From: Nostoc sp. JL34 | Lineage (GTDB): Bacteria > Cyanobacteriota > Cyanobacteriia > Cyanobacteriales > Nostocaceae | Direction: 5' to 3' | Assembly (NCBI RefSeq): GCF_017114945.1 | Contig: NZ_JABXKQ010000037.1 | Location: 1 to 64,000 of the forward strand | Length of the DNA stretch: 64,000 bases | In this document: in pieces, positions 1-64,000 of the stretch | Numbering within the stretch: position 1 is the stretch's first letter | Layout of the letters: each line of letters begins with the position of its first letter | Translations under genes and position numbers: made by a program | The notes under the pieces: model-generated | The model's input: only the letters and a program-made list of their open reading frames with translations | What the model was told of the DNA's origin: nothing | The model's database searches: none

Positions 1-699
1 TGGCGCTCGGTGCGGCTGCGCCGCACCATCGCTTGTGACAGTTGCGTAAGTCCTGGAAACATTAGAGTCCGCGTAGCTTGGACAAGCTAGTGGCAAAATC
101 GCGATGAGGCGTTGTTCTCAGTTCTAAAGCTTGCTAATACAGGGGTTAGTTAAACTTCGCTGTAGCGTCCGGCGAGATTGTTCAAGCTATTAGCGACATG
201 GGGATGATTATCTCCCAGCAGGCATTGTCTCAATTCTCAAGCTTGCTGAAACCTGAGAATTTATATTTTTCCTCTACCTAGAACTACGGTGTACACACAA
301 GTCAAGTTGGGAATCAAATGGACGGAAAAGAACGGAAATTCTTTTTAAGATCCTTGATTTTACATTAGAACCTGTCAATAATGTGACATTATTGATAATC
401 AACTTGCTCAACTCAAAACCTTACCTACTAAGGCTTGTATTTTACCAGGTAAGGTTTTTAGCACTTGTGCGTACACTGTAGCTACCTAGAGGAAGCACAA
501 GGGTTTAAGATCCCACTGTTGCGTATGGGCTGGCTGTGTTACTGCCTCCTACCTTCTTTAATTATTCGCTAGCAGCACTATCTATCACCAACAGCATTTT
601 CTAAAATTCATCCCTAAGAATCATATGCTCCCCCTTACCAGCTGCCACATACAGTCCTAAACTGAGAGTGAGAGTTGAAAGGCAGTCGGGAGAAATTTT
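1..699. other. Non-coding region upstream of glgC
   Basis: I see no convincing gene here. Segments around 68-141 and 167-250 resemble each other and look like an old tandem duplication, both ending in a block like TTCT(A/C)AAGCTTGCT. A perfect 9-bp inverted repeat (TCAATAATG, 3-nt spacer) lies at 375-395 and could be an operator. A 12-bp inverted repeat at 415-458 is listed separately. The glgC promoter should lie in the last 250 bases but I cannot place it. Confidence 0.5.
415..459. terminator. Terminator-like hairpin, both strands
   Basis: Perfect 12-bp arms AAAACCTTACCT (415-426) and AGGTAAGGTTTT (447-458) flank a 20-nt loop. The right arm ends in a T-run and the left arm starts with an A-run, so it could terminate transcription in either direction. 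It would separate glgC from whatever lies left of the window. Confidence 0.5.
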
Positions 700-1989
700 G
701 TGAAGAAAGTATTATCAATCATTCTTGGTGGTGGTGCGGGTACTCGACTTTACCCACTAACGAAACTACGCGCTAAACCAGCAGTGCCAGTGGCGGGGAA
801 GTACCGCTTAATCGATATCCCTGTCAGTAACTGCATCAATTCCGAAATATTCAAAATCTACGTCCTGACACAATTCAACTCAGCTTCCCTGAATCGTCAC
901 ATCGCCCGTACCTATAACTTTACTGGCTTCAATGAAGGGTTTGTGGAAGTGCTAGCTGCACAACAAACACCAGAAAACCCCAACTGGTTCCAAGGTACAG
1001 CCGATGCTGTCCGTCAGTACTTGTGGTTAATGGAAGAATGGAATGCAGAAGAATATCTAATTCTCTCAGGCGATCACCTCTACCGGATGGATTATCGCCA
1101 GTTTATCCAACGCCATAGGGAAACGGGGGCTGATATTACTCTCTCAGTCATCCCCATTGATGAGCGCCGCGCCTCAGATTTTGGTTTGATGAAAATTGAC
1201 GATTCTGGTAGAATAATCGATTTTAGTGAAAAACCCAAAGGTGAAGCGTTAATCAAAATGCGTGTTGATACAAGCGTACTGGGATTAACAAAAGAACAAG
1301 CCCAGGAACAGCCTTATATCGCCTCAATGGGGATTTATGTCTTTAAAAAAGAGGTTTTGTTCAAGTTGTTGAGAGAAGGTATAGAAAGGACTGATTTCGG
1401 TAAAGAAATTATTCCTGATGCCGCTAAAGATTACAATGTTCAAGCTTACCTTTTTGATGACTACTGGGAAGATATTGGAACAATCGAAGCATTCTATCAT
1501 GCCAATTTAGCCCTAACTCAGCAGCCTCAACCACCATTTAGTTTTTACGATGAAGAAGCGCCAATTTATACCCGCGCTCGCTACTTACCTCCAAGTAAAC
1601 TTTTAGATTGCCAAATCACAGAATCAATTATCGGCGAAGGTTGTATTTTGAAGAATTGCCGCATTCAACATTCAGTGTTGGGAGTGCGATCGCGAATTGA
1701 ATCTGGTTGTGTCATCGAAGAGTCCCTACTCATGGGTGCAGATTTTTATCAAGCTTTTGTAGAACGCCAATGTAACGTAGAAAAAGGTGATATCCCTGTA
1801 GGTATTGGTACTGACTCGATTATTCGCGGTGCCATCATTGATAAAAACGCCAGTATCGGTCACGATGTCAAAATCATCAATAAAGATAACGTGCAAGAAG
1901 CTGACCGCGAAAGTCAAGGTTTCTACATCCGTAGTGGCATCGTCGTCGTGCTGAAAAATGCTGTAATTCCTGATGGAACAATCATTTAA
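700..1989 (+). CDS. glgC: Glucose-1-phosphate adenylyltransferase (ADP-glucose pyrophosphorylase)
   Basis: Makes ADP-glucose from glucose-1-phosphate and ATP, the committed step of glycogen synthesis, in the cytoplasm. The N-terminal nucleotidyltransferase motif [21 protein letters not shown], the [15 protein letters not shown] segment and the [11 protein letters not shown] segment are all present. The C-terminal third is the left-handed beta-helix region. The length of 429 residues is the family norm. The start is GTG at 700, preceded by GGGAG at 8 nt. Cyanobacterial enzymes are activated by 3-phosphoglycerate; that is family knowledge. The glycogen-debranching gene at 5457 lies nearby on the same strand but not in the same operon. 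Confidence 0.97.
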
Positions 1990-1990
1990 T

Positions 1991-2140
1991 AGTGCTGAGT
2001 GCTGAGTTGTGAGTCCTGAGTTAGGAGTTATGAGTTATGAGTTATGAATAAAATTTCTAATCACTCTTCACTCCTAACTTCTTACTCAGCCCGGGCTGAA
2101 CGCCCCGCTACCGCTAACAGCACTCAAAACTCAGCACTCA
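1991..2140. repeat. Short tandem repeat element arranged as an inverted repeat
   Basis: The left half (1991-2046) is built of units like TGCTGAG, TTAGGAG and TTATGAG. The right half (2062-2140) carries their reverse complements, such as ACTCCTAAC and AACTCAGCACTCA. This is the heptamer-repeat family (STRR) common in Nostocales, here folded as a long imperfect hairpin between glgC and the next gene. It runs into the first ~33 codons of the downstream frame. Confidence 0.75.
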
Positions 2141-2637
2141 CTTTGCTGATTGGTCTTCCAGGTAGCGGCAAATCAACTTTGGCAAAACAATTATTGGCAG
2201 AATGTCCCCAAATGCAGATGATTTCTACAGATGCCATCCGGGGACAATTGTTTGGTTCCCAAGCCGTTCAGGGGCCGTGGCTGCTGATTTGGCACGAAAT
2301 TGAGCGGCAATTTCAGCAAGCTATTTCCACTAAGAATACAGCTATTTTCGATGCCACCAATGCCCAGCGCCGCCATCGTCGTGAGGTCATTACTTTAGCC
2401 CGTAATTTGGGCTTTACCCAGATTACGGGAATTTGGGTTGACATGCCAGTTTGGTTGTGTTTGGCACACAATAAAAGGCGATCGCGCCAGGTTCCAGAAG
2501 AAATTATTTTGCGGATGCACCGTCAACTCCGGGATGCTCCCCCAAGCTTGGAAGAAGGACTAGACAACCTGATCCGCTTATCAGAAAAATCGGAGTACGG
2601 AAATTGCGATCGCTTGGTGAGCGAGAACCACACTTGA
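2044..2637 (+). CDS. P-loop ATPase / predicted nucleotide or polynucleotide kinase
   Basis: A small AAA_33/zeta-toxin-like P-loop kinase. The Walker A motif GLPGSGKST lies at about residues 37-45. It is followed by a STDAIRGQLFG segment and IFDATNAQRRHRREV, which is typical of kinases that bind phosphorylatable small molecules or nucleic-acid ends. The substrate is unknown. The first ~33 residues are encoded by a repeat element and are unlike the family, so the listed ATG (2044) may not be the original start. No other ATG is available before the Walker motif. It lies 54 nt after glgC and could be co-transcribed with it. Confidence 0.75.
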   Translation: MNKISNHSSLLTSYSARAERPATANSTQNSALTLLIGLPGSGKSTLAKQLLAECPQMQMISTDAIRGQLFGSQAVQGPWLLIWHEIERQFQQAISTKNTAIFDATNAQRRHRREVITLARNLGFTQITGIWVDMPVWLCLAHNKRRSRQVPEEIILRMHRQLRDAPPSLEEGLDNLIRLSEKSEYGNCDRLVSENHT

Positions 2638-2757
2638 TTTTATATATTTTTTGTTAATTTAAAATCAGATTCTTTTTGTTTGGCACTCTACCAGGCAAAT
2701 TAAACATCTCTGATCTTAAAAAAAAACATAACGGGAATTTCTATAGGAGGCTGGTAG

Positions 2758-3765
2758 ATGGCTGCAACCGACTTCAAAGACTATTACGCTATTTTGGGAG
2801 TCAGTAAGACTGCCAGTCCAGAGGAAATTAAACAAGCTTTTCGTAAACTAGCTCGCAAATATCACCCTGATGTCAACCCAAACAACAAACAGGCAGAGGC
2901 ACGCTTCAAAGAAGTTAGTGAAGCCTACGAAGTTGTATCAGATCCAGATAAACGCAAAAAGTACGACCAATTCGGTCAATATTGGAAACAAGCTGGTGAA
3001 GGTTTCCCATCTGGCGGTGTTGGTGCCGATATGGGTAACTTTGACTTTAGTCAATACGGCAATTTTGATGAGTTCATTAATGAGTTGCTAGGACGCTTTG
3101 GTGGTGCTACCCCTCGTGGAGGGCGACAAAGTAACTCACAAAGTTATTCTTACCGCACTCCTACAGGTGCGCCAAGTGGTTTTAGCGGCTTTAACGATTT
3201 TGGGTTTCAAGATGCAGGTGCAGGTACCGCCCAAGATAGTGAAGCTGCGATCGCTCTAACTTTTGCTGAAGCATTTAATGGTGTGCAAAAACGCTTCAGT
3301 TTAGGTAACGAAACAATAGATGTCCGCATCCCATCTGGGGCTAAAACTGGCACTCGCCTGCGCGTGCGGGGCAAAGGTCAAATCAACCCTATGACTCAAC
3401 AACGTGGGGATTTATACTTAAAAGTCGAACTTCAGCCGCACTCGTTCTTCCAAATGGAAGGCGATAACTTGGTGTGCGAAGTAGCAATCACACCAGATGA
3501 AGCCACTCTGGGAGCGTCTATTGATGTACCCACTCCCGATGGTTCTGTTAATGTCAAGCTACCAGCAGGAGTCCGTTCTGGTCAATCTCTGCGTTTACGT
3601 GGCAAAGGTTGGCCTCTAGCTAAGGGTGGACGCGGCGATCAGTTGGTGAAGGTGGCGATCGTGCCACCAAAAGACCTCAGCCAACAAGAGCGGGAATATT
3701 ATGAAAAAATCCGGGCTATACGTACTTATAATCCCCGCAGTCATTTGAACCAAGTCAGGCTTTAA
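2758..3765 (+). CDS. dnaJ: DnaJ-class chaperone, type B (CbpA-like, no zinc finger)
   Basis: An Hsp40 co-chaperone that stimulates DnaK ATPase and delivers substrates. The J domain covers residues ~6-71 with the HPD motif at 36-38. A Gly/Phe-rich linker follows (~85-150), then two beta-sandwich substrate-binding domains (about 160-320) with RVRGKGQ and RLRGKGW. The CxxCxGxG zinc-finger repeats of DnaJ proper are absent, which makes it a type B (CbpA/DnaJ2-like) protein. An AGGAGG-type ribosome site lies 8 nt before the ATG. The role within this cyanobacterium's multi-member family is not deducible here. Confidence 0.92.
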
Positions 3766-3827
3766 AAAGTAAAAAGTAAAAAGAGAATCCCCATAAATTA
3801 AAGTTTGTAGTCAGGATTTTAGTCCTG

Positions 3828-3871
3828 AAAATCCTTGTATTGAACCATGAATTGCTCAATACAAGGATTTT
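3828..3871. terminator. Strong hairpin terminator after dnaJ
   Basis: Perfect 16-bp arms (3828-3843 and 3856-3871) enclose a 12-nt loop, with A/T runs on both sides. It can end dnaJ transcription on the plus strand and also the redoxin gene from the minus strand. A second small inverted repeat, TCAGGA/TCCTGA, lies immediately before it (~3811-3828). Confidence 0.8.
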
Positions 3872-4018
3872 ATTTTATGTTTAACTTTTGCCTACTTAGT
3901 AAATTGCAAGGGTCTTATTTTACGTTGCCATTTTTGCGATCTACAAGAATCTTAAGAGTTCCCAATCCCTACTCCCTAGTCTCTAGCACCAAATTCTATT
4001 TATTTTTAATATTTATAA

Positions 4019-4555
4019 TCAATTGAATTGTTCTAACAAAGTCTCAACACTAGCATTGTGATCCAAAAAAGAAAATAAATGCCAGTAGCGGAGTTTTCCT
4101 TCTTTATCTAATACAAGCTGTGCTGGTAAAGGCGCTCCTAGTGCTTGTCCTACTTGATATGTACGAAAGACTCGACAACTAGGATCGCTCAATAATGGCA
4201 TTTTTAACCCTAAATCTCTGACAACAATTTGACTCTGCCGTTCATCGGTACTAGTAATCATCAAAACTTCTACACCAAGTTTTTTAAATTGCTCGTAGTT
4301 CTCATTCAAGGCTTTGATGTGAGGGAAACAAAAGGGACAATATTGCTTTTCAGTAAAGATCCGAGTAAAGGCAAGTAACACTGGTTGTTTGCCTTTATAA
4401 TCAGACAATTTTACTAAAGTCCCGTTGGTAATATCTGGCAATTGAAAATCTGGCGTTCCCACTCCCAACCTGAGTTTATTGCTAGCTGGAACTGGTAAAA
4501 AATTTCGGAAGAATCGCTCATTTAATAAGCCACTAAAATCAGTTGAAGTCAGCAT
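4019..4555 (-). CDS. Thioredoxin-fold peroxiredoxin-like (AhpC/TSA, redoxin) protein
   Basis: A 178-residue thiol-redox protein of the AhpC/TSA superfamily, probably cytoplasmic. The redoxin start GTPDFQLPD lies at ~33-41. The active site is YCPFCFPH, with cysteines at about 73 and 76 in a CxxC arrangement instead of the single peroxidatic cysteine of classical 2-Cys enzymes. A LVLDKEGKLRYWH strand follows. It may be a peroxidase or a disulfide reductase; the CxxC favours thioredoxin-like chemistry. It lies downstream of a true 2-Cys peroxiredoxin on the same strand, but a terminator lies between them, so it is probably a separate transcript. Confidence 0.8.
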   Translation of the reverse strand: MLTSTDFSGLLNERFFRNFLPVPASNKLRLGVGTPDFQLPDITNGTLVKLSDYKGKQPVLLAFTRIFTEKQYCPFCFPHIKALNENYEQFKKLGVEVLMITSTDERQSQIVVRDLGLKMPLLSDPSCRVFRTYQVGQALGAPLPAQLVLDKEGKLRYWHLFSFLDHNASVETLLEQFN

Positions 4556-4592
4556 ATTTTTAACCCTGATTATTTCAATACAATTTTATAAA

Positions 4593-4656
4593 AAAACCAC
4601 AGATATATACGGAGGTTGACATTGTTTAATGTGTATCTCTGTTTATCTGTGGTTTT
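4593..4656 (-). terminator. Rho-independent terminator of the peroxiredoxin gene
   Basis: Perfect 13-bp arms AAAACCACAGATA (4593-4605) and its complement (4644-4656). Read on the minus strand, the stem is followed by a run of seven T. The loop is long (38 nt). Confidence 0.65.
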
Positions 4657-4713
4657 CATTGATTTTGCTCTCAACTCCAACAGTATGGATTAGAGTTTGC
4701 TAGCTAGCTAAAT

Positions 4714-5325
4714 TTAGACAGCAGAGAAGTAAACTTTAGACTTCACTGGGTCAGGATTCATTGTCTTGTCACCAGGTTGCCAACCAGCTGGGCAAACTTC
4801 GTCGGGGTGAGACTGAACATACTGAATTGCTTGTAATGTCCGCAGGGTTTCATCAACGCTGCGACCAAAAGCTAGGTTGTTAATGGTGGCGTGCTGTATG
4901 ATACCATCTTTATCGATGATGAACAAACCACGCAAGGCAATGCCTGCTGCTGGGTCAAGAACGTTGTAAGCGGCGCTAATCTCTTTTTTGATGTCGGAAA
5001 CTAGAGGATAATTTAGGTCACCGACGCCACCAGACTTACGATCTGTTTGAATCCAAGCGAGGTGGGAGAATTCACTGTCAACGGAAGCCCCAAGGATTTC
5101 CGTATTAATTTTCTTGAATTCTTCGTAGCGATCGCTAAATGCTGTAATTTCAGTAGGACAAACAAAGGTAAAGTCTAGTGGGTAGAAAAACAGGACGACA
5201 TACTTACCGCGATAATCGGAAAGTTTGATTGTCTTAAATTCCTGATCTACCACAGCCGTTGCTGTGAAATCGGGAGCTTGTTGACCAACGCGGAGGCTTC
5301 CTTCGGTTCCGTAAGTAAGGGACAT
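4714..5325 (-). CDS. 2-Cys peroxiredoxin (typical, PrxQ/BAS1-AhpC class)
   Basis: Reduces hydrogen peroxide and alkyl hydroperoxides using thioredoxin or NTRC as donor. The peroxidatic cysteine is in DFTFVCPTE (about Cys56). The resolving cysteine is in [11 protein letters not shown] (about Cys178), giving the two-cysteine dimer mechanism. The [10 protein letters not shown] segment and a C-terminal extension ending YFSAV are also present; such GG(L/V)G and YF features are associated with peroxide-sensitive typical 2-Cys enzymes. The length of 203 residues is normal. It is divergent from the debranching enzyme gene; the 131-bp gap should hold both promoters. Confidence 0.95.
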
Positions 5326-5456
5326 TAACCTAATTCTCCTTTATCGGTTTAGTAGCGTTGGAATTTGGGTCAAGTAAAACTCACCCATCCACGCTCTCAC
5401 AGTTTAATTACGATCTGTTACGACTATATCATACTCATAACGATTTTGAGTAGCAA

Positions 5457-7637
5457 ATGCTTGATTTAGATACAAGAGAATGGTTGCTTACCAATGGCTT
5501 GGGAAGTTTTGCCAGCGGTACAGTTTCTGATGTCCGCACACGCACTTATCATGGTTGGCTGTTTGCCGCGACAAACCCACCTTCTGGGAGAACTCTGCTG
5601 TTTTCACACCTAGAAGCTAGCTTGGAAGTACTAGGGAACGTTGTGGCACTAGGGACAAATTTTTGGGGTAATGGTCAGATTGAGCGGGCAGGCTACGAAC
5701 TGTTACGTCATTTTGATATTAACCCAGTTCCAAAATGGATTTGGGGTCAAGATAACTGGCAGTTAACCAGACAATTGGTGATGCCCTATGGTTTAGTGGG
5801 GACTGGGGACTGGGGAATGGGGGCTGAGGACTGGGCACAAGAAGCACAAGGGAGAATAAGTAATGCCCCATACCCAATGCCCAATGCCCAATGCCCAATG
5901 CCCAATGCTTCTGCCCAATTTTGCCATCGAATTTTAATCCAATATCGCTACGAGGGAAGTCATACAGCAATTTTACGGTTGCGACTGTTAATAGCAGAAC
6001 GTGACTTTCACCACCAGCAGACTGCTAGTCCAGAATTAAAGTTCTCACAATTGCTAGGGCAACAGCAAGTCTGCCTGCAAGCAGTGAATTCTGGGCGTTT
6101 CGGTATACCTTGGCACTTGCGCTGGACACAAGGAAATTATCAACCAGATGCAGTTTGGTATTGGCATTATGGATTGCCCGAAGAGACGAAACGGGGATTA
6201 GGCGATAAAGAAGACCTCTACAGTCCTGGTTACTTGATAGTCCCCCTCCAACCAGGAGATACGGTGACTCTAGAAGCACGAGTGGGTTTTCCCGACTCGG
6301 TGCCAGGTATTCTTACCCCCGAAACCTTTGCAGAAGCCGTAGAGGCAGAGCAAGAAAGGCTCTCACATATTTTTGGATGGAGTAAAGGAGCAACTGAAGG
6401 TTGGGGACTGGGGACTGAGGAAGAGTTTTCCAATCCCCAATCCCTAATCCCCAATCCCCAATCCCTAATCCCCAGTCCCCAGTCCCTACTCTGGCAACAA
6501 CTAATCAAAGCAAGCGATCAGTTTATCGTTTATCGAGCATCAATTGCAGGCCCTACAGTTATTGCTGGTTATCACTGGTTTAATGATTGGGGACGCGATA
6601 CATTAATTGCCTTACCGGGGTTGGCACTAGTTCCACAACGCTTTGACCTGGCAAAAGGAGTATTGCGAACTTTTGGGCATTATTGTCGCCACGGTTTGAT
6701 TCCTAATGCATTTCCTGATGTCAATGGCGAACCAATTTATAACAGTATTGATGCGGCGTTGTGGTGGATTGAAACTCTAGGACTTTATTTAGAAGCTACC
6801 CAAGACTGGGATTTTTTGGCAGAGCAATTCTCTGTAGTACAGCAAATCTACAAAGCATTTGTGGGTGGTACACATTTCAATATCCAGGTCGATGCTACTG
6901 ATGGGCTAATTAGTTGGGATACTCGTGGTGTAGCCCTCACTTGGATGGATGTGGTAATTGGGTCACACCCTGTCACTCCCCGTCACGGGAAGCCAGTGGA
7001 AATCAACGCGCTGTGGTATTCTGCTTTATGTTGGCTGAGTCAATGGGCAAAGCGCTTGAGCCAGCTTGAGTATGGTGAGCCAGTGCGTCTCACTAAGCAA
7101 GCACAGCGTTATGCTCAACAAGCACAACACGTGAAAACCTCGCTGCAAAAGTTCTGGAATCCTCAGCTTGGTTATTTGTACGATACTATTGAGCCGGACG
7201 ATCGCCGGAATTTTCAAATTCGTCCCAATGCTGTTTTGGCGCTGTCGCTACACCATTGTGGATTTTCTGAACAGCAAGGGTGTCAGATATTAGATTTGGC
7301 AACTGCCAGTTTGCTTACCCCCTATGGTCTTCGCAGTCTCGATCCAGGAGATCCCGAATATAAAGGGAAATATGAAGGCAACCAAGAGCAACGCGATCGC
7401 GCTTATCACCAAGGCACTGTTTGGGCTTGGCTAATTGGGCCATATATTCGGGCTTGGCAACGTTTTTATCCACAGCGATCGCTGCCTTTTAATTGGCAAT
7501 CTCTGCTAGATCACTTTCTATTTGATGCTTGTCTTGGTTCTATTTCTGAGATTTTTGATGGCGATTCACCTCACACACCCAGAGGAGCGATCGCTCAAGC
7601 TTGGTCAGTTGCCGAAGTAATCCGCCACCTTAAATAG
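5457..7637 (+). CDS. Glycogen debranching enzyme (amylo-alpha-1,6-glucosidase family)
   Basis: Removes alpha-1,6 branch points from glycogen during degradation. The N-terminal GDE domain starts at REWLLTNGLGSFASGT. The catalytic alpha/alpha-barrel region carries NDWGRDTLIALPGL, LISWDTRGVALTWMD and GTVWAWLIGPY, typical of GDE/GH133 proteins. Two segments, at about residues 114-151 and 316-345, are translated short tandem repeats (Pro-, Met- and Asn-rich, or NPQSLIP-like). They keep the frame and probably form surface loops in or next to the N-terminal domain. With these removed, the length (about 660) would match the usual size. Confidence 0.9.
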   Translation: MLDLDTREWLLTNGLGSFASGTVSDVRTRTYHGWLFAATNPPSGRTLLFSHLEASLEVLGNVVALGTNFWGNGQIERAGYELLRHFDINPVPKWIWGQDNWQLTRQLVMPYGLVGTGDWGMGAEDWAQEAQGRISNAPYPMPNAQCPMPNASAQFCHRILIQYRYEGSHTAILRLRLLIAERDFHHQQTASPELKFSQLLGQQQVCLQAVNSGRFGIPWHLRWTQGNYQPDAVWYWHYGLPEETKRGLGDKEDLYSPGYLIVPLQPGDTVTLEARVGFPDSVPGILTPETFAEAVEAEQERLSHIFGWSKGATEGWGLGTEEEFSNPQSLIPNPQSLIPSPQSLLWQQLIKASDQFIVYRASIAGPTVIAGYHWFNDWGRDTLIALPGLALVPQRFDLAKGVLRTFGHYCRHGLIPNAFPDVNGEPIYNSIDAALWWIETLGLYLEATQDWDFLAEQFSVVQQIYKAFVGGTHFNIQVDATDGLISWDTRGVALTWMDVVIGSHPVTPRHGKPVEINALWYSALCWLSQWAKRLSQLEYGEPVRLTKQAQRYAQQAQHVKTSLQKFWNPQLGYLYDTIEPDDRRNFQIRPNAVLALSLHHCGFSEQQGCQILDLATASLLTPYGLRSLDPGDPEYKGKYEGNQEQRDRAYHQGTVWAWLIGPYIRAWQRFYPQRSLPFNWQSLLDHFLFDACLGSISEIFDGDSPHTPRGAIAQAWSVAEVIRHLK
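5797..5910 (+). repeat. Heptamer repeat insertion inside the debranching gene (first)
   Basis: Tandem GGGGACT units are followed by tandem CCCAATG units, the same kinds of repeats found between genes of Nostocales. Length and frame are compatible with the open frame of the host gene. It encodes an insertion of roughly 38 residues with PNAQCPMPNA-type low complexity. Confidence 0.8.
6401..6487 (+). repeat. Heptamer repeat insertion inside the debranching gene (second)
   Basis: GGGGACT units and their complements (AATCCCC, AGTCCCC) are arranged as an imperfect inverted repeat. The reading frame is kept, giving an NPQSLIPNPQSL-type insertion of about 29 residues. Confidence 0.8.
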
Positions 7638-7668
7638 TGCTGAGTACTGAGTTTTGAGTCCTGAGTAT
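7637..7668 (+). repeat. Heptamer short tandem repeat after the debranching gene
   Basis: AGTGCTGAGTACTGAGTT and related units, the same family as at 1991-2140 and 38,213. It sits directly between the debranching gene stop and the transposon end at 7675. Confidence 0.65.
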
Positions 7669-7674
7669 AGATCG

Positions 7675-7906
7675 TGTACATTCACAAATTGAATGTCGCT
7701 ATTTCACAAATTAATGTCGCAGTTTTTAAGCCATAAAACCTTTGCTAAGCAAGGGTTTTCTCAATTTATACGAGTAACCAAAAGTCACTATAGATTTTAC
7801 CCTATTTCACAAATTCAGGTCGCAAAACCAAAAATTTCACATTTTAAGGGTCGTTTATTTTTTTCAGTAAGAAAGTGTGCTAAAAAACTTCACAAATTAG
7901 ATGTCG
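7675..7906 (+). mobile_element. Tn7-like (CAST-type) transposon end with five TnsB-like repeats
   Basis: The end begins TGTACA and carries five direct repeats of the form TTCACAAATT-n-ATGTCG: 7681-7699, 7703-7720, 7805-7823, 7835-7853 and 7889-7906. TGTACA followed by (G/A)ACAAATT...TGTCG repeats is the arrangement of the left ends of cyanobacterial Tn7-like elements, including type V-K CRISPR-associated transposons. No tnsB, tnsC, tniQ or cas12k gene is present in the window, and I found no matching right end, so this is probably a remnant. A near-perfect hairpin (AAAACCTTTGCT / AGCAAGGGTTTT) lies at 7736-7760 between repeats 2 and 3. Confidence 0.65.
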
Positions 7907-7920
7907 GATTATTTTTTACC

Positions 7921-8013
7921 ACAATGACAGGTAAATTACTGAAGCTTTCTGACTGGTTGGTAGCTTTAGAGTGCACGCACGTAGCAATGGAGAGTACGGG
8001 AGTTGTTAGCTGC
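7921..8013 (+). pseudogene. IS110-family transposase fragment
   Basis: The frame starting with ATG at 7924 reads MTGKLLKLSDWL followed by CTHVAMESTGV. The latter is the highly conserved block of the N-terminal DEDD catalytic domain of IS110 transposases. It stops within a few codons (TAG at 8017-8019) and nothing before or after continues the family, so only about 30 codons survive. An open frame from 7693 runs through the transposon end into this fragment, but its first part is translated repeat and is not a gene. Confidence 0.6.
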
Positions 8014-8019
8014 GGTTAG

Positions 8020-8824
8020 ATTTTCAAGTCAGTGTCTTTGAGACACAATACTACGTCGTATTCCGCAACAGTTTCCGCCGTCATTTGGCAGTGCGGCTGT
8101 ATTAGGTTTAAAAATTTCACTTTTGGGTTGGCAAAAACTCATAAGCTCTCTTGAGTACTGTTTCACTGTTGATGATTTATGACAGTGCTTTGCCAAATCC
8201 TTGACTTAGCATCCCTGCGGGAATAAATTAAACAAACCTTCGATACCTCACGATTAATAGTGTGGCCAAAACAGATACTCCAAAAAAGGTTTGTTCAATT
8301 TATTTTTGCTCAACCCCTTAGAGCATAACCTATCGATATTGCACGCTCATTCAATCTGCGATCGCCTAACTCACAGGTTGCAAAATTTTTCTCCTACCAA
8401 TCCAGCATTGCTCGTCTCCTTTAACACCCGATTTCAATTACTGTATTGTATATGCTGTGCTGTTTCTTAAATTCTTTGCCAGTCTGCCTTTCAAGACTTA
8501 ACGGGAAAAGTCAGATATGAGCCAAGCGATCGCCAGTCTCCAAGTTAGATTTATCCCCTTTTCCCGTACCCTCTTGACAAATGTGCAATCCCTTAATTCT
8601 CATGGCTGCACAGGATCTACCAAGTGTGTATGAATAGAGTACATTTTCTTCTTCGTAAAGTTTCCTAAAGAAAAATGATCAAAATCAGTTACTTTTTTCG
8701 TAGCTACATCAGTTCTCTCGTATACTTTCTGTTATAAAAATTCAACCGTACTCTCAATAAAGCTACTGGACATCAGTAGGTAAAAGGCAAAGCGAGTAGT
8801 ACTTTATATTAATATTATTAAATT
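8020..8824. other. Non-coding accessory stretch with one long inverted repeat
   Basis: No credible gene is visible. Arms of 19 bp with one mismatch (8222-8240 and 8286-8304) enclose a 45-nt loop. The structure is T-rich after the right arm and could be an RNA hairpin, a terminator or an insertion-sequence scar. Two HIP1 sites occur (near 8359 and 8526). The upstream end of the following gene has no strong ribosome site. Confidence 0.5.
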
Positions 8825-9292
8825 ATGGCCTATCCCTTTCGTATTAATACCTCCAAGGTTAGCGGCGATGCGTTAACCTCAGATACAGTTAGCGCTGAGT
8901 ATTCAGAGCGCCTCCTGAAACTTATTCCATCAGAGGTACTTAGTCTTTATGTTGCAGTACGAGGGCTTTGGATAGATCCGTTGAAATTAAATTCTTCGCC
9001 CGCTGAAGGTGCTTCCCTAAGCTTTCTGGACTTTTGGCCGATTATTTGTATTGTGCTCCTTATCCTTTTCCGTTTATGGGGAACCCGACTTACCACAGAC
9101 TGGAAAACCACCCAACTGAAGGCGGTTGCAATCTCTGCTATTTCCTTTGTTATTTGGGTTTATACGCTCGGCGACGATATTTTAGGATGGCACCTGCCTG
9201 ACACGCGCTATGCCGCCACTGCAGCTATTGTATGGGTGTTTGCGATTCCCATCTTCTTTCCCTATTTAGTTACTGACACTAGCAAATCCTGA
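8825..9292 (+). CDS. Hypothetical small integral membrane protein
   Basis: A 155-residue protein I do not recognise. A ~60-residue soluble N-terminus (with SAEYSERLLKLIPSEVLSLY, probably helical) is followed by three hydrophobic segments: WPIICIVLLILFRLW (~68-82), LKAVAISAISFVIWVYTL (~97-114) and an ATAAIVWVFAIPIFFPYLV segment (~129-147). The layout suggests a membrane anchor or a pore-forming partner. It lies in the accessory island, 420 bp upstream of a trypsin-like protease on the same strand; a transposase scrap lies in between. A joint function is only a possibility. Confidence 0.6.
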   Translation: MAYPFRINTSKVSGDALTSDTVSAEYSERLLKLIPSEVLSLYVAVRGLWIDPLKLNSSPAEGASLSFLDFWPIICIVLLILFRLWGTRLTTDWKTTQLKAVAISAISFVIWVYTLGDDILGWHLPDTRYAATAAIVWVFAIPIFFPYLVTDTSKS

Positions 9293-9474
9293 AAGGCATA
9301 GTTTTTTGTAATGCTGTGAGTATCTCATTCTCAAAGTTAGAAAATAAAAGTAGAAAACTAGGGTATGGATGAGAGTCAAATACTAAAAAATGAGTAAGCT
9401 AATGAGCATTTAAGTTGCATAAAACCAGGGATAAAGCCTTTACTACAAGCGAATCAGTCTGGAAAAATGAATGA

Positions 9475-9606
9475 CGATTAGCTTATCTCAAACAGTGGGC
9501 ACCCATAGTATCAGAGAAGATGCCACATCTGTCGATACCGCAAGTGGTGGGGCTGGCGACATGGAGTTTTGGCATGGTAATGACCAAAGAAGTGTCTCAT
9601 GTAACA
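9475..9606 (+). pseudogene. Transposase N-terminal fragment (IS4/IS701-like)
   Basis: In one frame the sequence reads LAYLKQWAPIVSEKMPHLS and then IPQVVGLATWSFGMVMTK. This resembles the start of cyanobacterial DDE transposases, where a P-x-LSKPQ-x-x-x-LA-x-WSFGMV block is typical. A stop precedes it (9472-9474) and the similarity ends soon after 9600. No terminal repeats are visible. Confidence 0.4.
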
Positions 9607-9712
9607 AAAATTACGATAATCATATTAATACTTATAAATAAAAGCACCTTACCTTACCAGCGAATTTGAGCTAAGTAAAGATAACAACAAAAAACTTGAC
9701 GGAGACCAACTT

Positions 9713-10834
9713 ATGCAATTCGACTCGGTTCTTGAGCTTAAAAACGAATTTTTAAGTAAAAACTTTAAAGACGATTTGGAAAGTAAGCAAGATAAAGACG
9801 ATTTGCAGCCCAAAGCACATACAGATCACGTAAGTGAATTTAGCCTTATGAGGTCTTCAATGGGATATTTTGGTTTTGGCTACATAGCCAAGGGCAGGAA
9901 TGATTATGAGCTCGATCTACGCCTTCAAAACCCAGACAAGGAGATGTATAAGGAAGCCGAAAAATTTAGGGATGAGAGAGCAAAGCGCGAGGCGCGCATA
10001 GCAGTTATAAAGGATGTAAAAATCCCTTCTCGAGGTACCCTTCCACAATCAGGAAGCGGTAATGGACATCTTCAGCTAATCGCCACAATGCGTCCACTTC
10101 ACATAGGTTTATCAGTAGCGCATCTACATGGCCAGGCGGGCACACTAGGTGCATTCGTTCGCACATCCAACAGAGATATAGGAGTATTGTCCAATAACCA
10201 TATTCTTAGCTCAATATCTACACTAAGACATTTAATAATTCAACCGAGCGCGCTAGATATAAAGCTCCAAAGTCAAGAGATCCAAAGGCACCACGAGATT
10301 GGTTACTTTGAGAACTGTATCCATATCTCTAAACGTGTAGATAATAAAGTGGATGCGGCTTACGCCATTCTTAATAAGGACATTTCTCATGAGGGTAATT
10401 TACTGCCAAGAGGATTCGCCATTCCGGATGAAGGACGGAGAATTGCGGAAGCCGCAGATCCTCTCGATCCTGAAGTGCTAGTCGGCAACAGCACTGTTGC
10501 GAAATTTGGTCGTACTACTGGATACACTAGTGTATCTGGAAATACTGATAAACCACTAGTAGCAGTAGCGAGTGTGTCAGTTAAGTTCGCAGATGTTGGG
10601 GAAATCAACTTTTGTGATGTCATTGAAATCCCTTGGGAATCAAATAATATTCCATTTAGTCAAGGCGGAGATTCTGGTAGCTTAATTTTCCTACCCGGTT
10701 CTCTTAGGGCTATTGGTCTCCATTTTGCAAGCGGTGAAAGAAAAGACCTTGATACTGGTAGATCGATAATGGTGAGCTATGCCTGTAATTTATCTTATGT
10801 TCTAAGGCATTTAGAACTTACTTTAGTGACGTAA
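9713..10834 (+). CDS. Trypsin-like serine protease (chymotrypsin fold)
   Basis: A 373-residue protein with a charged, probably helical N-terminus of ~140 residues. The peptidase domain has the catalytic His in GVLSNNHIL (~165), the Asp in KVDAAYAIL (~207) and the Ser in QGGDSGSLIF (~322). No signal peptide is visible, so it is probably cytoplasmic. Cytoplasmic bacterial proteases of this type often occur as effectors in conflict systems or as proteins of unknown role. Its own N-terminus has repeated KDDL(E/Q) segments that may form a coiled coil. Its neighbours in the island are a membrane protein and mobile remnants. Confidence 0.8.
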   Translation: MQFDSVLELKNEFLSKNFKDDLESKQDKDDLQPKAHTDHVSEFSLMRSSMGYFGFGYIAKGRNDYELDLRLQNPDKEMYKEAEKFRDERAKREARIAVIKDVKIPSRGTLPQSGSGNGHLQLIATMRPLHIGLSVAHLHGQAGTLGAFVRTSNRDIGVLSNNHILSSISTLRHLIIQPSALDIKLQSQEIQRHHEIGYFENCIHISKRVDNKVDAAYAILNKDISHEGNLLPRGFAIPDEGRRIAEAADPLDPEVLVGNSTVAKFGRTTGYTSVSGNTDKPLVAVASVSVKFADVGEINFCDVIEIPWESNNIPFSQGGDSGSLIFLPGSLRAIGLHFASGERKDLDTGRSIMVSYACNLSYVLRHLELTLVT

Positions 10835-11222
10835 TTAGGGGTTCAGCCGAAATACATGGAAGTACGATTAGTTCTGGAGAAAACCATCCTAAAGGGAGAA
10901 TTCCAGGCTTCAGTAGACTAACCCCAACAGGGGTTGAATTGGCACTTTAATCCTCTGCTGATGACAACTTGATATTCATGTAAGTGAAGTGAAATTTTCA
11001 ACCAAATCCTATCCCCTGGTGCAGGGTTGAAAGCATCTAAAACTATTTAGATACTAGTAGCTTATACGGAGGAGACTGACTATCAAATTCGTAAAGCGGG
11101 GACAAAAGCGGTTATGAATCGTACCTATTATTGCAGTCTTTTGATCGGAAGTTAACATGAATTAAACTGTTTCCGTTTCATCTGGATAACAAGTATGTAG
11201 GCTCTTTATGCGTAGATAAGGA
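10835..11222. other. Non-coding, hairpin-rich region after the protease gene
   Basis: No gene is visible. Within ~140 bp there are three small structures: AACCCC/GGGGTT (10920-10935), a TTTCAACC ... GGTTGAAA pair (10996-11032, listed separately), and ATCTAAA/TTTAGAT (11035-11052). The density suggests a structured RNA or a decayed guide-RNA locus, but nothing decisive is seen. Confidence 0.4.
10996..11033 (+). other. Solitary CRISPR-repeat-like sequence
   Basis: A 38-nt segment begins TTTCAACC and ends GGGTTGAAAG with palindromic ends. The 3' end matches what I recall of type V-K CAST repeats in cyanobacteria (ending GGGTTGAAAG), and the interior (ATCC ... GGTG) is loosely similar. There is only one copy, so it is not an array. 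It lies 3.3 kb from the transposon end. It may be chance. Confidence 0.25.
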
Positions 11223-11259
11223 AGAGAAAAGGGGTAGCTAAACGCTACCCCTTTTCTCT
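11223..11259. terminator. Perfect 16-bp hairpin
   Basis: Arms at 11223-11238 and 11244-11259 (AGAGAAAAGGGGTAGC and its complement) with a 5-nt loop TAAAC. No clear T-run follows on either strand, so it may be a terminator or another RNA or DNA structure. It lies downstream of the minus-strand gene at 11344. Confidence 0.6.
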
Positions 11260-11343
11260 GCATAAAATGATCATCATTAGAGAATCCTATCTATTTTTTT
11301 TTGTACAGATAATTTCTTACCTAGAAGTCCCTTATGAAAACCT

Positions 11344-11577
11344 CTAATCAGCTCGTGCGTAAGTCCTGACACAGTCAATTTTTACTACAGTGTTGGGCGG
11401 GTTTATATTCTTTAAATGTTTCTCTATCACCTCACGCCGAGTACCAGGGTCTACATCAATGCGAAGAACAGGTTGATCAGGGTTATCCCAGTATGCACCA
11501 ATACTAGTAACTCCCGATACTCCTGTTAAAAGTTGATTTGCTTGGCTTTTTAATGAAACTAGACTTATTTTAGACAT
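11344..11577 (-). CDS. Small hypothetical protein (77 aa)
   Basis: I do not recognise this protein. It is soluble, with an alternating pattern SLKSQANQLLTGVSGVTSIG, then VLRIDVDPGTRREVIEKHL and VVKIDCVRTYARAD, compatible with a small alpha/beta fold. The GVxGxG plus short strand arrangement faintly resembles domains that accompany bacterial trypsin-like proteases, one of which is encoded 500 bp away. It is transcribed towards the hairpin at 11223, which may end its transcript. Confidence 0.5.
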   Translation of the reverse strand: MSKISLVSLKSQANQLLTGVSGVTSIGAYWDNPDQPVLRIDVDPGTRREVIEKHLKNINPPNTVVKIDCVRTYARAD

Positions 11578-11675
11578 AAAAACGCAATCAAAATAAGGTT
11601 TAAAGCGTTTGGAAATTATTCTTCTTCAAATACCATCAAACCCTATATTTCTTAACTCTTGGTCGGACAAAGATG

Positions 11676-11697
11676 TAAAACTTGTGTAAAACTTGTG
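11676..11697 (+). promoter_or_regulatory. Two tandem copies of TAAAACTTGTG
   Basis: Exact 11-bp direct repeats at 11676-11686 and 11687-11697, 19 bp before the ATG of an HTH protein. The position suggests an operator or part of a promoter, possibly autoregulatory. Confidence 0.4.
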
Positions 11698-11716
11698 TAG
11701 AAGCTATCATCATAGC

Positions 11717-12445
11717 ATGGGCAGATCATTCCAAGCATCGAAAGATGGGCTTCAAAAAGCTGCGAAAGCGTTAAAACTTAAAGGGTGGACGCAAGAGTAC
11801 CTGGCGGGGGCTGTAGGTTGTACTCGACAGACCATAATCAAATTTTTTGCTAGGCGACCTATTGAAAAGCACTTGTTCCAAAATATATCTAATAAACTAG
11901 GCTTGGAATGGGGTGAGATTGTGGAACTGGAGTCAGCAGAAGAGCAAGCCAGGATGAGTCTTGGTATGGAGACAGAACGAGGGAAAACCTCTGAGGTTGT
12001 CCAGGAGGAGCGCAGCGCTACACAGATATTGACTTCTCCAGTATCCCTAGTAGAAAAACAAAATGCTAACTATAAAGAACAACTTGTTATTACACTTACT
12101 GGAGATGTAGAAAGTCTCCTTAATAATCCGGATGTTCAGGCAGCTTTGCTAGTGTTGATGCAACAGGCTTCAAAGGATGCAAGCTTAAGAATTGATAGGA
12201 TTGAGAAAGGCAGTATAAAAATAACCTTCAGCGGTTCAAAAGAAGGTTTTAAAAGGCTTAATGAGCAAATCGAATCAGGCAATTTGACTGAAGTATTGGG
12301 TATTCCTGTTGAAGATGTACAGTTATTACCTAGCAGCACTACAAGTGAAGAGCAATATAAAATTCGTCTAGTCCAAGAAATTATTGCTCAGGGAGCTAGT
12401 GGTCGAGACCTAAGTGATTCTAACTTTAGTGGTTTAGAGCTATAG
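11717..12445 (+). CDS. HTH-domain protein of a cyanobacterial conflict-system type
   Basis: The N-terminus MGRSFQASKDGLQKAAKALK plus GWTQEYLAGAVGCTRQTIIKFF is the HTH-like domain often found at the front of cyanobacterial NACHT-ATPase and pentapeptide proteins. A middle domain (~110-195) with TLTGDVESLLNNPDV, KGSIKITFSGS and TEVLGIPVEDVQLL resembles an effector-associated domain, possibly the bacterial TRADD-N type. The last residues (GRDLSDSNFSGLEL) look like the first pentapeptide repeats. No ATPase is present. The protein ends 22 bp before the att site; since the original tRNA followed there too, the element did not cause the shortness. The start chosen is ATG 11717, not the upstream TTG. 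Confidence 0.65.
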   Translation: MGRSFQASKDGLQKAAKALKLKGWTQEYLAGAVGCTRQTIIKFFARRPIEKHLFQNISNKLGLEWGEIVELESAEEQARMSLGMETERGKTSEVVQEERSATQILTSPVSLVEKQNANYKEQLVITLTGDVESLLNNPDVQAALLVLMQQASKDASLRIDRIEKGSIKITFSGSKEGFKRLNEQIESGNLTEVLGIPVEDVQLLPSSTTSEEQYKIRLVQEIIAQGASGRDLSDSNFSGLEL

Positions 12446-12467
12446 CTCACGACTCACTACTTATATT

Positions 12468-12521
12468 TTTTAAAGTGGCTCAGGTCGGAGTTGAACCAAC
12501 GACCCCAGGCTTATGAGTCCC
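12468..12521. other. Left attachment site (remnant of tRNA-Met 3' end)
   Basis: This 54-bp stretch is identical to 34057-34110, from four T residues outside the tRNA through the T-arm to the 5' side of the anticodon stem. The similarity stops at the next base. It is the displaced 3' end of the original tRNA gene and not a functional tRNA. Confidence 0.93.
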
Positions 12522-12677
12522 AAAATAAAGCCAACTATATAAGGAGCTTCAGCTCCAGGTATCTTATTGCATAGTCAGGTAATAGTCAATACCTATCTTA
12601 TTTTATTGGTGTTTATTGAAACTAATAAATTCACTGATTAATATTGATACAGCTTAAAAGTCAGGATTAAAAACTTT

Positions 12678-13031
12678 ATGAATATATACAAATCAGGTGA
12701 TGGTTACAGTGACTACAAAGACATAACCCTTCAGGTAGTACTAAAATCAGGAAATACGTACCCAGAAATCAAGTGCCCTTGGTTTCGTATTTTCTCTCCT
12801 CCATTTAATGCTCTATTTGAAAACCCTTCTGTTTCGTATGATGCTAGTGTTCCAATTTATTATAGTGAAATAAATAGTGTAAGACTAGATCACAATAAAG
12901 TTGGCCCTGAAAATTATGTAAGTTTTATTGATGACGAAGGAGAAATTTGGAATATTGTTAGTTATGAAAAATTGAATAATATTCCAGATCCACCTGGGTT
13001 GGCTTTTCATTTAAAAAAACAAGAAAACTAA
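12678..13031 (+). CDS. Hypothetical protein of the element (117 aa)
   Basis: I do not recognise this protein. It is soluble and acidic with mostly strand-like segments, for example FRIFSPPFNALFE, VSFIDDEGEIWNIVSY and a Lys-rich C-terminus. It lies just inside the left att site, convergent with the terminase operon and sharing its strong terminator. Phage genes in this position are often cargo or lysogenic-conversion genes; that is only a positional inference. Confidence 0.55.
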   Translation: MNIYKSGDGYSDYKDITLQVVLKSGNTYPEIKCPWFRIFSPPFNALFENPSVSYDASVPIYYSEINSVRLDHNKVGPENYVSFIDDEGEIWNIVSYEKLNNIPDPPGLAFHLKKQEN

Positions 13032-13043
13032 ATAAAACATCTT

Positions 13044-13085
13044 TAGACAAAAAGGAAGGAATGTTATTTCCTTCCTTTTTGTCTA
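13044..13085. terminator. Bidirectional terminator between convergent transcripts
   Basis: A perfect 18-bp stem (13044-13061 / 13068-13085) with a 6-nt loop contains A5 and T5 runs in its arms. It ends the 117-aa gene from the left and the long structural operon from the right. Confidence 0.85.
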
Positions 13086-13091
13086 CTTAGC

Positions 13092-14732
13092 TTAAGCAAC
13101 TCTATCCATTAAATAGTCTGCTGCTTCCTCTTGATCGTAATAGGTATTATTACTCTCTCTTCTCTTCCAAGCATAGCTAGCTAAAGCCAAGCTCATAACT
13201 GTATCTGTAGGTAAACCTCGATCATCCAATTTATAAAATCTCATTTCAGTTTTAAGTTGCTTCAGACGGTCTAACTCATCATAAGGAATTACAAGTTTAC
13301 CTCTCTCTACAATCCCTGCCAAGTTAGACAGCATAAAAGTTTTATGGTTATGTTTATTATTTTTAGCTGGCTTCTTAGTTGAATTGATTGGGGTACACAT
13401 TAATATCTCTTCAGGTGTAAGCTCCTTCTCTATAGCCTCTTTCAGGTACTGACCAGCTAGGGCTGTCGCATCATAATAAAGTTCACCAGGGAATTGGTTT
13501 AACCTTCTTCTAATTCTTTCAATAGTGCCATCTTGTTGAAATAGTGGAGTCTTACTAATTCTTTCAAAAGCTACTATTCTTAATTCTCTATCAATATATT
13601 GAAGAGTAGTAAGTACAGTTGAGTCACCATTAGTACAACCAGCTACATCAACTCCAGTAAAGAATTGTGAAGTTGGTCCTCCTTTAGGGAGATAAGGATA
13701 GTCAGGATGAGTACCATGTTCAGGTAAACAGAAGCCTGTAACTGGGTCATCATAAGGGAAGAAGCAAGTATGCCTCTCTCCTTTTTCAACAGCAATATCA
13801 AGCCAATTACCAGCAAAGAATGTAGAACCATAGTTGGCAAACTTACCATATACCTCTTCCCTGATCTGAGCCTGGGTCATATTGACCATGTTGGCTTGGA
13901 TAGTTTCAGGGGGATTGACAGGGTTATCAAACTGAGAAAACTCTGCGATCACAACTGAATTATCTTTTTTAAGTTTGCGCTCTTTAAACTCTGCCCATAG
14001 CTTTCTAAAATAAATAGCTCCCTGCCCTGCAGATTCCCCTTCTCCTTGAGGGGTAGAGATAAAGTACTTACGCCCACTAACTTCAGTTCCTCTGACATTA
14101 AGTATTTTCATACGTAAATGTTCTAAGGCATACTCAGAAGCAGACTCATCTAAAGTGGCTATATCTAAATAGAAACCTAGAATGAATCTTCCTCTTTGAA
14201 CAGTAGCTTGAAACCAAATAATACTATTTAAACAAGTTTCTATAAAAGGTTGCTGTCCATCAGAGATGTGCTTAATGAAGCCTATGCTGGTCAGGAAGGG
14301 GCTATCATTAACTAGGTTGATTATTTCATCCTTTACTAACTTTGCTTGCTTCAGAGAGGGCGCACAGTTAATAGATTGAAACCTTTTACTATAGTCACCA
14401 TAGAAGACAGAAGTAGTAGGGCGCTTTCTATAAAATAAAAACCATAAATGCATAAGAGCAGTAACAAAAGTCTTACCACTTCTACTACCTGCTTTTAATA
14501 TTCCTTCTTGAGCATTAACAGCTTGCCTTAACCATTGTCTTTGTTTAGGGTGCCCTTTAACTGTCTCACCTGTTTCAGGATGTAAACGCTCAACTTCATT
14601 TAAATATAAGTTTACCTTTTCCCCTAAAAAGTATTTAACAAATAACACAGGATCATTTGCTCCAGCTAAGAATTGTTGTCTTAATGTTTCTGACTTTAAT
14701 ATACCTTCTAAATCTGATGGGATAGCACTCAT
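13092..14732 (-). CDS. terL: Phage terminase large subunit
   Basis: The ATP-driven DNA packaging motor and headful nuclease. The ATPase has a Walker A-like KAGSRSGKT at 80-88 and Walker B ATLDES with Asp195-Glu196. The C-terminal RNase H-like nuclease starts FFTGVDVAG (Asp362), continues with ELYYDATALAG and ends with an Asp-containing LPTDTVMSLALASYAW segment. The length of 546 residues is typical. It is the last gene of the structural operon and overlaps the preceding gene by one base. Most tailed phages place the terminase genes at the start of the morphogenesis operon, so this order is unusual. Confidence 0.92.
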   Translation of the reverse strand: MSAIPSDLEGILKSETLRQQFLAGANDPVLFVKYFLGEKVNLYLNEVERLHPETGETVKGHPKQRQWLRQAVNAQEGILKAGSRSGKTFVTALMHLWFLFYRKRPTTSVFYGDYSKRFQSINCAPSLKQAKLVKDEIINLVNDSPFLTSIGFIKHISDGQQPFIETCLNSIIWFQATVQRGRFILGFYLDIATLDESASEYALEHLRMKILNVRGTEVSGRKYFISTPQGEGESAGQGAIYFRKLWAEFKERKLKKDNSVVIAEFSQFDNPVNPPETIQANMVNMTQAQIREEVYGKFANYGSTFFAGNWLDIAVEKGERHTCFFPYDDPVTGFCLPEHGTHPDYPYLPKGGPTSQFFTGVDVAGCTNGDSTVLTTLQYIDRELRIVAFERISKTPLFQQDGTIERIRRRLNQFPGELYYDATALAGQYLKEAIEKELTPEEILMCTPINSTKKPAKNNKHNHKTFMLSNLAGIVERGKLVIPYDELDRLKQLKTEMRFYKLDDRGLPTDTVMSLALASYAWKRRESNNTYYDQEEAADYLMDRVA

Positions 14733-15454
14733 TAGTCATCATCCCCTAATTCATATTCAACTTCTATATCAGCAGGTTTGAGAGCTAATAAGTCATCTAA
14801 CTTAGCTTCAGGATTAGCAGACAAATAACCTCTAACCATATCTTGAATTAACATTACAGGGTCAACACTTATCTGGTCATATAAAGATTTAAGGATAGCT
14901 TCATTCTCATTTCTATCACGTAATTCTTTTCTAGTCTTTAAGGTGGAATTAATCTGAGCTTGATGGACTTGAATAACTTTAGATATATCAGTTATAGCTT
15001 TACTTAGTCCGTTAATATTATTAGTTAAAACTTCTAGTTCCCGTGGTTCTCTTCTTTTAGAACCAGATAATAATTCAACAGCAGTGTTATATCTTTCTAT
15101 TATTTCAGACTGATGCTCAATTAATCTGCTAATCATGGCATCAGTAAGCATTAAACTATTATCTAGTAAGCTTTCTTTATTATAGTCAGTAGCTAATAGT
15201 TCCTTCTTTTCTTTACTTGTTAGTGATTTAATAGCTCTCATATTTTCATATTTAATTAATTTAGAATTTAAACCATGTGTAATCTTAGCTTTAGCTGCTT
15301 TACCTCCATGAGATGCACAACACTTATAGCCAAGCATTACTTTATTTTTACATTGTGTGCCATCTTTTTTAATAACAGAACATCTAACTGGTTCCTCTCT
15401 TTTACCTGATAAATATCTATGTTTATATACTGCACTTTCTTTATATGATGACAA
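14732..15454 (-). CDS. Probable terminase small subunit (zinc-finger DNA-binding)
   Basis: The assignment rests on position directly before the large terminase and on architecture. The N-terminus has a CSVIKKDGTQCKNKVMLGYKC-type cluster followed by CASHGG, a probable Cys/His zinc knuckle for DNA binding. The middle is helical and probably coiled coil (about 90-190), suitable for oligomerisation. The acidic tail ends ELGDDD. At 240 residues it is somewhat longer than usual for a small terminase. It could instead be another packaging or DNA-binding accessory. Confidence 0.6.
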   Translation of the reverse strand: MSSYKESAVYKHRYLSGKREEPVRCSVIKKDGTQCKNKVMLGYKCCASHGGKAAKAKITHGLNSKLIKYENMRAIKSLTSKEKKELLATDYNKESLLDNSLMLTDAMISRLIEHQSEIIERYNTAVELLSGSKRREPRELEVLTNNINGLSKAITDISKVIQVHQAQINSTLKTRKELRDRNENEAILKSLYDQISVDPVMLIQDMVRGYLSANPEAKLDDLLALKPADIEVEYELGDDD

Positions 15455-15528
15455 AAGATATCCTCCAAATACTTACATAATTAAAGGATATCATATCGAG
15501 ATTTAGCATAAATAGGATAATTATACCT

Positions 15529-15951
15529 TTACTTATTGCCTATAATTATTTTAATTTCTTTGACATCTAGCTCAATTGTTTCTAATTTAGTAATTATTTT
15601 ATTATGAGCTTCACTTGCATCAGTTTCTATTACTATAAGATTTTTTTTAATATCTTCTGAATTAGAATTAATAGCTTTGATAAACTTTTCTTGAGTAGAC
15701 AAATAAGACCTTAATTCAGGTACTATATGTTTACCTATAACCTGACTTATTTTTTTACCTAAAAAGAATATCCCTACTCCTACAATTGATAAAGTAATTA
15801 AGACAGTTAAAGCATTACTAGTAACTGAGTTTTTACCTATTTCATAAATATCCTCTTGGATATCAGCTTTATTAATTTTTTGAGTTTCTATTATTTTATT
15901 TAATTTCTCTATACCAGGTTGAGAAGTGGATTTTTGTATTTGGGTTTCCAT
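15529..15951 (-). CDS. Small membrane protein with coiled coil (holin or virion protein candidate)
   Basis: A 140-residue protein with one transmembrane segment (TSNALTVLITLSIVGVGIFFLG, about residues 44-65). Predicted helical flanks lie on each side: EKLNKIIETQKINKADIQED before it and a C-terminal heptad-like stretch KFIKAINSNSEDIKKNLIVIE after it. It sits between fibre genes and terminase genes. A holin or a spanin-like protein is possible, but there is no endolysin next to it. Confidence 0.5.
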   Translation of the reverse strand: METQIQKSTSQPGIEKLNKIIETQKINKADIQEDIYEIGKNSVTSNALTVLITLSIVGVGIFFLGKKISQVIGKHIVPELRSYLSTQEKFIKAINSNSEDIKKNLIVIETDASEAHNKIITKLETIELDVKEIKIIIGNK

Positions 15952-16044
15952 TTACTAAACTCCATAGATATTGAAAGTAGAATTTAAATAAATATATAAA
16001 TAAATCATTTTTTGTTTGTTGTTGAATAGATATAAACATACTTT

Positions 16045-16722
16045 TTAAGTAGCAGTTTTAAAGAACATAATTGGAACACCAAACGTTATATTACTAAGTC
16101 CATCTACGGGGGCATTAGTAGGTAAAGTACTATTAGCATAAGTCAAATTATTTCTTAACCCATATTGAACAATACTAGTAGAAAAAGTTGAATTAGATAG
16201 ATAATAATTATAAGCAGGATATGCATTTTCACAAGAAAGACTTGGAGCTACATTTCCATTTATAGCCTTCCAATACCATCCTGGTGTAAGACTAATATTA
16301 GTATCAAATCCTTTTTCTCCTGTACCAGTTGCATTTATTTCTGTACTACTAGCTAATAAAATGTCAGGTAGAGCGGTACTATAGTTATTACTATAAATGC
16401 CAATTCTAAAACCCCCAGTGGCAGTAGTACCTTGATTAAAAGCAAATCTTACTATATTTACAGTTCTAGGAATTTGAAAAAGAAAATAACTTATAGTGTT
16501 AATAGCAGTTGTAGTAGTTACAGCACTATAGGCATCAAATAAAATAGTATCATTATACCAACTATTAGCCCTGTAACCTGGGTGTAAAGTGTTTTCCGTA
16601 GCTAATTGTTCAGTACCATTTAATTTAATAATACTTGAGCCACTTCTATTTAAAGTAGGTCCAGCTTTACCTATTTTAAATGAATCAATTGTTGTACCTT
16701 TTAAATCAAAATAAGAAGCCAT
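16045..16722 (-). CDS. Tail fibre / receptor-binding protein candidate
   Basis: A 225-residue protein rich in Ser, Thr and Asn with a beta-strand pattern. Its N-terminal ~20 residues (FDLKGTTIDSFKIGKAG) match the start of the next gene upstream (16810-17505), while the rest differs. Shared N-termini with divergent C-termini are typical of fibre proteins that dock through a common anchor. The C-terminal region NISLTPGWYWKAINGN and the ending VPIMFFKTAT suggest a jelly-roll-like receptor-binding domain; this is inference. Confidence 0.55.
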   Translation of the reverse strand: MASYFDLKGTTIDSFKIGKAGPTLNRSGSSIIKLNGTEQLATENTLHPGYRANSWYNDTILFDAYSAVTTTTAINTISYFLFQIPRTVNIVRFAFNQGTTATGGFRIGIYSNNYSTALPDILLASSTEINATGTGEKGFDTNISLTPGWYWKAINGNVAPSLSCENAYPAYNYYLSNSTFSTSIVQYGLRNNLTYANSTLPTNAPVDGLSNITFGVPIMFFKTAT

Positions 16723-16809
16723 ATATTTTAGTTATCTTTTATTTATAAAAAAGTCATCAGGATAATTTTTAATTACCCTGATGTTAATCTCACATAATAG
16801 AATTTATTA

Positions 16810-17505
16810 TTAACCAGGATTGCTGTAATAAACTAGGACTCTTGCAGCACCAGCAGAAGAAGTAGAAGCAGCATAAGTAATGATTAAAGACTCAGCAGAA
16901 CCATTAGCAGTTTCACCAGGAGTAGATACATAAATATCTTTAGCTGTTCCATATAAATCAATTAGGTTGCTACCTGCATATTTAGCAGTAGTACCTGAAA
17001 CTCCTACTGTCATTGTAGCAGTTCCAGTAGCCCAAGGTGTATCAATAATAACTTCAACTCTCTGAACAATTGCGTTAGCAGGTAGAGTAAACATTGATAC
17101 AGAAGAAGCACTGTTAAAGGCTAAAGAGGTTGTGTCAACTAATTGACCATTAGCAGTACCACCTGAAGAAGTTGTCCAACTTGTATTACCACTACCATCA
17201 GTAGTAAGTACTTGAGAAGGTGAACCAGCACTAGTAGGTAAAGTCAAAGTGTAATTAGCCGTCATACCTGAGGAAGGTCTAGCTACTGTAATCTTCCAAT
17301 CTGCTGCACTACCTGCTGCATCTGAATTAATTACTAAACCAATATCATTAGTTGATTCAAACTGAGATGCTGTAACTTTAGTAAAAGCAGAATCACCAGA
17401 GTTTTTAACTTGTAAATCACCAGTACTATTTTTTAGTCTTACACCTGCTTTTTCAATTTGCAGTGAAGAAATAGAAGTTCCTTTTAAATCTAAAATCTGA
17501 GCCAT
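16810..17505 (-). CDS. Tail fibre protein with shared N-terminal anchor
   Basis: A 231-residue virion protein. It starts ILDLKGTSISSLQIEKAG, related to the gene at 16045. It then has a fibre-like repeat region including TLTLPTSAGSPSQVLTTDGSG, a block commonly seen in phage fibre and collar proteins before a beta-rich C-terminal domain. The C-terminal half (LAFNSASSVSMFTLPANAIV onwards) is strand-rich. The 24-bp gap to the upstream gene indicates one operon. Confidence 0.65.
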   Translation of the reverse strand: MAQILDLKGTSISSLQIEKAGVRLKNSTGDLQVKNSGDSAFTKVTASQFESTNDIGLVINSDAAGSAADWKITVARPSSGMTANYTLTLPTSAGSPSQVLTTDGSGNTSWTTSSGGTANGQLVDTTSLAFNSASSVSMFTLPANAIVQRVEVIIDTPWATGTATMTVGVSGTTAKYAGSNLIDLYGTAKDIYVSTPGETANGSAESLIITYAASTSSAGAARVLVYYSNPG

Positions 17506-17529
17506 AATATTTATTAATTAATTTTATTA

Positions 17530-18078
17530 TTATTTACTTTCAATTATAATGTATCCACTACCTTGAGTAGCTCCAGCACCAGGAGTTATTATTAAGTTAA
17601 TAGGGGTAGCTGAAGTGTATTTGTAAGTAGGATTGATAGAATATTCTCCTACTTCATTAAGGTAAATCTGGGTATTGTTAGCCAACCTATCTGTTACTGT
17701 TGAATCTCCTATTGAAATAGAAGCTCCTGTTCCATTAAAAGGTATTAATATAACTACAGTTACAGTTAAAATTATTTCATTGATACCTGTAGTGTAAATT
17801 AATCTTGAAGTTACATCTGCATAAGTAAAATATATATCTTTTTCAGATGTATCAACTGTGTCATTTGAACCTAAAGCTAACACATCCCAATCAACACTAT
17901 ATGAGGAAGGTGTTTGAGTTGTAGTTTTATTTGCCCTATAAGAAGAACCTAAATAACTAACAGCTTGATTCTTTCTATATGTTTTTGTATTTAACCAATT
18001 TCCTGCCCATATTACTGATAAACCATTTACGGAAATAGTGTCATTAGTAACTTTATCAGGAGTAATTTCTATTGCCAT
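17530..18078 (-). CDS. Virion protein with carbohydrate-binding-like module
   Basis: A 182-residue protein. The segment IWAGNWLNTKTYRKNQAVSY followed by LGSSYRANKTT and WDVLA (about residues 23-68) has the W...Y..G..V.Y.G..Y.A......P....W pattern of CBM5/12-like carbohydrate-binding modules found in chitinases and phage tail proteins. The remainder is strand-rich. It probably binds cell-surface or sheath polysaccharide as part of the tail tip. It is part of the structural operon. Confidence 0.6.
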   Translation of the reverse strand: MAIEITPDKVTNDTISVNGLSVIWAGNWLNTKTYRKNQAVSYLGSSYRANKTTTQTPSSYSVDWDVLALGSNDTVDTSEKDIYFTYADVTSRLIYTTGINEIILTVTVVILIPFNGTGASISIGDSTVTDRLANNTQIYLNEVGEYSINPTYKYTSATPINLIITPGAGATQGSGYIIIESK

Positions 18079-18119
18079 TAAAAAGCAACCTCCATATTAC
18101 AGATATTCCATTATTCATA

Positions 18120-19493
18120 TTAGTTACTATGTAATTGTCCAGATAGTACAAGTTCAGTATTAGCTTCTAAACCAGTAATTACTATTTTTATAAGAGAAGT
18201 ATTAACTAAAGAATAGCTTTTTACTATTGCATTATCTGTTAATTCTAGGCTGACATCTTCCCATTCAATACCTACAAGTTCTTGTAATTTGAAAGTAATA
18301 TTAGCAGAAGCTACTATTGAAATATCTAATCTCTTATAGTTAATAACTGGTATTGAAGCTTCATAATTACCTGTTTGTAATATAGAAGGAATACCATAAT
18401 CTGAGTTAGTAAAATCTTTAACAATTAAAGATACAGTATCTTCTAAATCAGTTGCATAGTAATCTAAGTAGCTAATAGTAAACTGTCCTGCTGAAGTCCA
18501 TGCTCCATTAGTTGCAGTTCTTTCAATAAGAGCAGCTTTATTTTCTAGTTCATAAGCTTTATCAACTTGCTTTAATTCAATAGAAGATAATCTCTTCTGA
18601 TCGCCTATAGCTAAAGCTTTATCTTCTTCTCTAGCAATCTCTTCTAACTTAGCATTCTTTTCAGCTTCAATAATTGCAAGTCTTTCTGCTAATGTTAATT
18701 GTCCAGATGTATTAGCAGTTTGGGTAGAAGAAACTTGTAACTTTTCTTTCCAAAAAGCAGAAGCAGTTATCTCATTAAGAATATGTATCCTTAAATAAGC
18801 AAGAATTAATGTCTCATAGTTTGCTTTACAAGCAGTCGTTAATGCTTCATTCTTTTGAATATCTAAACCAGCAGCAGTTTGTAATTTAACTACAGGGTCA
18901 GATACTAAAAAGTATTTAACTCCAGCAGCTAAAGTAGTAAAAGCATCTGCATGATCAGCAGTTAGTATTGTTAAATCAGTTACTAATAATTCAGAGTCAG
19001 TGGCTTCATTATTAATAATTAATTCTAATACAGGATTACCAGTACCTAAATCTCTTTCAGCTAATGTATAAAATTCTTGTGATTCTCCTAAGTTAGTTCC
19101 TACTAATCTTATTCTGGTAGAATCGTCATAAGCTGTAAACTTAGTATTAAAAGTAGAGTTTGCATTTATTAAACTAGTTAAGTTTGAAGTTACATTTCCA
19201 ACAGTTGCAGCAGTAGCTGTAAAAGAAATAGAAGTATTATTATAAGTAAAAGAGAATTTATTTCCTATAGTAACTTGACTAGGATTTAAATAAGTTATTT
19301 GAGCAGTTGCAGGTATTACAGTAGTACTAGGTAAAGGGCCTATGTCTACTAATCCTTTACTAACTAAATCAACTATAGAAGCAGATGTAGTTTTCTTTAA
19401 AGTATCCTCATCATATTGAGCACCATATACATCAGATATCTGAGGTCTAAGATAAGTGCTTTCAAATAAATCCCAACTAATTGATGTAGCCAT
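18120..19493 (-). CDS. Structural protein with central coiled coil
   Basis: A 457-residue protein of unknown family. The N-terminal half is strand-rich. A charged helical segment (LTLAERLAIIEAEKNAKLEE onward, about residues 265-325, many Glu/Lys and heptad-like hydrophobics) suggests trimerisation. The C-terminal ~110 residues are again strand-rich. This fits an adsorption or spike protein, or a tail-tube-connected protein. No conserved catalytic motif is seen. Confidence 0.5.
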   Translation of the reverse strand: MATSISWDLFESTYLRPQISDVYGAQYDEDTLKKTTSASIVDLVSKGLVDIGPLPSTTVIPATAQITYLNPSQVTIGNKFSFTYNNTSISFTATAATVGNVTSNLTSLINANSTFNTKFTAYDDSTRIRLVGTNLGESQEFYTLAERDLGTGNPVLELIINNEATDSELLVTDLTILTADHADAFTTLAAGVKYFLVSDPVVKLQTAAGLDIQKNEALTTACKANYETLILAYLRIHILNEITASAFWKEKLQVSSTQTANTSGQLTLAERLAIIEAEKNAKLEEIAREEDKALAIGDQKRLSSIELKQVDKAYELENKAALIERTATNGAWTSAGQFTISYLDYYATDLEDTVSLIVKDFTNSDYGIPSILQTGNYEASIPVINYKRLDISIVASANITFKLQELVGIEWEDVSLELTDNAIVKSYSLVNTSLIKIVITGLEANTELVLSGQLHSN

Positions 19494-19515
19494 AAATATT
19501 AATATTCATATATAA

Positions 19516-20328
19516 CTAAATAGTATCTTGAAAGTTAGCCATTAATTTGTAGCCAACCTTTTCTACATTCATATACAATCCGCCTTTAAAAGTTTTAGAT
19601 AAAAAATCAGGTTTAAGTAATAACTTTAAATCTGATTTAAAATAGTATCCATTTCTTTTTAGTAATTCTTTATTCTTTTCTTTATTACTAATTAATTTAA
19701 AACTAATCTTTTCACTAACTGTACCTTCTTCTTCATCTACTATTAAATCAGAATAGGCAATAGCTGCATCAATACCACCAAGACTAGTAGGGTCTAAATA
19801 TCCAACTAAGACAGTCTTATAAATAAGACTTCCTGTTCTAGTACCTCTTCTAATATTATTAACTTCTTGAGTTGCAAACAGAGTAGTACCTGTAGCAGAA
19901 TCAGTAGCGTTAATATCGTAAACTCTATAATCTTGATTAGGTAAAATTTTAGTAGTAATGGCAGTTATTAAATCACCATCTTCTGTAGTTGTATAACCTT
20001 TTATAATTTTAGTAGTAAATATTCTTTTTTCTTTTCTAATAGCTACTGCTAACTTTGACCAAAACTCAGGGTCACTTTTTAATTGCTTTAATAGATTATC
20101 AATATAATTAATAACTTTTGTCGTCTTATCAGAAACAACAGCTATTCCAAATAAACCTATACTATTATTATATAAAAGATAATTAGCTTTATAGTTTTTT
20201 AGTAGAGCATAGTTACCATATACTGAAGCATCTTTCTTTTCAACATTTCCATATATTATGGTATAAAGGTTATCTATAATATCTGGACTTAAATTAATTT
20301 TAAGTAAGCCTGAGTTTAAGTCATCCAT
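19516..20328 (-). CDS. Hypothetical virion-associated protein (270 aa)
   Basis: Not recognised. It is mixed alpha/beta with many Lys and Asp residues and no membrane segment. It lies between two putative tail genes with 22-bp and 3-bp gaps, which places it in the morphogenesis operon. A head-tail connector or tail protein role is possible from position only. Confidence 0.45.
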   Translation of the reverse strand: MDDLNSGLLKINLSPDIIDNLYTIIYGNVEKKDASVYGNYALLKNYKANYLLYNNSIGLFGIAVVSDKTTKVINYIDNLLKQLKSDPEFWSKLAVAIRKEKRIFTTKIIKGYTTTEDGDLITAITTKILPNQDYRVYDINATDSATGTTLFATQEVNNIRRGTRTGSLIYKTVLVGYLDPTSLGGIDAAIAYSDLIVDEEEGTVSEKISFKLISNKEKNKELLKRNGYYFKSDLKLLLKPDFLSKTFKGGLYMNVEKVGYKLMANFQDTI

Positions 20329-20331
20329 TAG

Positions 20332-20901
20332 TTATGTAAAATTAAAATCAAAATTTCCATTAAGAGAAGAAATAGTAGTAGCAGAAGCAGGTTGAGCAGA
20401 AAGTTGTATAACTAATACTCCCTCTTCTAAAATACTATTCTGTCCTACTTTAAATAATTGTCTATTATTCTTTAAATCTAAAAAAGGTATATCAAATCTC
20501 AACTCATAAGAATTAAGTTTATTCCCATTAGGAACTTGAGGATACCAGTAATAAGGTATTGTAGTAACTAGTAGAACGTCAGCAGGGGTGGTAGAAACAG
20601 AACCTGTAGGTAGAGTTGGTAATTCTATTCCTGGGCTAATCTGAGGGCGTTTAATACCCTCTAATAGATAACCAGGTAAAGCCCAAGCTCTCTGAGTTTT
20701 TTGAATTACTCTAGGACCATTAGAAGAATTCTCTACTTCTTTAAATCTAACAGCAGCATCATCAATAAAATAGTTAATACCAGAAGTAATATTACCTTTG
20801 TAATCAACAGCTAGTATTCCACTAAACTGAGATATTAAATGTGATAAAGAATTCCTCCTTGCCATTAACTCATAATGTTCAATGGATGTAATTAAACTCA
20901 T
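20332..20901 (-). CDS. Hypothetical virion-associated protein (189 aa)
   Basis: Not recognised by family. I start it at ATG 20901 (MSLITSIEHYELMARRN), where ATGA overlaps the stop of the preceding gene; the longer frame up to 20988 lies entirely inside that gene. The sequence has RYYWYPQVP-like strand segments (IPYYWYPQVPNGNK) and a PFLDLKNNRQLFKVGQ stretch. The coupled start suggests a fixed ratio to the 734-residue protein, as for tail or connector components. Confidence 0.5.
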   Translation of the reverse strand: MSLITSIEHYELMARRNSLSHLISQFSGILAVDYKGNITSGINYFIDDAAVRFKEVENSSNGPRVIQKTQRAWALPGYLLEGIKRPQISPGIELPTLPTGSVSTTPADVLLVTTIPYYWYPQVPNGNKLNSYELRFDIPFLDLKNNRQLFKVGQNSILEEGVLVIQLSAQPASATTISSLNGNFDFNFT

Positions 20902-23102
20902 ACTGTTATACCTGCTATATCTAAAAGTTGTTGAAGGACTGCAATATCTATATCTATTCTGCTTGAATCTCCACCTGAAAGAAACCAAAGTCTACCAGCA
21001 GGAAGATTACTTTCTATATCAAAATTTCCACTAGTAATAATTTCATAAGTCTTAACACCAGAAGCTATTACATTTTCTATAGGGAGAGTAGAATTATCAA
21101 ACTGTAGTGCATCAACTGTATAAGTTTCAAAGTTAGTAACTGATCTAATATTATTAGAATACTGCCAAAACTTTAAGCAGGTAGATTTACAATAATCAAT
21201 TAACTCTTTAAGAAATGCACTAAACTTAATTCTAAAATAATATACAACTACATCTAATCCTCTAGTATCAGCTTCTGTTTTGAATTGAATTAATTCAGCA
21301 GAAGTAGGTAAAGGAATTATCTTATTATTTATATAATCTTCAAGGTAATTAAAATCAACAGGTACTTCTCTAACTGTAGCTGCACTAGATTTAATTTGGC
21401 TTTCTAAAAATATTCCACTAGAAGGTAATGTATAAGGCATTAACTTCCATTTATCTACATTGGTTCCAGTAAAGTTTACTAGTCCAAAAGCAGAACTAGC
21501 TACAGTATCTGAGAAAGTTACATTACCAATATCAAATGCTTCAGGAGAATAAGTAGTCCAATAGGCATCAGTATAAGTAGGGGTATAATTATTATTTACA
21601 CTTACTCCATTATTTAATTGAGTAACAATAGATTTGATTGTCCCTTTAACATAAGGAAAACCAACAATGTAAGGTCTTAAAATTGTGTTATCTACTACAC
21701 CTGAAGTTATTTCTAAAGACCTAATTCCTTTCATTGATATAGGAGATTCACAAGTACCATAACAAATTACTCCTCCTCCACTAGAACTTATGTCTATTAC
21801 TTCAAAGTATCCATAATTTAAAGGAGCAAGAGCATTTGTTCTATACTGTAAAGGTATTAGATTCATCAAAGTACCAACAGTATATCTACTAATATTATTT
21901 TGAAAGAACCAAGTTTTTACAATACAAGTTTTAGGAACACCACTTTTATAAATAGTTATTACTTCTACTTCATGTCCTTTTAGAGCTTTACTAATTACAA
22001 ATGAACTTAAATCATAACTAGAAGATTTAAAATCAATTGATTTTACTTTAGTAGGAAAAGGAGAATCATTAGTAAAATAAGTATCAATATTAGCTTGAGC
22101 ATTATTTGGTATATAAGCTCCTAATAAACCTGAATAAGTAGAAGAGCAATAATTTGAAATATTATTTAAAGCTGTTACAAAACTAGGATTAGTAACTGTA
22201 CCAATACCAGAACCAGATGTACCTATTTGTCTCCAGTCATAAAACTTATTAGGTCCTGTAGCTGTCTGAACTAATTGATTTAAAGCTGTAATGATTTTGT
22301 TATATTCAAAGGATGAAGTATAATTAATTCCATCATAAGAAGAACGTATCTTAAAATTACTAGGATAGAACCAATTAAATAAACCAGCTTCAGGTGTAGC
22401 AGGATCTGCTGTTGCATAAGGAGGAGGTATCAAAACTGAATCTATATCTACAGCACTATCAAATAATAGTTCACATTTAATAGGTCCTCCATATAAAGCA
22501 GCTATACTACCTACTGGTAAGCTAGCAAGCAAGTTTGCAGATACATCAGCTACATCAAATAAAACTGTAGGGATGTAAGGAAGTAATGATACTTCTCTAG
22601 TACTACCTGCTGTAGAAACTCTTTTAATTCCTGGGTCTGGAGTAGCTGAGTCATATTTACCTTGAGTAAAAGCTCCAGTTAATGTACTACCATCTATAGT
22701 CCCAGAGTTTAAATTACCAGTAAATTTTACTTGGTACTCATCAGTGCCTAATAATTTATTTTTGGTTACAACTGTAGAACTTAATGGATTTGAATAAGGT
22801 CTTTTAACAGATTTACACCAGTGGTAATAAGTTCTATAAGTAGCAGCCCATAATCTCATTAAACCAAAAGGATTAATATTATTTCTAACTAATCCTCCAG
22901 CTACCCACATATCTATTAAGTCATTAAAGTTAGCTGGATTACCTGCTTGATTTGATAACCCTACTGAACAACCAGGAGTAAAACTAGTAGTGGTATTACC
23001 ATTTGATAATGGAGTGTTACCTGTTGTTAATATAAAATCTTCTGAGTTTGGATATCTTTTTATAAATTGAATTACTTTATTTTTATGTAAAGGATTAGCC
23101 AT
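20898..23102 (-). CDS. Large structural protein (734 aa), probably tail or adaptor
   Basis: The largest gene of the element. Mostly strand-rich, with many Ser, Thr, Asn and Tyr residues and no enzymatic motif that I can see. The N-terminus includes FNDLIDMWVAGGLVRNNINP, and the C-terminus contains an aromatic helical part (YYFRIKFSAFLKELIDYCKS). It follows the major capsid gene and precedes other tail genes. It is not a tape measure by composition: it lacks long helical repeats and hydrophobic segments. A tail nozzle or large tail protein of a short-tailed phage is plausible. Confidence 0.5.
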   Translation of the reverse strand: MANPLHKNKVIQFIKRYPNSEDFILTTGNTPLSNGNTTTSFTPGCSVGLSNQAGNPANFNDLIDMWVAGGLVRNNINPFGLMRLWAATYRTYYHWCKSVKRPYSNPLSSTVVTKNKLLGTDEYQVKFTGNLNSGTIDGSTLTGAFTQGKYDSATPDPGIKRVSTAGSTREVSLLPYIPTVLFDVADVSANLLASLPVGSIAALYGGPIKCELLFDSAVDIDSVLIPPPYATADPATPEAGLFNWFYPSNFKIRSSYDGINYTSSFEYNKIITALNQLVQTATGPNKFYDWRQIGTSGSGIGTVTNPSFVTALNNISNYCSSTYSGLLGAYIPNNAQANIDTYFTNDSPFPTKVKSIDFKSSSYDLSSFVISKALKGHEVEVITIYKSGVPKTCIVKTWFFQNNISRYTVGTLMNLIPLQYRTNALAPLNYGYFEVIDISSSGGGVICYGTCESPISMKGIRSLEITSGVVDNTILRPYIVGFPYVKGTIKSIVTQLNNGVSVNNNYTPTYTDAYWTTYSPEAFDIGNVTFSDTVASSAFGLVNFTGTNVDKWKLMPYTLPSSGIFLESQIKSSAATVREVPVDFNYLEDYINNKIIPLPTSAELIQFKTEADTRGLDVVVYYFRIKFSAFLKELIDYCKSTCLKFWQYSNNIRSVTNFETYTVDALQFDNSTLPIENVIASGVKTYEIITSGNFDIESNLPAGRLWFLSGGDSSRIDIDIAVLQQLLDIAGITV

Positions 23103-23160
23103 TTGTTCCTTAAATATTATTTATAAGGGGATATTAATAACCCCCTTAATTAATCCAATA

Positions 23161-24231
23161 CTAAACAGTAGGAGCTGTGTAGGAAGTAGCATTCAATTGA
23201 AGTACAGCAGCAGCACCACGATGGTTAGGAGCAAATCCCCAACCTTCAGACATGATCGTGTTTTCCAGCGCAAATGTGCTCTTAACATCAGTCTGCAATC
23301 CAGCTAGTGAAGCTACAGCAGGTTGACGGCTAAGTAAAGGTGTGCGATTAGCTCCGCCGTCTGCGCCTATGCAAACTGCATATCCAACTGGAACTATAGG
23401 AGTTTTGACTACTGGCACATTACTAACAAAACCTACCAAACCTTCAAAAGGAGATAGTTGGCGTTGAGTTTCACCAGAAGCACCAGCAGTATTAATTTGC
23501 AGGTTACGACCAAGTTGATTTTCAGAAGGTATAAATCCTGTCAAACTTTCAAGTGAGTAATCATAATCTGATACCCAAATTTCAAGTTTACGGAAACCAT
23601 GATGGCGAACTTTGTCAATTAGCTTAGTGCGTATTTCAGTAGGAGTAGGGCTACCAGCAGAAGCTACAGCGTTGTAATGTTGCAAGTCTCCAGCTTGGAA
23701 TGTATAACCATTAATAGCAGGAGAAGCTGTGCTTGTATCACTGTTATAAAAAGGTAAGCTGGTAGTTTGATACTTATTAGTAGAATCAATAATTACTCTG
23801 TTAGTGTTGCTAAACAGAGCTTGACGCAGAGAAGAGAACCTAGACTTTTGGAAGCTGGTCAATTTAGATTGCACATAAGCTGCAACTTCTTCTGAAGTCA
23901 TCAATTGTACAGCTCTTTTGGTAAGAGTCAAAGCTGTGAAAAATTCAGAGTAAGGAATCTCTTGCACATAATCATAGATCGTTTCTCTAGAAGTAGGTCT
24001 AGCTGCTTCTGTATAACTTTCTAAATCTTCTCCATCATAAACTTTTACAACTTTTTGAGGAGTAGAAACATTCTCAACTAAAGGACCAAAGAACCTTGAG
24101 TTCATATCAGTATAGAACTGCAAATCTTGGTCTAGTTCACGCAGAATAGAAACAACACTGATGTTGTCAACCGTGATTAATTCAGCATCATTTGAATTTA
24201 ATTCACCAAAATAGGTAGTGTTATAAGTCAT
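23161..24231 (-). CDS. Major capsid protein (HK97-like fold likely)
   Basis: A 356-residue protein placed between decoration-like and tail genes. Features typical of HK97-fold capsid proteins are an extended N-terminus, an ITVDNISVVSILRELDQDL helix region, a long central spine helix around SEEVAAYVQSKLTSFQKSRF, and a beta-rich P-domain near the C-terminus with a VPVVKTPIVPVGYAVCIG segment. The codon usage is noticeably less AT-rich than in neighbouring genes, as expected for a highly expressed product. The family assignment is by architecture and position. Confidence 0.8.
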   Translation of the reverse strand: MTYNTTYFGELNSNDAELITVDNISVVSILRELDQDLQFYTDMNSRFFGPLVENVSTPQKVVKVYDGEDLESYTEAARPTSRETIYDYVQEIPYSEFFTALTLTKRAVQLMTSEEVAAYVQSKLTSFQKSRFSSLRQALFSNTNRVIIDSTNKYQTTSLPFYNSDTSTASPAINGYTFQAGDLQHYNAVASAGSPTPTEIRTKLIDKVRHHGFRKLEIWVSDYDYSLESLTGFIPSENQLGRNLQINTAGASGETQRQLSPFEGLVGFVSNVPVVKTPIVPVGYAVCIGADGGANRTPLLSRQPAVASLAGLQTDVKSTFALENTIMSEGWGFAPNHRGAAAVLQLNATSYTAPTV

Positions 24232-24259
24232 ATATTTTTAAATAGTTTAATTAATAATA

Positions 24260-24625
24260 TTAAAGAGAGATTTTAATCTTATTTGCAGTAAGAGCAACAC
24301 CAACTTTATTGGTTCCTGTACCAGCTACAATACCCGCAGCTCCAGCAAATACTGCTGTGCCAGGTGTAAGAGCCAAGGAGGTACCTTTGTTTTCAATAAT
24401 GCAATTACCTTCAACTGCAACAGTTGTACCAGCTTTACGAGAATGTCTAGCTACTCCAACAGGAATAGTAGAAGCGGTTGCAAGGATAGCTAAACCAGAA
24501 GAGTTAACAGAAACTACTGAACCTTCTGCAATATCAACTGCCGCAACTAGGTTAACAATTGAACCATCTAAGTTAGCAGAAGAAATGAAGCGGTATAGTA
24601 CTACGTTGTAAGCTACATTTAACAT
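24260..24625 (-). CDS. Probable capsid decoration/stabilising protein
   Basis: A 121-residue, Ala/Val/Gly-rich beta protein. The pattern VNLVAAVDIAEGSVVSVNSS, then AILATASTIPVGVARHSRKA and FAGAAGIVAGTG, resembles DUF2190/gpD-like head decoration proteins, which have an A-G-D-x-V-x-V-turn-G... barrel. It sits directly upstream of the major capsid gene, where decoration genes are usual. No enzymatic residue pattern is seen. Confidence 0.65.
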   Translation of the reverse strand: MLNVAYNVVLYRFISSANLDGSIVNLVAAVDIAEGSVVSVNSSGLAILATASTIPVGVARHSRKAGTTVAVEGNCIIENKGTSLALTPGTAVFAGAAGIVAGTGTNKVGVALTANKIKISL

Positions 24626-24651
24626 AATTTTCTTTATAAATAATTAGGGGA

Positions 24652-25035
24652 TTAATAACCTTTCCAGGCTTTAAGTTTACGTTCTATTTTGTCAGACTGA
24701 GAATTTACTGCAACACCAGGCTTAGGAGAAATATTGCTATTAGATTTACCTGCTGTCTTAGAAGTTAATCCTTGTAAAGCTGTTTGAATCTTAGGAACCA
24801 AATTAGTTTTTAAATCTGTTTCATAAGCTGTTTGTTTCGCAAGGATGTCTGTCTCAACTTCTTCTTGAGTACTACCAGAAGGCTGGATTCCTAGAAGCTT
24901 TACCATTCTCTGAAAGTCAGGTTTGGTTTTAGCTATGGCTATTTCATAATCAATAACAGGTGCAGCTACTTCTAAACCTAGATCCAGTTCTTCAGAGACA
25001 ATATTTTCTTGTACAGTATCTTGAGTATCACTCAT
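24652..25035 (-). CDS. Probable scaffolding protein
   Basis: A 127-residue acidic protein with a basic C-terminus (SDKIERKLKAWKGY). The middle is helical (PDFQRMVKLLGIQPSG, then VETDILAKQTAYETDL). An acidic, helical body with a basic capsid-binding tail, encoded between portal and capsid genes, is typical for scaffold proteins. No protease gene is found in the element. The assignment rests on position and composition. Confidence 0.5.
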   Translation of the reverse strand: MSDTQDTVQENIVSEELDLGLEVAAPVIDYEIAIAKTKPDFQRMVKLLGIQPSGSTQEEVETDILAKQTAYETDLKTNLVPKIQTALQGLTSKTAGKSNSNISPKPGVAVNSQSDKIERKLKAWKGY

Positions 25036-25043
25036 ACTTTGAA

Positions 25044-25175
25044 TTATTTTTTAACTTTACCAGGAGCCATTTTATTAGCTGGAACTTTAGCTGCTTTCTC
25101 TTTAGCTAATTTATCTTTTTCTTTTTGCTTAGGGTCAACTTTAGCAGGTGCAGCTTTCTTAATTGGGAATGCCAT
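25044..25175 (-). CDS. Small Lys/Ala/Pro-rich protein (43 aa)
   Basis: A 43-codon frame, MAFPIKKAAPAKVDPKQKEK then a run of DKLAKEKAAKVPANK and a basic end, fills the gap between the portal and scaffold genes. Its start lies 2 bp before the portal stop, so it is tightly packed in the operon. The strongly basic composition suggests nucleic-acid binding, for example a capsid-internal DNA-condensing protein or an inner scaffold tail. No family is recognisable at this size. Confidence 0.55.
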   Translation of the reverse strand: MAFPIKKAAPAKVDPKQKEKDKLAKEKAAKVPANKMAPGKVKK

Positions 25176-25177
25176 AA

Positions 25178-26626
25178 TTATTGATTATTATTAATTGTAT
25201 TATCTGGGTTAATTGAATTTGTATTTACTGGAGCTTCTTCATCTATTATATTAGATTTTAGTCCAGGATTGTTAATTGCTTTATCAGAGAATAACGTACC
25301 ATCATCTGCATTAGGTGCGTCTTTTGAATCAACTAGAGCAGCAGAGAATTGAATATTTAATCCCTTCTCATTATCTAATTGTTCAAGTTCCTTAATTGCT
25401 TCTTCTTCTGATAATCCTTCTACCTGAATTAGATAACGTTTTCTAGAAATCAATTTATTCTTTACTGCTTCAACTTGCAACTTTTGATCTTCTAAATTCC
25501 TTGGCATCACATCAGGAAGTTCTACTCGATAAGTAATAGTAATCCCTAGTTGTTCAAATATAGAAGAAATAGCAGCTATTAAATAACTAGCCCTATTTAA
25601 AGTTGACCGTTGTAATGGTTCATAAAGGACTGAGAGGGAGGAGGAACTACTAGCTGATCTTGCATTTTGTAACTCAAGTACCATTACTCCACATAAAGAA
25701 TAAATATCTTGAAGGATAATTAATCTTTGTCTTTCAAGGTATGAAGAATCAACTGGTTGTAGATAACCAATTTTAGGAGTGATACCTGACTCAGCAGCAG
25801 CAGCACTAATAGGTAAATGTAGAATACTAGCAGCATCATTTGTAAAAGCTGTCTGGAACTCAGCACTCCCAGTAGATGAATCAATTGCTTCAGGTCTACT
25901 ACCATTGGTGCGTCCAATAATTGCAGGGGCAGATGTACCTATTGTATATAACTGAGGTTTTTGATGTTTACCATTTAAGTTAATCCTGCTACGAATATCA
26001 TTGTATTCAAGCTGTAAGTGTATTAATCTTTCTACTGGAGATTTAGCTTCTTTACCATTTAGCGAATCTACTACCCTCACTATTGGAAGGCGATCGCCCA
26101 TCTCAACAGGATCACTATTTCCTACTTTTACAAAGTATTTATAGTCAGGAAGATTAAGCAAATCTAAATCACTTTCACTTTGGGCAGTATTATTAACTCC
26201 TAAGTAATGTTCAACCTCAATAGTCTTGTAATTGTTTTCACTGGCAATGTAGAATTCCCTTTGCTCTTTTAAGTAAACAACTTTAAGAGGATCAGCAGGA
26301 TCTACTTTTATTTCTGTTACATCTAAGGATTTAATATGTCTTAATACACCATTGGATATGTCAATGAAGCTTTCTCCATATAAGGGTACATCTAAATACA
26401 GATCATTCAATAATGAATATAATTTTAACTCATTTAATTTAGTATCTAATTCAGCTTGTTGGTCAGAGTTGGTTGCTAAGAACTTAATCTTTTTTTCAAA
26501 GCCATCTCCTAGTAAGAATGACTTAAGCTGCTCTACTACTAACTGAACTAACCTTATAGGCAACTCCCTACCACTCGCGGGATTAACACCTTTATAGGCA
26601 TCTGATAATTCTTGTTTTGTAGCCAT
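25178..26626 (-). CDS. Phage portal protein
   Basis: A 482-residue protein, first gene of the minus-strand structural operon. It shows the portal layout: an N-terminal region with LVQLVVEQLKSFLLGDG, a wing region with strands YGESFIDISNG and IKVDPADPLKVVYLKEQRE, a stem helix around ESGITPKIGYLQPVDSSYLE, and a crown-side C-terminus with acidic, Asn-rich residues. The RLIILQDIYSLCGV and SLSVLYEPLQRSTLNRA segments fit the clip and stem parts. It forms the DNA entry vertex with terminase. Transcription should start in the non-coding region to its right. Confidence 0.75.
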   Translation of the reverse strand: MATKQELSDAYKGVNPASGRELPIRLVQLVVEQLKSFLLGDGFEKKIKFLATNSDQQAELDTKLNELKLYSLLNDLYLDVPLYGESFIDISNGVLRHIKSLDVTEIKVDPADPLKVVYLKEQREFYIASENNYKTIEVEHYLGVNNTAQSESDLDLLNLPDYKYFVKVGNSDPVEMGDRLPIVRVVDSLNGKEAKSPVERLIHLQLEYNDIRSRINLNGKHQKPQLYTIGTSAPAIIGRTNGSRPEAIDSSTGSAEFQTAFTNDAASILHLPISAAAAESGITPKIGYLQPVDSSYLERQRLIILQDIYSLCGVMVLELQNARSASSSSSLSVLYEPLQRSTLNRASYLIAAISSIFEQLGITITYRVELPDVMPRNLEDQKLQVEAVKNKLISRKRYLIQVEGLSEEEAIKELEQLDNEKGLNIQFSAALVDSKDAPNADDGTLFSDKAINNPGLKSNIIDEEAPVNTNSINPDNTINNNQ

Positions 26627-26858
26627 TTAAAAATAATATTATTAATGTATTTATATTACTATCTTAACTCTATTAAAAGTAGGATAAAAGTAATATGTAA
26701 AAATAGATATTAGTATGGTTAAAATTATATGTGAAACTGGGAGTACACAGAAAAGGCTCCCCCACCCCCGGCAGTCTTTATTTTTATTACATATAAATAC
26801 CCCTATCTTTGGCTCCACAATTATGAGCTACCACTCCCTAAATTTATTCATTTTAAAT

Positions 26859-27762
26859 GCTTCAGTAAGAAGGTTAGAAGACTGCTCTCAACAGCAATAG
26901 ATAACACACTGATGTTAGGCTACTCTACTACATTCACTACATATATGTTGTTAGTAGTATCTTTGCTATTACTTTTCATAGATGAGTAAAGTGTGTATAT
27001 AACAATCAATTAAGACTAAGTTACGGACAATTCTTAAGATTTAAGAATGCTTCAGTGAAGGTGTATGTTGCGATCGCACTATAAGAACGCTTCAGTGTAA
27101 AGATTACTCTATCTCTTACTACTCTCACATGCTTCAGTGGATAGGTATGTAGTGTAGTTACATCTAGTACACATCACTCTCACTTACTCACTGCTCACTA
27201 GTACAGTGGTGTGTAGTACCTCAGTGGGTAGTGTAGTGGGTGCTACTACCATACACTGCTGTAGACTGTACGCCGTACATACTCTGCTGTTAACTATTGT
27301 TTAGTTATGTTGTATAAGTATATACATCTGTGGTGTGGTATGGGGTACTGCTACTGTGTATACCAAGGGGTATGAGAGGGTGGGTATATATAGTGGTGGT
27401 ATGGATAGTATGTATGGGTGAATATAGATTAGTTTCGGACCCCCTTTCAGGAGTCCTCATTGTACAGTATCCCTAAGTTTAGAAGCCTTATTTGTAGCTA
27501 CCTTAACTATTTAAAAGCTTCAGTAAGGGAGTTCATAAGTCCTTTCAGGACACTTCTTTTTACGGATACAGAACTATTTAATACAGCTTTCTTAATTAAG
27601 ATTGCTACACTTTACGCACCTGATAGTTGAAGAAAACTATACGCAGGATGCTGCAACTTTTCTTCACTAAATTGAACTTGACTTAAATATCGTTAAAAAT
27701 ATTCCTTCAATTAAGGCAAATTAACTGCTCTCTACTAATAAAACTTGTCCAAAGGCTTCAGT
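26859..27762 (+). repeat. Six GCTTCAGT repeats (iteron-like)
   Basis: Exact GCTTCAGT octamers start at 26859, 27049, 27089, 27131, 27517 and 27755, all on the plus strand. Most are preceded by A-rich sequence and followed by a purine, often AAGG or GGA. One copy is expected by chance in about 65 kb per strand. A seventh copy is at 32316, between the integrase and small genes. Binding sites for the element's replication protein or a regulator are plausible. Confidence 0.6.
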
Positions 27763-27969
27763 TAGGAGACTTAAATTTAAATAACTTCCTACAGTTATTA
27801 GGCTATTACAGTTTCTAAAGGTGTATATACTACTGCTGAAGTTCTCTTATGGTTTTAGGGATAGGTGAATATGTATTAGTGTTCTTCTCTCTATATAGTA
27901 TTGATTGAGGCGGCTCAATTTTAAGTTAACTAAATTATTTAAACTGCTCAATTAATACAACTTTAGCTA

Positions 27970-27998
27970 TGGCCATTTATTATTAAGCAGAATATAAT
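27970..27998 (+). promoter_or_regulatory. Candidate early promoter
   Basis: A perfect TATAAT (27993-27998) lies 35 bp before the first plus-strand gene. At 17-bp spacing upstream is TGGCCA (27970-27975), a 4/6 match to TTGACA. It is placed correctly for the ribbon-helix-helix gene and perhaps the early genes that follow. Confidence 0.4.
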
Positions 27999-28032
27999 AG
28001 ATATAGAAGGAATACAAAAATTACTAAATATT

Positions 28033-28254
28033 ATGAAACTAGATAAGATTACTTCAATTAGATTATTCCAAGGTCACAATGAGAAGCTAGAGATTGTAGC
28101 TAACCATCAGGGTTTAGATAGAGCTGATATTTTAAGGAAGGCTGTTAATGATTACTTAGCTATCTACTATAATAATCATTCCTTTCTTCCTACTACATTG
28201 AAAGAGGCGGCAGAAGATGAGGCTATCTTTAAAGTAAGCTCCTCTATTAAATAG
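28033..28254 (+). CDS. Ribbon-helix-helix DNA-binding protein
   Basis: 73 residues. The N-terminal strand KLDKITSIRLFQGHNEKLE followed by two helices (IVANHQGLDRADILRKAV) matches the RHH/Arc-MetJ pattern, with G-L-D-R-A-D-I-L-R-K-A-V typical of helix B and its turn. It is probably a repressor of the early or structural promoters in the adjacent non-coding region. It is followed by its own terminator. Confidence 0.75.
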   Translation: MKLDKITSIRLFQGHNEKLEIVANHQGLDRADILRKAVNDYLAIYYNNHSFLPTTLKEAAEDEAIFKVSSSIK

Positions 28255-28256
28255 AA

Positions 28257-28283
28257 AAACCACTCTTATTAAAAGGGTGGTTT
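28257..28283 (+). terminator. Terminator after the RHH gene
   Basis: AAACCACTCTT (28257-28267) pairs with AAGGGTGGTTT (28273-28283) with one G-U pair and a short AT loop, followed by AAATTAA. It lies 2 bp after the stop codon. Confidence 0.6.
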
Positions 28284-28321
28284 AAATTAAAACTTATACA
28301 AAATTACTATTATTTAATTAT

Positions 28322-29068
28322 ATGTCAAATATTACTATTCAAACAATTGATTCCACTTTTGTAGTTGACTCTAGACTTATTGCTGCTGAACTTGGTATTA
28401 CACATAAGTCATTTAAAGAAACAATTAGAACTTATAAAACTGACTTTGAAGAGTTTGGCAACCTCGCCGTTCACACCGAAGGGGTTAAAGGAACTTCTAG
28501 TTACTCTGAATTTCTTTACTTAACTGAAGACCACTCTTACTTATCTTTAACTTATAGCCATAATACCCCTCAGGTTCGACGAGCGAAAGTTAACTTAGTA
28601 AAGGCATTCAGAATAGCAAGAGAATCAACTGCTCCTAAAATGTCTCTTACCCTGATTGAATCTGTAGAAGCATACTTGAATACTCTTAAGGAAGTAGAGG
28701 CTACTAAACTCCTTCTAGCTGCTGCTGATGAGAAAGTAAAGGAGATGCAGCCTAAGGTTGAAGAATATAATTTACTTTGTGAGCAAGGTAAAGATATTAA
28801 AGTAGGTGAGCTATCTAAAATTCTTGGTGTAAAGAATATGGGACCTATAAAGCTATTTAAATTCCTTAATGCTCAAAAAGTTCTTATAGAAAAAAGTAAC
28901 TTACCTTATGCTGAATATATTCATTGCTTTAATGTGGTGCGTAAACTTAATCCTCATAATGGGGATGTATATAATGTACCTTTAGTCAATACTGAAGGTG
29001 TTAGCCTTATTATTAAAAAGTTAAAAGCTGCTGGTCATATTGTTACTTCTATGTCTAAAGCCGCCTAA
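28322..29068 (+). CDS. Rha-type phage regulatory protein with KilAC antirepressor domain
   Basis: 248 residues. The N-terminal Rha domain has VDSRLIAAELGITHKSFKET, then SYSEFLYLTEDHSYLSLTYS and VRRAKVNLVKAFR. A coiled-coil linker (~115-160) precedes a KilAC/ANT-like C-terminal domain with IKVGELSKILGVKNMGPIKL. Such proteins act as antirepressors or host-interference regulators in temperate phages. It is the second early gene of the element, just upstream of the replication gene, consistent with lysis-lysogeny control. Confidence 0.8.
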   Translation: MSNITIQTIDSTFVVDSRLIAAELGITHKSFKETIRTYKTDFEEFGNLAVHTEGVKGTSSYSEFLYLTEDHSYLSLTYSHNTPQVRRAKVNLVKAFRIARESTAPKMSLTLIESVEAYLNTLKEVEATKLLLAAADEKVKEMQPKVEEYNLLCEQGKDIKVGELSKILGVKNMGPIKLFKFLNAQKVLIEKSNLPYAEYIHCFNVVRKLNPHNGDVYNVPLVNTEGVSLIIKKLKAAGHIVTSMSKAA

Positions 29069-29080
29069 TAGATAAATAAC

Positions 29081-29111
29081 AAAGGGAGGGATGACTATTT
29101 CTCTCTCCTTT
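29081..29111. terminator. Imperfect hairpin between antirepressor and replication genes
   Basis: AAAGGGAGGGA (29081-29091) pairs with TCTCTCTCCTTT (29100-29111) with one bulged G and G-U pairs. It may attenuate transcription into the replication gene. Confidence 0.4.
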
Positions 29112-29172
29112 ATTTCCAAGAAAACTAAAACTTAGATTTTAACTTATATAAAAAATTAATATACAACTGAAT

Positions 29173-30726
29173 ATGTCTGCACATATAATCAATACCTTTA
29201 GAAGCACAGAGAAAGTTAAATTATTTATTGATACCTTACTACAAGATTACAATCAACCTACATATCAAGCTTTTATTCACATCCTTGATGGAACCATGCA
29301 CTCATACCTACAGAAAGAAGAAGGTTGGGTTCCTCTGCCTTCCACACTAATTAGGAAGCATTGGAAGAGGGCTAAGGTAGATTTAAAAGGATTATTAAAT
29401 GCTGGTTTAATAGAGGTCAAGGTAATAGGTGAAATAGAAGTGGCTGAAGGAGTTATACTAACTCAAACCTACTCAAGGAGAGATAACCAATGCACTGAGT
29501 ATAGAATCTGCCCTGAGATTCTAGATATTATTTCTACTCAGTCCCCTAAAACATTATCAGATTATAAGAATGCTAAATACTATAATTTAATGAAGGGTAC
29601 TGCTATGAAGGTAGTACAGAGATATAGAAAAGTTGATGAGAATAAACATTCTTTTCCTAAATTAGTTCTTGATGCTATGTCTATTATTGAAAGCTGCCCA
29701 GTAAATCAAGTAGCCCTTGAGAAGTATATAGGTAAATTAGAAGCTGATTTAGACCCTGACTTTGGTGCTGATAATTTACAAAAAGCTAGAAAACTATATG
29801 CTATTGCTAACTACTGCTACACAAATATTATGAACAACATCAAAGAAGAATTAACTGATGGGCTTATAACCTACAATGTTGTATTCAAGGACCCACAAAA
29901 CTCTGGTCGGTTAACTGAAAAGGGTGGGATGCAAGCTTGTCCAAGAGAAATGAAGAAGGTAGGCTTCTCTAATATTCCTAACATCAGAAACTATGATTTG
30001 AAATCTAGCCAAGTATACGGTTTAATCCAATGGTTTAAGTATGCTGGTATTAGTACCAACTGGTTAGACAGGTACCTAAGGCAAGATAAGCAGGTTTATG
30101 CTGACAGGGTTGGTATTTCAAAGGATCGATGGAAAGAGTGCTTCATGGCTTTAGTTATGGCAGCAAGGATTACTAAACAAACTAGTAGTACTAGGTTTGA
30201 ATCAACGAAGGTAATCAGAAAAGGTAAAGAAGTTGAAGTAGGACCTACTGAAGCTATCATTGCTGCATTACTTGAAGAGGCAAATGGGGATATATTCTTA
30301 GCAATGGAATTCTATAATAAATTTCACAATGAGGTAGCTGAACTCAAAATTAATATTGATGACTGGCAGGATTGGTTGATTAAAACTCACGTACCTTTAG
30401 TTTCTATTTGCCCTGGTGGTAAGCAAATAATATATAACAGAGCTGGAGGAACCTTTGACCTTAGTTCATATAAAAATGAAAAGGGTGAATGGACTACCCT
30501 GAACAAGCTAAAGAGTAGATTATCTGCTTTCCTTTTACAAGGAGGGGAGGCAGCATACATTCACCATTTAACTTGGGTTAGCCAACATTATGGATATAAG
30601 GTTCTTTCAAATCAGCATGATGGGCTAGTGACTATAGGAGTCATACCACAGGCAGCTATGGACTATGCTTCGAGAGAAAGTGGGTTGGAGGATTACGCTT
30701 TGCTTGAAGAAAAGGAATTCTGTTAA
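29173..30726 (+). CDS. Replication protein: winged-helix N-terminus + family A DNA polymerase-like core
   Basis: 517 residues. The N-terminal ~120 residues (VPLPSTLIRKHWKRAKVDLK, then LLNAGLIEVK) look like a winged-helix domain. The C-terminal half carries the family A polymerase order: motif A-like NYDLKSSQVYGL (Asp275, Ser-Gln at 279-280), then a stretch DRYLRQDKQVYADRVGISKD aligning with the usual fingers entry, RLSAFLLQGGEAAYIHHL (449-466) matching the QGTAAD helix, and motif C NQHDGLV (His482-Asp483). Motif C has Gly where HDE is usual. No 3'-5' exonuclease region is visible. I infer the element's replicase or primase-like initiator. Confidence 0.7.
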   Translation: MSAHIINTFRSTEKVKLFIDTLLQDYNQPTYQAFIHILDGTMHSYLQKEEGWVPLPSTLIRKHWKRAKVDLKGLLNAGLIEVKVIGEIEVAEGVILTQTYSRRDNQCTEYRICPEILDIISTQSPKTLSDYKNAKYYNLMKGTAMKVVQRYRKVDENKHSFPKLVLDAMSIIESCPVNQVALEKYIGKLEADLDPDFGADNLQKARKLYAIANYCYTNIMNNIKEELTDGLITYNVVFKDPQNSGRLTEKGGMQACPREMKKVGFSNIPNIRNYDLKSSQVYGLIQWFKYAGISTNWLDRYLRQDKQVYADRVGISKDRWKECFMALVMAARITKQTSSTRFESTKVIRKGKEVEVGPTEAIIAALLEEANGDIFLAMEFYNKFHNEVAELKINIDDWQDWLIKTHVPLVSICPGGKQIIYNRAGGTFDLSSYKNEKGEWTTLNKLKSRLSAFLLQGGEAAYIHHLTWVSQHYGYKVLSNQHDGLVTIGVIPQAAMDYASRESGLEDYALLEEKEFC

Positions 30727-30760
30727 ATTAGACTGAAGATTACTATAAGCCTCTACGGGC

Positions 30761-30809
30761 AAATAAGGGGTGGTTGAACTTAAGCTTCGCCGCCCTATTT
30801 TGTTTTTTT
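30761..30809 (+). terminator. Terminator after the replication gene
   Basis: AAATAAGGGGTGG (30761-30773) pairs, with two bulges, with CCGCCCTATTT (30790-30800), followed by TGTTTTTTTA. It ends the early transcript 35 bp after the stop codon. Confidence 0.6.
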
Positions 30810-30828
30810 ACTGAAAAAAAAAGAAATA

Positions 30829-31211
30829 TAGGAAGGGTAGGAATAGGAGAAGATATTGGGGGATATGGATGAGGAATAGAGATAGAGATAACTTAATATA
30901 TAGAGTATGGCTAGTTGGCTAAGGTGATGGCTGAAAGGCATACCATATAAAGGTTTCAAGCGTTTTACTGAGGTAGCACATTGATAGTAACCTGACGGTT
31001 GAAAAGGGCGAGGGCAGGGGATATTTTTTTTTACTTAGCATAGGAAGTTAGGTATAGGAATATAAGGAGATATAGAGGTAGCGAGGGGAAGATAAGATAT
31101 CTAGAGTGTATAGTATGGCTAGTTAGCTATAGCAACCTCTGTAACCTATACTAGGTAAGCTTTATAGCCATTTTGCTGAGGTAGCACATTTATACTTGCT
31201 TGATGGTTGAA
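30829..31211 (+). repeat. Tandem ~210-bp imperfect duplication, non-coding
   Basis: Copy 1 (about 30829-31003) and copy 2 (about 31041-31211) share GTATGGCTAGTT (30905 / 31113), CTGAGGTAGCACATT within 30963-30982 / 31171-31190, and a TGA(C/T)GGTTGAA block (30993 / 31201). The spacing between blocks is identical in both copies (58 and 30 bp). Each copy starts with a long purine-rich tract of GGAAGG/GATAGAG words. No open frame spans them. Constant spacing with diverged filler suggests a structured RNA or a protein-binding array. Confidence 0.65.
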
Positions 31212-31248
31212 TTAAGGTCAGGCTTAATGCGATCGCACATACAGGTAA

Positions 31249-31584
31249 TCAATTTGAATTTTTATAGTAAGTTTCCCAATCATCTACTATAAAAGTAACA
31301 TCATCAACTCTTCCTGTTTTATTTGCAAAAGCAGCAGCTACTTCCATTGAGGAAACCCACTTTTGTATCCAGTCTATATTTTTACCATAATGGGTAAATA
31401 AGTCTTTAGTAATTAACTGTATTTGCAATTCAAAAGGTTTTTTATCATCTTGACCTCTAAACCACGCTCCTGCACTATTCTGACCCTTTAAGTAATTAGA
31501 CCTTATCTCTTTTTTAGAATCTTCAATAAATTCTTTGATTGCTATATCAAATGGTATCTCTTGATCAGGATTGCCTTCAGACAT
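31249..31584 (-). CDS. Hypothetical protein of the element (111 aa)
   Basis: Not recognised. Acidic, mostly helical (FDIAIKEFIEDSKKEIRSNY), with an aromatic central part (AWFRGQDDKKPFELQIQLIT) and no membrane segment or known motif. It lies on the minus strand between the duplication and the integrase region, in a position where lysogeny or accessory genes are common. It is probably transcribed alone. Confidence 0.5.
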   Translation of the reverse strand: MSEGNPDQEIPFDIAIKEFIEDSKKEIRSNYLKGQNSAGAWFRGQDDKKPFELQIQLITKDLFTHYGKNIDWIQKWVSSMEVAAAFANKTGRVDDVTFIVDDWETYYKNSN

Positions 31585-31810
31585 CTTATTTACCTGGGTG
31601 TATTAATATACTTAAGTTGTATGCTGAAATTACTCTAGTGTCAACTTTAACTGAAGAGATGTATATGTACTGAAATTACCCTTGCCTTAGCTCACTTCAT
31701 AAGCGATCGCACCTGTAGAAATATAAATCAGCAGACTTGGTTCAGGCCCCCATAAATCAAGGAATCTGTAGTGCGATCGCAGCACTATATAGATTAATTA
31801 GGGTATTATT

Positions 31811-32041
31811 TTAATCTTTCATTCCTGTCAAGAAAAAGGCACTGAGTCCTACCATACCAACAAATATAAACCCAATTGTTGGAGTTTCCCAAGTTAAATT
31901 CTGTTTTTGAGTGTATTCAGGTAAGTTTGTGGAAGGATTTATAACTTTATTTCTGGTCAAATCCTGAATTTTAGTGCAGCCTGTGTACCACATTATTATT
32001 ACAATAAAAAGGTAGAAAGATGGATGAATTTTTTCTTGCAT
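31811..32041 (-). CDS. Small membrane protein, possible lipoprotein
   Basis: 76 residues. The N-terminal hydrophobic segment FYLFIVIIMWYTGC ends in a lipobox-like TGC (Cys22), and a second hydrophobic segment (TIGFIFVGMVGLSAFFLTG) lies at the C-terminus. The middle is polar with Asn, Thr and Pro. Possibly a superinfection-exclusion or envelope protein expressed from the prophage; this is inference. Not recognised by family. Confidence 0.45.
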   Translation of the reverse strand: MQEKIHPSFYLFIVIIMWYTGCTKIQDLTRNKVINPSTNLPEYTQKQNLTWETPTIGFIFVGMVGLSAFFLTGMKD

Positions 32042-32611
32042 GATTTTCCAAAAAAATAAGGTTATAGAATCCTTACTCCTAGTGTGGGGCTAATAAGAAT
32101 TTATTAAGAAACTAGATTATTAAACTTAGGGAATGCCACATCATCAGGCTAATCCTATTCAGTAACCAATAGCCTACATCTCAGACTAGCAGTACTCTTA
32201 AGAGCCTTTCATCTGAGTTTGACTTATTGAATGTATCCGCTAGTTGTACCCCTAAGAGCCTTTTGCAAATACAGTTACTGAATGTTTGACCTAATGGTTA
32301 AGCAAGCACATGCTGGCTTCAGTATAGGTTACAGATTTAACTTTGTCACTCTAGTCATTCCTATTTTTGAAGGCTATAATGTACCAACTTACTAGTCACA
32401 CAGGGTAACTCCCATCTGCAGATGAGTTGCAGTTTAACTGTGTAAATCACCAGAGGGTACGGCCCATTTCTTAAGGATGGTTGAACGTTAACTTTAGTGC
32501 GGCTACATATAGAATAAGCACCCCCAGCTAGGTTAACCTAGTCTTTCTTAAATTCTCTCTTACAGTGAGTTACTAAAGAAAGGCTAGGTTTAAGTGGCAT
32601 ATTGTAAGCCC
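32042..32611. other. Non-coding stretch of the element
   Basis: No gene is seen. It has two copies of C(T/C)TAAGAGCCTTT about 54 bp apart (near 32197 and 32252), each near an ATTCAGTAA/ACTGAATG-type word. The seventh GCTTCAGT octamer is at 32316-32323. A CTTTCTTAAATTC region near 32544 and its partial complement near 32576 may form a hairpin downstream of the 58-codon gene. Confidence 0.4.
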
Positions 32612-32788
32612 CTAAGTTTCCTCTTTATCTTCTACAGGTTCATTATCTTTTATTTTATATTCTTCACTAACATCAAATAAACGTTGCCAGATTGCATTGT
32701 CCATTCTTTTAACAACAGTTCCAAAAAAATTAATCTCAGCACCTTCTGGTAATTGAGAAAGCAAATCTACGAAAGCCTTATTATCCAT
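32612..32788 (-). CDS. Small acidic hypothetical protein (58 aa) downstream of the integrase
   Basis: A 58-codon frame starting MDNKAFVDLLSQLPEGAEIN and ending in an acidic tail with EDKEET. A clear AGGAG lies 7 nt before the ATG, which supports translation. It begins 26 bp after the integrase stop on the same strand, so the two are probably co-transcribed. An excisionase would fit the position, but the sequence lacks an obvious HTH, so the function is open. Confidence 0.6.
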   Translation of the reverse strand: MDNKAFVDLLSQLPEGAEINFFGTVVKRMDNAIWQRLFDVSEEYKIKDNEPVEDKEET

Positions 32789-32814
32789 AGGGACTCCTTG
32801 TATTTGGTTTATTT

Positions 32815-33849
32815 TTAAAATATTTCTGGCACTTCAAGTTGTTGGATTATTCCTGAATAATGCTTGTATATTACTTCAGGAGAATTACCCACCCATGAGG
32901 CTACTTGCTTAACACTAATACCTGCCTCCAGAGATAAGGTAATAAAAGTATGGCGACAGTGATATTGAGGTAGATAATACCTAATTAGATCATCATTCAC
33001 TAATTTAGTTAATATAGGTTTCCACACTCTATTTAGAAAATTATGAGTATTTAGCTCTCTACCATTGCGGTTACAAAATAGTAATTTCTCAGCTTGCCCA
33101 TACCCAATATTATTCAAAATCTCTCTCAATTGATTATTGATAGGAAATAATCTAATTTGATGAGTTTTTGTATCTTTCCTAATTCGGACATCAGAAGGTA
33201 CAGCTTCTGCAAAAGTAATGTGTGTAGCAGTAATATGTTTCCACTTCAATGCCACAGCTTCTTCAGGTCTACAGCCTGAGAGAAATAATAGACGAACATA
33301 ATTGACATAATATGAATGAGGCAGTGGTGAATACTTAGGACAATATTTATTGCTAATAAAAGCATCAATAATAGTATTTATTTCCTCTCTGTTAAAAGTG
33401 AGTATAGTGCTATCTTTTCTTTTGGTCTTAATACTTTTAGCTAAATCTTTGAAGGGATTACTTTCTATTAGCTTAGATAGGGCAGCCCAATTACAGCAGG
33501 CATTCATTTGTTTAAGAGTGCGCTTGGCTGTTTCAGCAGAATAAGTACTCAGTAAATGATCCCTTACCATCACTGCTTGATTAATATCAGCAGTAGGTAA
33601 TCCTCTGATGCGCTTCTCTATTAATGAGTAGTCACGGACAAGAGTTGATTCCTGTACTTGACCATTTTTAAACTGAGTATACTTTTCCCATAAATCAAGT
33701 AGGCTGTATACCTTTTGTTTCTTAGGGGTAGCGGTGTGGTCAGCTTTGTATTTGGCAAGGGTAGGGTCAAAATAGCCAGCTAGGATATCTAACTCTATTC
33801 GTCGTGCCTGAATCTCAGCAGCCACTCTGTTCTCTGGGGTGTCAACCAA
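32815..33849 (-). CDS. int: Tyrosine recombinase (integrase), main open frame
   Basis: Site-specific recombinase of the phage integrase family. The 344 codons open after the UGA hold the rest of the arm domain (DTPENRVAAEIQARRIELDI), a SAM-like core-binding domain, and the catalytic domain with Arg194 (SGCRPEEAV), a YHCRHTF box with Arg299, and the tyrosine in EVIYKHY (Tyr328). The first codon of this frame is TTG and is not a good start. The natural ATG lies 31 codons upstream, interrupted by TGA. It adjoins the att site in tRNA-Met, as expected. See the next entry. Confidence 0.85.
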   Translation of the reverse strand: MVDTPENRVAAEIQARRIELDILAGYFDPTLAKYKADHTATPKKQKVYSLLDLWEKYTQFKNGQVQESTLVRDYSLIEKRIRGLPTADINQAVMVRDHLLSTYSAETAKRTLKQMNACCNWAALSKLIESNPFKDLAKSIKTKRKDSTILTFNREEINTIIDAFISNKYCPKYSPLPHSYYVNYVRLLFLSGCRPEEAVALKWKHITATHITFAEAVPSDVRIRKDTKTHQIRLFPINNQLREILNNIGYGQAEKLLFCNRNGRELNTHNFLNRVWKPILTKLVNDDLIRYYLPQYHCRHTFITLSLEAGISVKQVASWVGNSPEVIYKHYSGIIQQLEVPEIF

Positions 33850-33942
33850 ATTCAGAGATAAGTATTTCTGATTGCCATTAAATCAAGCTCTAGGAAATCT
33901 TAATCTAAGATAACCTTTAGATACTTCAATACCAACTTTCAT
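33850..33942 (-). pseudogene. int: 5' end of the integrase frame, with in-frame TGA at codon 20
   Basis: From ATG (33942-33940), with AGGA 6 nt upstream, the frame reads MKVGIEVSKGYLRLRFPRA, then TGA (33885-33883), then FNGNQKYLSLNL and on into the integrase. The R-L-R-x-P-R-x-(x)-F-x-G-x-Q-K-Y-L-x-L pattern is the arm-binding N-terminus common in cyanobacterial integrases, so the frame and start are right. The stop replaces a variable residue. A nonsense mutation, a sequencing error or UGA readthrough are the options. Confidence 0.75.
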
Positions 33943-33948
33943 GGTAAT

Positions 33949-33986
33949 CCTTTGACTATTTTGGATAGTCATTGGATAGTCAAAGG
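33949..33986. promoter_or_regulatory. Inverted and direct repeats before the integrase (operator or arm-type sites)
   Basis: 11-bp arms CCTTTGACTAT (33949-33959) and ATAGTCAAAGG (33976-33986) are perfect complements. Inside, GGATAGTC occurs twice (33963-33970, 33974-33981). They lie 7 bp before the integrase ATG and ~70 bp from the att core. They could bind the integrase arm domain, an excisionase or a repressor. Confidence 0.5.
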
Positions 33987-34056
33987 AGAGTTAAAACAAA
34001 GATTCAGCTTCCATGACCACCAATGTGCAGAAGCTGAAACCCTTATAATATCGTAC

Positions 34057-34110
34057 TTTTAAAGTGGCTCAGGTCGGAGTTGAACCAACGACCCCAGGCT
34101 TATGAGTCCC
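34057..34110. other. Right attachment site within tRNA-Met
   Basis: 54 bp identical to 12468-12521. It supplies the 3' half of the tRNA, so the gene remains intact after integration. The element lies to its left, and the original 5' part of the tRNA lies to its right. Confidence 0.93.
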
Positions 34111-34138
34111 GTGCTCTAACCAACTGAGCTACTGAGCC
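34065..34138 (-). tRNA. tRNA-Met (CAT anticodon), elongator type
   Basis: 74 nt, read on the minus strand from 34138. The acceptor arm GGCTCAG pairs with CTGAGCC, the D-arm GCTC with GAGC, the anticodon loop is CTCATAA, and the T-arm is GTTGG-TTCAACT-CCGAC. CCA is not encoded. One A-G opposition closes the anticodon stem. A CAT anticodon could also be tRNA-Ile2 after lysidine modification, but the body resembles elongator Met. It is the integration target of the element. Confidence 0.93.
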
Positions 34139-34304
34139 ATGTTTTTCCAAATCATTAACTAATATAGCATACAAATTTGCTCAAGACCAGCCCCTTTTGC
34201 AATTTTGTTAGAACTTCCATCCCTGTTGAGGTCATAGAAAGCAAATGAGGGAGTTTACCTCCCTCAACTAACAAATCAATGATTTAGTTACAGACAACTA
34301 AGAA

Positions 34305-36620
34305 TTACAGGCGTTGCGGTAGGAAAGCTATTGGGTTAACAGCGCCCTTACCTGGTGGATGGACTTCAAAGTGGCAGTGTGTACCAGTGCTGTGACCAGT
34401 AGTACCCATTAAAGCAATTATTTCTCCTTGATGTACCTGCTGACCCGGTTGCACCAGAATCTTGCTGTTATGAGCATAGCGAGTGCTGCTGCCATCAGGA
34501 TGGTGGATTTCGACGAGGTTGCCGTAGCCACCGCTGTTCCAGCCAGCTTTTTCTATCGTACCCTCAGCTGAGGCAACAACTGGCGTGCCAGTGGAGTTAG
34601 CAATATCAATTCCCTTGTGCGGTCTTCCCCAACGCATACCAAAGCCAGAAGTGAGAGTGCCCTTCGTCGGCCAGATATAAGCCAAGGTTGAAGTAGATGG
34701 AGGAGGTGTAAGTTCGTCAATCGGTCTGGGCAGATATTGATCCACTGCTGCTAAAGGCGGCATTGTCTGTGGAGAAACTGTGGTTCCCCGCATCTTTCCT
34801 AAAGAGTCAGAGGCATTTACTCTTCCAGAAGGCGTTGCAACCCTCGTAGCCGATTGAGTCCGAGAGGGAGTCCACTGACTAGCAGACCCTAAATTAGGCA
34901 AGAACTCTGGGTTTACTGCCTCGGTAGGGCGTACAGTAGTACGGAATTGGGGCTTAATTGGCTGAACGCTATAGTTAGACCGAATTGGTGTAGGAACTGG
35001 AATTGGTATCGCTACACTATTGGGTCGAGATACAGGGTTGGGTACAGTGAAGTTATTAGGCGTAGAAATAGGAGTAAGCATCGCAGCATTATTAGCTTCG
35101 ATCGCTGCTGCTGGCACAACTAAATTACCAGACTGTTGAGCGCGATATTTCTGCTGTAACCTCTGGATTTCCGCTTGTAAGCCCCGCAAACGGTCATTAT
35201 TGTTATTGTTTACCCTTGCTACCCTATTTGTTGGTGTTTTAGGCTGTTGCATTTCGGCAGCAGCTTGTGGCACTGGAATATCACCACCGACACCATAATA
35301 TTTCGCAGTGGGGCGGGCTATTTCTGAGTTGGTCGCACTATTTGCCTGAATCTTAACAGTTACCGGTGTAGGGACGGCAACGCTACTGTTGTCGGCAATA
35401 GTTGGTGATTGTGAACTAGGTAGATATGAGTTGGCACTACCAATATTCAGAGGAGAAGTGGCTGCTTTGGGAGTTTTACTGGACTCTACGAAAGTGGGCT
35501 TACTCGCTACAGTTGCCTCAACTGGAACATTTGCCTCAACTTGAACAGCAGGAATAACTAGTTTTTGACTAATTTGCAGTTCATTTGGATTATTGAGGTT
35601 ATTTGCCTTAACTAGTTCTGATACTGAAGTATTGTATCTGCTGGCGATCGCTGCTAGTGTATCTCCAGGCTTAACTTCATAGGCTGTTCGAGTCGAGGAC
35701 GCAATAACTGTTGGTGTAACTGCTGGTACTGGTACAATTGCACTCGCCTGTGTCTTCTGTTTTAACTTCGATATCAGGTTCGCTTTGCTTGCATCGTCAG
35801 AAGTGTCCAACTGGGCTAATACAGTCTTCTCAACCACAGTTGTGGGCTGCGCCAACTCTATATCAGGTTGTGATAAATTTTTGGTCTCCCCAGACCGCAA
35901 CTCCGCCAGACTCTTTCTTAAACGGTTCGATTTTTCTTGTAAGCGATTCAGTGCAAACTCTTGTTGCGCCTTAAGTTGTGCATTTATTTCACTGTTGGCT
36001 GCGGTTGACGTTGCCACTGTTTGTGGCTGGGCAGTTAGTGATGCATTTGTACTACCAACACCATCAGCACTATAGTCAGACAGATTATTGACTGTTGGGA
36101 AACTAGTTTCTGCTAAGGTATTGTTCAATCCCTGTGCCACTTGGGGCTTCAGGTGGGTGGAATTTTTATAAACCGCTGTTGCTTGGGAAAATGTTTCTGA
36201 TGCAGGAACTTGCGAAGACATCCCACTTGCCGCAACTTGCCATTTAGCTTCAAGCCCAGGCACTTGGGAGACAGCCGTTGGTTCCACGATCACAGGATTT
36301 TCCGGCACGCTCGCTGATGAGACTGCTTGGGACTCCAGCTTTGTGGAGGCAAATTTCACCTCAGTGTCAGGAACAGCAGGAATCGCTGAAGTTGCCTTTT
36401 GGCTGCCTACTGGCACCGCTGCTTGGGCTTGATCGCTTTGTCGAGTCACCAAAAGGCTGGTTGCTCCCATAGAGATTGCCAAGCCAATCATGGCAGCTTT
36501 TGTCCGCACCCGGCGGTTAACTTTTGGATTCGTCACATTTAGCAGTTCTACCGGGGCATCATCGCTGCTGGGGTTATTGTTCAACACAGCTTTTACTCTC
36601 TTTTTCAATGCTCGTTTCAA
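34305..36620 (-). CDS. LysM and M23 peptidase domain envelope protein (NlpD-like)
   Basis: A cell-wall protein of about 771 residues. A transmembrane or signal-anchor segment (MIGLAISMGATSLLV) lies near the N-terminus after a basic stretch. A long Ser/Pro/Ala/Gln-rich region contains a LysM domain (EVKPGDTLAAIASRYNTSVS to QKLVIP). The C-terminal M23 domain has SGFGMRWGRPHKGIDIA (HxxxD) and THCHFEVH (HxH), the zinc ligands. It acts on peptidoglycan directly or activates amidases. The start is TTG 36620 because AGGAGG lies at 36627-36632, 6 nt upstream; an upstream ATG at 36683 lacks such a site. Confidence 0.9.
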   Translation of the reverse strand: MKRALKKRVKAVLNNNPSSDDAPVELLNVTNPKVNRRVRTKAAMIGLAISMGATSLLVTRQSDQAQAAVPVGSQKATSAIPAVPDTEVKFASTKLESQAVSSASVPENPVIVEPTAVSQVPGLEAKWQVAASGMSSQVPASETFSQATAVYKNSTHLKPQVAQGLNNTLAETSFPTVNNLSDYSADGVGSTNASLTAQPQTVATSTAANSEINAQLKAQQEFALNRLQEKSNRLRKSLAELRSGETKNLSQPDIELAQPTTVVEKTVLAQLDTSDDASKANLISKLKQKTQASAIVPVPAVTPTVIASSTRTAYEVKPGDTLAAIASRYNTSVSELVKANNLNNPNELQISQKLVIPAVQVEANVPVEATVASKPTFVESSKTPKAATSPLNIGSANSYLPSSQSPTIADNSSVAVPTPVTVKIQANSATNSEIARPTAKYYGVGGDIPVPQAAAEMQQPKTPTNRVARVNNNNNDRLRGLQAEIQRLQQKYRAQQSGNLVVPAAAIEANNAAMLTPISTPNNFTVPNPVSRPNSVAIPIPVPTPIRSNYSVQPIKPQFRTTVRPTEAVNPEFLPNLGSASQWTPSRTQSATRVATPSGRVNASDSLGKMRGTTVSPQTMPPLAAVDQYLPRPIDELTPPPSTSTLAYIWPTKGTLTSGFGMRWGRPHKGIDIANSTGTPVVASAEGTIEKAGWNSGGYGNLVEIHHPDGSSTRYAHNSKILVQPGQQVHQGEIIALMGTTGHSTGTHCHFEVHPPGKGAVNPIAFLPQRL

Positions 36621-37414
36621 AGACGACCTCCTATGATCACTAGCGCTTAACTGATCTCGATTTTTCAGTTGGATACTAGTCAATGATTTAGATCACAACG
36701 AACGATAGACCAAGATCACATTCACCAGAGATGCTTACGCAAGATTAACCTGCTTCTCTGATTTAGACAAGTTCACACGTGTTAGCAAAACTTAAATTTT
36801 GCTGTGTTTACTTATCCTAACCACTCCTAACACCACTTAGGACGTTTGTACTCTTTACCATTGTCCGCGCTTGTCTTGCGTCAATTGCGGGGACTGGACA
36901 AACTATTTGCCAAGTCCATAGTCGCTGCTGAGAATGAAATTGCTGCGACTTCTGGAAAAGTTATGCCCCCTGCTGTAGATATCTTCAAGATATTTCTACC
37001 CAATCCGTCTTCTCAACACGAGACTTTACGTTGATTATTCCCTAAAAAACAACCGTATTAACTATCCGCTACTTTTAGGCTGCTTTCTGACGTTCATCGA
37101 GGCAAAATAGCTCAAATGCAAGATATGAATGGGTTTTAGGGCGTTTGTTCCTCAATCTAGGATGTTTGAAATTCATCAAAATCTATCATTCAAATTTGGC
37201 AATATCCCAAGTTTTATATACAAATTTCTTATAATAACCTTCCTATGTTTGTAAGTATCTTCCACTACATTTTGGCAATAAACACAATTTTCGGTATATT
37301 GTTTTACATATTATCGCAGTAACCAAGAAAATTTTTGCTGTCAAAAATAAATCGTCTAATGGATTCTGGGATAGATGCGTAAGTAAATATACGTATGAGC
37401 GTAAAGGTAAACAA
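36621..37414. other. Non-coding region upstream of the M23 protein
   Basis: Nearly 800 bp without a gene that I can support. A 62-codon frame at 36846-37034 on the plus strand has no ribosome site and no recognisable pattern. The region near 36700-36760 probably contains the promoter of the M23 gene. An AT-rich stretch (37200-37330) precedes the trmL 3' end. Confidence 0.4.
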
Positions 37415-37876
37415 CTATTGTAAATAGCCTAACTGACGACGGGTTTCAAATAAACCAATTGCCACACTCACTGACAGATTTAAGCTGCGAACCCCTGGTT
37501 GACTCATGGGAATATACAGGGTGGCATCGCAATCTGACAGAATTGCTGGTGGTAAGCCCGTGGTTTCACTACCAAATAGCAGCCAATCATCAGCTTGAAA
37601 CTGAAAGTTGACATAATTACAATTTCCACCAACCGTATAACCCAACCATCTGCCTCCACGCTTCTGATGTACGGTTTTAAAGGCTTCTAGCGATTCGTGA
37701 TAGTGTAGCTTGACATAAGGCCAGTAATCTAAGCCGGCTCTTTTGAGGTAGCGATCGCTAATTTCAAACCCCAAAGGCCCTACCAAATGTAACTCTGTAC
37801 CCGTAGCTGCACAAGTACGAGCAATATTACCTGTATTAGGAGGGATTTGCGGGTTAACTAAAACTACCTGAGGCAT
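37415..37876 (-). CDS. trmL: tRNA (cytidine/uridine-34-2'-O)-methyltransferase
   Basis: A SPOUT-fold RNA methyltransferase of 153 residues that modifies the wobble nucleotide of tRNA-Leu. The N-terminus VVLVNPQIPPNTGNIARTCA is the signature start of the TrmL/CspR group. The knot region has LLFGSETTGLP and IPMSQPGVRSLNLSVSVAIG, which bind SAM. Length and motifs are complete. It is a single gene with its own upstream gap. Confidence 0.93.
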   Translation of the reverse strand: MPQVVLVNPQIPPNTGNIARTCAATGTELHLVGPLGFEISDRYLKRAGLDYWPYVKLHYHESLEAFKTVHQKRGGRWLGYTVGGNCNYVNFQFQADDWLLFGSETTGLPPAILSDCDATLYIPMSQPGVRSLNLSVSVAIGLFETRRQLGYLQ

Positions 37877-38305
37877 TGTCCGTATAATTTACGTATTGTA
37901 TAAAACAATCTATTGTCAATGTTAAATCTACCAAAAGGTAGAGGTGATTCATAGGTTTTGTTAATAATAATCAAGCATCATCTATCGATTAGATTTTTAA
38001 AACGAAACGCAAACCCTCCCAGAGCAATGCCTGAGAGGATATTTGGCTCAAATCAGAAAATATTAAGTTTTATGTAGTTTATGTAGAAAAAGTAAGTGCT
38101 TGTGTCTTTTAGGGCTAGTAATGTCTCCAAGAAAATCTACCATTTGTATGAAGACGAGAGTAATGAGCAAGGAGTAGGGAGATAAGGGAGAAATAAGCAA
38201 TGCCCTCTCAATAGTGCTGAGTGCTGAGTAGGGGATCTTACTTTTTTACTCAGAACTCGGAACAGAACTGTTTTGCCCAATGCCCCATACCCCATACCTC
38301 TGGAG
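37877..38305. repeat. Intergenic region with short tandem repeats
   Basis: Mostly non-coding. A GTGCTGAGTGCTGAGT unit pair at about 38213-38230 and an ACTCAGAACTCGG stretch (~38251) form an imperfect inverted repeat of the heptamer family. TGCCCAATGCCCCATACCCC (~38274-38293) belongs to the CCCAATG type. The repeats lie downstream of gshA and may affect its transcript end. Confidence 0.5.
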
Positions 38306-39445
38306 TTAAGCCAGCAGAGACGAGTACAATTTGTCTTCGAGTTCGATTTCGCGCTCTTGGGTGGCAACAATAGCCTGAGTGATGACACGCTGGCTGTCAA
38401 AACCGACTGCGTGCAATTGCAACCACTGTTGAGCTTCATTGCCTTCGCGGAGGATTTTTTGCAAAGGGGAAAGGAAACAGCTAAAGCCTCGTTGTTTGGC
38501 GATCGCCCAAACATCTTGGTACATTTGAGCAATCCAATCTCTGGCTAGGATGCTTCTGCCATCTTGCCAATGTCTTAAATAAGCATCAAGACTACCAGCA
38601 GCAGCAGCAGCTTCGTTGTCAGCAGTTAGGGTAACGAGTTCTTCAGCAGAGAAAGTACTTTGAGTTAACGGATCAATGTTGGGATTTTCGATTACTTGCA
38701 ACAAACGCGCTTCTAATAAGGCAGTAATCGCCAGCAAGGCAATGGGATCTGTGACTAAATCACAAATTCGCAATTCTAACCGATTCAAGTCATAAGGACG
38801 GCGATCGCCATTTGGTCGCACTGATGCCCACAGATGCCGCACGTTTTGCATGGTTCCGGCAACGAGTTGATCTTCTACCCACTGGATATGATCGGCGTGG
38901 CTGGCAAATAACGGCACATGGCTAGGCGTTTGTGGGAAGAGTCCCCAACGCGTGGAGTGATAGCCAGTAGTTTTGCCATCTAGGAAGGGAGATGAGGCAC
39001 TCAGAGCAAGGAAAAGAGGTGCTTCCATGCGGATTACCCGACACGCCCGCATTAATACTTCTGGGTCGCTGATGCCTACATTAATGTGTACGCTAGCTGT
39101 GACTACTTTCGTACCGTAGGTATTTTCAATGTAGTCATGATAGGGATTTGCTGGATCGGAACGGAGAAAGCGATCGCTCCCACCCAAAGATAAAGTACTC
39201 CCCGGTATCAGCGTGTAATCGCCCAAGCGATTGAGGTAGTTTCGCAACTCGCGCCGGGGACGCAGCAACGCACACAATAAATTTTCGTAATTATGGGATG
39301 GTTGGGTTATGTATTCGACGTTGCGGCTATCTGGCTCCCGCATAAATTCACCCAAAGCGGCAACAATTTTGTCGGAGAGACCGACGATTTCACCTTGAGG
39401 CGTGCCAGTGTAAATCTCAATCTCAAAGCCTTTTAATAAGACCAC
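38306..39445 (-). CDS. gshA: Glutamate-cysteine ligase (cyanobacterial type)
   Basis: Forms gamma-glutamylcysteine from glutamate, cysteine and ATP, the first step of glutathione synthesis. The 379-residue length and segments KGFEIEIYTGTPQGEIVGLS, HINVGISDPEVLMRACRVIR, YHSTRWGLFPQTPSH and LNRLELRICDLVTDP are those of the cyanobacterial GCS2-like family. It starts with ATG 39445 next to a CCTTGTTCTCC-type (GGAGAACAAGG) site. It stands alone; gshB is not in the window. Confidence 0.93.
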   Translation of the reverse strand: MVLLKGFEIEIYTGTPQGEIVGLSDKIVAALGEFMREPDSRNVEYITQPSHNYENLLCALLRPRRELRNYLNRLGDYTLIPGSTLSLGGSDRFLRSDPANPYHDYIENTYGTKVVTASVHINVGISDPEVLMRACRVIRMEAPLFLALSASSPFLDGKTTGYHSTRWGLFPQTPSHVPLFASHADHIQWVEDQLVAGTMQNVRHLWASVRPNGDRRPYDLNRLELRICDLVTDPIALLAITALLEARLLQVIENPNIDPLTQSTFSAEELVTLTADNEAAAAAGSLDAYLRHWQDGRSILARDWIAQMYQDVWAIAKQRGFSCFLSPLQKILREGNEAQQWLQLHAVGFDSQRVITQAIVATQEREIELEDKLYSSLLA

Positions 39446-39897
39446 CTTGTTCTCCTCGGCTCTCTCTACCTATAAATTGTATCGAATTAGACGAATCTCT
39501 GGATCTATCTTTCAGTTAATCAAAGGTTAAGAATCATTTAATTGCCAACTCACACTAAATCAGGATGCCAGCAGATTTCTTAGCTGGATTCGGTAAAATT
39601 ATTATTACTTAAGTATGAAAAACATCCTAATTATGATTTATGCGATGTACAAATAGACACCATGCATGTATGCTAGTAAGCTTATGTCATTTTTAGACAG
39701 TTTTTTAGACAGTTAGCGTAGACCAAACACACACTTGATCGCTTCCTATCTGAATAGATAAATATCTCTCTCAAGATACATATTCGTTTTACGTGCATAC
39801 ACTATGACCTTAATATTACCTAATACAGCAGATATAATGTTAGCGTCTCTGGATAATAGAAATCTTTAGTATAGTACTAAGGGTTTCTACTATTGAA
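39446..39897. other. Non-coding region between the helicase/PLD pair and gshA
   Basis: About 450 bp without a gene. It contains two perfect tandem copies of TTTTTAGACAGT (39690-39701, 39702-39713) and is AT-rich near 39780-39890. It holds the promoter of gshA (towards 39446) and the 3' end of the PLD transcript. Confidence 0.4.
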
Positions 39898-41730
39898 TTA
39901 TGTATGTTGTAATATAAAACCACTGGGTGAATCACTCTTTTTAACAATATTGAGACGTAAAAACTGCGCCCACACTTCATCACTAAGTAAGTTTAAAGCA
40001 GCATCAGGATTGTGACTTGCGATCGCGCCTATAACTTTACGCCATCCCTGTTGTAATAACTCAAGAAAAACCTCTTCAAGAGAAACTTTACTTAGCAACA
40101 AAAGTGCCGTTTTAAAACTTACTGAATCAGCTTGTATATTCTTCAACCTTAATCCTTGAAGTGCTATATTCAACCACACAGGCAGAAGTTCCAGCCAATT
40201 GTTTTGCTGTATCTCTTTGAGTGCAATATCTTCCATACCTAGCGCACCCCACAGACATAAAGACTGTACAGCAAGTTGAAAATCGCGGTTTTCTAGAGCA
40301 TTATGCCATAAATTTTGAGCGTGATTTTGGAAGCGATTAGCGAGAAATTCATAAGCTTCCTTAACTTGATAGGGAATTGTAACTTTATAAACTGACTCAC
40401 CTAGTGGTAGGTAGTCGCCGCGATAAGATAGCCAGTTATGAGAGCCACAAAGATAGATTTCCTGATCAACTATTACTTCTTTAACATGTGAATCTCCCAA
40501 CCAAAAAAACTGTACAGATGGTAAACCATCAGGTGTTTTTATTGCTCGAAGTTTTTTCTCTACTTCTGGTGGAATTGGGTTATCTTCATCTTCTAGTTGC
40601 CGCGCAATTCCGTGTCCAATCAAAATCCAAACTCCGCGATTAGCTAATTTCTGTAATAAAGGAAGAGATTTTTCATTTATAATTGCCTGATTTCCCCAAG
40701 GAGAATAAATCATAACCTGACTTTTAGCCGAATTTAAAACTTCTGAAAAAACTTGGCTAATTTGTCCATCACGTAACTGCACAGCTTTAGCTAGCACTAT
40801 GGAATTATCTACTTTTTTACCAGCTTTTGTGGCAGCCTCTAGCGCCTTTTGACGAATGTTTTCGAGCCTAGCTTCTATTTCTGTGTTTTTCTGCTTTAGA
40901 ATAGCTTCAGGCTTATAATGGATGGTTTCAGTTGACAATTTACATAATGTTTGGAAAGATATTTTACCTTCAGTATGTAGAACTTCTAACCAATTTGATG
41001 CTGACTCTAAAATTTGCTTTCCATTTCTTATTTGAATAGTCAATTTATCTTCAAGAGAATCAAACATAACGAAAAGCGATATCTTTCTCCAGATTTTTTG
41101 AGTTGAAGCTAGCACCCTATAGGAAGTTACGATTTTTCCCTCTTCTGGTACATGAAGTGCTAAATTTGAAGCTTGAATACTTTTTTGTATTGCCTCAAGC
41201 GGTAAAGAAGCAATATCAGCAATTGTATGATCAATAGTTATAAAGTCTGCCAAGTCAGGAAAATTTATCACTGTCTCATTTAATGATTCAGATTGAAAGG
41301 TTATATTGTCGCTTAAAGGGTCTGTAATAGCATAAATTTGTATAGGATATGGTGGCTGTGGTACAGACCCTTTTTCATAGAATGAGCGACCTTCAGCAGT
41401 AACTGTTAGTGGCGATGTTGGTGATAAAGTTTGTAAGGAACGAAGAGTTGTAGTAGTAGTTTTGATAAATACAGAATCAAGTCCAAGTACAGATGCTAAT
41501 TCATCCTCTGTTGGCGGAGGTTGAAATTCAATAGCAGCGCGGATAATAAATTCTTCGAGTACGTTAAACTGGCGGGGTTCTTTGATATTGAGTTCTATAG
41601 GAGTTTGGCGCAAGCTATAACGGAATTGACGCGCTGCTAAAACTGATAAACTAGAATTTTGCGCTTCTATTTCGTCTACCAAATTTTTGAGATTGTCATC
41701 AATAGGTTTAGCAGAAGAGGCGAGAAACAT
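39898..41730 (-). CDS. PLD-like nuclease-domain protein, partner of the helicase
   Basis: About 610 residues. The N-terminal ~250 residues are unassigned. A phospholipase D-like region (~330-480) has [14 protein letters not shown], then [20 protein letters not shown], where H-x-K...D is followed by GS-x-NW, an HKD motif in modified form. Only one clear HKD is seen. The C-terminal part is helical. Start: ATG 41730 has GGAGG 8 nt upstream, better than ATG 41745. It overlaps the stop of the helicase gene by 23 bp, so the two are translationally coupled. Helicase plus PLD resembles Mokosh-type phage defence; the match is by architecture only. Confidence 0.7.
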
Positions 41731-44700
41731 CAACGAAACCTCCATGAAGACTTACAATATTTGAAACTTCCGAATACATCCTTCCCACCTTACCTGATTG
41801 ATGAGTAAATAAATTATGACAACCCACAATTATCAAGAGTTCTTGAGCGCGAGAAAAAGCAACATTCACCCGTTCTGGCTTCTTAGCAAATCCCACATCT
41901 CCTTTGCTATTGTTGCGAACCATACTTACAATTACAACAGGTCTTTCCATACCTTGAAATCTATCTACTGTCCCAGTACGAATTTCTAGCGAAGGGAAAA
42001 GTTCAGATTGCAGACGTTCATCGATTTTTCTTAATTGAGCGCCATAAAATGTAATTACGGCAATTTCTTTTTTTGCTTCACAATTAGCAACTTTAGAAGC
42101 CCAAGTAGCCTCAAATTGCTGACACAGACGTTCAATCGCATCAATTTCTGGAGTATTAAAGTAAGAGGTTCCATTTCGTTGCTCTAAAAACTGGTTCTCT
42201 ATAGGAGTTTTTACCCAAATAAGATGCTGAGATTCTTGAATAATTTCGCCTGCTAGATGATGTGCGCGTTTTGTGTCTGGCTCCACAATACCAGATTCTA
42301 GTTTACCGTCATAAAATTGGTTGATTGCTCCCATAATAAATGGGTGCATTCGATACTGTGTAGTTAGCATTTGTTTCACGCTTTCATCAGCAGATTCAAA
42401 CTGACTTTTGAACAATGATTCTTCTAAGAATTGTAGTTCTTCTCGTGTATTGCCAATTGTTTGAGCAACTTCTTCTAAAGTGCTAGTATCAAGCATGGGT
42501 GGTAATTGCCGATGATCGCCTACCATGACTAACTTTTTGCCTTTCAAAGCTGGGATTAGTAATTCTGGTGGAGTACACTTACTAACTTCATCAATGATAA
42601 CGACATCAAAGGATTTGAATTCTTCAGAAAAACCTCTATTTGCAGCTTGAACACAGGTGATACCGACGACGTTTGCATTATCTAGATAGATACGCCTTAA
42701 ATCGTCGCGATCGCGTTCATTTGGCTGTCTTAATTTTTCTATCCAATCTTGTACAAAGTTCTGATATCTATTGATATAGCTCTCGTCTTTTTGGAGTTGC
42801 TGATCCAAAGATTCAAACTTAATATTAATGCTGCGTAAAAACTCTAAATTAAATAATTCACCATTGGAACTTTCAACCTTAAAATTATCAGGTATTGTTT
42901 GCCATTCTTTCACCCACCAGTTTCTTTCTAATATTAAAGTTTCTGATGGCTGCGGTTGTGACTTCTGTTCTATTTCACGTAGATTAGTTTGTAATTTCTG
43001 TAGATGTTTTAGAGAAGTTTCAGTTTCTTCTTGTAGCTTTGATAAATACTCATTTAGAGAATGTTTAATTATCTCCAGTACAGTAAAAGGTTCTAATGAT
43101 GAGATTAAGGTTTCAAATTGATTAATGGAAGTTCTACAATAATTCACTTGATTTGCAAATTCTTGAGGATGCTCCCAAATATTTGATTGTGTTGCAAGAT
43201 ATTTTTCAACTATAATACGTAATTGATCAGGGATATTTTGTTGATTAAGTTCTTGCAAGATATTAATAACTTGTCCAAGTTGCAAATTAGCATCTTGCTG
43301 TGCTTTTTCCACCTCAGCTTGAGTAATGGATATTTGCTGTTGACTAACTTCATTTTTCTGAAGTTCATTTAATTGTCGTTGCAGATACTGAAGCTGTTGA
43401 TCGGTTTCAGTTTTGACTTTTAAAACACATTGACGCGCATTTGCCAGGATTGTATCTAGCAATTCTTGGGTAATTTTGGTGAGAGTAGAGTCAATGTTAT
43501 TCCATTCCCATGATGCACCATAAGTTTTTTGAATTCTAATTAAAAAAACTTGGGTATTTTCAACTAATAACTTTCGCTGTTTGGGGTTTAGTAGCTGATA
43601 ATTACTAAACTGTTGATAGGTTTCTTGCCATTGGGTGCGATCGCTCTTTGATAGCACCATCGGAATCTGACTAAAATTTTCTTGTAAAAAATAGCTAAAA
43701 TTATGCTGTTTGCCTCGCCTATCAGTAAAACCTCCGTCTATCTCATAAGCGATCGCCTTTGCCAATACTTCCCATTCGGGTAGGTTTATTTTGTATGTTT
43801 TTGGTACTATGGTGAGCTTTAATGTATTAGCAAACATCAACAAACCTAGCGGTAAGTCTACTAAATTCTCTGTTAGTGGTAAACCTGATTGATGGCATTC
43901 TTTCAAGGTTTGATACAGATGAGAAGGTGCTGTAGATTTCCATTCCTTAACTGCTGAGATAATATAATCAATTTCCCGTTGGCGGTTTTCCCAAATCTGG
44001 ATTGTTTCCTGTAGGTTTTGCAGCTTGTTAAGATATTGCTGATAATCTGGTTGTAGCTGATTTAATGAGGCAAAATTTTGTTTGACAACTTGCACCAATG
44101 CCGCAACTTCTGAAATGGCTTGACTCGCATTTTGAGCAGAAGTCAACGCAGTTTTAAATTCAGCAATTTCTGTTGCTACAGTTTCACGCAACCAAGCCGC
44201 TAAACCAAAAGCACCAAGTGCCGGACGCACAAAGCCAAGTTCATTAGTATATTTGATGGTTTGACGAACATTTGCTAAAAATTCTTCTACTAAACTGTTA
44301 CCTTCTGTATATGGCTTAAGAATTGGCAAAAAATCTATGACTTCTGGAGCTTCCCAGTTTACATTTTGTGAAGCATTTAATATGTTTTCTAGTCCGGAAA
44401 TTAGGGATTTAACCTCGTTCCCTTTTTCTAAGGTTTCGTTGTAATAATTTTCTTGATTTTTAAAGTTTGTTTCTAGTTTTATCTTATTTTTATTGAATTT
44501 ATTTTGTTGCTGATTGAATTCTTCCTCCGCTTGTAAGTAAGCTGTAAATCTTGGTGCTGATGCTAGTAATTGACTGAAAATTTTGATGTTTTCCAGCCGT
44601 TGAGTCAGATTATTTTCACAGTCAGTTGCAGTATTTTCTAGCCATCTGCCAATCACTTGGTCTTCTAAAAAGGGCTGTCCTTCTTCCCCAACTTTTTCGG

Positions 44701-46186
44701 CTCTCCCCTTGCGTACTGCCCGAATCACTGGGTTGTGAACTAATCTACTCAGAGCATTATCTACTGCTAAATTGGCTTGAGATGCAATTAAAGTTCGTCC
44801 ACCGCGAAGGGCAATTTGATAGCAAATTTCGGCAATTACGGTAGTTTTCCCAGTACCTGGTGGCCCTTGGATGAGAACAAGATCCTTAGCGGCAAGTACC
44901 TTTTCTACTGCTGCTTTCTGACCAGGATTTGCAGAAGATAATAATAAATCTTGTGGTTGAAGTTCAACAGTTGTTTTGATTTGTCTAGCCTGAGAAGCAT
45001 CGAATAAAAAGTTACCCAAATAGGGATTTTGGGTGTAACCATTATTCAAATCATCTAAAGCTTTTTTCTTACGCTGAATCTGCTGAATATCACCAACTGC
45101 CTCAAAACACAAAAATCCTGTATCTGGCAACTTATAACGTTCTGCTGCCATGAATTCAGCTAAGTCGCGTTCTAATCTGAGGCTGATAATACAACGGTTG
45201 GGGTCAACTTCTTCAACAGTTCCTAATTGACGACCGCTAATCCAATTTTTGCCGACGGGAGCAGTTTCAAAAAGTTTTAAATCTTCGTTTTTTGTGCGTC
45301 TTGCTCGTTCCCAAAAGTTTTCTAATTCGAGGGAATTTTGATAAAAGCCGTCAAGGGTAGCTGAGGCTACATCAATTTCAAAACTGATTCGTCTTTTGAA
45401 GTTATAGTTATGACTTACGTAACGCACGCAAAACTGACGCGCTTTAGCGATTTTTTCTTCAATCTGCAAAAACGCTTTCCAAGCTTTAAGCTGATCTTCT
45501 GTAGGCACATTTTCGCCACAAACTGGCGCAGCAGCGATGCGTTTTAATGTCGTGGGTGCAATGTCGAGATGATGCTGATGATTAGGTAGCAAACGTAAGC
45601 GACAAGGTATAGCATAGCTATCAGCGTGTCCCCGTGAGGGTTGTAATAACTGAGCCGATAGTATTTTTAAACCGCCGCGTCCATCTTTTGGTACAGCCGC
45701 TCTAAATCCTAATGTTTTTCTGAGCTTCTCAAGTCTTGTCGGTAACTGAAAATCATTGCTGTCTGTTGCTATTGTCAAATCCCAAATTTCTTCTCTTGCT
45801 TCTTTGCCTGCACCTTTGCGGCGTACATAAAATAGAGAGGGCTTTTTACCAACACATTCCAACATTAACTCGTTGGCGCGATCGCGCCGCTCCCTAAATT
45901 CGGGATATGATTTCAGGGCAGTTTCACCTTCAAGATGGCGGATAAAACTATCAATTGCTGAAGCTATAAACATATAGCCCCAATCTTCAGAGTTTGTTTT
46001 AGTTTTCGAGGATTTTGCCGTTAGTTTATTTGCCACTGAACGAATACGTTCTGCATCTGATTCTGAGATTGCACTGGTATGACTTTTGACTGCAATTTTG
46101 AGTTTTTCGCAAATTAATAATAGCTTCTTGCTATCCAAATTTAATTCTTTTGCTAGTTCGTAGATTCTGAGTTTGCCGTTGTTCAT
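41708..46186 (-). CDS. Large SF1 helicase (UPF1/DNA2-like, COG1112) with IF2_N-like N-terminus
   Basis: About 1,492 residues. The N-terminus [20 protein letters not shown] resembles the IF2_N domain of translation initiation factor 2. The SF1 core starts with motif [22 protein letters not shown] (~440-460), [12 protein letters not shown] (motif II, ~1200), [11 protein letters not shown] (III), [20 protein letters not shown] (IV), [20 protein letters not shown] (V) and [16 protein letters not shown] (VI). Between motifs I and II sits a ~650-residue, largely coiled-coil insertion. It probably works with the PLD protein. ATG 46186 is chosen; a GTG 6 codons upstream is possible. Confidence 0.85.
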
Positions 46187-46279
46187 CCAGTACTGCCTTT
46201 GCACACAAAGTTTTTATATTTTAAAACTTACGCAATAACTCTGTGAAACTCTTCTTCAGTTTCTCTAAGAAAGGCTGCA

Positions 46280-47197
46280 TCAAAGTTTATATTGCTGGTA
46301 AACTTCACTGGCGGCGCGATGCAGCAGGGAGTGTCGCCAAACCAGGGATTTCATATCATCCGCATAACCACCGCCAATGACGCAAGCAACAGGATAACCG
46401 CTACTCATACAGGTACTCAAAACCTGCATTTCTCGGCGAAAAATCCCAGCATCGGTAAGGGCCAATTTGCCCAAGCGATCGCCTATATGAGGATCAACAC
46501 CAGCATCATAAAATACTAAATCTGGCTTGACTTTAGACAATAAATCTGCTAGATAATTTGCCAAGGTTTGTAAATAAGCGTCATCCTCCATTCCTATCGG
46601 CAAAGGAACATCCAAATCGCTGTTTTGTTTAGTACCAGGGAAATTGACTTCGCAGTGCATAGAGAAAGTAAAAACACTGTCATCGTTTTGGAAGATAAAA
46701 GCGGTACCGTCTCCTTGATGGACATCCAAATCTACAATTAGGATTTTTTCAACGAGTCCGAATTTTTGTAAAACGCGACAGGCGATCGCTAAATCGTTGA
46801 AAATACAAAAACCAGACCCATAACTAGGAAAAGCATGATGAGTTCCACCAGCCGTATTACAAGCTAAACCCTGACTTAGTGCCAGTTTAGCAGTCAGTAT
46901 CGTACCACCTACCGCCACACAGGTACGATTCGCTAATGCTGGACTCCAAGGTAAACCAATGCGTCGCTGTGCTTTAGGGTCTAGGGTTCCTTCACAATAA
47001 GCTTGAACATAGCTTGGGGTGTGAACTAACTCTATCAATTCTAGCGATGGACGTTCGGGGGTGTGAAATTGTTCTTGATTAGCCACACCATCAGCTAACA
47101 GCAATTCATAGAGTTGTCGGAACTTAGACATCGGGAAGCGATGTCCTTCAGGTAGCGGAGCAATATAATCTGAGTGGTAAATAATTGGCAAGTCCAT
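46280..47197 (-). CDS. Histone deacetylase-family hydrolase (AcuC/HDAC-like)
   Basis: A zinc-dependent amidohydrolase of the arginase-deacetylase fold. Key blocks are the AGGTHHAFPSYGSGFCIFND segment (His pair), ILIVDLDVHQGDGTAF (Asp and His ligands), FSMHCEVNFPGTK and DLVFYDAGVDPHIGDRLGKL (Asp ligand). Substrates in bacteria are acetylated lysines or polyamines. ATG 47197 (MDLPIIYHSDY) is the family start; a longer frame begins at 47230. It lies alone, 94 bp from the helicase gene on the same strand, and divergent from the MscS gene. Confidence 0.9.
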   Translation of the reverse strand: MDLPIIYHSDYIAPLPEGHRFPMSKFRQLYELLLADGVANQEQFHTPERPSLELIELVHTPSYVQAYCEGTLDPKAQRRIGLPWSPALANRTCVAVGGTILTAKLALSQGLACNTAGGTHHAFPSYGSGFCIFNDLAIACRVLQKFGLVEKILIVDLDVHQGDGTAFIFQNDDSVFTFSMHCEVNFPGTKQNSDLDVPLPIGMEDDAYLQTLANYLADLLSKVKPDLVFYDAGVDPHIGDRLGKLALTDAGIFRREMQVLSTCMSSGYPVACVIGGGYADDMKSLVWRHSLLHRAASEVYQQYKL

Positions 47198-47308
47198 AAT
47201 CCAGAAAATCTCAAGCAGGTAATCCGGCAAATAACAAGGTAAAATTTAGCCATAATCGCAGCTACAGTGCTGTTATCCTAAATCTAAAATTCCAAATTTA
47301 AAATTGAT

Positions 47309-48346
47309 ATGATTGAATGGATTACGCCATTAGTGTTTATTCTAGCTGGCTTCCTGGCTGGAATAATTGGTGAAAAAGTTCTCTTCAAAAAACTGGAAAT
47401 ATTCGTTAATAATAAACGAATTGCTGGGGGTAATATTATATTTCACTCTCTGCACCGCATGACTTTTATTTGGTTTGTTATTAGCGGTTTTTTTTGGGCA
47501 GTTGTGAGCGCACCTATCAAGCCAGATATTGCGATCGTACTGCAAAAAGTTCTGACGATCGCACTGCTCTATTCAATAACCCTCGTCTTAGCCAAATTGA
47601 CTGCTGGTTTTGTTAATTTATTTATTCAGAGAGCAGAAGGGGTTCCCACATCACTAATTTCTAACCTTGCTAAGGCTACTGTTTTAATTTTAGGAACATT
47701 AATTGTATTGCAAACGGTGGGGATTGAAATTACCCCAATAGTCACGACTTTAGGTATTGGTGGTATAGCAGTTGGTTTGGCACTGCAAGATACACTTGCA
47801 AATTTGTTTTCTGGCTTTTATTTAATTATTTCTAAGCAAGTTAGAACGGGAGATTATGTAAAACTAGATGCTGGGCATGAAGGATATGTCATAGATATTT
47901 CTTGGCGCAATACGACTATTAAAGAAATGTCAAATAATGTAGTCATTGTTCCCAATTCTAAGTTGTCTTCTGCAATTTTCATAAATTATCATTTACCCGC
48001 AAAGGAAATTACTTTAACAATGGATGTGGGTGTCAGTTATGATAGCGATTTGGAAGAAGTTGAAAAAGTCACTGTAGAAGTTGCCAAAGAAGTCATGCAA
48101 GAAATTGCACCGGAATTAAAAGAAAGTGAACCATATATCAGATTTCATACTTTTAATGATTTTAGTATAGATTTTACGCTTTATATGCGCGTAAGTGAAT
48201 ACTTTGATCAGCGGATTGGTAAACATCTATTTGTCAAAAAATTACACAAACGTTATCAGCAAGTAGGAATTCAAATTCCCTTTCCCATCAAAGAGGTTTA
48301 TGTACGAAATAATATAGATAAAAATTCGGTATTAAATCCAGACTAA
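47309..48346 (+). CDS. MscS-family mechanosensitive channel
   Basis: A small-conductance channel-type membrane protein of 345 residues. It has an N-terminal hydrophobic helix (WITPLVFILAGFLAGIIGE), two more helices (WFVISGFFWAVVSAP; LTIALLYSITLVLAKL), then the pore-lining TM3 ITPIVTTLGIGGIAVGLALQ and the beta domain with RTGDYVKLDAGHEGYVIDIS and NVVIVPNSKLSSAIFINYH, typical for MscS. It protects against osmotic downshock. It ends 6 bp from the convergent ABC permease gene without a clear terminator. Confidence 0.92.
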   Translation: MIEWITPLVFILAGFLAGIIGEKVLFKKLEIFVNNKRIAGGNIIFHSLHRMTFIWFVISGFFWAVVSAPIKPDIAIVLQKVLTIALLYSITLVLAKLTAGFVNLFIQRAEGVPTSLISNLAKATVLILGTLIVLQTVGIEITPIVTTLGIGGIAVGLALQDTLANLFSGFYLIISKQVRTGDYVKLDAGHEGYVIDISWRNTTIKEMSNNVVIVPNSKLSSAIFINYHLPAKEITLTMDVGVSYDSDLEEVEKVTVEVAKEVMQEIAPELKESEPYIRFHTFNDFSIDFTLYMRVSEYFDQRIGKHLFVKKLHKRYQQVGIQIPFPIKEVYVRNNIDKNSVLNPD

Positions 48347-48352
48347 CTCTTG

Positions 48353-49204
48353 CTAAGGGAAGTATTTTGGAAGGTGAGGGAGACGGCGTTTATATCGTCC
48401 TTGCAGGTTTTTGGTGAGCAACACGCAGGCAAATATGGCGGTTGACAGCAGCACTACACTAGCTCCAGAGGCAATGTCGAGGTAGTAGCTGAGGTAAATG
48501 CCTACAAACGAAATCGCAGCTCCTAAAATCCCGGAAATAATCATGATATAACCAAAGCGATCGCTCACTAATCGGGCAATTGATGCCGGAATCACCACTG
48601 CTGAAATAATCAGAGTTACCCCTAAGACGTTCAACGTCGCCACCAGTAAAGTCGCCAACATCAAAGCAAATAAAGTATCCATTGCAAAAATGGGTACGCC
48701 ATGAACCTGAGCAACTTCCCGGTCAAAACACCAAAATAGCAACGGGCGATAAAACAAGAAAACGAGGCTGAGTAAGACAATCGTCACACCCGTTACCACC
48801 CACAAATCATTAGGGGAAACGCCCAACACATTACCAAACAAAGCGGCTTCAAAGTTTTGGCTAAACTTACGATAGCTACTGATTACAGCTACTCCTAAAG
48901 CAAAGCTAGCAGTTGTCACAATTCCAATAGCTGCATCCGAGTAGACTTTGCGTCCTGTCAAATACTGAATCAGCAGGGCAGCTGCAAAACCCCAAATTCC
49001 AGAGCCAATGTAGAAATTTAAGCCCAGTACATAACTCAGCACGGCTCCTCCCAAAATCGCATGAGATAAACCGTGGGCAATGTAACTCATTCTCCGAGTT
49101 GTAATATAAACTCCCATAATGCCGCATAATAGCCCTGCCATCATGCCTACTAAAATGGCACGGCTAAAAAATTCATAGCGAAAGGGTGCTAGTAAAAAAT
49201 CCAT
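48353..49204 (-). CDS. Metal ABC transporter permease (Zn/Mn/Fe, ZnuB/MntB-like)
   Basis: An inner-membrane subunit of 283 residues of the ABC-3 family. It has about eight hydrophobic helices, including MMAGLLCGIMGVYITTRRMS and an EVAQVHGVP cytoplasmic loop that contacts the ATPase, and LNVLGVTLIISAVVIPASIA, which is the family signature. It is the third gene of a minus-strand set SBP-ATPase-permease. The gap to the ATPase is 12 bp. Which metal it carries is discussed at the binding protein. Confidence 0.92.
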   Translation of the reverse strand: MDFLLAPFRYEFFSRAILVGMMAGLLCGIMGVYITTRRMSYIAHGLSHAILGGAVLSYVLGLNFYIGSGIWGFAAALLIQYLTGRKVYSDAAIGIVTTASFALGVAVISSYRKFSQNFEAALFGNVLGVSPNDLWVVTGVTIVLLSLVFLFYRPLLFWCFDREVAQVHGVPIFAMDTLFALMLATLLVATLNVLGVTLIISAVVIPASIARLVSDRFGYIMIISGILGAAISFVGIYLSYYLDIASGASVVLLSTAIFACVLLTKNLQGRYKRRLPHLPKYFP

Positions 49205-49216
49205 ATTATGTTTATG

Positions 49217-50053
49217 TTAAGCAGACTTCGACGAGTTGGAGCGGCGCAATATTTCCGGCAAGTTGTCTTGCATTTGATGACGTAGGGAAGTACCGCCGCT
49301 AGCGATCAAGATTCGGTCTTGTTGGTGGAAAACTACCATTTCTCCACCAAAAGTCTGCTCAAGATTTGCGGGAGTAAAGACATCAATAGGTTGACCTTGG
49401 CAAATTAAACCCTGGTTGAAACACAACACCCAAGGTAGATGAGTTGCTACCGAGTTGAGGTCATGGGTGGAGAGGATAATTGTCAAGCCTTGCTGATTCA
49501 AATCAGCCAATAGGTGCAATAGTTCGTGTTGAACGTGCAAGTCTGAACTACTGGTGGGTTCATCTAGAAGAACTATTTCTGGTTCTCCGACTAAAGCCCG
49601 GGCAATGAAAACCCTTTGCTGTTGCCCACCAGATAGATTACCGATCGGTTGATGGGCTACATGGGCAACTCCAACGCGCTCTAGCAGTTCCTTGGCAACT
49701 TGGCGATCGCGCTGCGAAGACCAAGGCAACATCTTCTGCTTTTGATAACGCCCCATCATCACCACTTCCAAAGCCGTAACTGGAAAAGTCCAATCTACCG
49801 TTTCTACCTGCGGCACATAGCCCACCAAAGGCGGCGCTACTCCAGGTTTTAAGCGCTTTCCTCGAAACCAAATCTCTCCAGCCCAAGGATGAACAAGCCC
49901 TAAAATCGCTCTGATTAAAGTGCTTTTACCGCTACCAGAAGGCCCTACCAAGCCAGTCAGTTGACCAGGGTAAAGCGTCAAATTAACATTGCTAAATACT
50001 GGCTGGGTTTGATAACCACAGGTTAAACTTCTAACTTCAAGTATTGGTTGCAT
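49217..50053 (-). CDS. Metal ABC transporter ATP-binding protein (ZnuC/MntA-like)
   Basis: An ABC ATPase of 278 residues with Walker A GLVGPSGSGKSTLIRAILG, Q-loop YVPQVETVDWTFPVTALEVV, signature LSGGQQQRVFIARAL, Walker B IVLLDEPTSS and H-loop STHDLNSV. The WTFPVTALEVVMMGRY block is typical for ATPases of Zn/Mn importers. It is separated from the binding-protein gene by ~300 bp that contains a large hairpin, so it could be partly uncoupled in expression. Confidence 0.93.
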   Translation of the reverse strand: MQPILEVRSLTCGYQTQPVFSNVNLTLYPGQLTGLVGPSGSGKSTLIRAILGLVHPWAGEIWFRGKRLKPGVAPPLVGYVPQVETVDWTFPVTALEVVMMGRYQKQKMLPWSSQRDRQVAKELLERVGVAHVAHQPIGNLSGGQQQRVFIARALVGEPEIVLLDEPTSSSDLHVQHELLHLLADLNQQGLTIILSTHDLNSVATHLPWVLCFNQGLICQGQPIDVFTPANLEQTFGGEMVVFHQQDRILIASGGTSLRHQMQDNLPEILRRSNSSKSA

Positions 50054-50183
50054 ATACAGCAGATTTCAAGTTGGTGAAGTACATAAGCTAAGTTTTCAAG
50101 CCAGGTATAAAGCCTGTTTTATCGAGGAAGGCCGGAGGCAGGAAGAAAACTGCGGACTCGCTCTCCGTGGTGCTATCTGTCTC

Positions 50184-50233
50184 CTGCCGCAACCAGATGG
50201 GTCTTGGGTTTAAGACTCATCTGGTTGCGGCAG
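50184..50233. repeat. 22-bp inverted repeat between the ABC ATPase and the binding protein
   Basis: Arms 50184-50205 and 50212-50233 match over 22 bp with one mismatch and a 6-nt loop. The stem is GC-rich (CTGCCGCAACCAGATG...). It has no long T-run, so it may be a mobile palindromic repeat or an mRNA processing or attenuation site that lowers ATPase/permease expression relative to the binding protein. Confidence 0.75.
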
Positions 50234-50348
50234 ATTCCCGCTCTTTACGAGAGTTCAATGGCTCCAAATCATCTGGGTCTAATAAAGGGATGATTTGCTC
50301 CTCCTGCCTCCTTCAATCCTGAATTCTGCTGTATTTATTTTGTTGCTC

Positions 50349-51404
50349 TTACTTGGTTGCTGTTGGCCCAACAACATTTCCAGTGTTCAAGTTCTTCGCT
50401 AAATCAGGATTTCCTCCCAAATTAGAGGCGATAATCCGCATATTGTTAGCCATCATGCCAATATAAGTATGCTCAGGATTCGTGTTTTCAATTGCATTAG
50501 CTGAACCCGTTCCTGGTAACTCATCATCGGCTGTGTTAGCTGTTTTTATCTTAGCTTCGCGGGCAATTTGTTCTTCTACCTTGCTGGGGTAGACCTCAGA
50601 ACCAAAAATGGCTGGAACGCCTGTTTGACGAATTTGGTCAATTAGCTTTGTGACATCTTGAGCGGATGGTTCCTTGAAATCTGAAGGTTGAATCGCACCA
50701 ATTACTTGAAAACCATACTCTCTAGCCCAATACGCCCAAGAATCGTGGTAGGTCAAAAGTTTACGGTTTTTGGCAGGAATGCTGGCGACGATTTCCCGTG
50801 TTGCTTTGTCTAGAGCATCCAGGCGTTGTAAATAATTTTTCAGATTAGTCGCGTAGTAGTCTTTGCCAGCAGGATCTAAGGCTGTTAATTGTTGGGCGGC
50901 TAGTTTGGCATAAGCCTCAGCATACTTGGGGTTTACCCACAGATGAGGATTGGGATCACCCTTTTCTTTAGGAAAGCTGAAGTCGAAAAGCCATTGGTCT
51001 TGGGTAATAGTTTTACTGCCTAGTTCAAAGATTTTAGTTTCTTTGGGCTTCGAGGCTTTAGCTAGTTTTTCTGTCGGGGATTCCAAATGCAACCCATTGG
51101 CGATGATCAGATTGGCTTTGGATAGCAAATCAGCATCGCTGGGACGAGGTTCAAAGGTATGGGAGTCGGTTCCTTCTGGAATAATACCCTTAACTTCTAA
51201 GCGATCGCCTGCAATATTACTCACAATATTAGTTAAAGGAGCAACTGTTGTCACAACTAAAAGCTTATTTTGTGTCTTTTCCTCTCCTACTTGAACTGGA
51301 GTAGTTCTGACTTCAGGGTTGGAAGACACCGTTTTATCTGGAGACGGACTGCAAGCTACTACCATGAAGCTAAGTAAAAATAGCAATCCAGCAAGGGTCT
51401 TCAT
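50349..51404 (-). CDS. Metal-binding lipoprotein of the ABC transporter (Zn/Mn cluster A-I SBP)
   Basis: A periplasmic substrate-binding protein. A lipobox is present at LLSFMVVACS, giving a lipid-anchored Cys. Metal ligands by position are His in SHTFEPRPSD, His in NPHLWVNP, His in LTYHDSWAYW and Asp in TADDELPG. A third His at the YHDSW site favours Zn over Mn (Mn-binding relatives have Glu there). The His-rich loop of many ZnuA proteins is absent. Start is ATG 51404; the longer frame begins with TTG. It is the first gene of the transporter set. Confidence 0.88.
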   Translation of the reverse strand: MKTLAGLLFLLSFMVVACSPSPDKTVSSNPEVRTTPVQVGEEKTQNKLLVVTTVAPLTNIVSNIAGDRLEVKGIIPEGTDSHTFEPRPSDADLLSKANLIIANGLHLESPTEKLAKASKPKETKIFELGSKTITQDQWLFDFSFPKEKGDPNPHLWVNPKYAEAYAKLAAQQLTALDPAGKDYYATNLKNYLQRLDALDKATREIVASIPAKNRKLLTYHDSWAYWAREYGFQVIGAIQPSDFKEPSAQDVTKLIDQIRQTGVPAIFGSEVYPSKVEEQIAREAKIKTANTADDELPGTGSANAIENTNPEHTYIGMMANNMRIIASNLGGNPDLAKNLNTGNVVGPTATK

Positions 51405-51605
51405 TACACTCAAGCCTTCTAAATTCAAGGATCAACCTTTGATTAAACCTTTACCCGATATCAAAATGCAATGCCCCATCAGGGTATTTTCGGTTGATTT
51501 TTTAGATTTTTTTACCCCACACTGGCTTTGATCAAATTTCAGTGTGAGGCTTCTGTCGGTTGAAGACAAACATTGGTCGGATGTCGGCATCCACTCCTCT
51601 CAGAG

Positions 51606-52385
51606 TTAGATTGCTAATGCTCGTTTTTCTAATGGTAGTTCAAAGCGATCGCCTGGTTTAGGTTCCATCACCCGCGTCGAAAGATTGTTTTTTTCTAGTA
51701 AGGAACGAAATTCCTCACCACTGCCTTTTGTCTGAATGAATTTCATCAACAATCCCTCAAATGCCACATCCCCGCCAGCCGCAGTAGGTAATATTACTTG
51801 AGGCTGTAACGACTTTACTACTTCCAAGGCACTGTTATTTCCTTTAATAATCGGCCCAAGCAAAGGCAAAGTCATGTCAATAAATGGTGTAATCACTACA
51901 TCGATAGGTACAGCCTGCTGAAGTTGTGGAGAATGATACCCATGAGGCTCGTAGTATACAGTTAAACCACTCTCCAATTCTTTGAGGAGATAACTATTTT
52001 CTACCAGAGTTGGGCCAATGGGCGAGCCGGGGAAAGCCTTGATTTCAACTTGATTATTTAAAGTGAAAGTTTCACCGTGAGCCAATACTGTTACTTGGGT
52101 GTAGCCTAACTGCTGTACTACCTTAGCTGCATTGGGAGAAGCGACAACCTTAATGCTGTGATCGAGCAGCTTAAGCGTTGGTGGATGAGCGTGGTCTTCT
52201 AAACCCTGAGACAGCAGGATCAAATCAATATTATCTGGTATTGGACGATTTTGCGATCGCGAACCTTTAAATAACCAATCCAAATTGCTAAAAATTAACG
52301 AACCAACCAGCCAAGGGTCAATTAGTATTCGTTTCCCGCCGATTTCCAGCAGCCAAGAGTTGCTGTCTAACCAAGTTAAAAACAT
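51606..52385 (-). CDS. Metallo-beta-lactamase-fold hydrolase (UlaG/ComA-like)
   Basis: About 260 residues. It starts MFLTWLDSNSWLLEIGGKRI with a TWL/DSNSWL strand pattern as in UlaG-like proteins. The metal site is partly degenerate: the usual H-x-H-x-D-H is SQGLEDHAH here, with DHAH kept but the first His pair replaced. A later His may be in YYEPHGYH. It may be a non-canonical MBL protein with unknown substrate. Start choice: ATG 52385; ATG 52415 is also possible. Confidence 0.7.
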   Translation of the reverse strand: MFLTWLDSNSWLLEIGGKRILIDPWLVGSLIFSNLDWLFKGSRSQNRPIPDNIDLILLSQGLEDHAHPPTLKLLDHSIKVVASPNAAKVVQQLGYTQVTVLAHGETFTLNNQVEIKAFPGSPIGPTLVENSYLLKELESGLTVYYEPHGYHSPQLQQAVPIDVVITPFIDMTLPLLGPIIKGNNSALEVVKSLQPQVILPTAAGGDVAFEGLLMKFIQTKGSGEEFRSLLEKNNLSTRVMEPKPGDRFELPLEKRALAI

Positions 52386-52567
52386 AAATTTTGTGAAGAT
52401 AACGCCTATCTTCATTATCAATCGTGTCAGCTTTCTTGCGGGTGTCGAGGTTAGTGCCTACATTTATTTGATGCTGGGGTTCGCTAGTCTTGCTTGATGA
52501 TAAGGTTACATATATTGAGTTATATTTTCTGATAAGTCGCTCCAAGTCTACACACGGAGTTTTCTTA

Positions 52568-53005
52568 ATGTCCGATCTTGGTTTCACTCACATTGCACTT
52601 GCAGTCAGTGATATTGATGCAAGTATCTTATTTTATGCAAAGTACGCTCAGATGACAGTCGTACATCATCGCATTGATCGAGCGACTCAATCAGATGTTG
52701 CTTGGATTAGCGACCTGACTAGACCTTTTGTGATTGTCCTAATTAAAGCAGCTAAAGTAGAAGGCAAATTGTTACCGCAATCCCATCTTGGGGTAGCTTA
52801 TCAGAATCGTGAGGAAGTTACTCGCCTGTGCAATGAGGCACGCACTGAGGGAATACTACTGGCTGGGCCAAATGATTGGGGTTCTCCAGTTGGTTACTGG
52901 GCTTTTATTCGAGACCCTGATGGTCATACACTGGAAATTTCCTATGGTCAGGAAATTAGTTTTACAATCGAGCAAGCTAGAGACGCGATTAATCGCGTCT
53001 TTTAA
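52568..53005 (+). CDS. VOC/glyoxalase-superfamily protein
   Basis: About 145 residues. The beta-alpha-beta-beta-beta pattern is visible: SDLGFTHIALAVSDIDASIL at the start, PQSHLGVAYQNREEVTRLC in the middle and FIRDPDGHTLEISYG at the C-terminus, the last holding the typical Glu metal ligand. The first ligand is the His in FTHIALAV. Substrate unknown; it may be a glyoxalase I-like or dioxygenase-like enzyme. Start at ATG 52568 with ACGGAG upstream. It is divergent from the MBL gene. Confidence 0.85.
   Translation: MSDLGFTHIALAVSDIDASILFYAKYAQMTVVHHRIDRATQSDVAWISDLTRPFVIVLIKAAKVEGKLLPQSHLGVAYQNREEVTRLCNEARTEGILLAGPNDWGSPVGYWAFIRDPDGHTLEISYGQEISFTIEQARDAINRVF
52982..53005 (+). terminator. Terminator overlapping the VOC gene 3' end
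   Basis: An 18-nt perfect palindrome GACGCGATTAATCGCGTC (52982-52999) followed by TTTTAAAAAAA. It encodes the last codons of the VOC protein and ends at its stop codon. Confidence 0.6.
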
Positions 53006-53177
53006 AAAAAATGGTATTACCTGTTACCAGGAGTACGTCACCTTCATCGTTACTACCACCGTGAGGACGGAAATTGCCTGGATTACAGCCCTCAACACCA
53101 TTACTTATTCCTTGGTTGCAATGGCGACGCCGTTTGACGCCCTCCCTTGAAGTTTCAGTCTGCTCATCAACTGCAAT

Positions 53178-54701
53178 TTATTGTTGTCCAACGACGTACT
53201 GCGAGGAGATATTTGCTACCTGTCCAGTGCTAGATAGGGCTTGGTAAAGTAAAGCAGACACTTCAGACCTGGTTGCTACCCGTCCTGCATTTAGCAACAT
53301 CATATTTGGATAGTTGACGACTATACCGCGTTCTGTCAGAGCAGCAATCAAACTGCGATGTTCACTAGCAATAGTAGTTGCATCGCTATAAACAGATAAA
53401 ATTGTGTCCGTGGAACCACTGACTTTGTAATTTAGTAACCGCGCTAATGCTACCAAAATTTCAAGGCGAGAAAGGCTTTGAGTGGGGTTAAAATCCTTGC
53501 CAACAACAGCGTTTAAAAAGCCCATTTGATAAACTTCGCTGATGGCATTGTAAGCCCAAGATTGAGTTGGAACATCCTTAAAAGCAATCCCTTGGCGAAT
53601 TTTCCCTTTAGCAAACGCTTTCCGCAGCATTACTGCAAATTGGGCACGAGTTACCGGTGCATCAGGGCGGAAAGTCCCATCAGGAAAACCTTCAAGAATT
53701 TCCATCGCTGCTAATTTGGCAATAAAATCTTTAGCCCAGTAGTTTGTGGAAATATCAGAAAACCCAACCTGGAGAGGACGAGACATGCTGACTTGGCGAT
53801 AATTCATTAGCATTTGGCTGATGTCGTAGCTAGAGTTATTGCTGACTTCAATCACCTGCACCAAGCTGCCAGGAGTAGCTTGCAAAACCTCTGCCAAATC
53901 GGAACTAAAGATGCTAATGAACGACTGGCGCACTACAGCAAATTCACCTTGCGTGAAAGAGAGGGGATAAATACTAGTTGCTGCAATTTTTGACAAACCT
54001 TCTACTTGAAACTGACTACCTTGGAAAGTTTGGGAACTGCTCAGGAAAATAACACGTTGGTTTCTGACTTGGGTAAAATAGTCGTAGGTGGTAGTACCTG
54101 TGTCAATAGTGCCATTTTGGTCAGCATCAACACCATAAACAGTCCGAACGACTTGGTATTGTGTAGGTTTGGCTGACAAAATCAGGTTAACTGTGGTATT
54201 TGCCGACAAACATTCAAATTCGCTGTAGCCAATAAAGCGGTTTTGAACATCATACAATCGCACGACGATGCGATCGCTAGCTTTTAACCCTTTAGCAAAT
54301 TTCGCTTTTTGCTTAATTTTGTACTTGTAATCACCCAAAAACCGCTCTTTTAAATAGTCATTGCCACGTTTACTCTTGACAGAAATACGAGCAATCACTT
54401 CTGAAAAATTACCAGATGGTTGCCAAATGGCAAGGCTAAAACCTGTTTTTTTCGATTTTACCGAAACATTACGGCTGACTGTAGTCACAGTTTGCCGTTG
54501 GATAGTGGGGCGATTCCTTGTTTCTACTTCGTTATGGGCTAAAAGTTGTTGTTCTGTGGAATTATCTGTTATTTGGGCGACGGTGGTAGAGAAGCCTACA
54601 GCTGCATAGGCAGAAGCTATTGGCGAAAATATTGCCACAGAGGTTGCAGCAAGAACAAATTTGCTCAAATAAGCAAAGTAACTTTGAGTTATGTATTTCA
54701 T
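53178..54701 (-). CDS. S-layer homology (SLH) domain protein
   Basis: An exported envelope protein of 507 residues. A signal peptide is visible (YLSKFVLAATSVAIFSPIASAYA). The middle ~280 residues are strand-rich with no known domain. Three SLH repeats occupy ~315-500: VGFSDISTNYWAKDFIAKLA with FRPDAPVTRAQFAVML, FKDVPTQSWAYNAISEVYQM with SRLEILVAL, and a weaker third one. SLH domains bind pyruvylated polysaccharide at the cell wall. The upstream 54-bp region to a heptamer repeat probably has the promoter. Confidence 0.88.
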   Translation of the reverse strand: MKYITQSYFAYLSKFVLAATSVAIFSPIASAYAAVGFSTTVAQITDNSTEQQLLAHNEVETRNRPTIQRQTVTTVSRNVSVKSKKTGFSLAIWQPSGNFSEVIARISVKSKRGNDYLKERFLGDYKYKIKQKAKFAKGLKASDRIVVRLYDVQNRFIGYSEFECLSANTTVNLILSAKPTQYQVVRTVYGVDADQNGTIDTGTTTYDYFTQVRNQRVIFLSSSQTFQGSQFQVEGLSKIAATSIYPLSFTQGEFAVVRQSFISIFSSDLAEVLQATPGSLVQVIEVSNNSSYDISQMLMNYRQVSMSRPLQVGFSDISTNYWAKDFIAKLAAMEILEGFPDGTFRPDAPVTRAQFAVMLRKAFAKGKIRQGIAFKDVPTQSWAYNAISEVYQMGFLNAVVGKDFNPTQSLSRLEILVALARLLNYKVSGSTDTILSVYSDATTIASEHRSLIAALTERGIVVNYPNMMLLNAGRVATRSEVSALLYQALSSTGQVANISSQYVVGQQ

Positions 54702-54807
54702 CCCACACTACCATTCGTCTAAAAAGTCACAGGGGTATTTGGTATCCCTCGACTTATTAATCCCTTGGGGTGGATGGAACTAACATCTAATGAGTAATGA
54801 GTAATAA

Positions 54808-54856
54808 GTTAGGAGTTAGGAGTTAGGAGTTAGGAGTTAGGAGTTATGAGTTATGA
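54808..54856 (+). repeat. Seven heptamer repeats
   Basis: Five exact GTTAGGA units (54808-54842) are followed by two GTTATGA units (54843-54856). It is an STRR array in the intergenic region between two divergent genes. Confidence 0.85.
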
Positions 54857-54907
54857 GGTCAGAGAACATTACTATATTGAAGAAGAAACACTTTATGAAT
54901 CTTATTA

Positions 54908-55810
54908 ATGACTGTCACTACACAGCAGCTTGCAACCCAAGACGCCTTTGAAAAATTCTTTTGGAATTGGCAGGGATACAAAATTCAGTATACTGTCATG
55001 GGTACAGGACGCCCTTTGGTACTGGTTCACGGCTTTGGTGCTTCCATTGGACACTGGCGCAAGAATATCCCAGTTTTAGCTCATGCTGGCTACCAGGTAT
55101 TTGCCATAGACCTTTTAGGTTTTGGTGGTTCTGATAAAGCGCCCATTGATTACAGTGTGGAAGTTTGGGTGGAACTGCTGAAAGATTTCTGCACAGCACA
55201 TATACACGAACCTGCTGTATTTATTGGCAACTCTATCGGCGCACTTTTGAGCTTAATAGTACTGGTAGAACATCCAGAAATTGCTGCTGGTGGTATTTTA
55301 ATTAATTCTGCGGGTGGGTTGAGTCATCGGGCCCACGAATTGAACCCACCACTACGGATTGTCATGGCAGCTTTTAACAGGTTTGTACGATCGCCAATTA
55401 CAGGTAAATTTGTCTATAACCGCATCCGCCAAAAAGCCCAAATTCGCCGTACCCTCTACCAAGTTTACCGCGATCGCCAAGCCGTCACGGATGAATTGGT
55501 CGATTTACTTTATACTCCCTCTTGCGACCCAGGAGCGCAACAAGTCTTCGCCTCCATTCTCACAGCACCTCCTGGCCCAAGTCCAGAGGAACTATTGCCT
55601 AAAGTAGAACGTCCTATATTAGTGATTTGGGGTGCTGACGACCCTTGGACACCAATTACTGGGGCCAAGATTTACGAAAAGGCCCGTGAGAATGGCAAAG
55701 AAATCAAAATTGTTCCTATTCCCAATGCCGGTCATTGTCCCCACGATGAAGTTCCAGATGTTGTCAATGCCCAGATTCTCGATTGGCTGGCGCAACATCA
55801 AGAGTCCTAA
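54908..55810 (+). CDS. Alpha/beta hydrolase
   Basis: A 300-residue alpha/beta-fold hydrolase. The oxyanion-hole motif VHGFGASIGHWRKN is at ~40-53. The nucleophile elbow is GNSIGALLSL (Ser). The Asp is in IWGADDPWTP and the His is in NAGHCPHDE, completing the triad. The substrate is unknown; hydrolases of this type in cyanobacteria are often annotated as esterases, haloalkane dehalogenase-like or chlorophyll-related. No signal peptide. Upstream repeats and a downstream repeat isolate it as a monocistronic gene. Confidence 0.88.
   Translation: MTVTTQQLATQDAFEKFFWNWQGYKIQYTVMGTGRPLVLVHGFGASIGHWRKNIPVLAHAGYQVFAIDLLGFGGSDKAPIDYSVEVWVELLKDFCTAHIHEPAVFIGNSIGALLSLIVLVEHPEIAAGGILINSAGGLSHRAHELNPPLRIVMAAFNRFVRSPITGKFVYNRIRQKAQIRRTLYQVYRDRQAVTDELVDLLYTPSCDPGAQQVFASILTAPPGPSPEELLPKVERPILVIWGADDPWTPITGAKIYEKARENGKEIKIVPIPNAGHCPHDEVPDVVNAQILDWLAQHQES

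Positions 55811-64000: not shown

Follow-up and report, generated by a model that had tools for sequence, protein, structure and literature searches.

The window (the whole 64,000-nt stretch of Nostoc sp. JL34 DNA analysed here) holds a reading frame at 29173-30726 on the + strand, open throughout, which, judged by the frame, its predicted fold and its relatives, encodes a compact family-A polymerase-like protein of 517 amino acids. The gene lies in a 21.6 kb prophage (12468-34110) bounded by perfect 54-bp repeats at a tRNA-Met gene, with the left attachment-site copy at 12468-12521 and the right copy, at 34057-34110, overlapping the tRNA-Met (34064-34138, - strand). The prophage encodes an integrase (32815-33849, - strand; phrog_1 1.1e-38, PF00589 2.9e-8), a terminase large subunit (13092-14732, - strand; phrog_2 3.7e-16), a major head protein (23161-24231, - strand; phrog_3990 9.6e-26), a small ribbon-helix-helix-like regulator (28033-28254, + strand; phrog_876 1.3e-5) and, upstream of the polymerase, an antirepressor with Rha and KilAC/ANT domains (28322-29068, + strand; PF03374 3.7e-13, PF09669 3.7e-10). 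It looks complete and is small for a tailed phage, and the reading frames of its structural region mostly lack a match to a named family. Twenty-seven ORFs were found, of which 25 were scanned (the two skipped have 54 and 61 codons), giving 4 Pfam and 18 PHROG families, 4 of the latter carrying no description; in these 25 ORFs Pfam and PHROGs revealed no family named for replication and no helicase, nor any SSB family by sequence profiles, which detect such partners far less well than structure does. Across the ORFs scanned the polymerase gene is the sole recognisable replication gene of the small prophage. A contig of Cuspidothrix issatschenkoi (L029; L-numbers label the relative-bearing loci compared with the window) shares with the window an integrase (77% identical) and a 482-aa structural-region protein (72%) but the two polymerases are only 32% identical, suggesting that within one prophage type the replication module has been exchanged.

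Sequence profiles did not place the 517-aa protein. Pfam and NCBIfam searches gave no family up to E 10, plasmid Rep profiles included, a PHROGs search gave a single match that was not significant (E 0.36), phmmer against PDB chains found nothing up to E 10, and PF00476 (DNA_pol_A) was unmatched by the 9 family members tested, up to E 1, so the profile search to which a preliminary description of this DNA had looked produced neither a PF00476 nor a plasmid Rep match. Profile-profile comparison with seven PolAs aligned the fingers Lys, the Q-G helix and the H-D of motif C as expected but was marginal (p=0.049), and the case therefore rests on the fold. An AlphaFold2 model built from 18 sequences (pLDDT 86, pTM 0.81) gave, in a Foldseek search of the PDB, 269 matches, 148 of them with E<=0.001; the best was 8jrb_A (E 2.2e-6) and the best 50 of the 269 were all family-A DNA polymerases, the outcome that the preliminary description had anticipated for a structure prediction. 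TM-scores to these polymerases were 0.33-0.45 (by query length), indicating that the match is to the polymerase core only and not to the periphery. Among predicted viral proteins the best structural match was an uncharacterised Dickeya phage protein (E 7.7e-11), followed by other unnamed or uncharacterised phage proteins and then by annotated polymerases.

In the alignment of the 18 sequences (the window protein and 17 others, that of L017 being partial) 14 columns were invariant (Q254, K261, N273, D275, S279, Q280, A310, K321, G457, E459, H482, D483, G484 and K514), and these include what we take to be the spots where family-A polymerases keep catalytic residues. With such invariance the residues named in the preliminary description (D275-L-K-S-S-Q280, R449...Q456-G-G-E-A-A and Q481-H482-D483-G484), all of which are present, are more than a chance resemblance. 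S244-G245-R246 (29902-29910, + strand), with G245 and R246 nearly invariant and accompanied by the invariant Q254 and K261, is presumably the counterpart of the T-G-R motif that precedes motif A in family-A polymerases. Motif A itself, R272-N-Y-D275-L-K-S-S-Q280-V (29986-30015, + strand), has N273, D275, S279 and Q280 invariant in the 18 rows, and Q280, at Asp+5, occupies what we take to be the steric-gate position of PolA. The fingers helix (motif B; residues 317-328, 30121-30156, + strand) had been called poorly matched, but its K321 is invariant, lies in a predicted helix and is brought into register with the PolA O-helix by the p=0.049 alignment; the PolA O-helix has the spacing K-x7-Y-G, and at +8 and +9 from K321 there is usually a large hydrophobic residue and a small one (M-A in the window, M-G or F-G in several relatives), which fits better than was claimed. 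The R449...L-Q456-G-x-E-A-A helix (30517-30555, + strand), with G457 and E459 invariant, was profile-aligned with the N-x3-Q-G helix of PolA, and motif C, N480-Q-H482-D483-G484 (30610-30624, + strand), forms a beta hairpin in the model and was aligned to the PolA HDE. The Gly previously remarked upon in place of the Glu of motif C is indeed there, but it is not a local loss, as H-D-G is invariant in all 18 sequences. In the model Asp275 is part of the strand 271-276, and Asp483 sits where the hairpin 476-480/484-488 turns, a predicted placement that is as expected of a family-A palm. A core with the predicted family-A polymerase fold and intact catalytic positions, D275, K321 and D483 among them, is thus well supported by the Foldseek matches and the alignment, upholding the earlier proposal, and the compact size and the absence of a recognisable exonuclease are also borne out, no exonuclease family being matched by the protein with Pfam profiles.

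The N-terminal domain (residues 1-160; 29173-29652, + strand) was modelled apart with AlphaFold2 (pLDDT 85.9). A Foldseek search of this model against the PDB found nothing at E<=0.001, exonucleases included, and the best matches, at E 0.15 or worse, were mostly winged-helix proteins, which by our own assignment accounted for 16 or 17 of the top 20 (PadR, RTP and MarR types, RosR and ScpB). The predicted domain is compatible with the winged helix proposed at the outset, which is weakly supported.

Relatives of the protein were found in 4 of 59 near genomes and in 6 of 386 same-phylum genomes (the source genome counted in both), in 2 of 72,556 plasmid records by tblastn and, weakly (E 0.01-0.05), in 6 of 50,697 phage records; a Vibrio phage relative used as the query brought up 14 phage records. 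An alignment-based scan of viral contigs gave 10 relative loci, where a scan with a single protein as query gave none, and genome contigs gave 11 loci, two of them the same plasmid. Hosts beyond the cyanobacteria included a SAR324 MAG, Salinivenus and one unplaced MAG, and therefore the family is not solely cyanobacterial: it is divergent and occurs in jumbo phages and a few other bacteria as well as in the prophages and plasmids of cyanobacteria. In a tree of 21 rows the window protein groups with those of L010 and L011 (support 100/99), while the deep branches (the phage rows, L033, L034 and L014) are long and their placement is uncertain. In L004/L005, L007 and L017 the gene is split or shortened, and so it can be lost. 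We could not find a shrunken family-A polymerase of this kind described in the open-licence PMC literature; a description may exist elsewhere.

The 520 nt 3' of the polymerase gene contain no ORF of 60 codons. They contain a purine tract (30810-30909, + strand; 77% purine), which is the most strand-asymmetric 100-nt window of the 64 kb, and an imperfect direct repeat of about 170 bp (30828-31000 and 31040-31208, + strand) that emerged by gapped alignment, with a local alignment score of 70 against 34 for the best of 200 shuffles; a repeat finder reported no repeat in 30700-31260, nor a direct repeat upstream of the gene in 28950-29180. Just 3' of the gene, at 30767-30810, an inverted repeat followed by a T run looks terminator-like by eye and was not picked up by the terminator scan; promoter- and terminator-like matches around the gene were about as many in shuffled sequence. 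Examination of 29 locus rows, 6 of which were judged duplicates to leave 23 distinct loci, showed a tract, defined as a 100-nt window in the 900 nt downstream whose purine fraction departs from 0.5 by 0.27 or more, in 11 of the 23, against 39 of 3,222 overlapping stretches in a background of 17 x 20 kb from a related chromosome. All 11 fall among the 16 cyanobacterial loci and viral contigs that we grouped with them, and the 12 loci lacking a downstream tract are L012 (the same as L026), L014, L020, L021, L030, L031, L033, L034 and the phage rows L008 and L022-L024. The tract is upstream in L026 and on both sides in L019, and L016 has, besides its downstream tract, a second one with a similar tail (L016:6250-6360) 1.7 kb upstream of the polymerase gene. 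The hexamer ATAGTA follows the tract in 11 of 14 regions, compared with 9 in the best shuffle; some of these regions are related, and the hexamer is only a lead.

A G/A-rich tract favours a stable RNA-DNA hybrid, as for ColE1, and the protein might accordingly be a private replacement for host Pol I that extends the 3' end of an R-loop RNA at the tract, with no de novo priming. The adjacency of tract and gene in those 11 loci is in keeping with this, as is the Vibrio phage GR11A (L008:3951-6720), where the polymerase relative is followed by a gene annotated as ribonuclease HI, although that locus has no tract. Against it, the purine-rich strand varies, being the coding strand in most tract loci and the opposite strand in L017, L019, L028 and plasmid6, and we consider a ColE1-like scheme unlikely.

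Beyond the tract, the alignment of 15 post-tract segments revealed a common 32-bp block, chosen by eye, and positions were ranked against it with a leave-group-out weight matrix (the tested group being excluded from training). In the window a first dyad-like copy (30929-30960, + strand) ranked 1 of 127,938 positions, with a score of 25.8 against a background maximum of 16.7, and a second (31137-31168, + strand) ranked 3, scoring 24.4 on the - strand and 21.5 on the + strand; the other 14 segments ranked from 1 to 8 within their own loci, ranks that are somewhat optimistic because the by-eye choice of the block drew on these same aligned segments. When 18 loci (15 distinct) were scanned, the best site scored above every one of 680,000 background positions (maximum 16.7-18.2) in 11 of the 15, by a small margin in L006 (17.3 versus 16.7), and no site above background was found in L028, L020, L030 or L031; L028 has a tract without a site, and its sister plasmid has a marginal site (17.3 versus 16.7). 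Scanning of the other 8 distinct loci, for which the background maximum was 17.2, gave a clear site of 26.6 in L014, one that had no part in the training and lies 565 nt before a polymerase gene whose product is only 26% identical, and none above background in L008, L022-L024 or L034; sites in L021 (19.1, at 7.5 kb from the gene) and L033 (17.3, at 3.1 kb) were not counted. A site above background thus lies within 1 kb of the polymerase gene in 12 of the 23 distinct loci. Tract and near site are both absent from L008, L022-L024, L020, L021, L030, L031, L033 and L034 and, with the tract missing downstream in 12 and a near site missing in 11 of the 23, neither element extends to the whole family. 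L019 has another strong dyad-like site (L019:11745-11776), 7 kb from its polymerase gene.

Complementarity reached 49% at the best centre, the median for 24 centres being 23%, an excess that makes the sites look like imperfect dyads; taken singly, 7 of the 15 segments were below P 0.05 for dyad symmetry and window copy 1 was at 0.057. A conserved hairpin was rejected as the post-tract element, since among 10 segments only those of L029 (z -5.0), L017 (-2.4) and L019 (-2.0) clearly beat shuffles in folding, and the element was treated as a DNA dyad. From the arrangement of the sequence we read the two dyad-like sites and the purine tract 3' of the gene as a candidate origin, a feature on which the preliminary description was silent. 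The sites might instead belong to the antirepressor or another regulator, dyads being typical operators, and sites and tract would then be antirepressor or repressor operators or a promoter region unrelated to the polymerase. An antirepressor gene is found just upstream in the window, L003 and L016, and one of AntA type in L029, but tblastn with the window antirepressor found none in the site-bearing L010, L011, L025 and L026, a soft absence because the same search missed the antirepressor of L016. In 7 of the 11 site-bearing loci of the first scan (the window, L002, L003, L010, L019, L025 and L029) a site lies 195-213 nt 3' of the polymerase gene, and a purely regulatory function seems rather improbable to us, the candidate origin being the reading that we prefer.

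The replication genes that accompany the relatives bear on what the polymerase does. Pfam scans covering 21 of the 29 ORFs of a 13.7-kb Calothrix plasmid and 4 of the 21 ORFs of contig L028, which resembles it, matched 11 families, mostly weakly, including a resolvase and a HerA-like ATPase, and no Pfam Rep family was found among these ORFs. A search of 12 relative-bearing records, in which the viral ones may be fragments, found PolA in 5, DnaB in 4 and the DnaG zinc ribbon in 2, all of them among the six larger records (45-266 kb), although G434, which belongs to these, has neither PolA nor DnaB; none of the three was found in the other six (four viral contigs of 25.7-36.8 kb and two plasmids, 13.7-36.8 kb overall). 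In L020 the polymerase gene comes first in a cluster of genes on one strand, the others including those for DnaB and for a PolA with an exonuclease as well as a primase-like gene. Since the small records lack matches to PolA, DnaB and the DnaG zinc ribbon, and the larger ones mostly have a PolA of their own, as in the L020 cluster, the role common to the compact polymerases is unlikely to be elongation and is more likely to be the starting of DNA. That they replace the primase in large phages was considered and dropped, as L020 has a separate primase-like gene and so does not require the compact polymerase to act as a primase. Of the loci inspected, those with a DnaB gene near the polymerase are L020 and L021, where polymerase-headed replication clusters (L020:7947-17311, and L021) also include the exonuclease-bearing PolA, that of L020 containing a sub-threshold match to intein splicing and only the L020 cluster having the primase-like gene. 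L017:7980-8720, scanned as a neighbour, proved to be the N-terminal half of a split polymerase gene and its empty result is uninformative about neighbours. The source genome has a second PolA-type match on contig C26 (L038), with one TGA within the matched stretch.

As the compact polymerase is extra to a conventional PolA in five of the six larger records, it could be an accessory or repair polymerase rather than an initiator. It is nevertheless the sole recognisable replication gene in the small prophage, contigs and plasmids as far as these were scanned, and small elements would rarely be expected to spend their sole such gene on repair, so that we think this role quite unlikely. A T7-type single-subunit RNA polymerase with the dyad-like sites as its promoters is very improbable, since, although T7 RNA polymerase has the same palm and the divPolA2 proteins compared below have been discussed in print as a possible RNA polymerase, the best 50 of the 269 PDB matches are all DNA polymerases, the profile comparison with a single T7 RNA polymerase sequence gave p=0.14, and the steric-gate position holds Gln in the compact polymerase and Gly in T7 RNA polymerase.

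The nearest worked-out parallel to the compact polymerase is CCPol-MP which, with the PolA-SSB primases, belongs to SCCmec and other mobile elements of the Bacillota and has a family-A core that starts DNA synthesis, as shown for CCPol-MP and otherwise proposed in the passages concerned (PMC7581432, PMC10061031). According to the former source, CCPol-MP prefers a purine start and primes at sequence downstream of the helicase gene, the helicase-bound sequence preferred for priming lying 3' of that gene (PMC7581432), and according to the latter the OB-fold SSB partners are found far better by structure than by sequence (PMC10061031). The likeness, as far as these passages go, is that of a family-A core on a mobile element; the differences are that CCPol needs a separate OB-fold protein and the helicase of its operon, neither of which was recognised in the window prophage, and that CCPol is annotated as an A-family polymerase, whereas the compact family has no PF00476 match. 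The divPolA2 proteins are described, in passages of PMC11348598, as occurring in barbaviruses and Vibrio phages in addition to a regular polymerase, with an accessory or repair role suggested and the possibility of an RNA polymerase discussed, and as being compact and exonuclease-less, with a PolA palm and an N-terminal domain unlike known thumbs. The likeness to the compact polymerase is evident, but in the window prophage no regular polymerase was recognised, and kinship is not significant by profile: comparison with six divPolA2 sequences (AUR84708 and relatives) gave p=0.073, the short alignment falling on the stretch of the G-R and motif A; divPolA2 against PolA gave p=1.8e-4. Motif C also differs, being F/Y/H-D-E/D/S in the six divPolA2 sequences aligned and H-D-G in the compact polymerase.

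Conventional PolA and T7 gp5 share with the compact polymerase the palm, the fingers helix Lys, the Q-G helix and the motif C Asp, in the same order, but the latter has no recognisable exonuclease, a different N-terminal domain and only 517 amino acids, with H-D-G for H-D-E and Q for E at motif A +5. The piPolB enzyme is a mobile-element polymerase able to start synthesis; it and the compact polymerase are both carried on mobile elements, piPolB belonging to family B and the compact polymerase to family A. It is named, as the polymerase of pipolins, in PMC10061031. For phage YerA41, too, a PolA-like enzyme that needs no primer has been proposed, according to a passage of PMC9023294. CyRepA and CyRepX are replication proteins of cyanobacterial plasmids, for which the relevant passages of PMC10899382 mention no polymerase domain.

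Taken together, we put forward, with about even confidence, that the protein is a putative element-encoded, origin-specific replication initiator with a family-A DNA polymerase as its core. The polymerase fold, the invariant catalytic positions, the want of a recognisable exonuclease, the carriage on mobile elements and the conserved cis elements are supported by computation, and from these we infer a DNA-binding N-terminus, an origin and de novo priming. The N-terminal domain would bind the two 32-bp dyad-like sites 3' of the gene, the palm would make the first short strand on the adjoining purine/pyrimidine tract, either de novo or from the end of a transcript, and synthesis would then pass to the host replisome or, in large phages, to the helicase and PolA that the phage itself encodes. 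More tentatively, and as a possibility that we would not yet favour, this may be a one-protein initiator, in which a family-A polymerase that carries an origin-binding domain in the same chain recognises the 32-bp dyad beside the purine tract and starts without a primer, a helicase or an SSB partner. It would then be the family-A counterpart of piPolB or of the ColE2-type Rep primases, employed by small prophages and plasmids of cyanobacteria and also by jumbo phages, there as a module for firing the origin.

With CCPol-MP and piPolB it has become possible to test how a polymerase starts without a primer, which is still an open question, and the compact polymerase family is possibly a simpler case, comprising a single short protein, for which no partner has yet been recognised, and a conserved cis region next to its gene. 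If the proposed role is correct, the family would provide a replication protein for a class of cyanobacterial prophages and small plasmids in which the genes are annotated largely as hypothetical, together with a compact replicon for cyanobacterial genetics.
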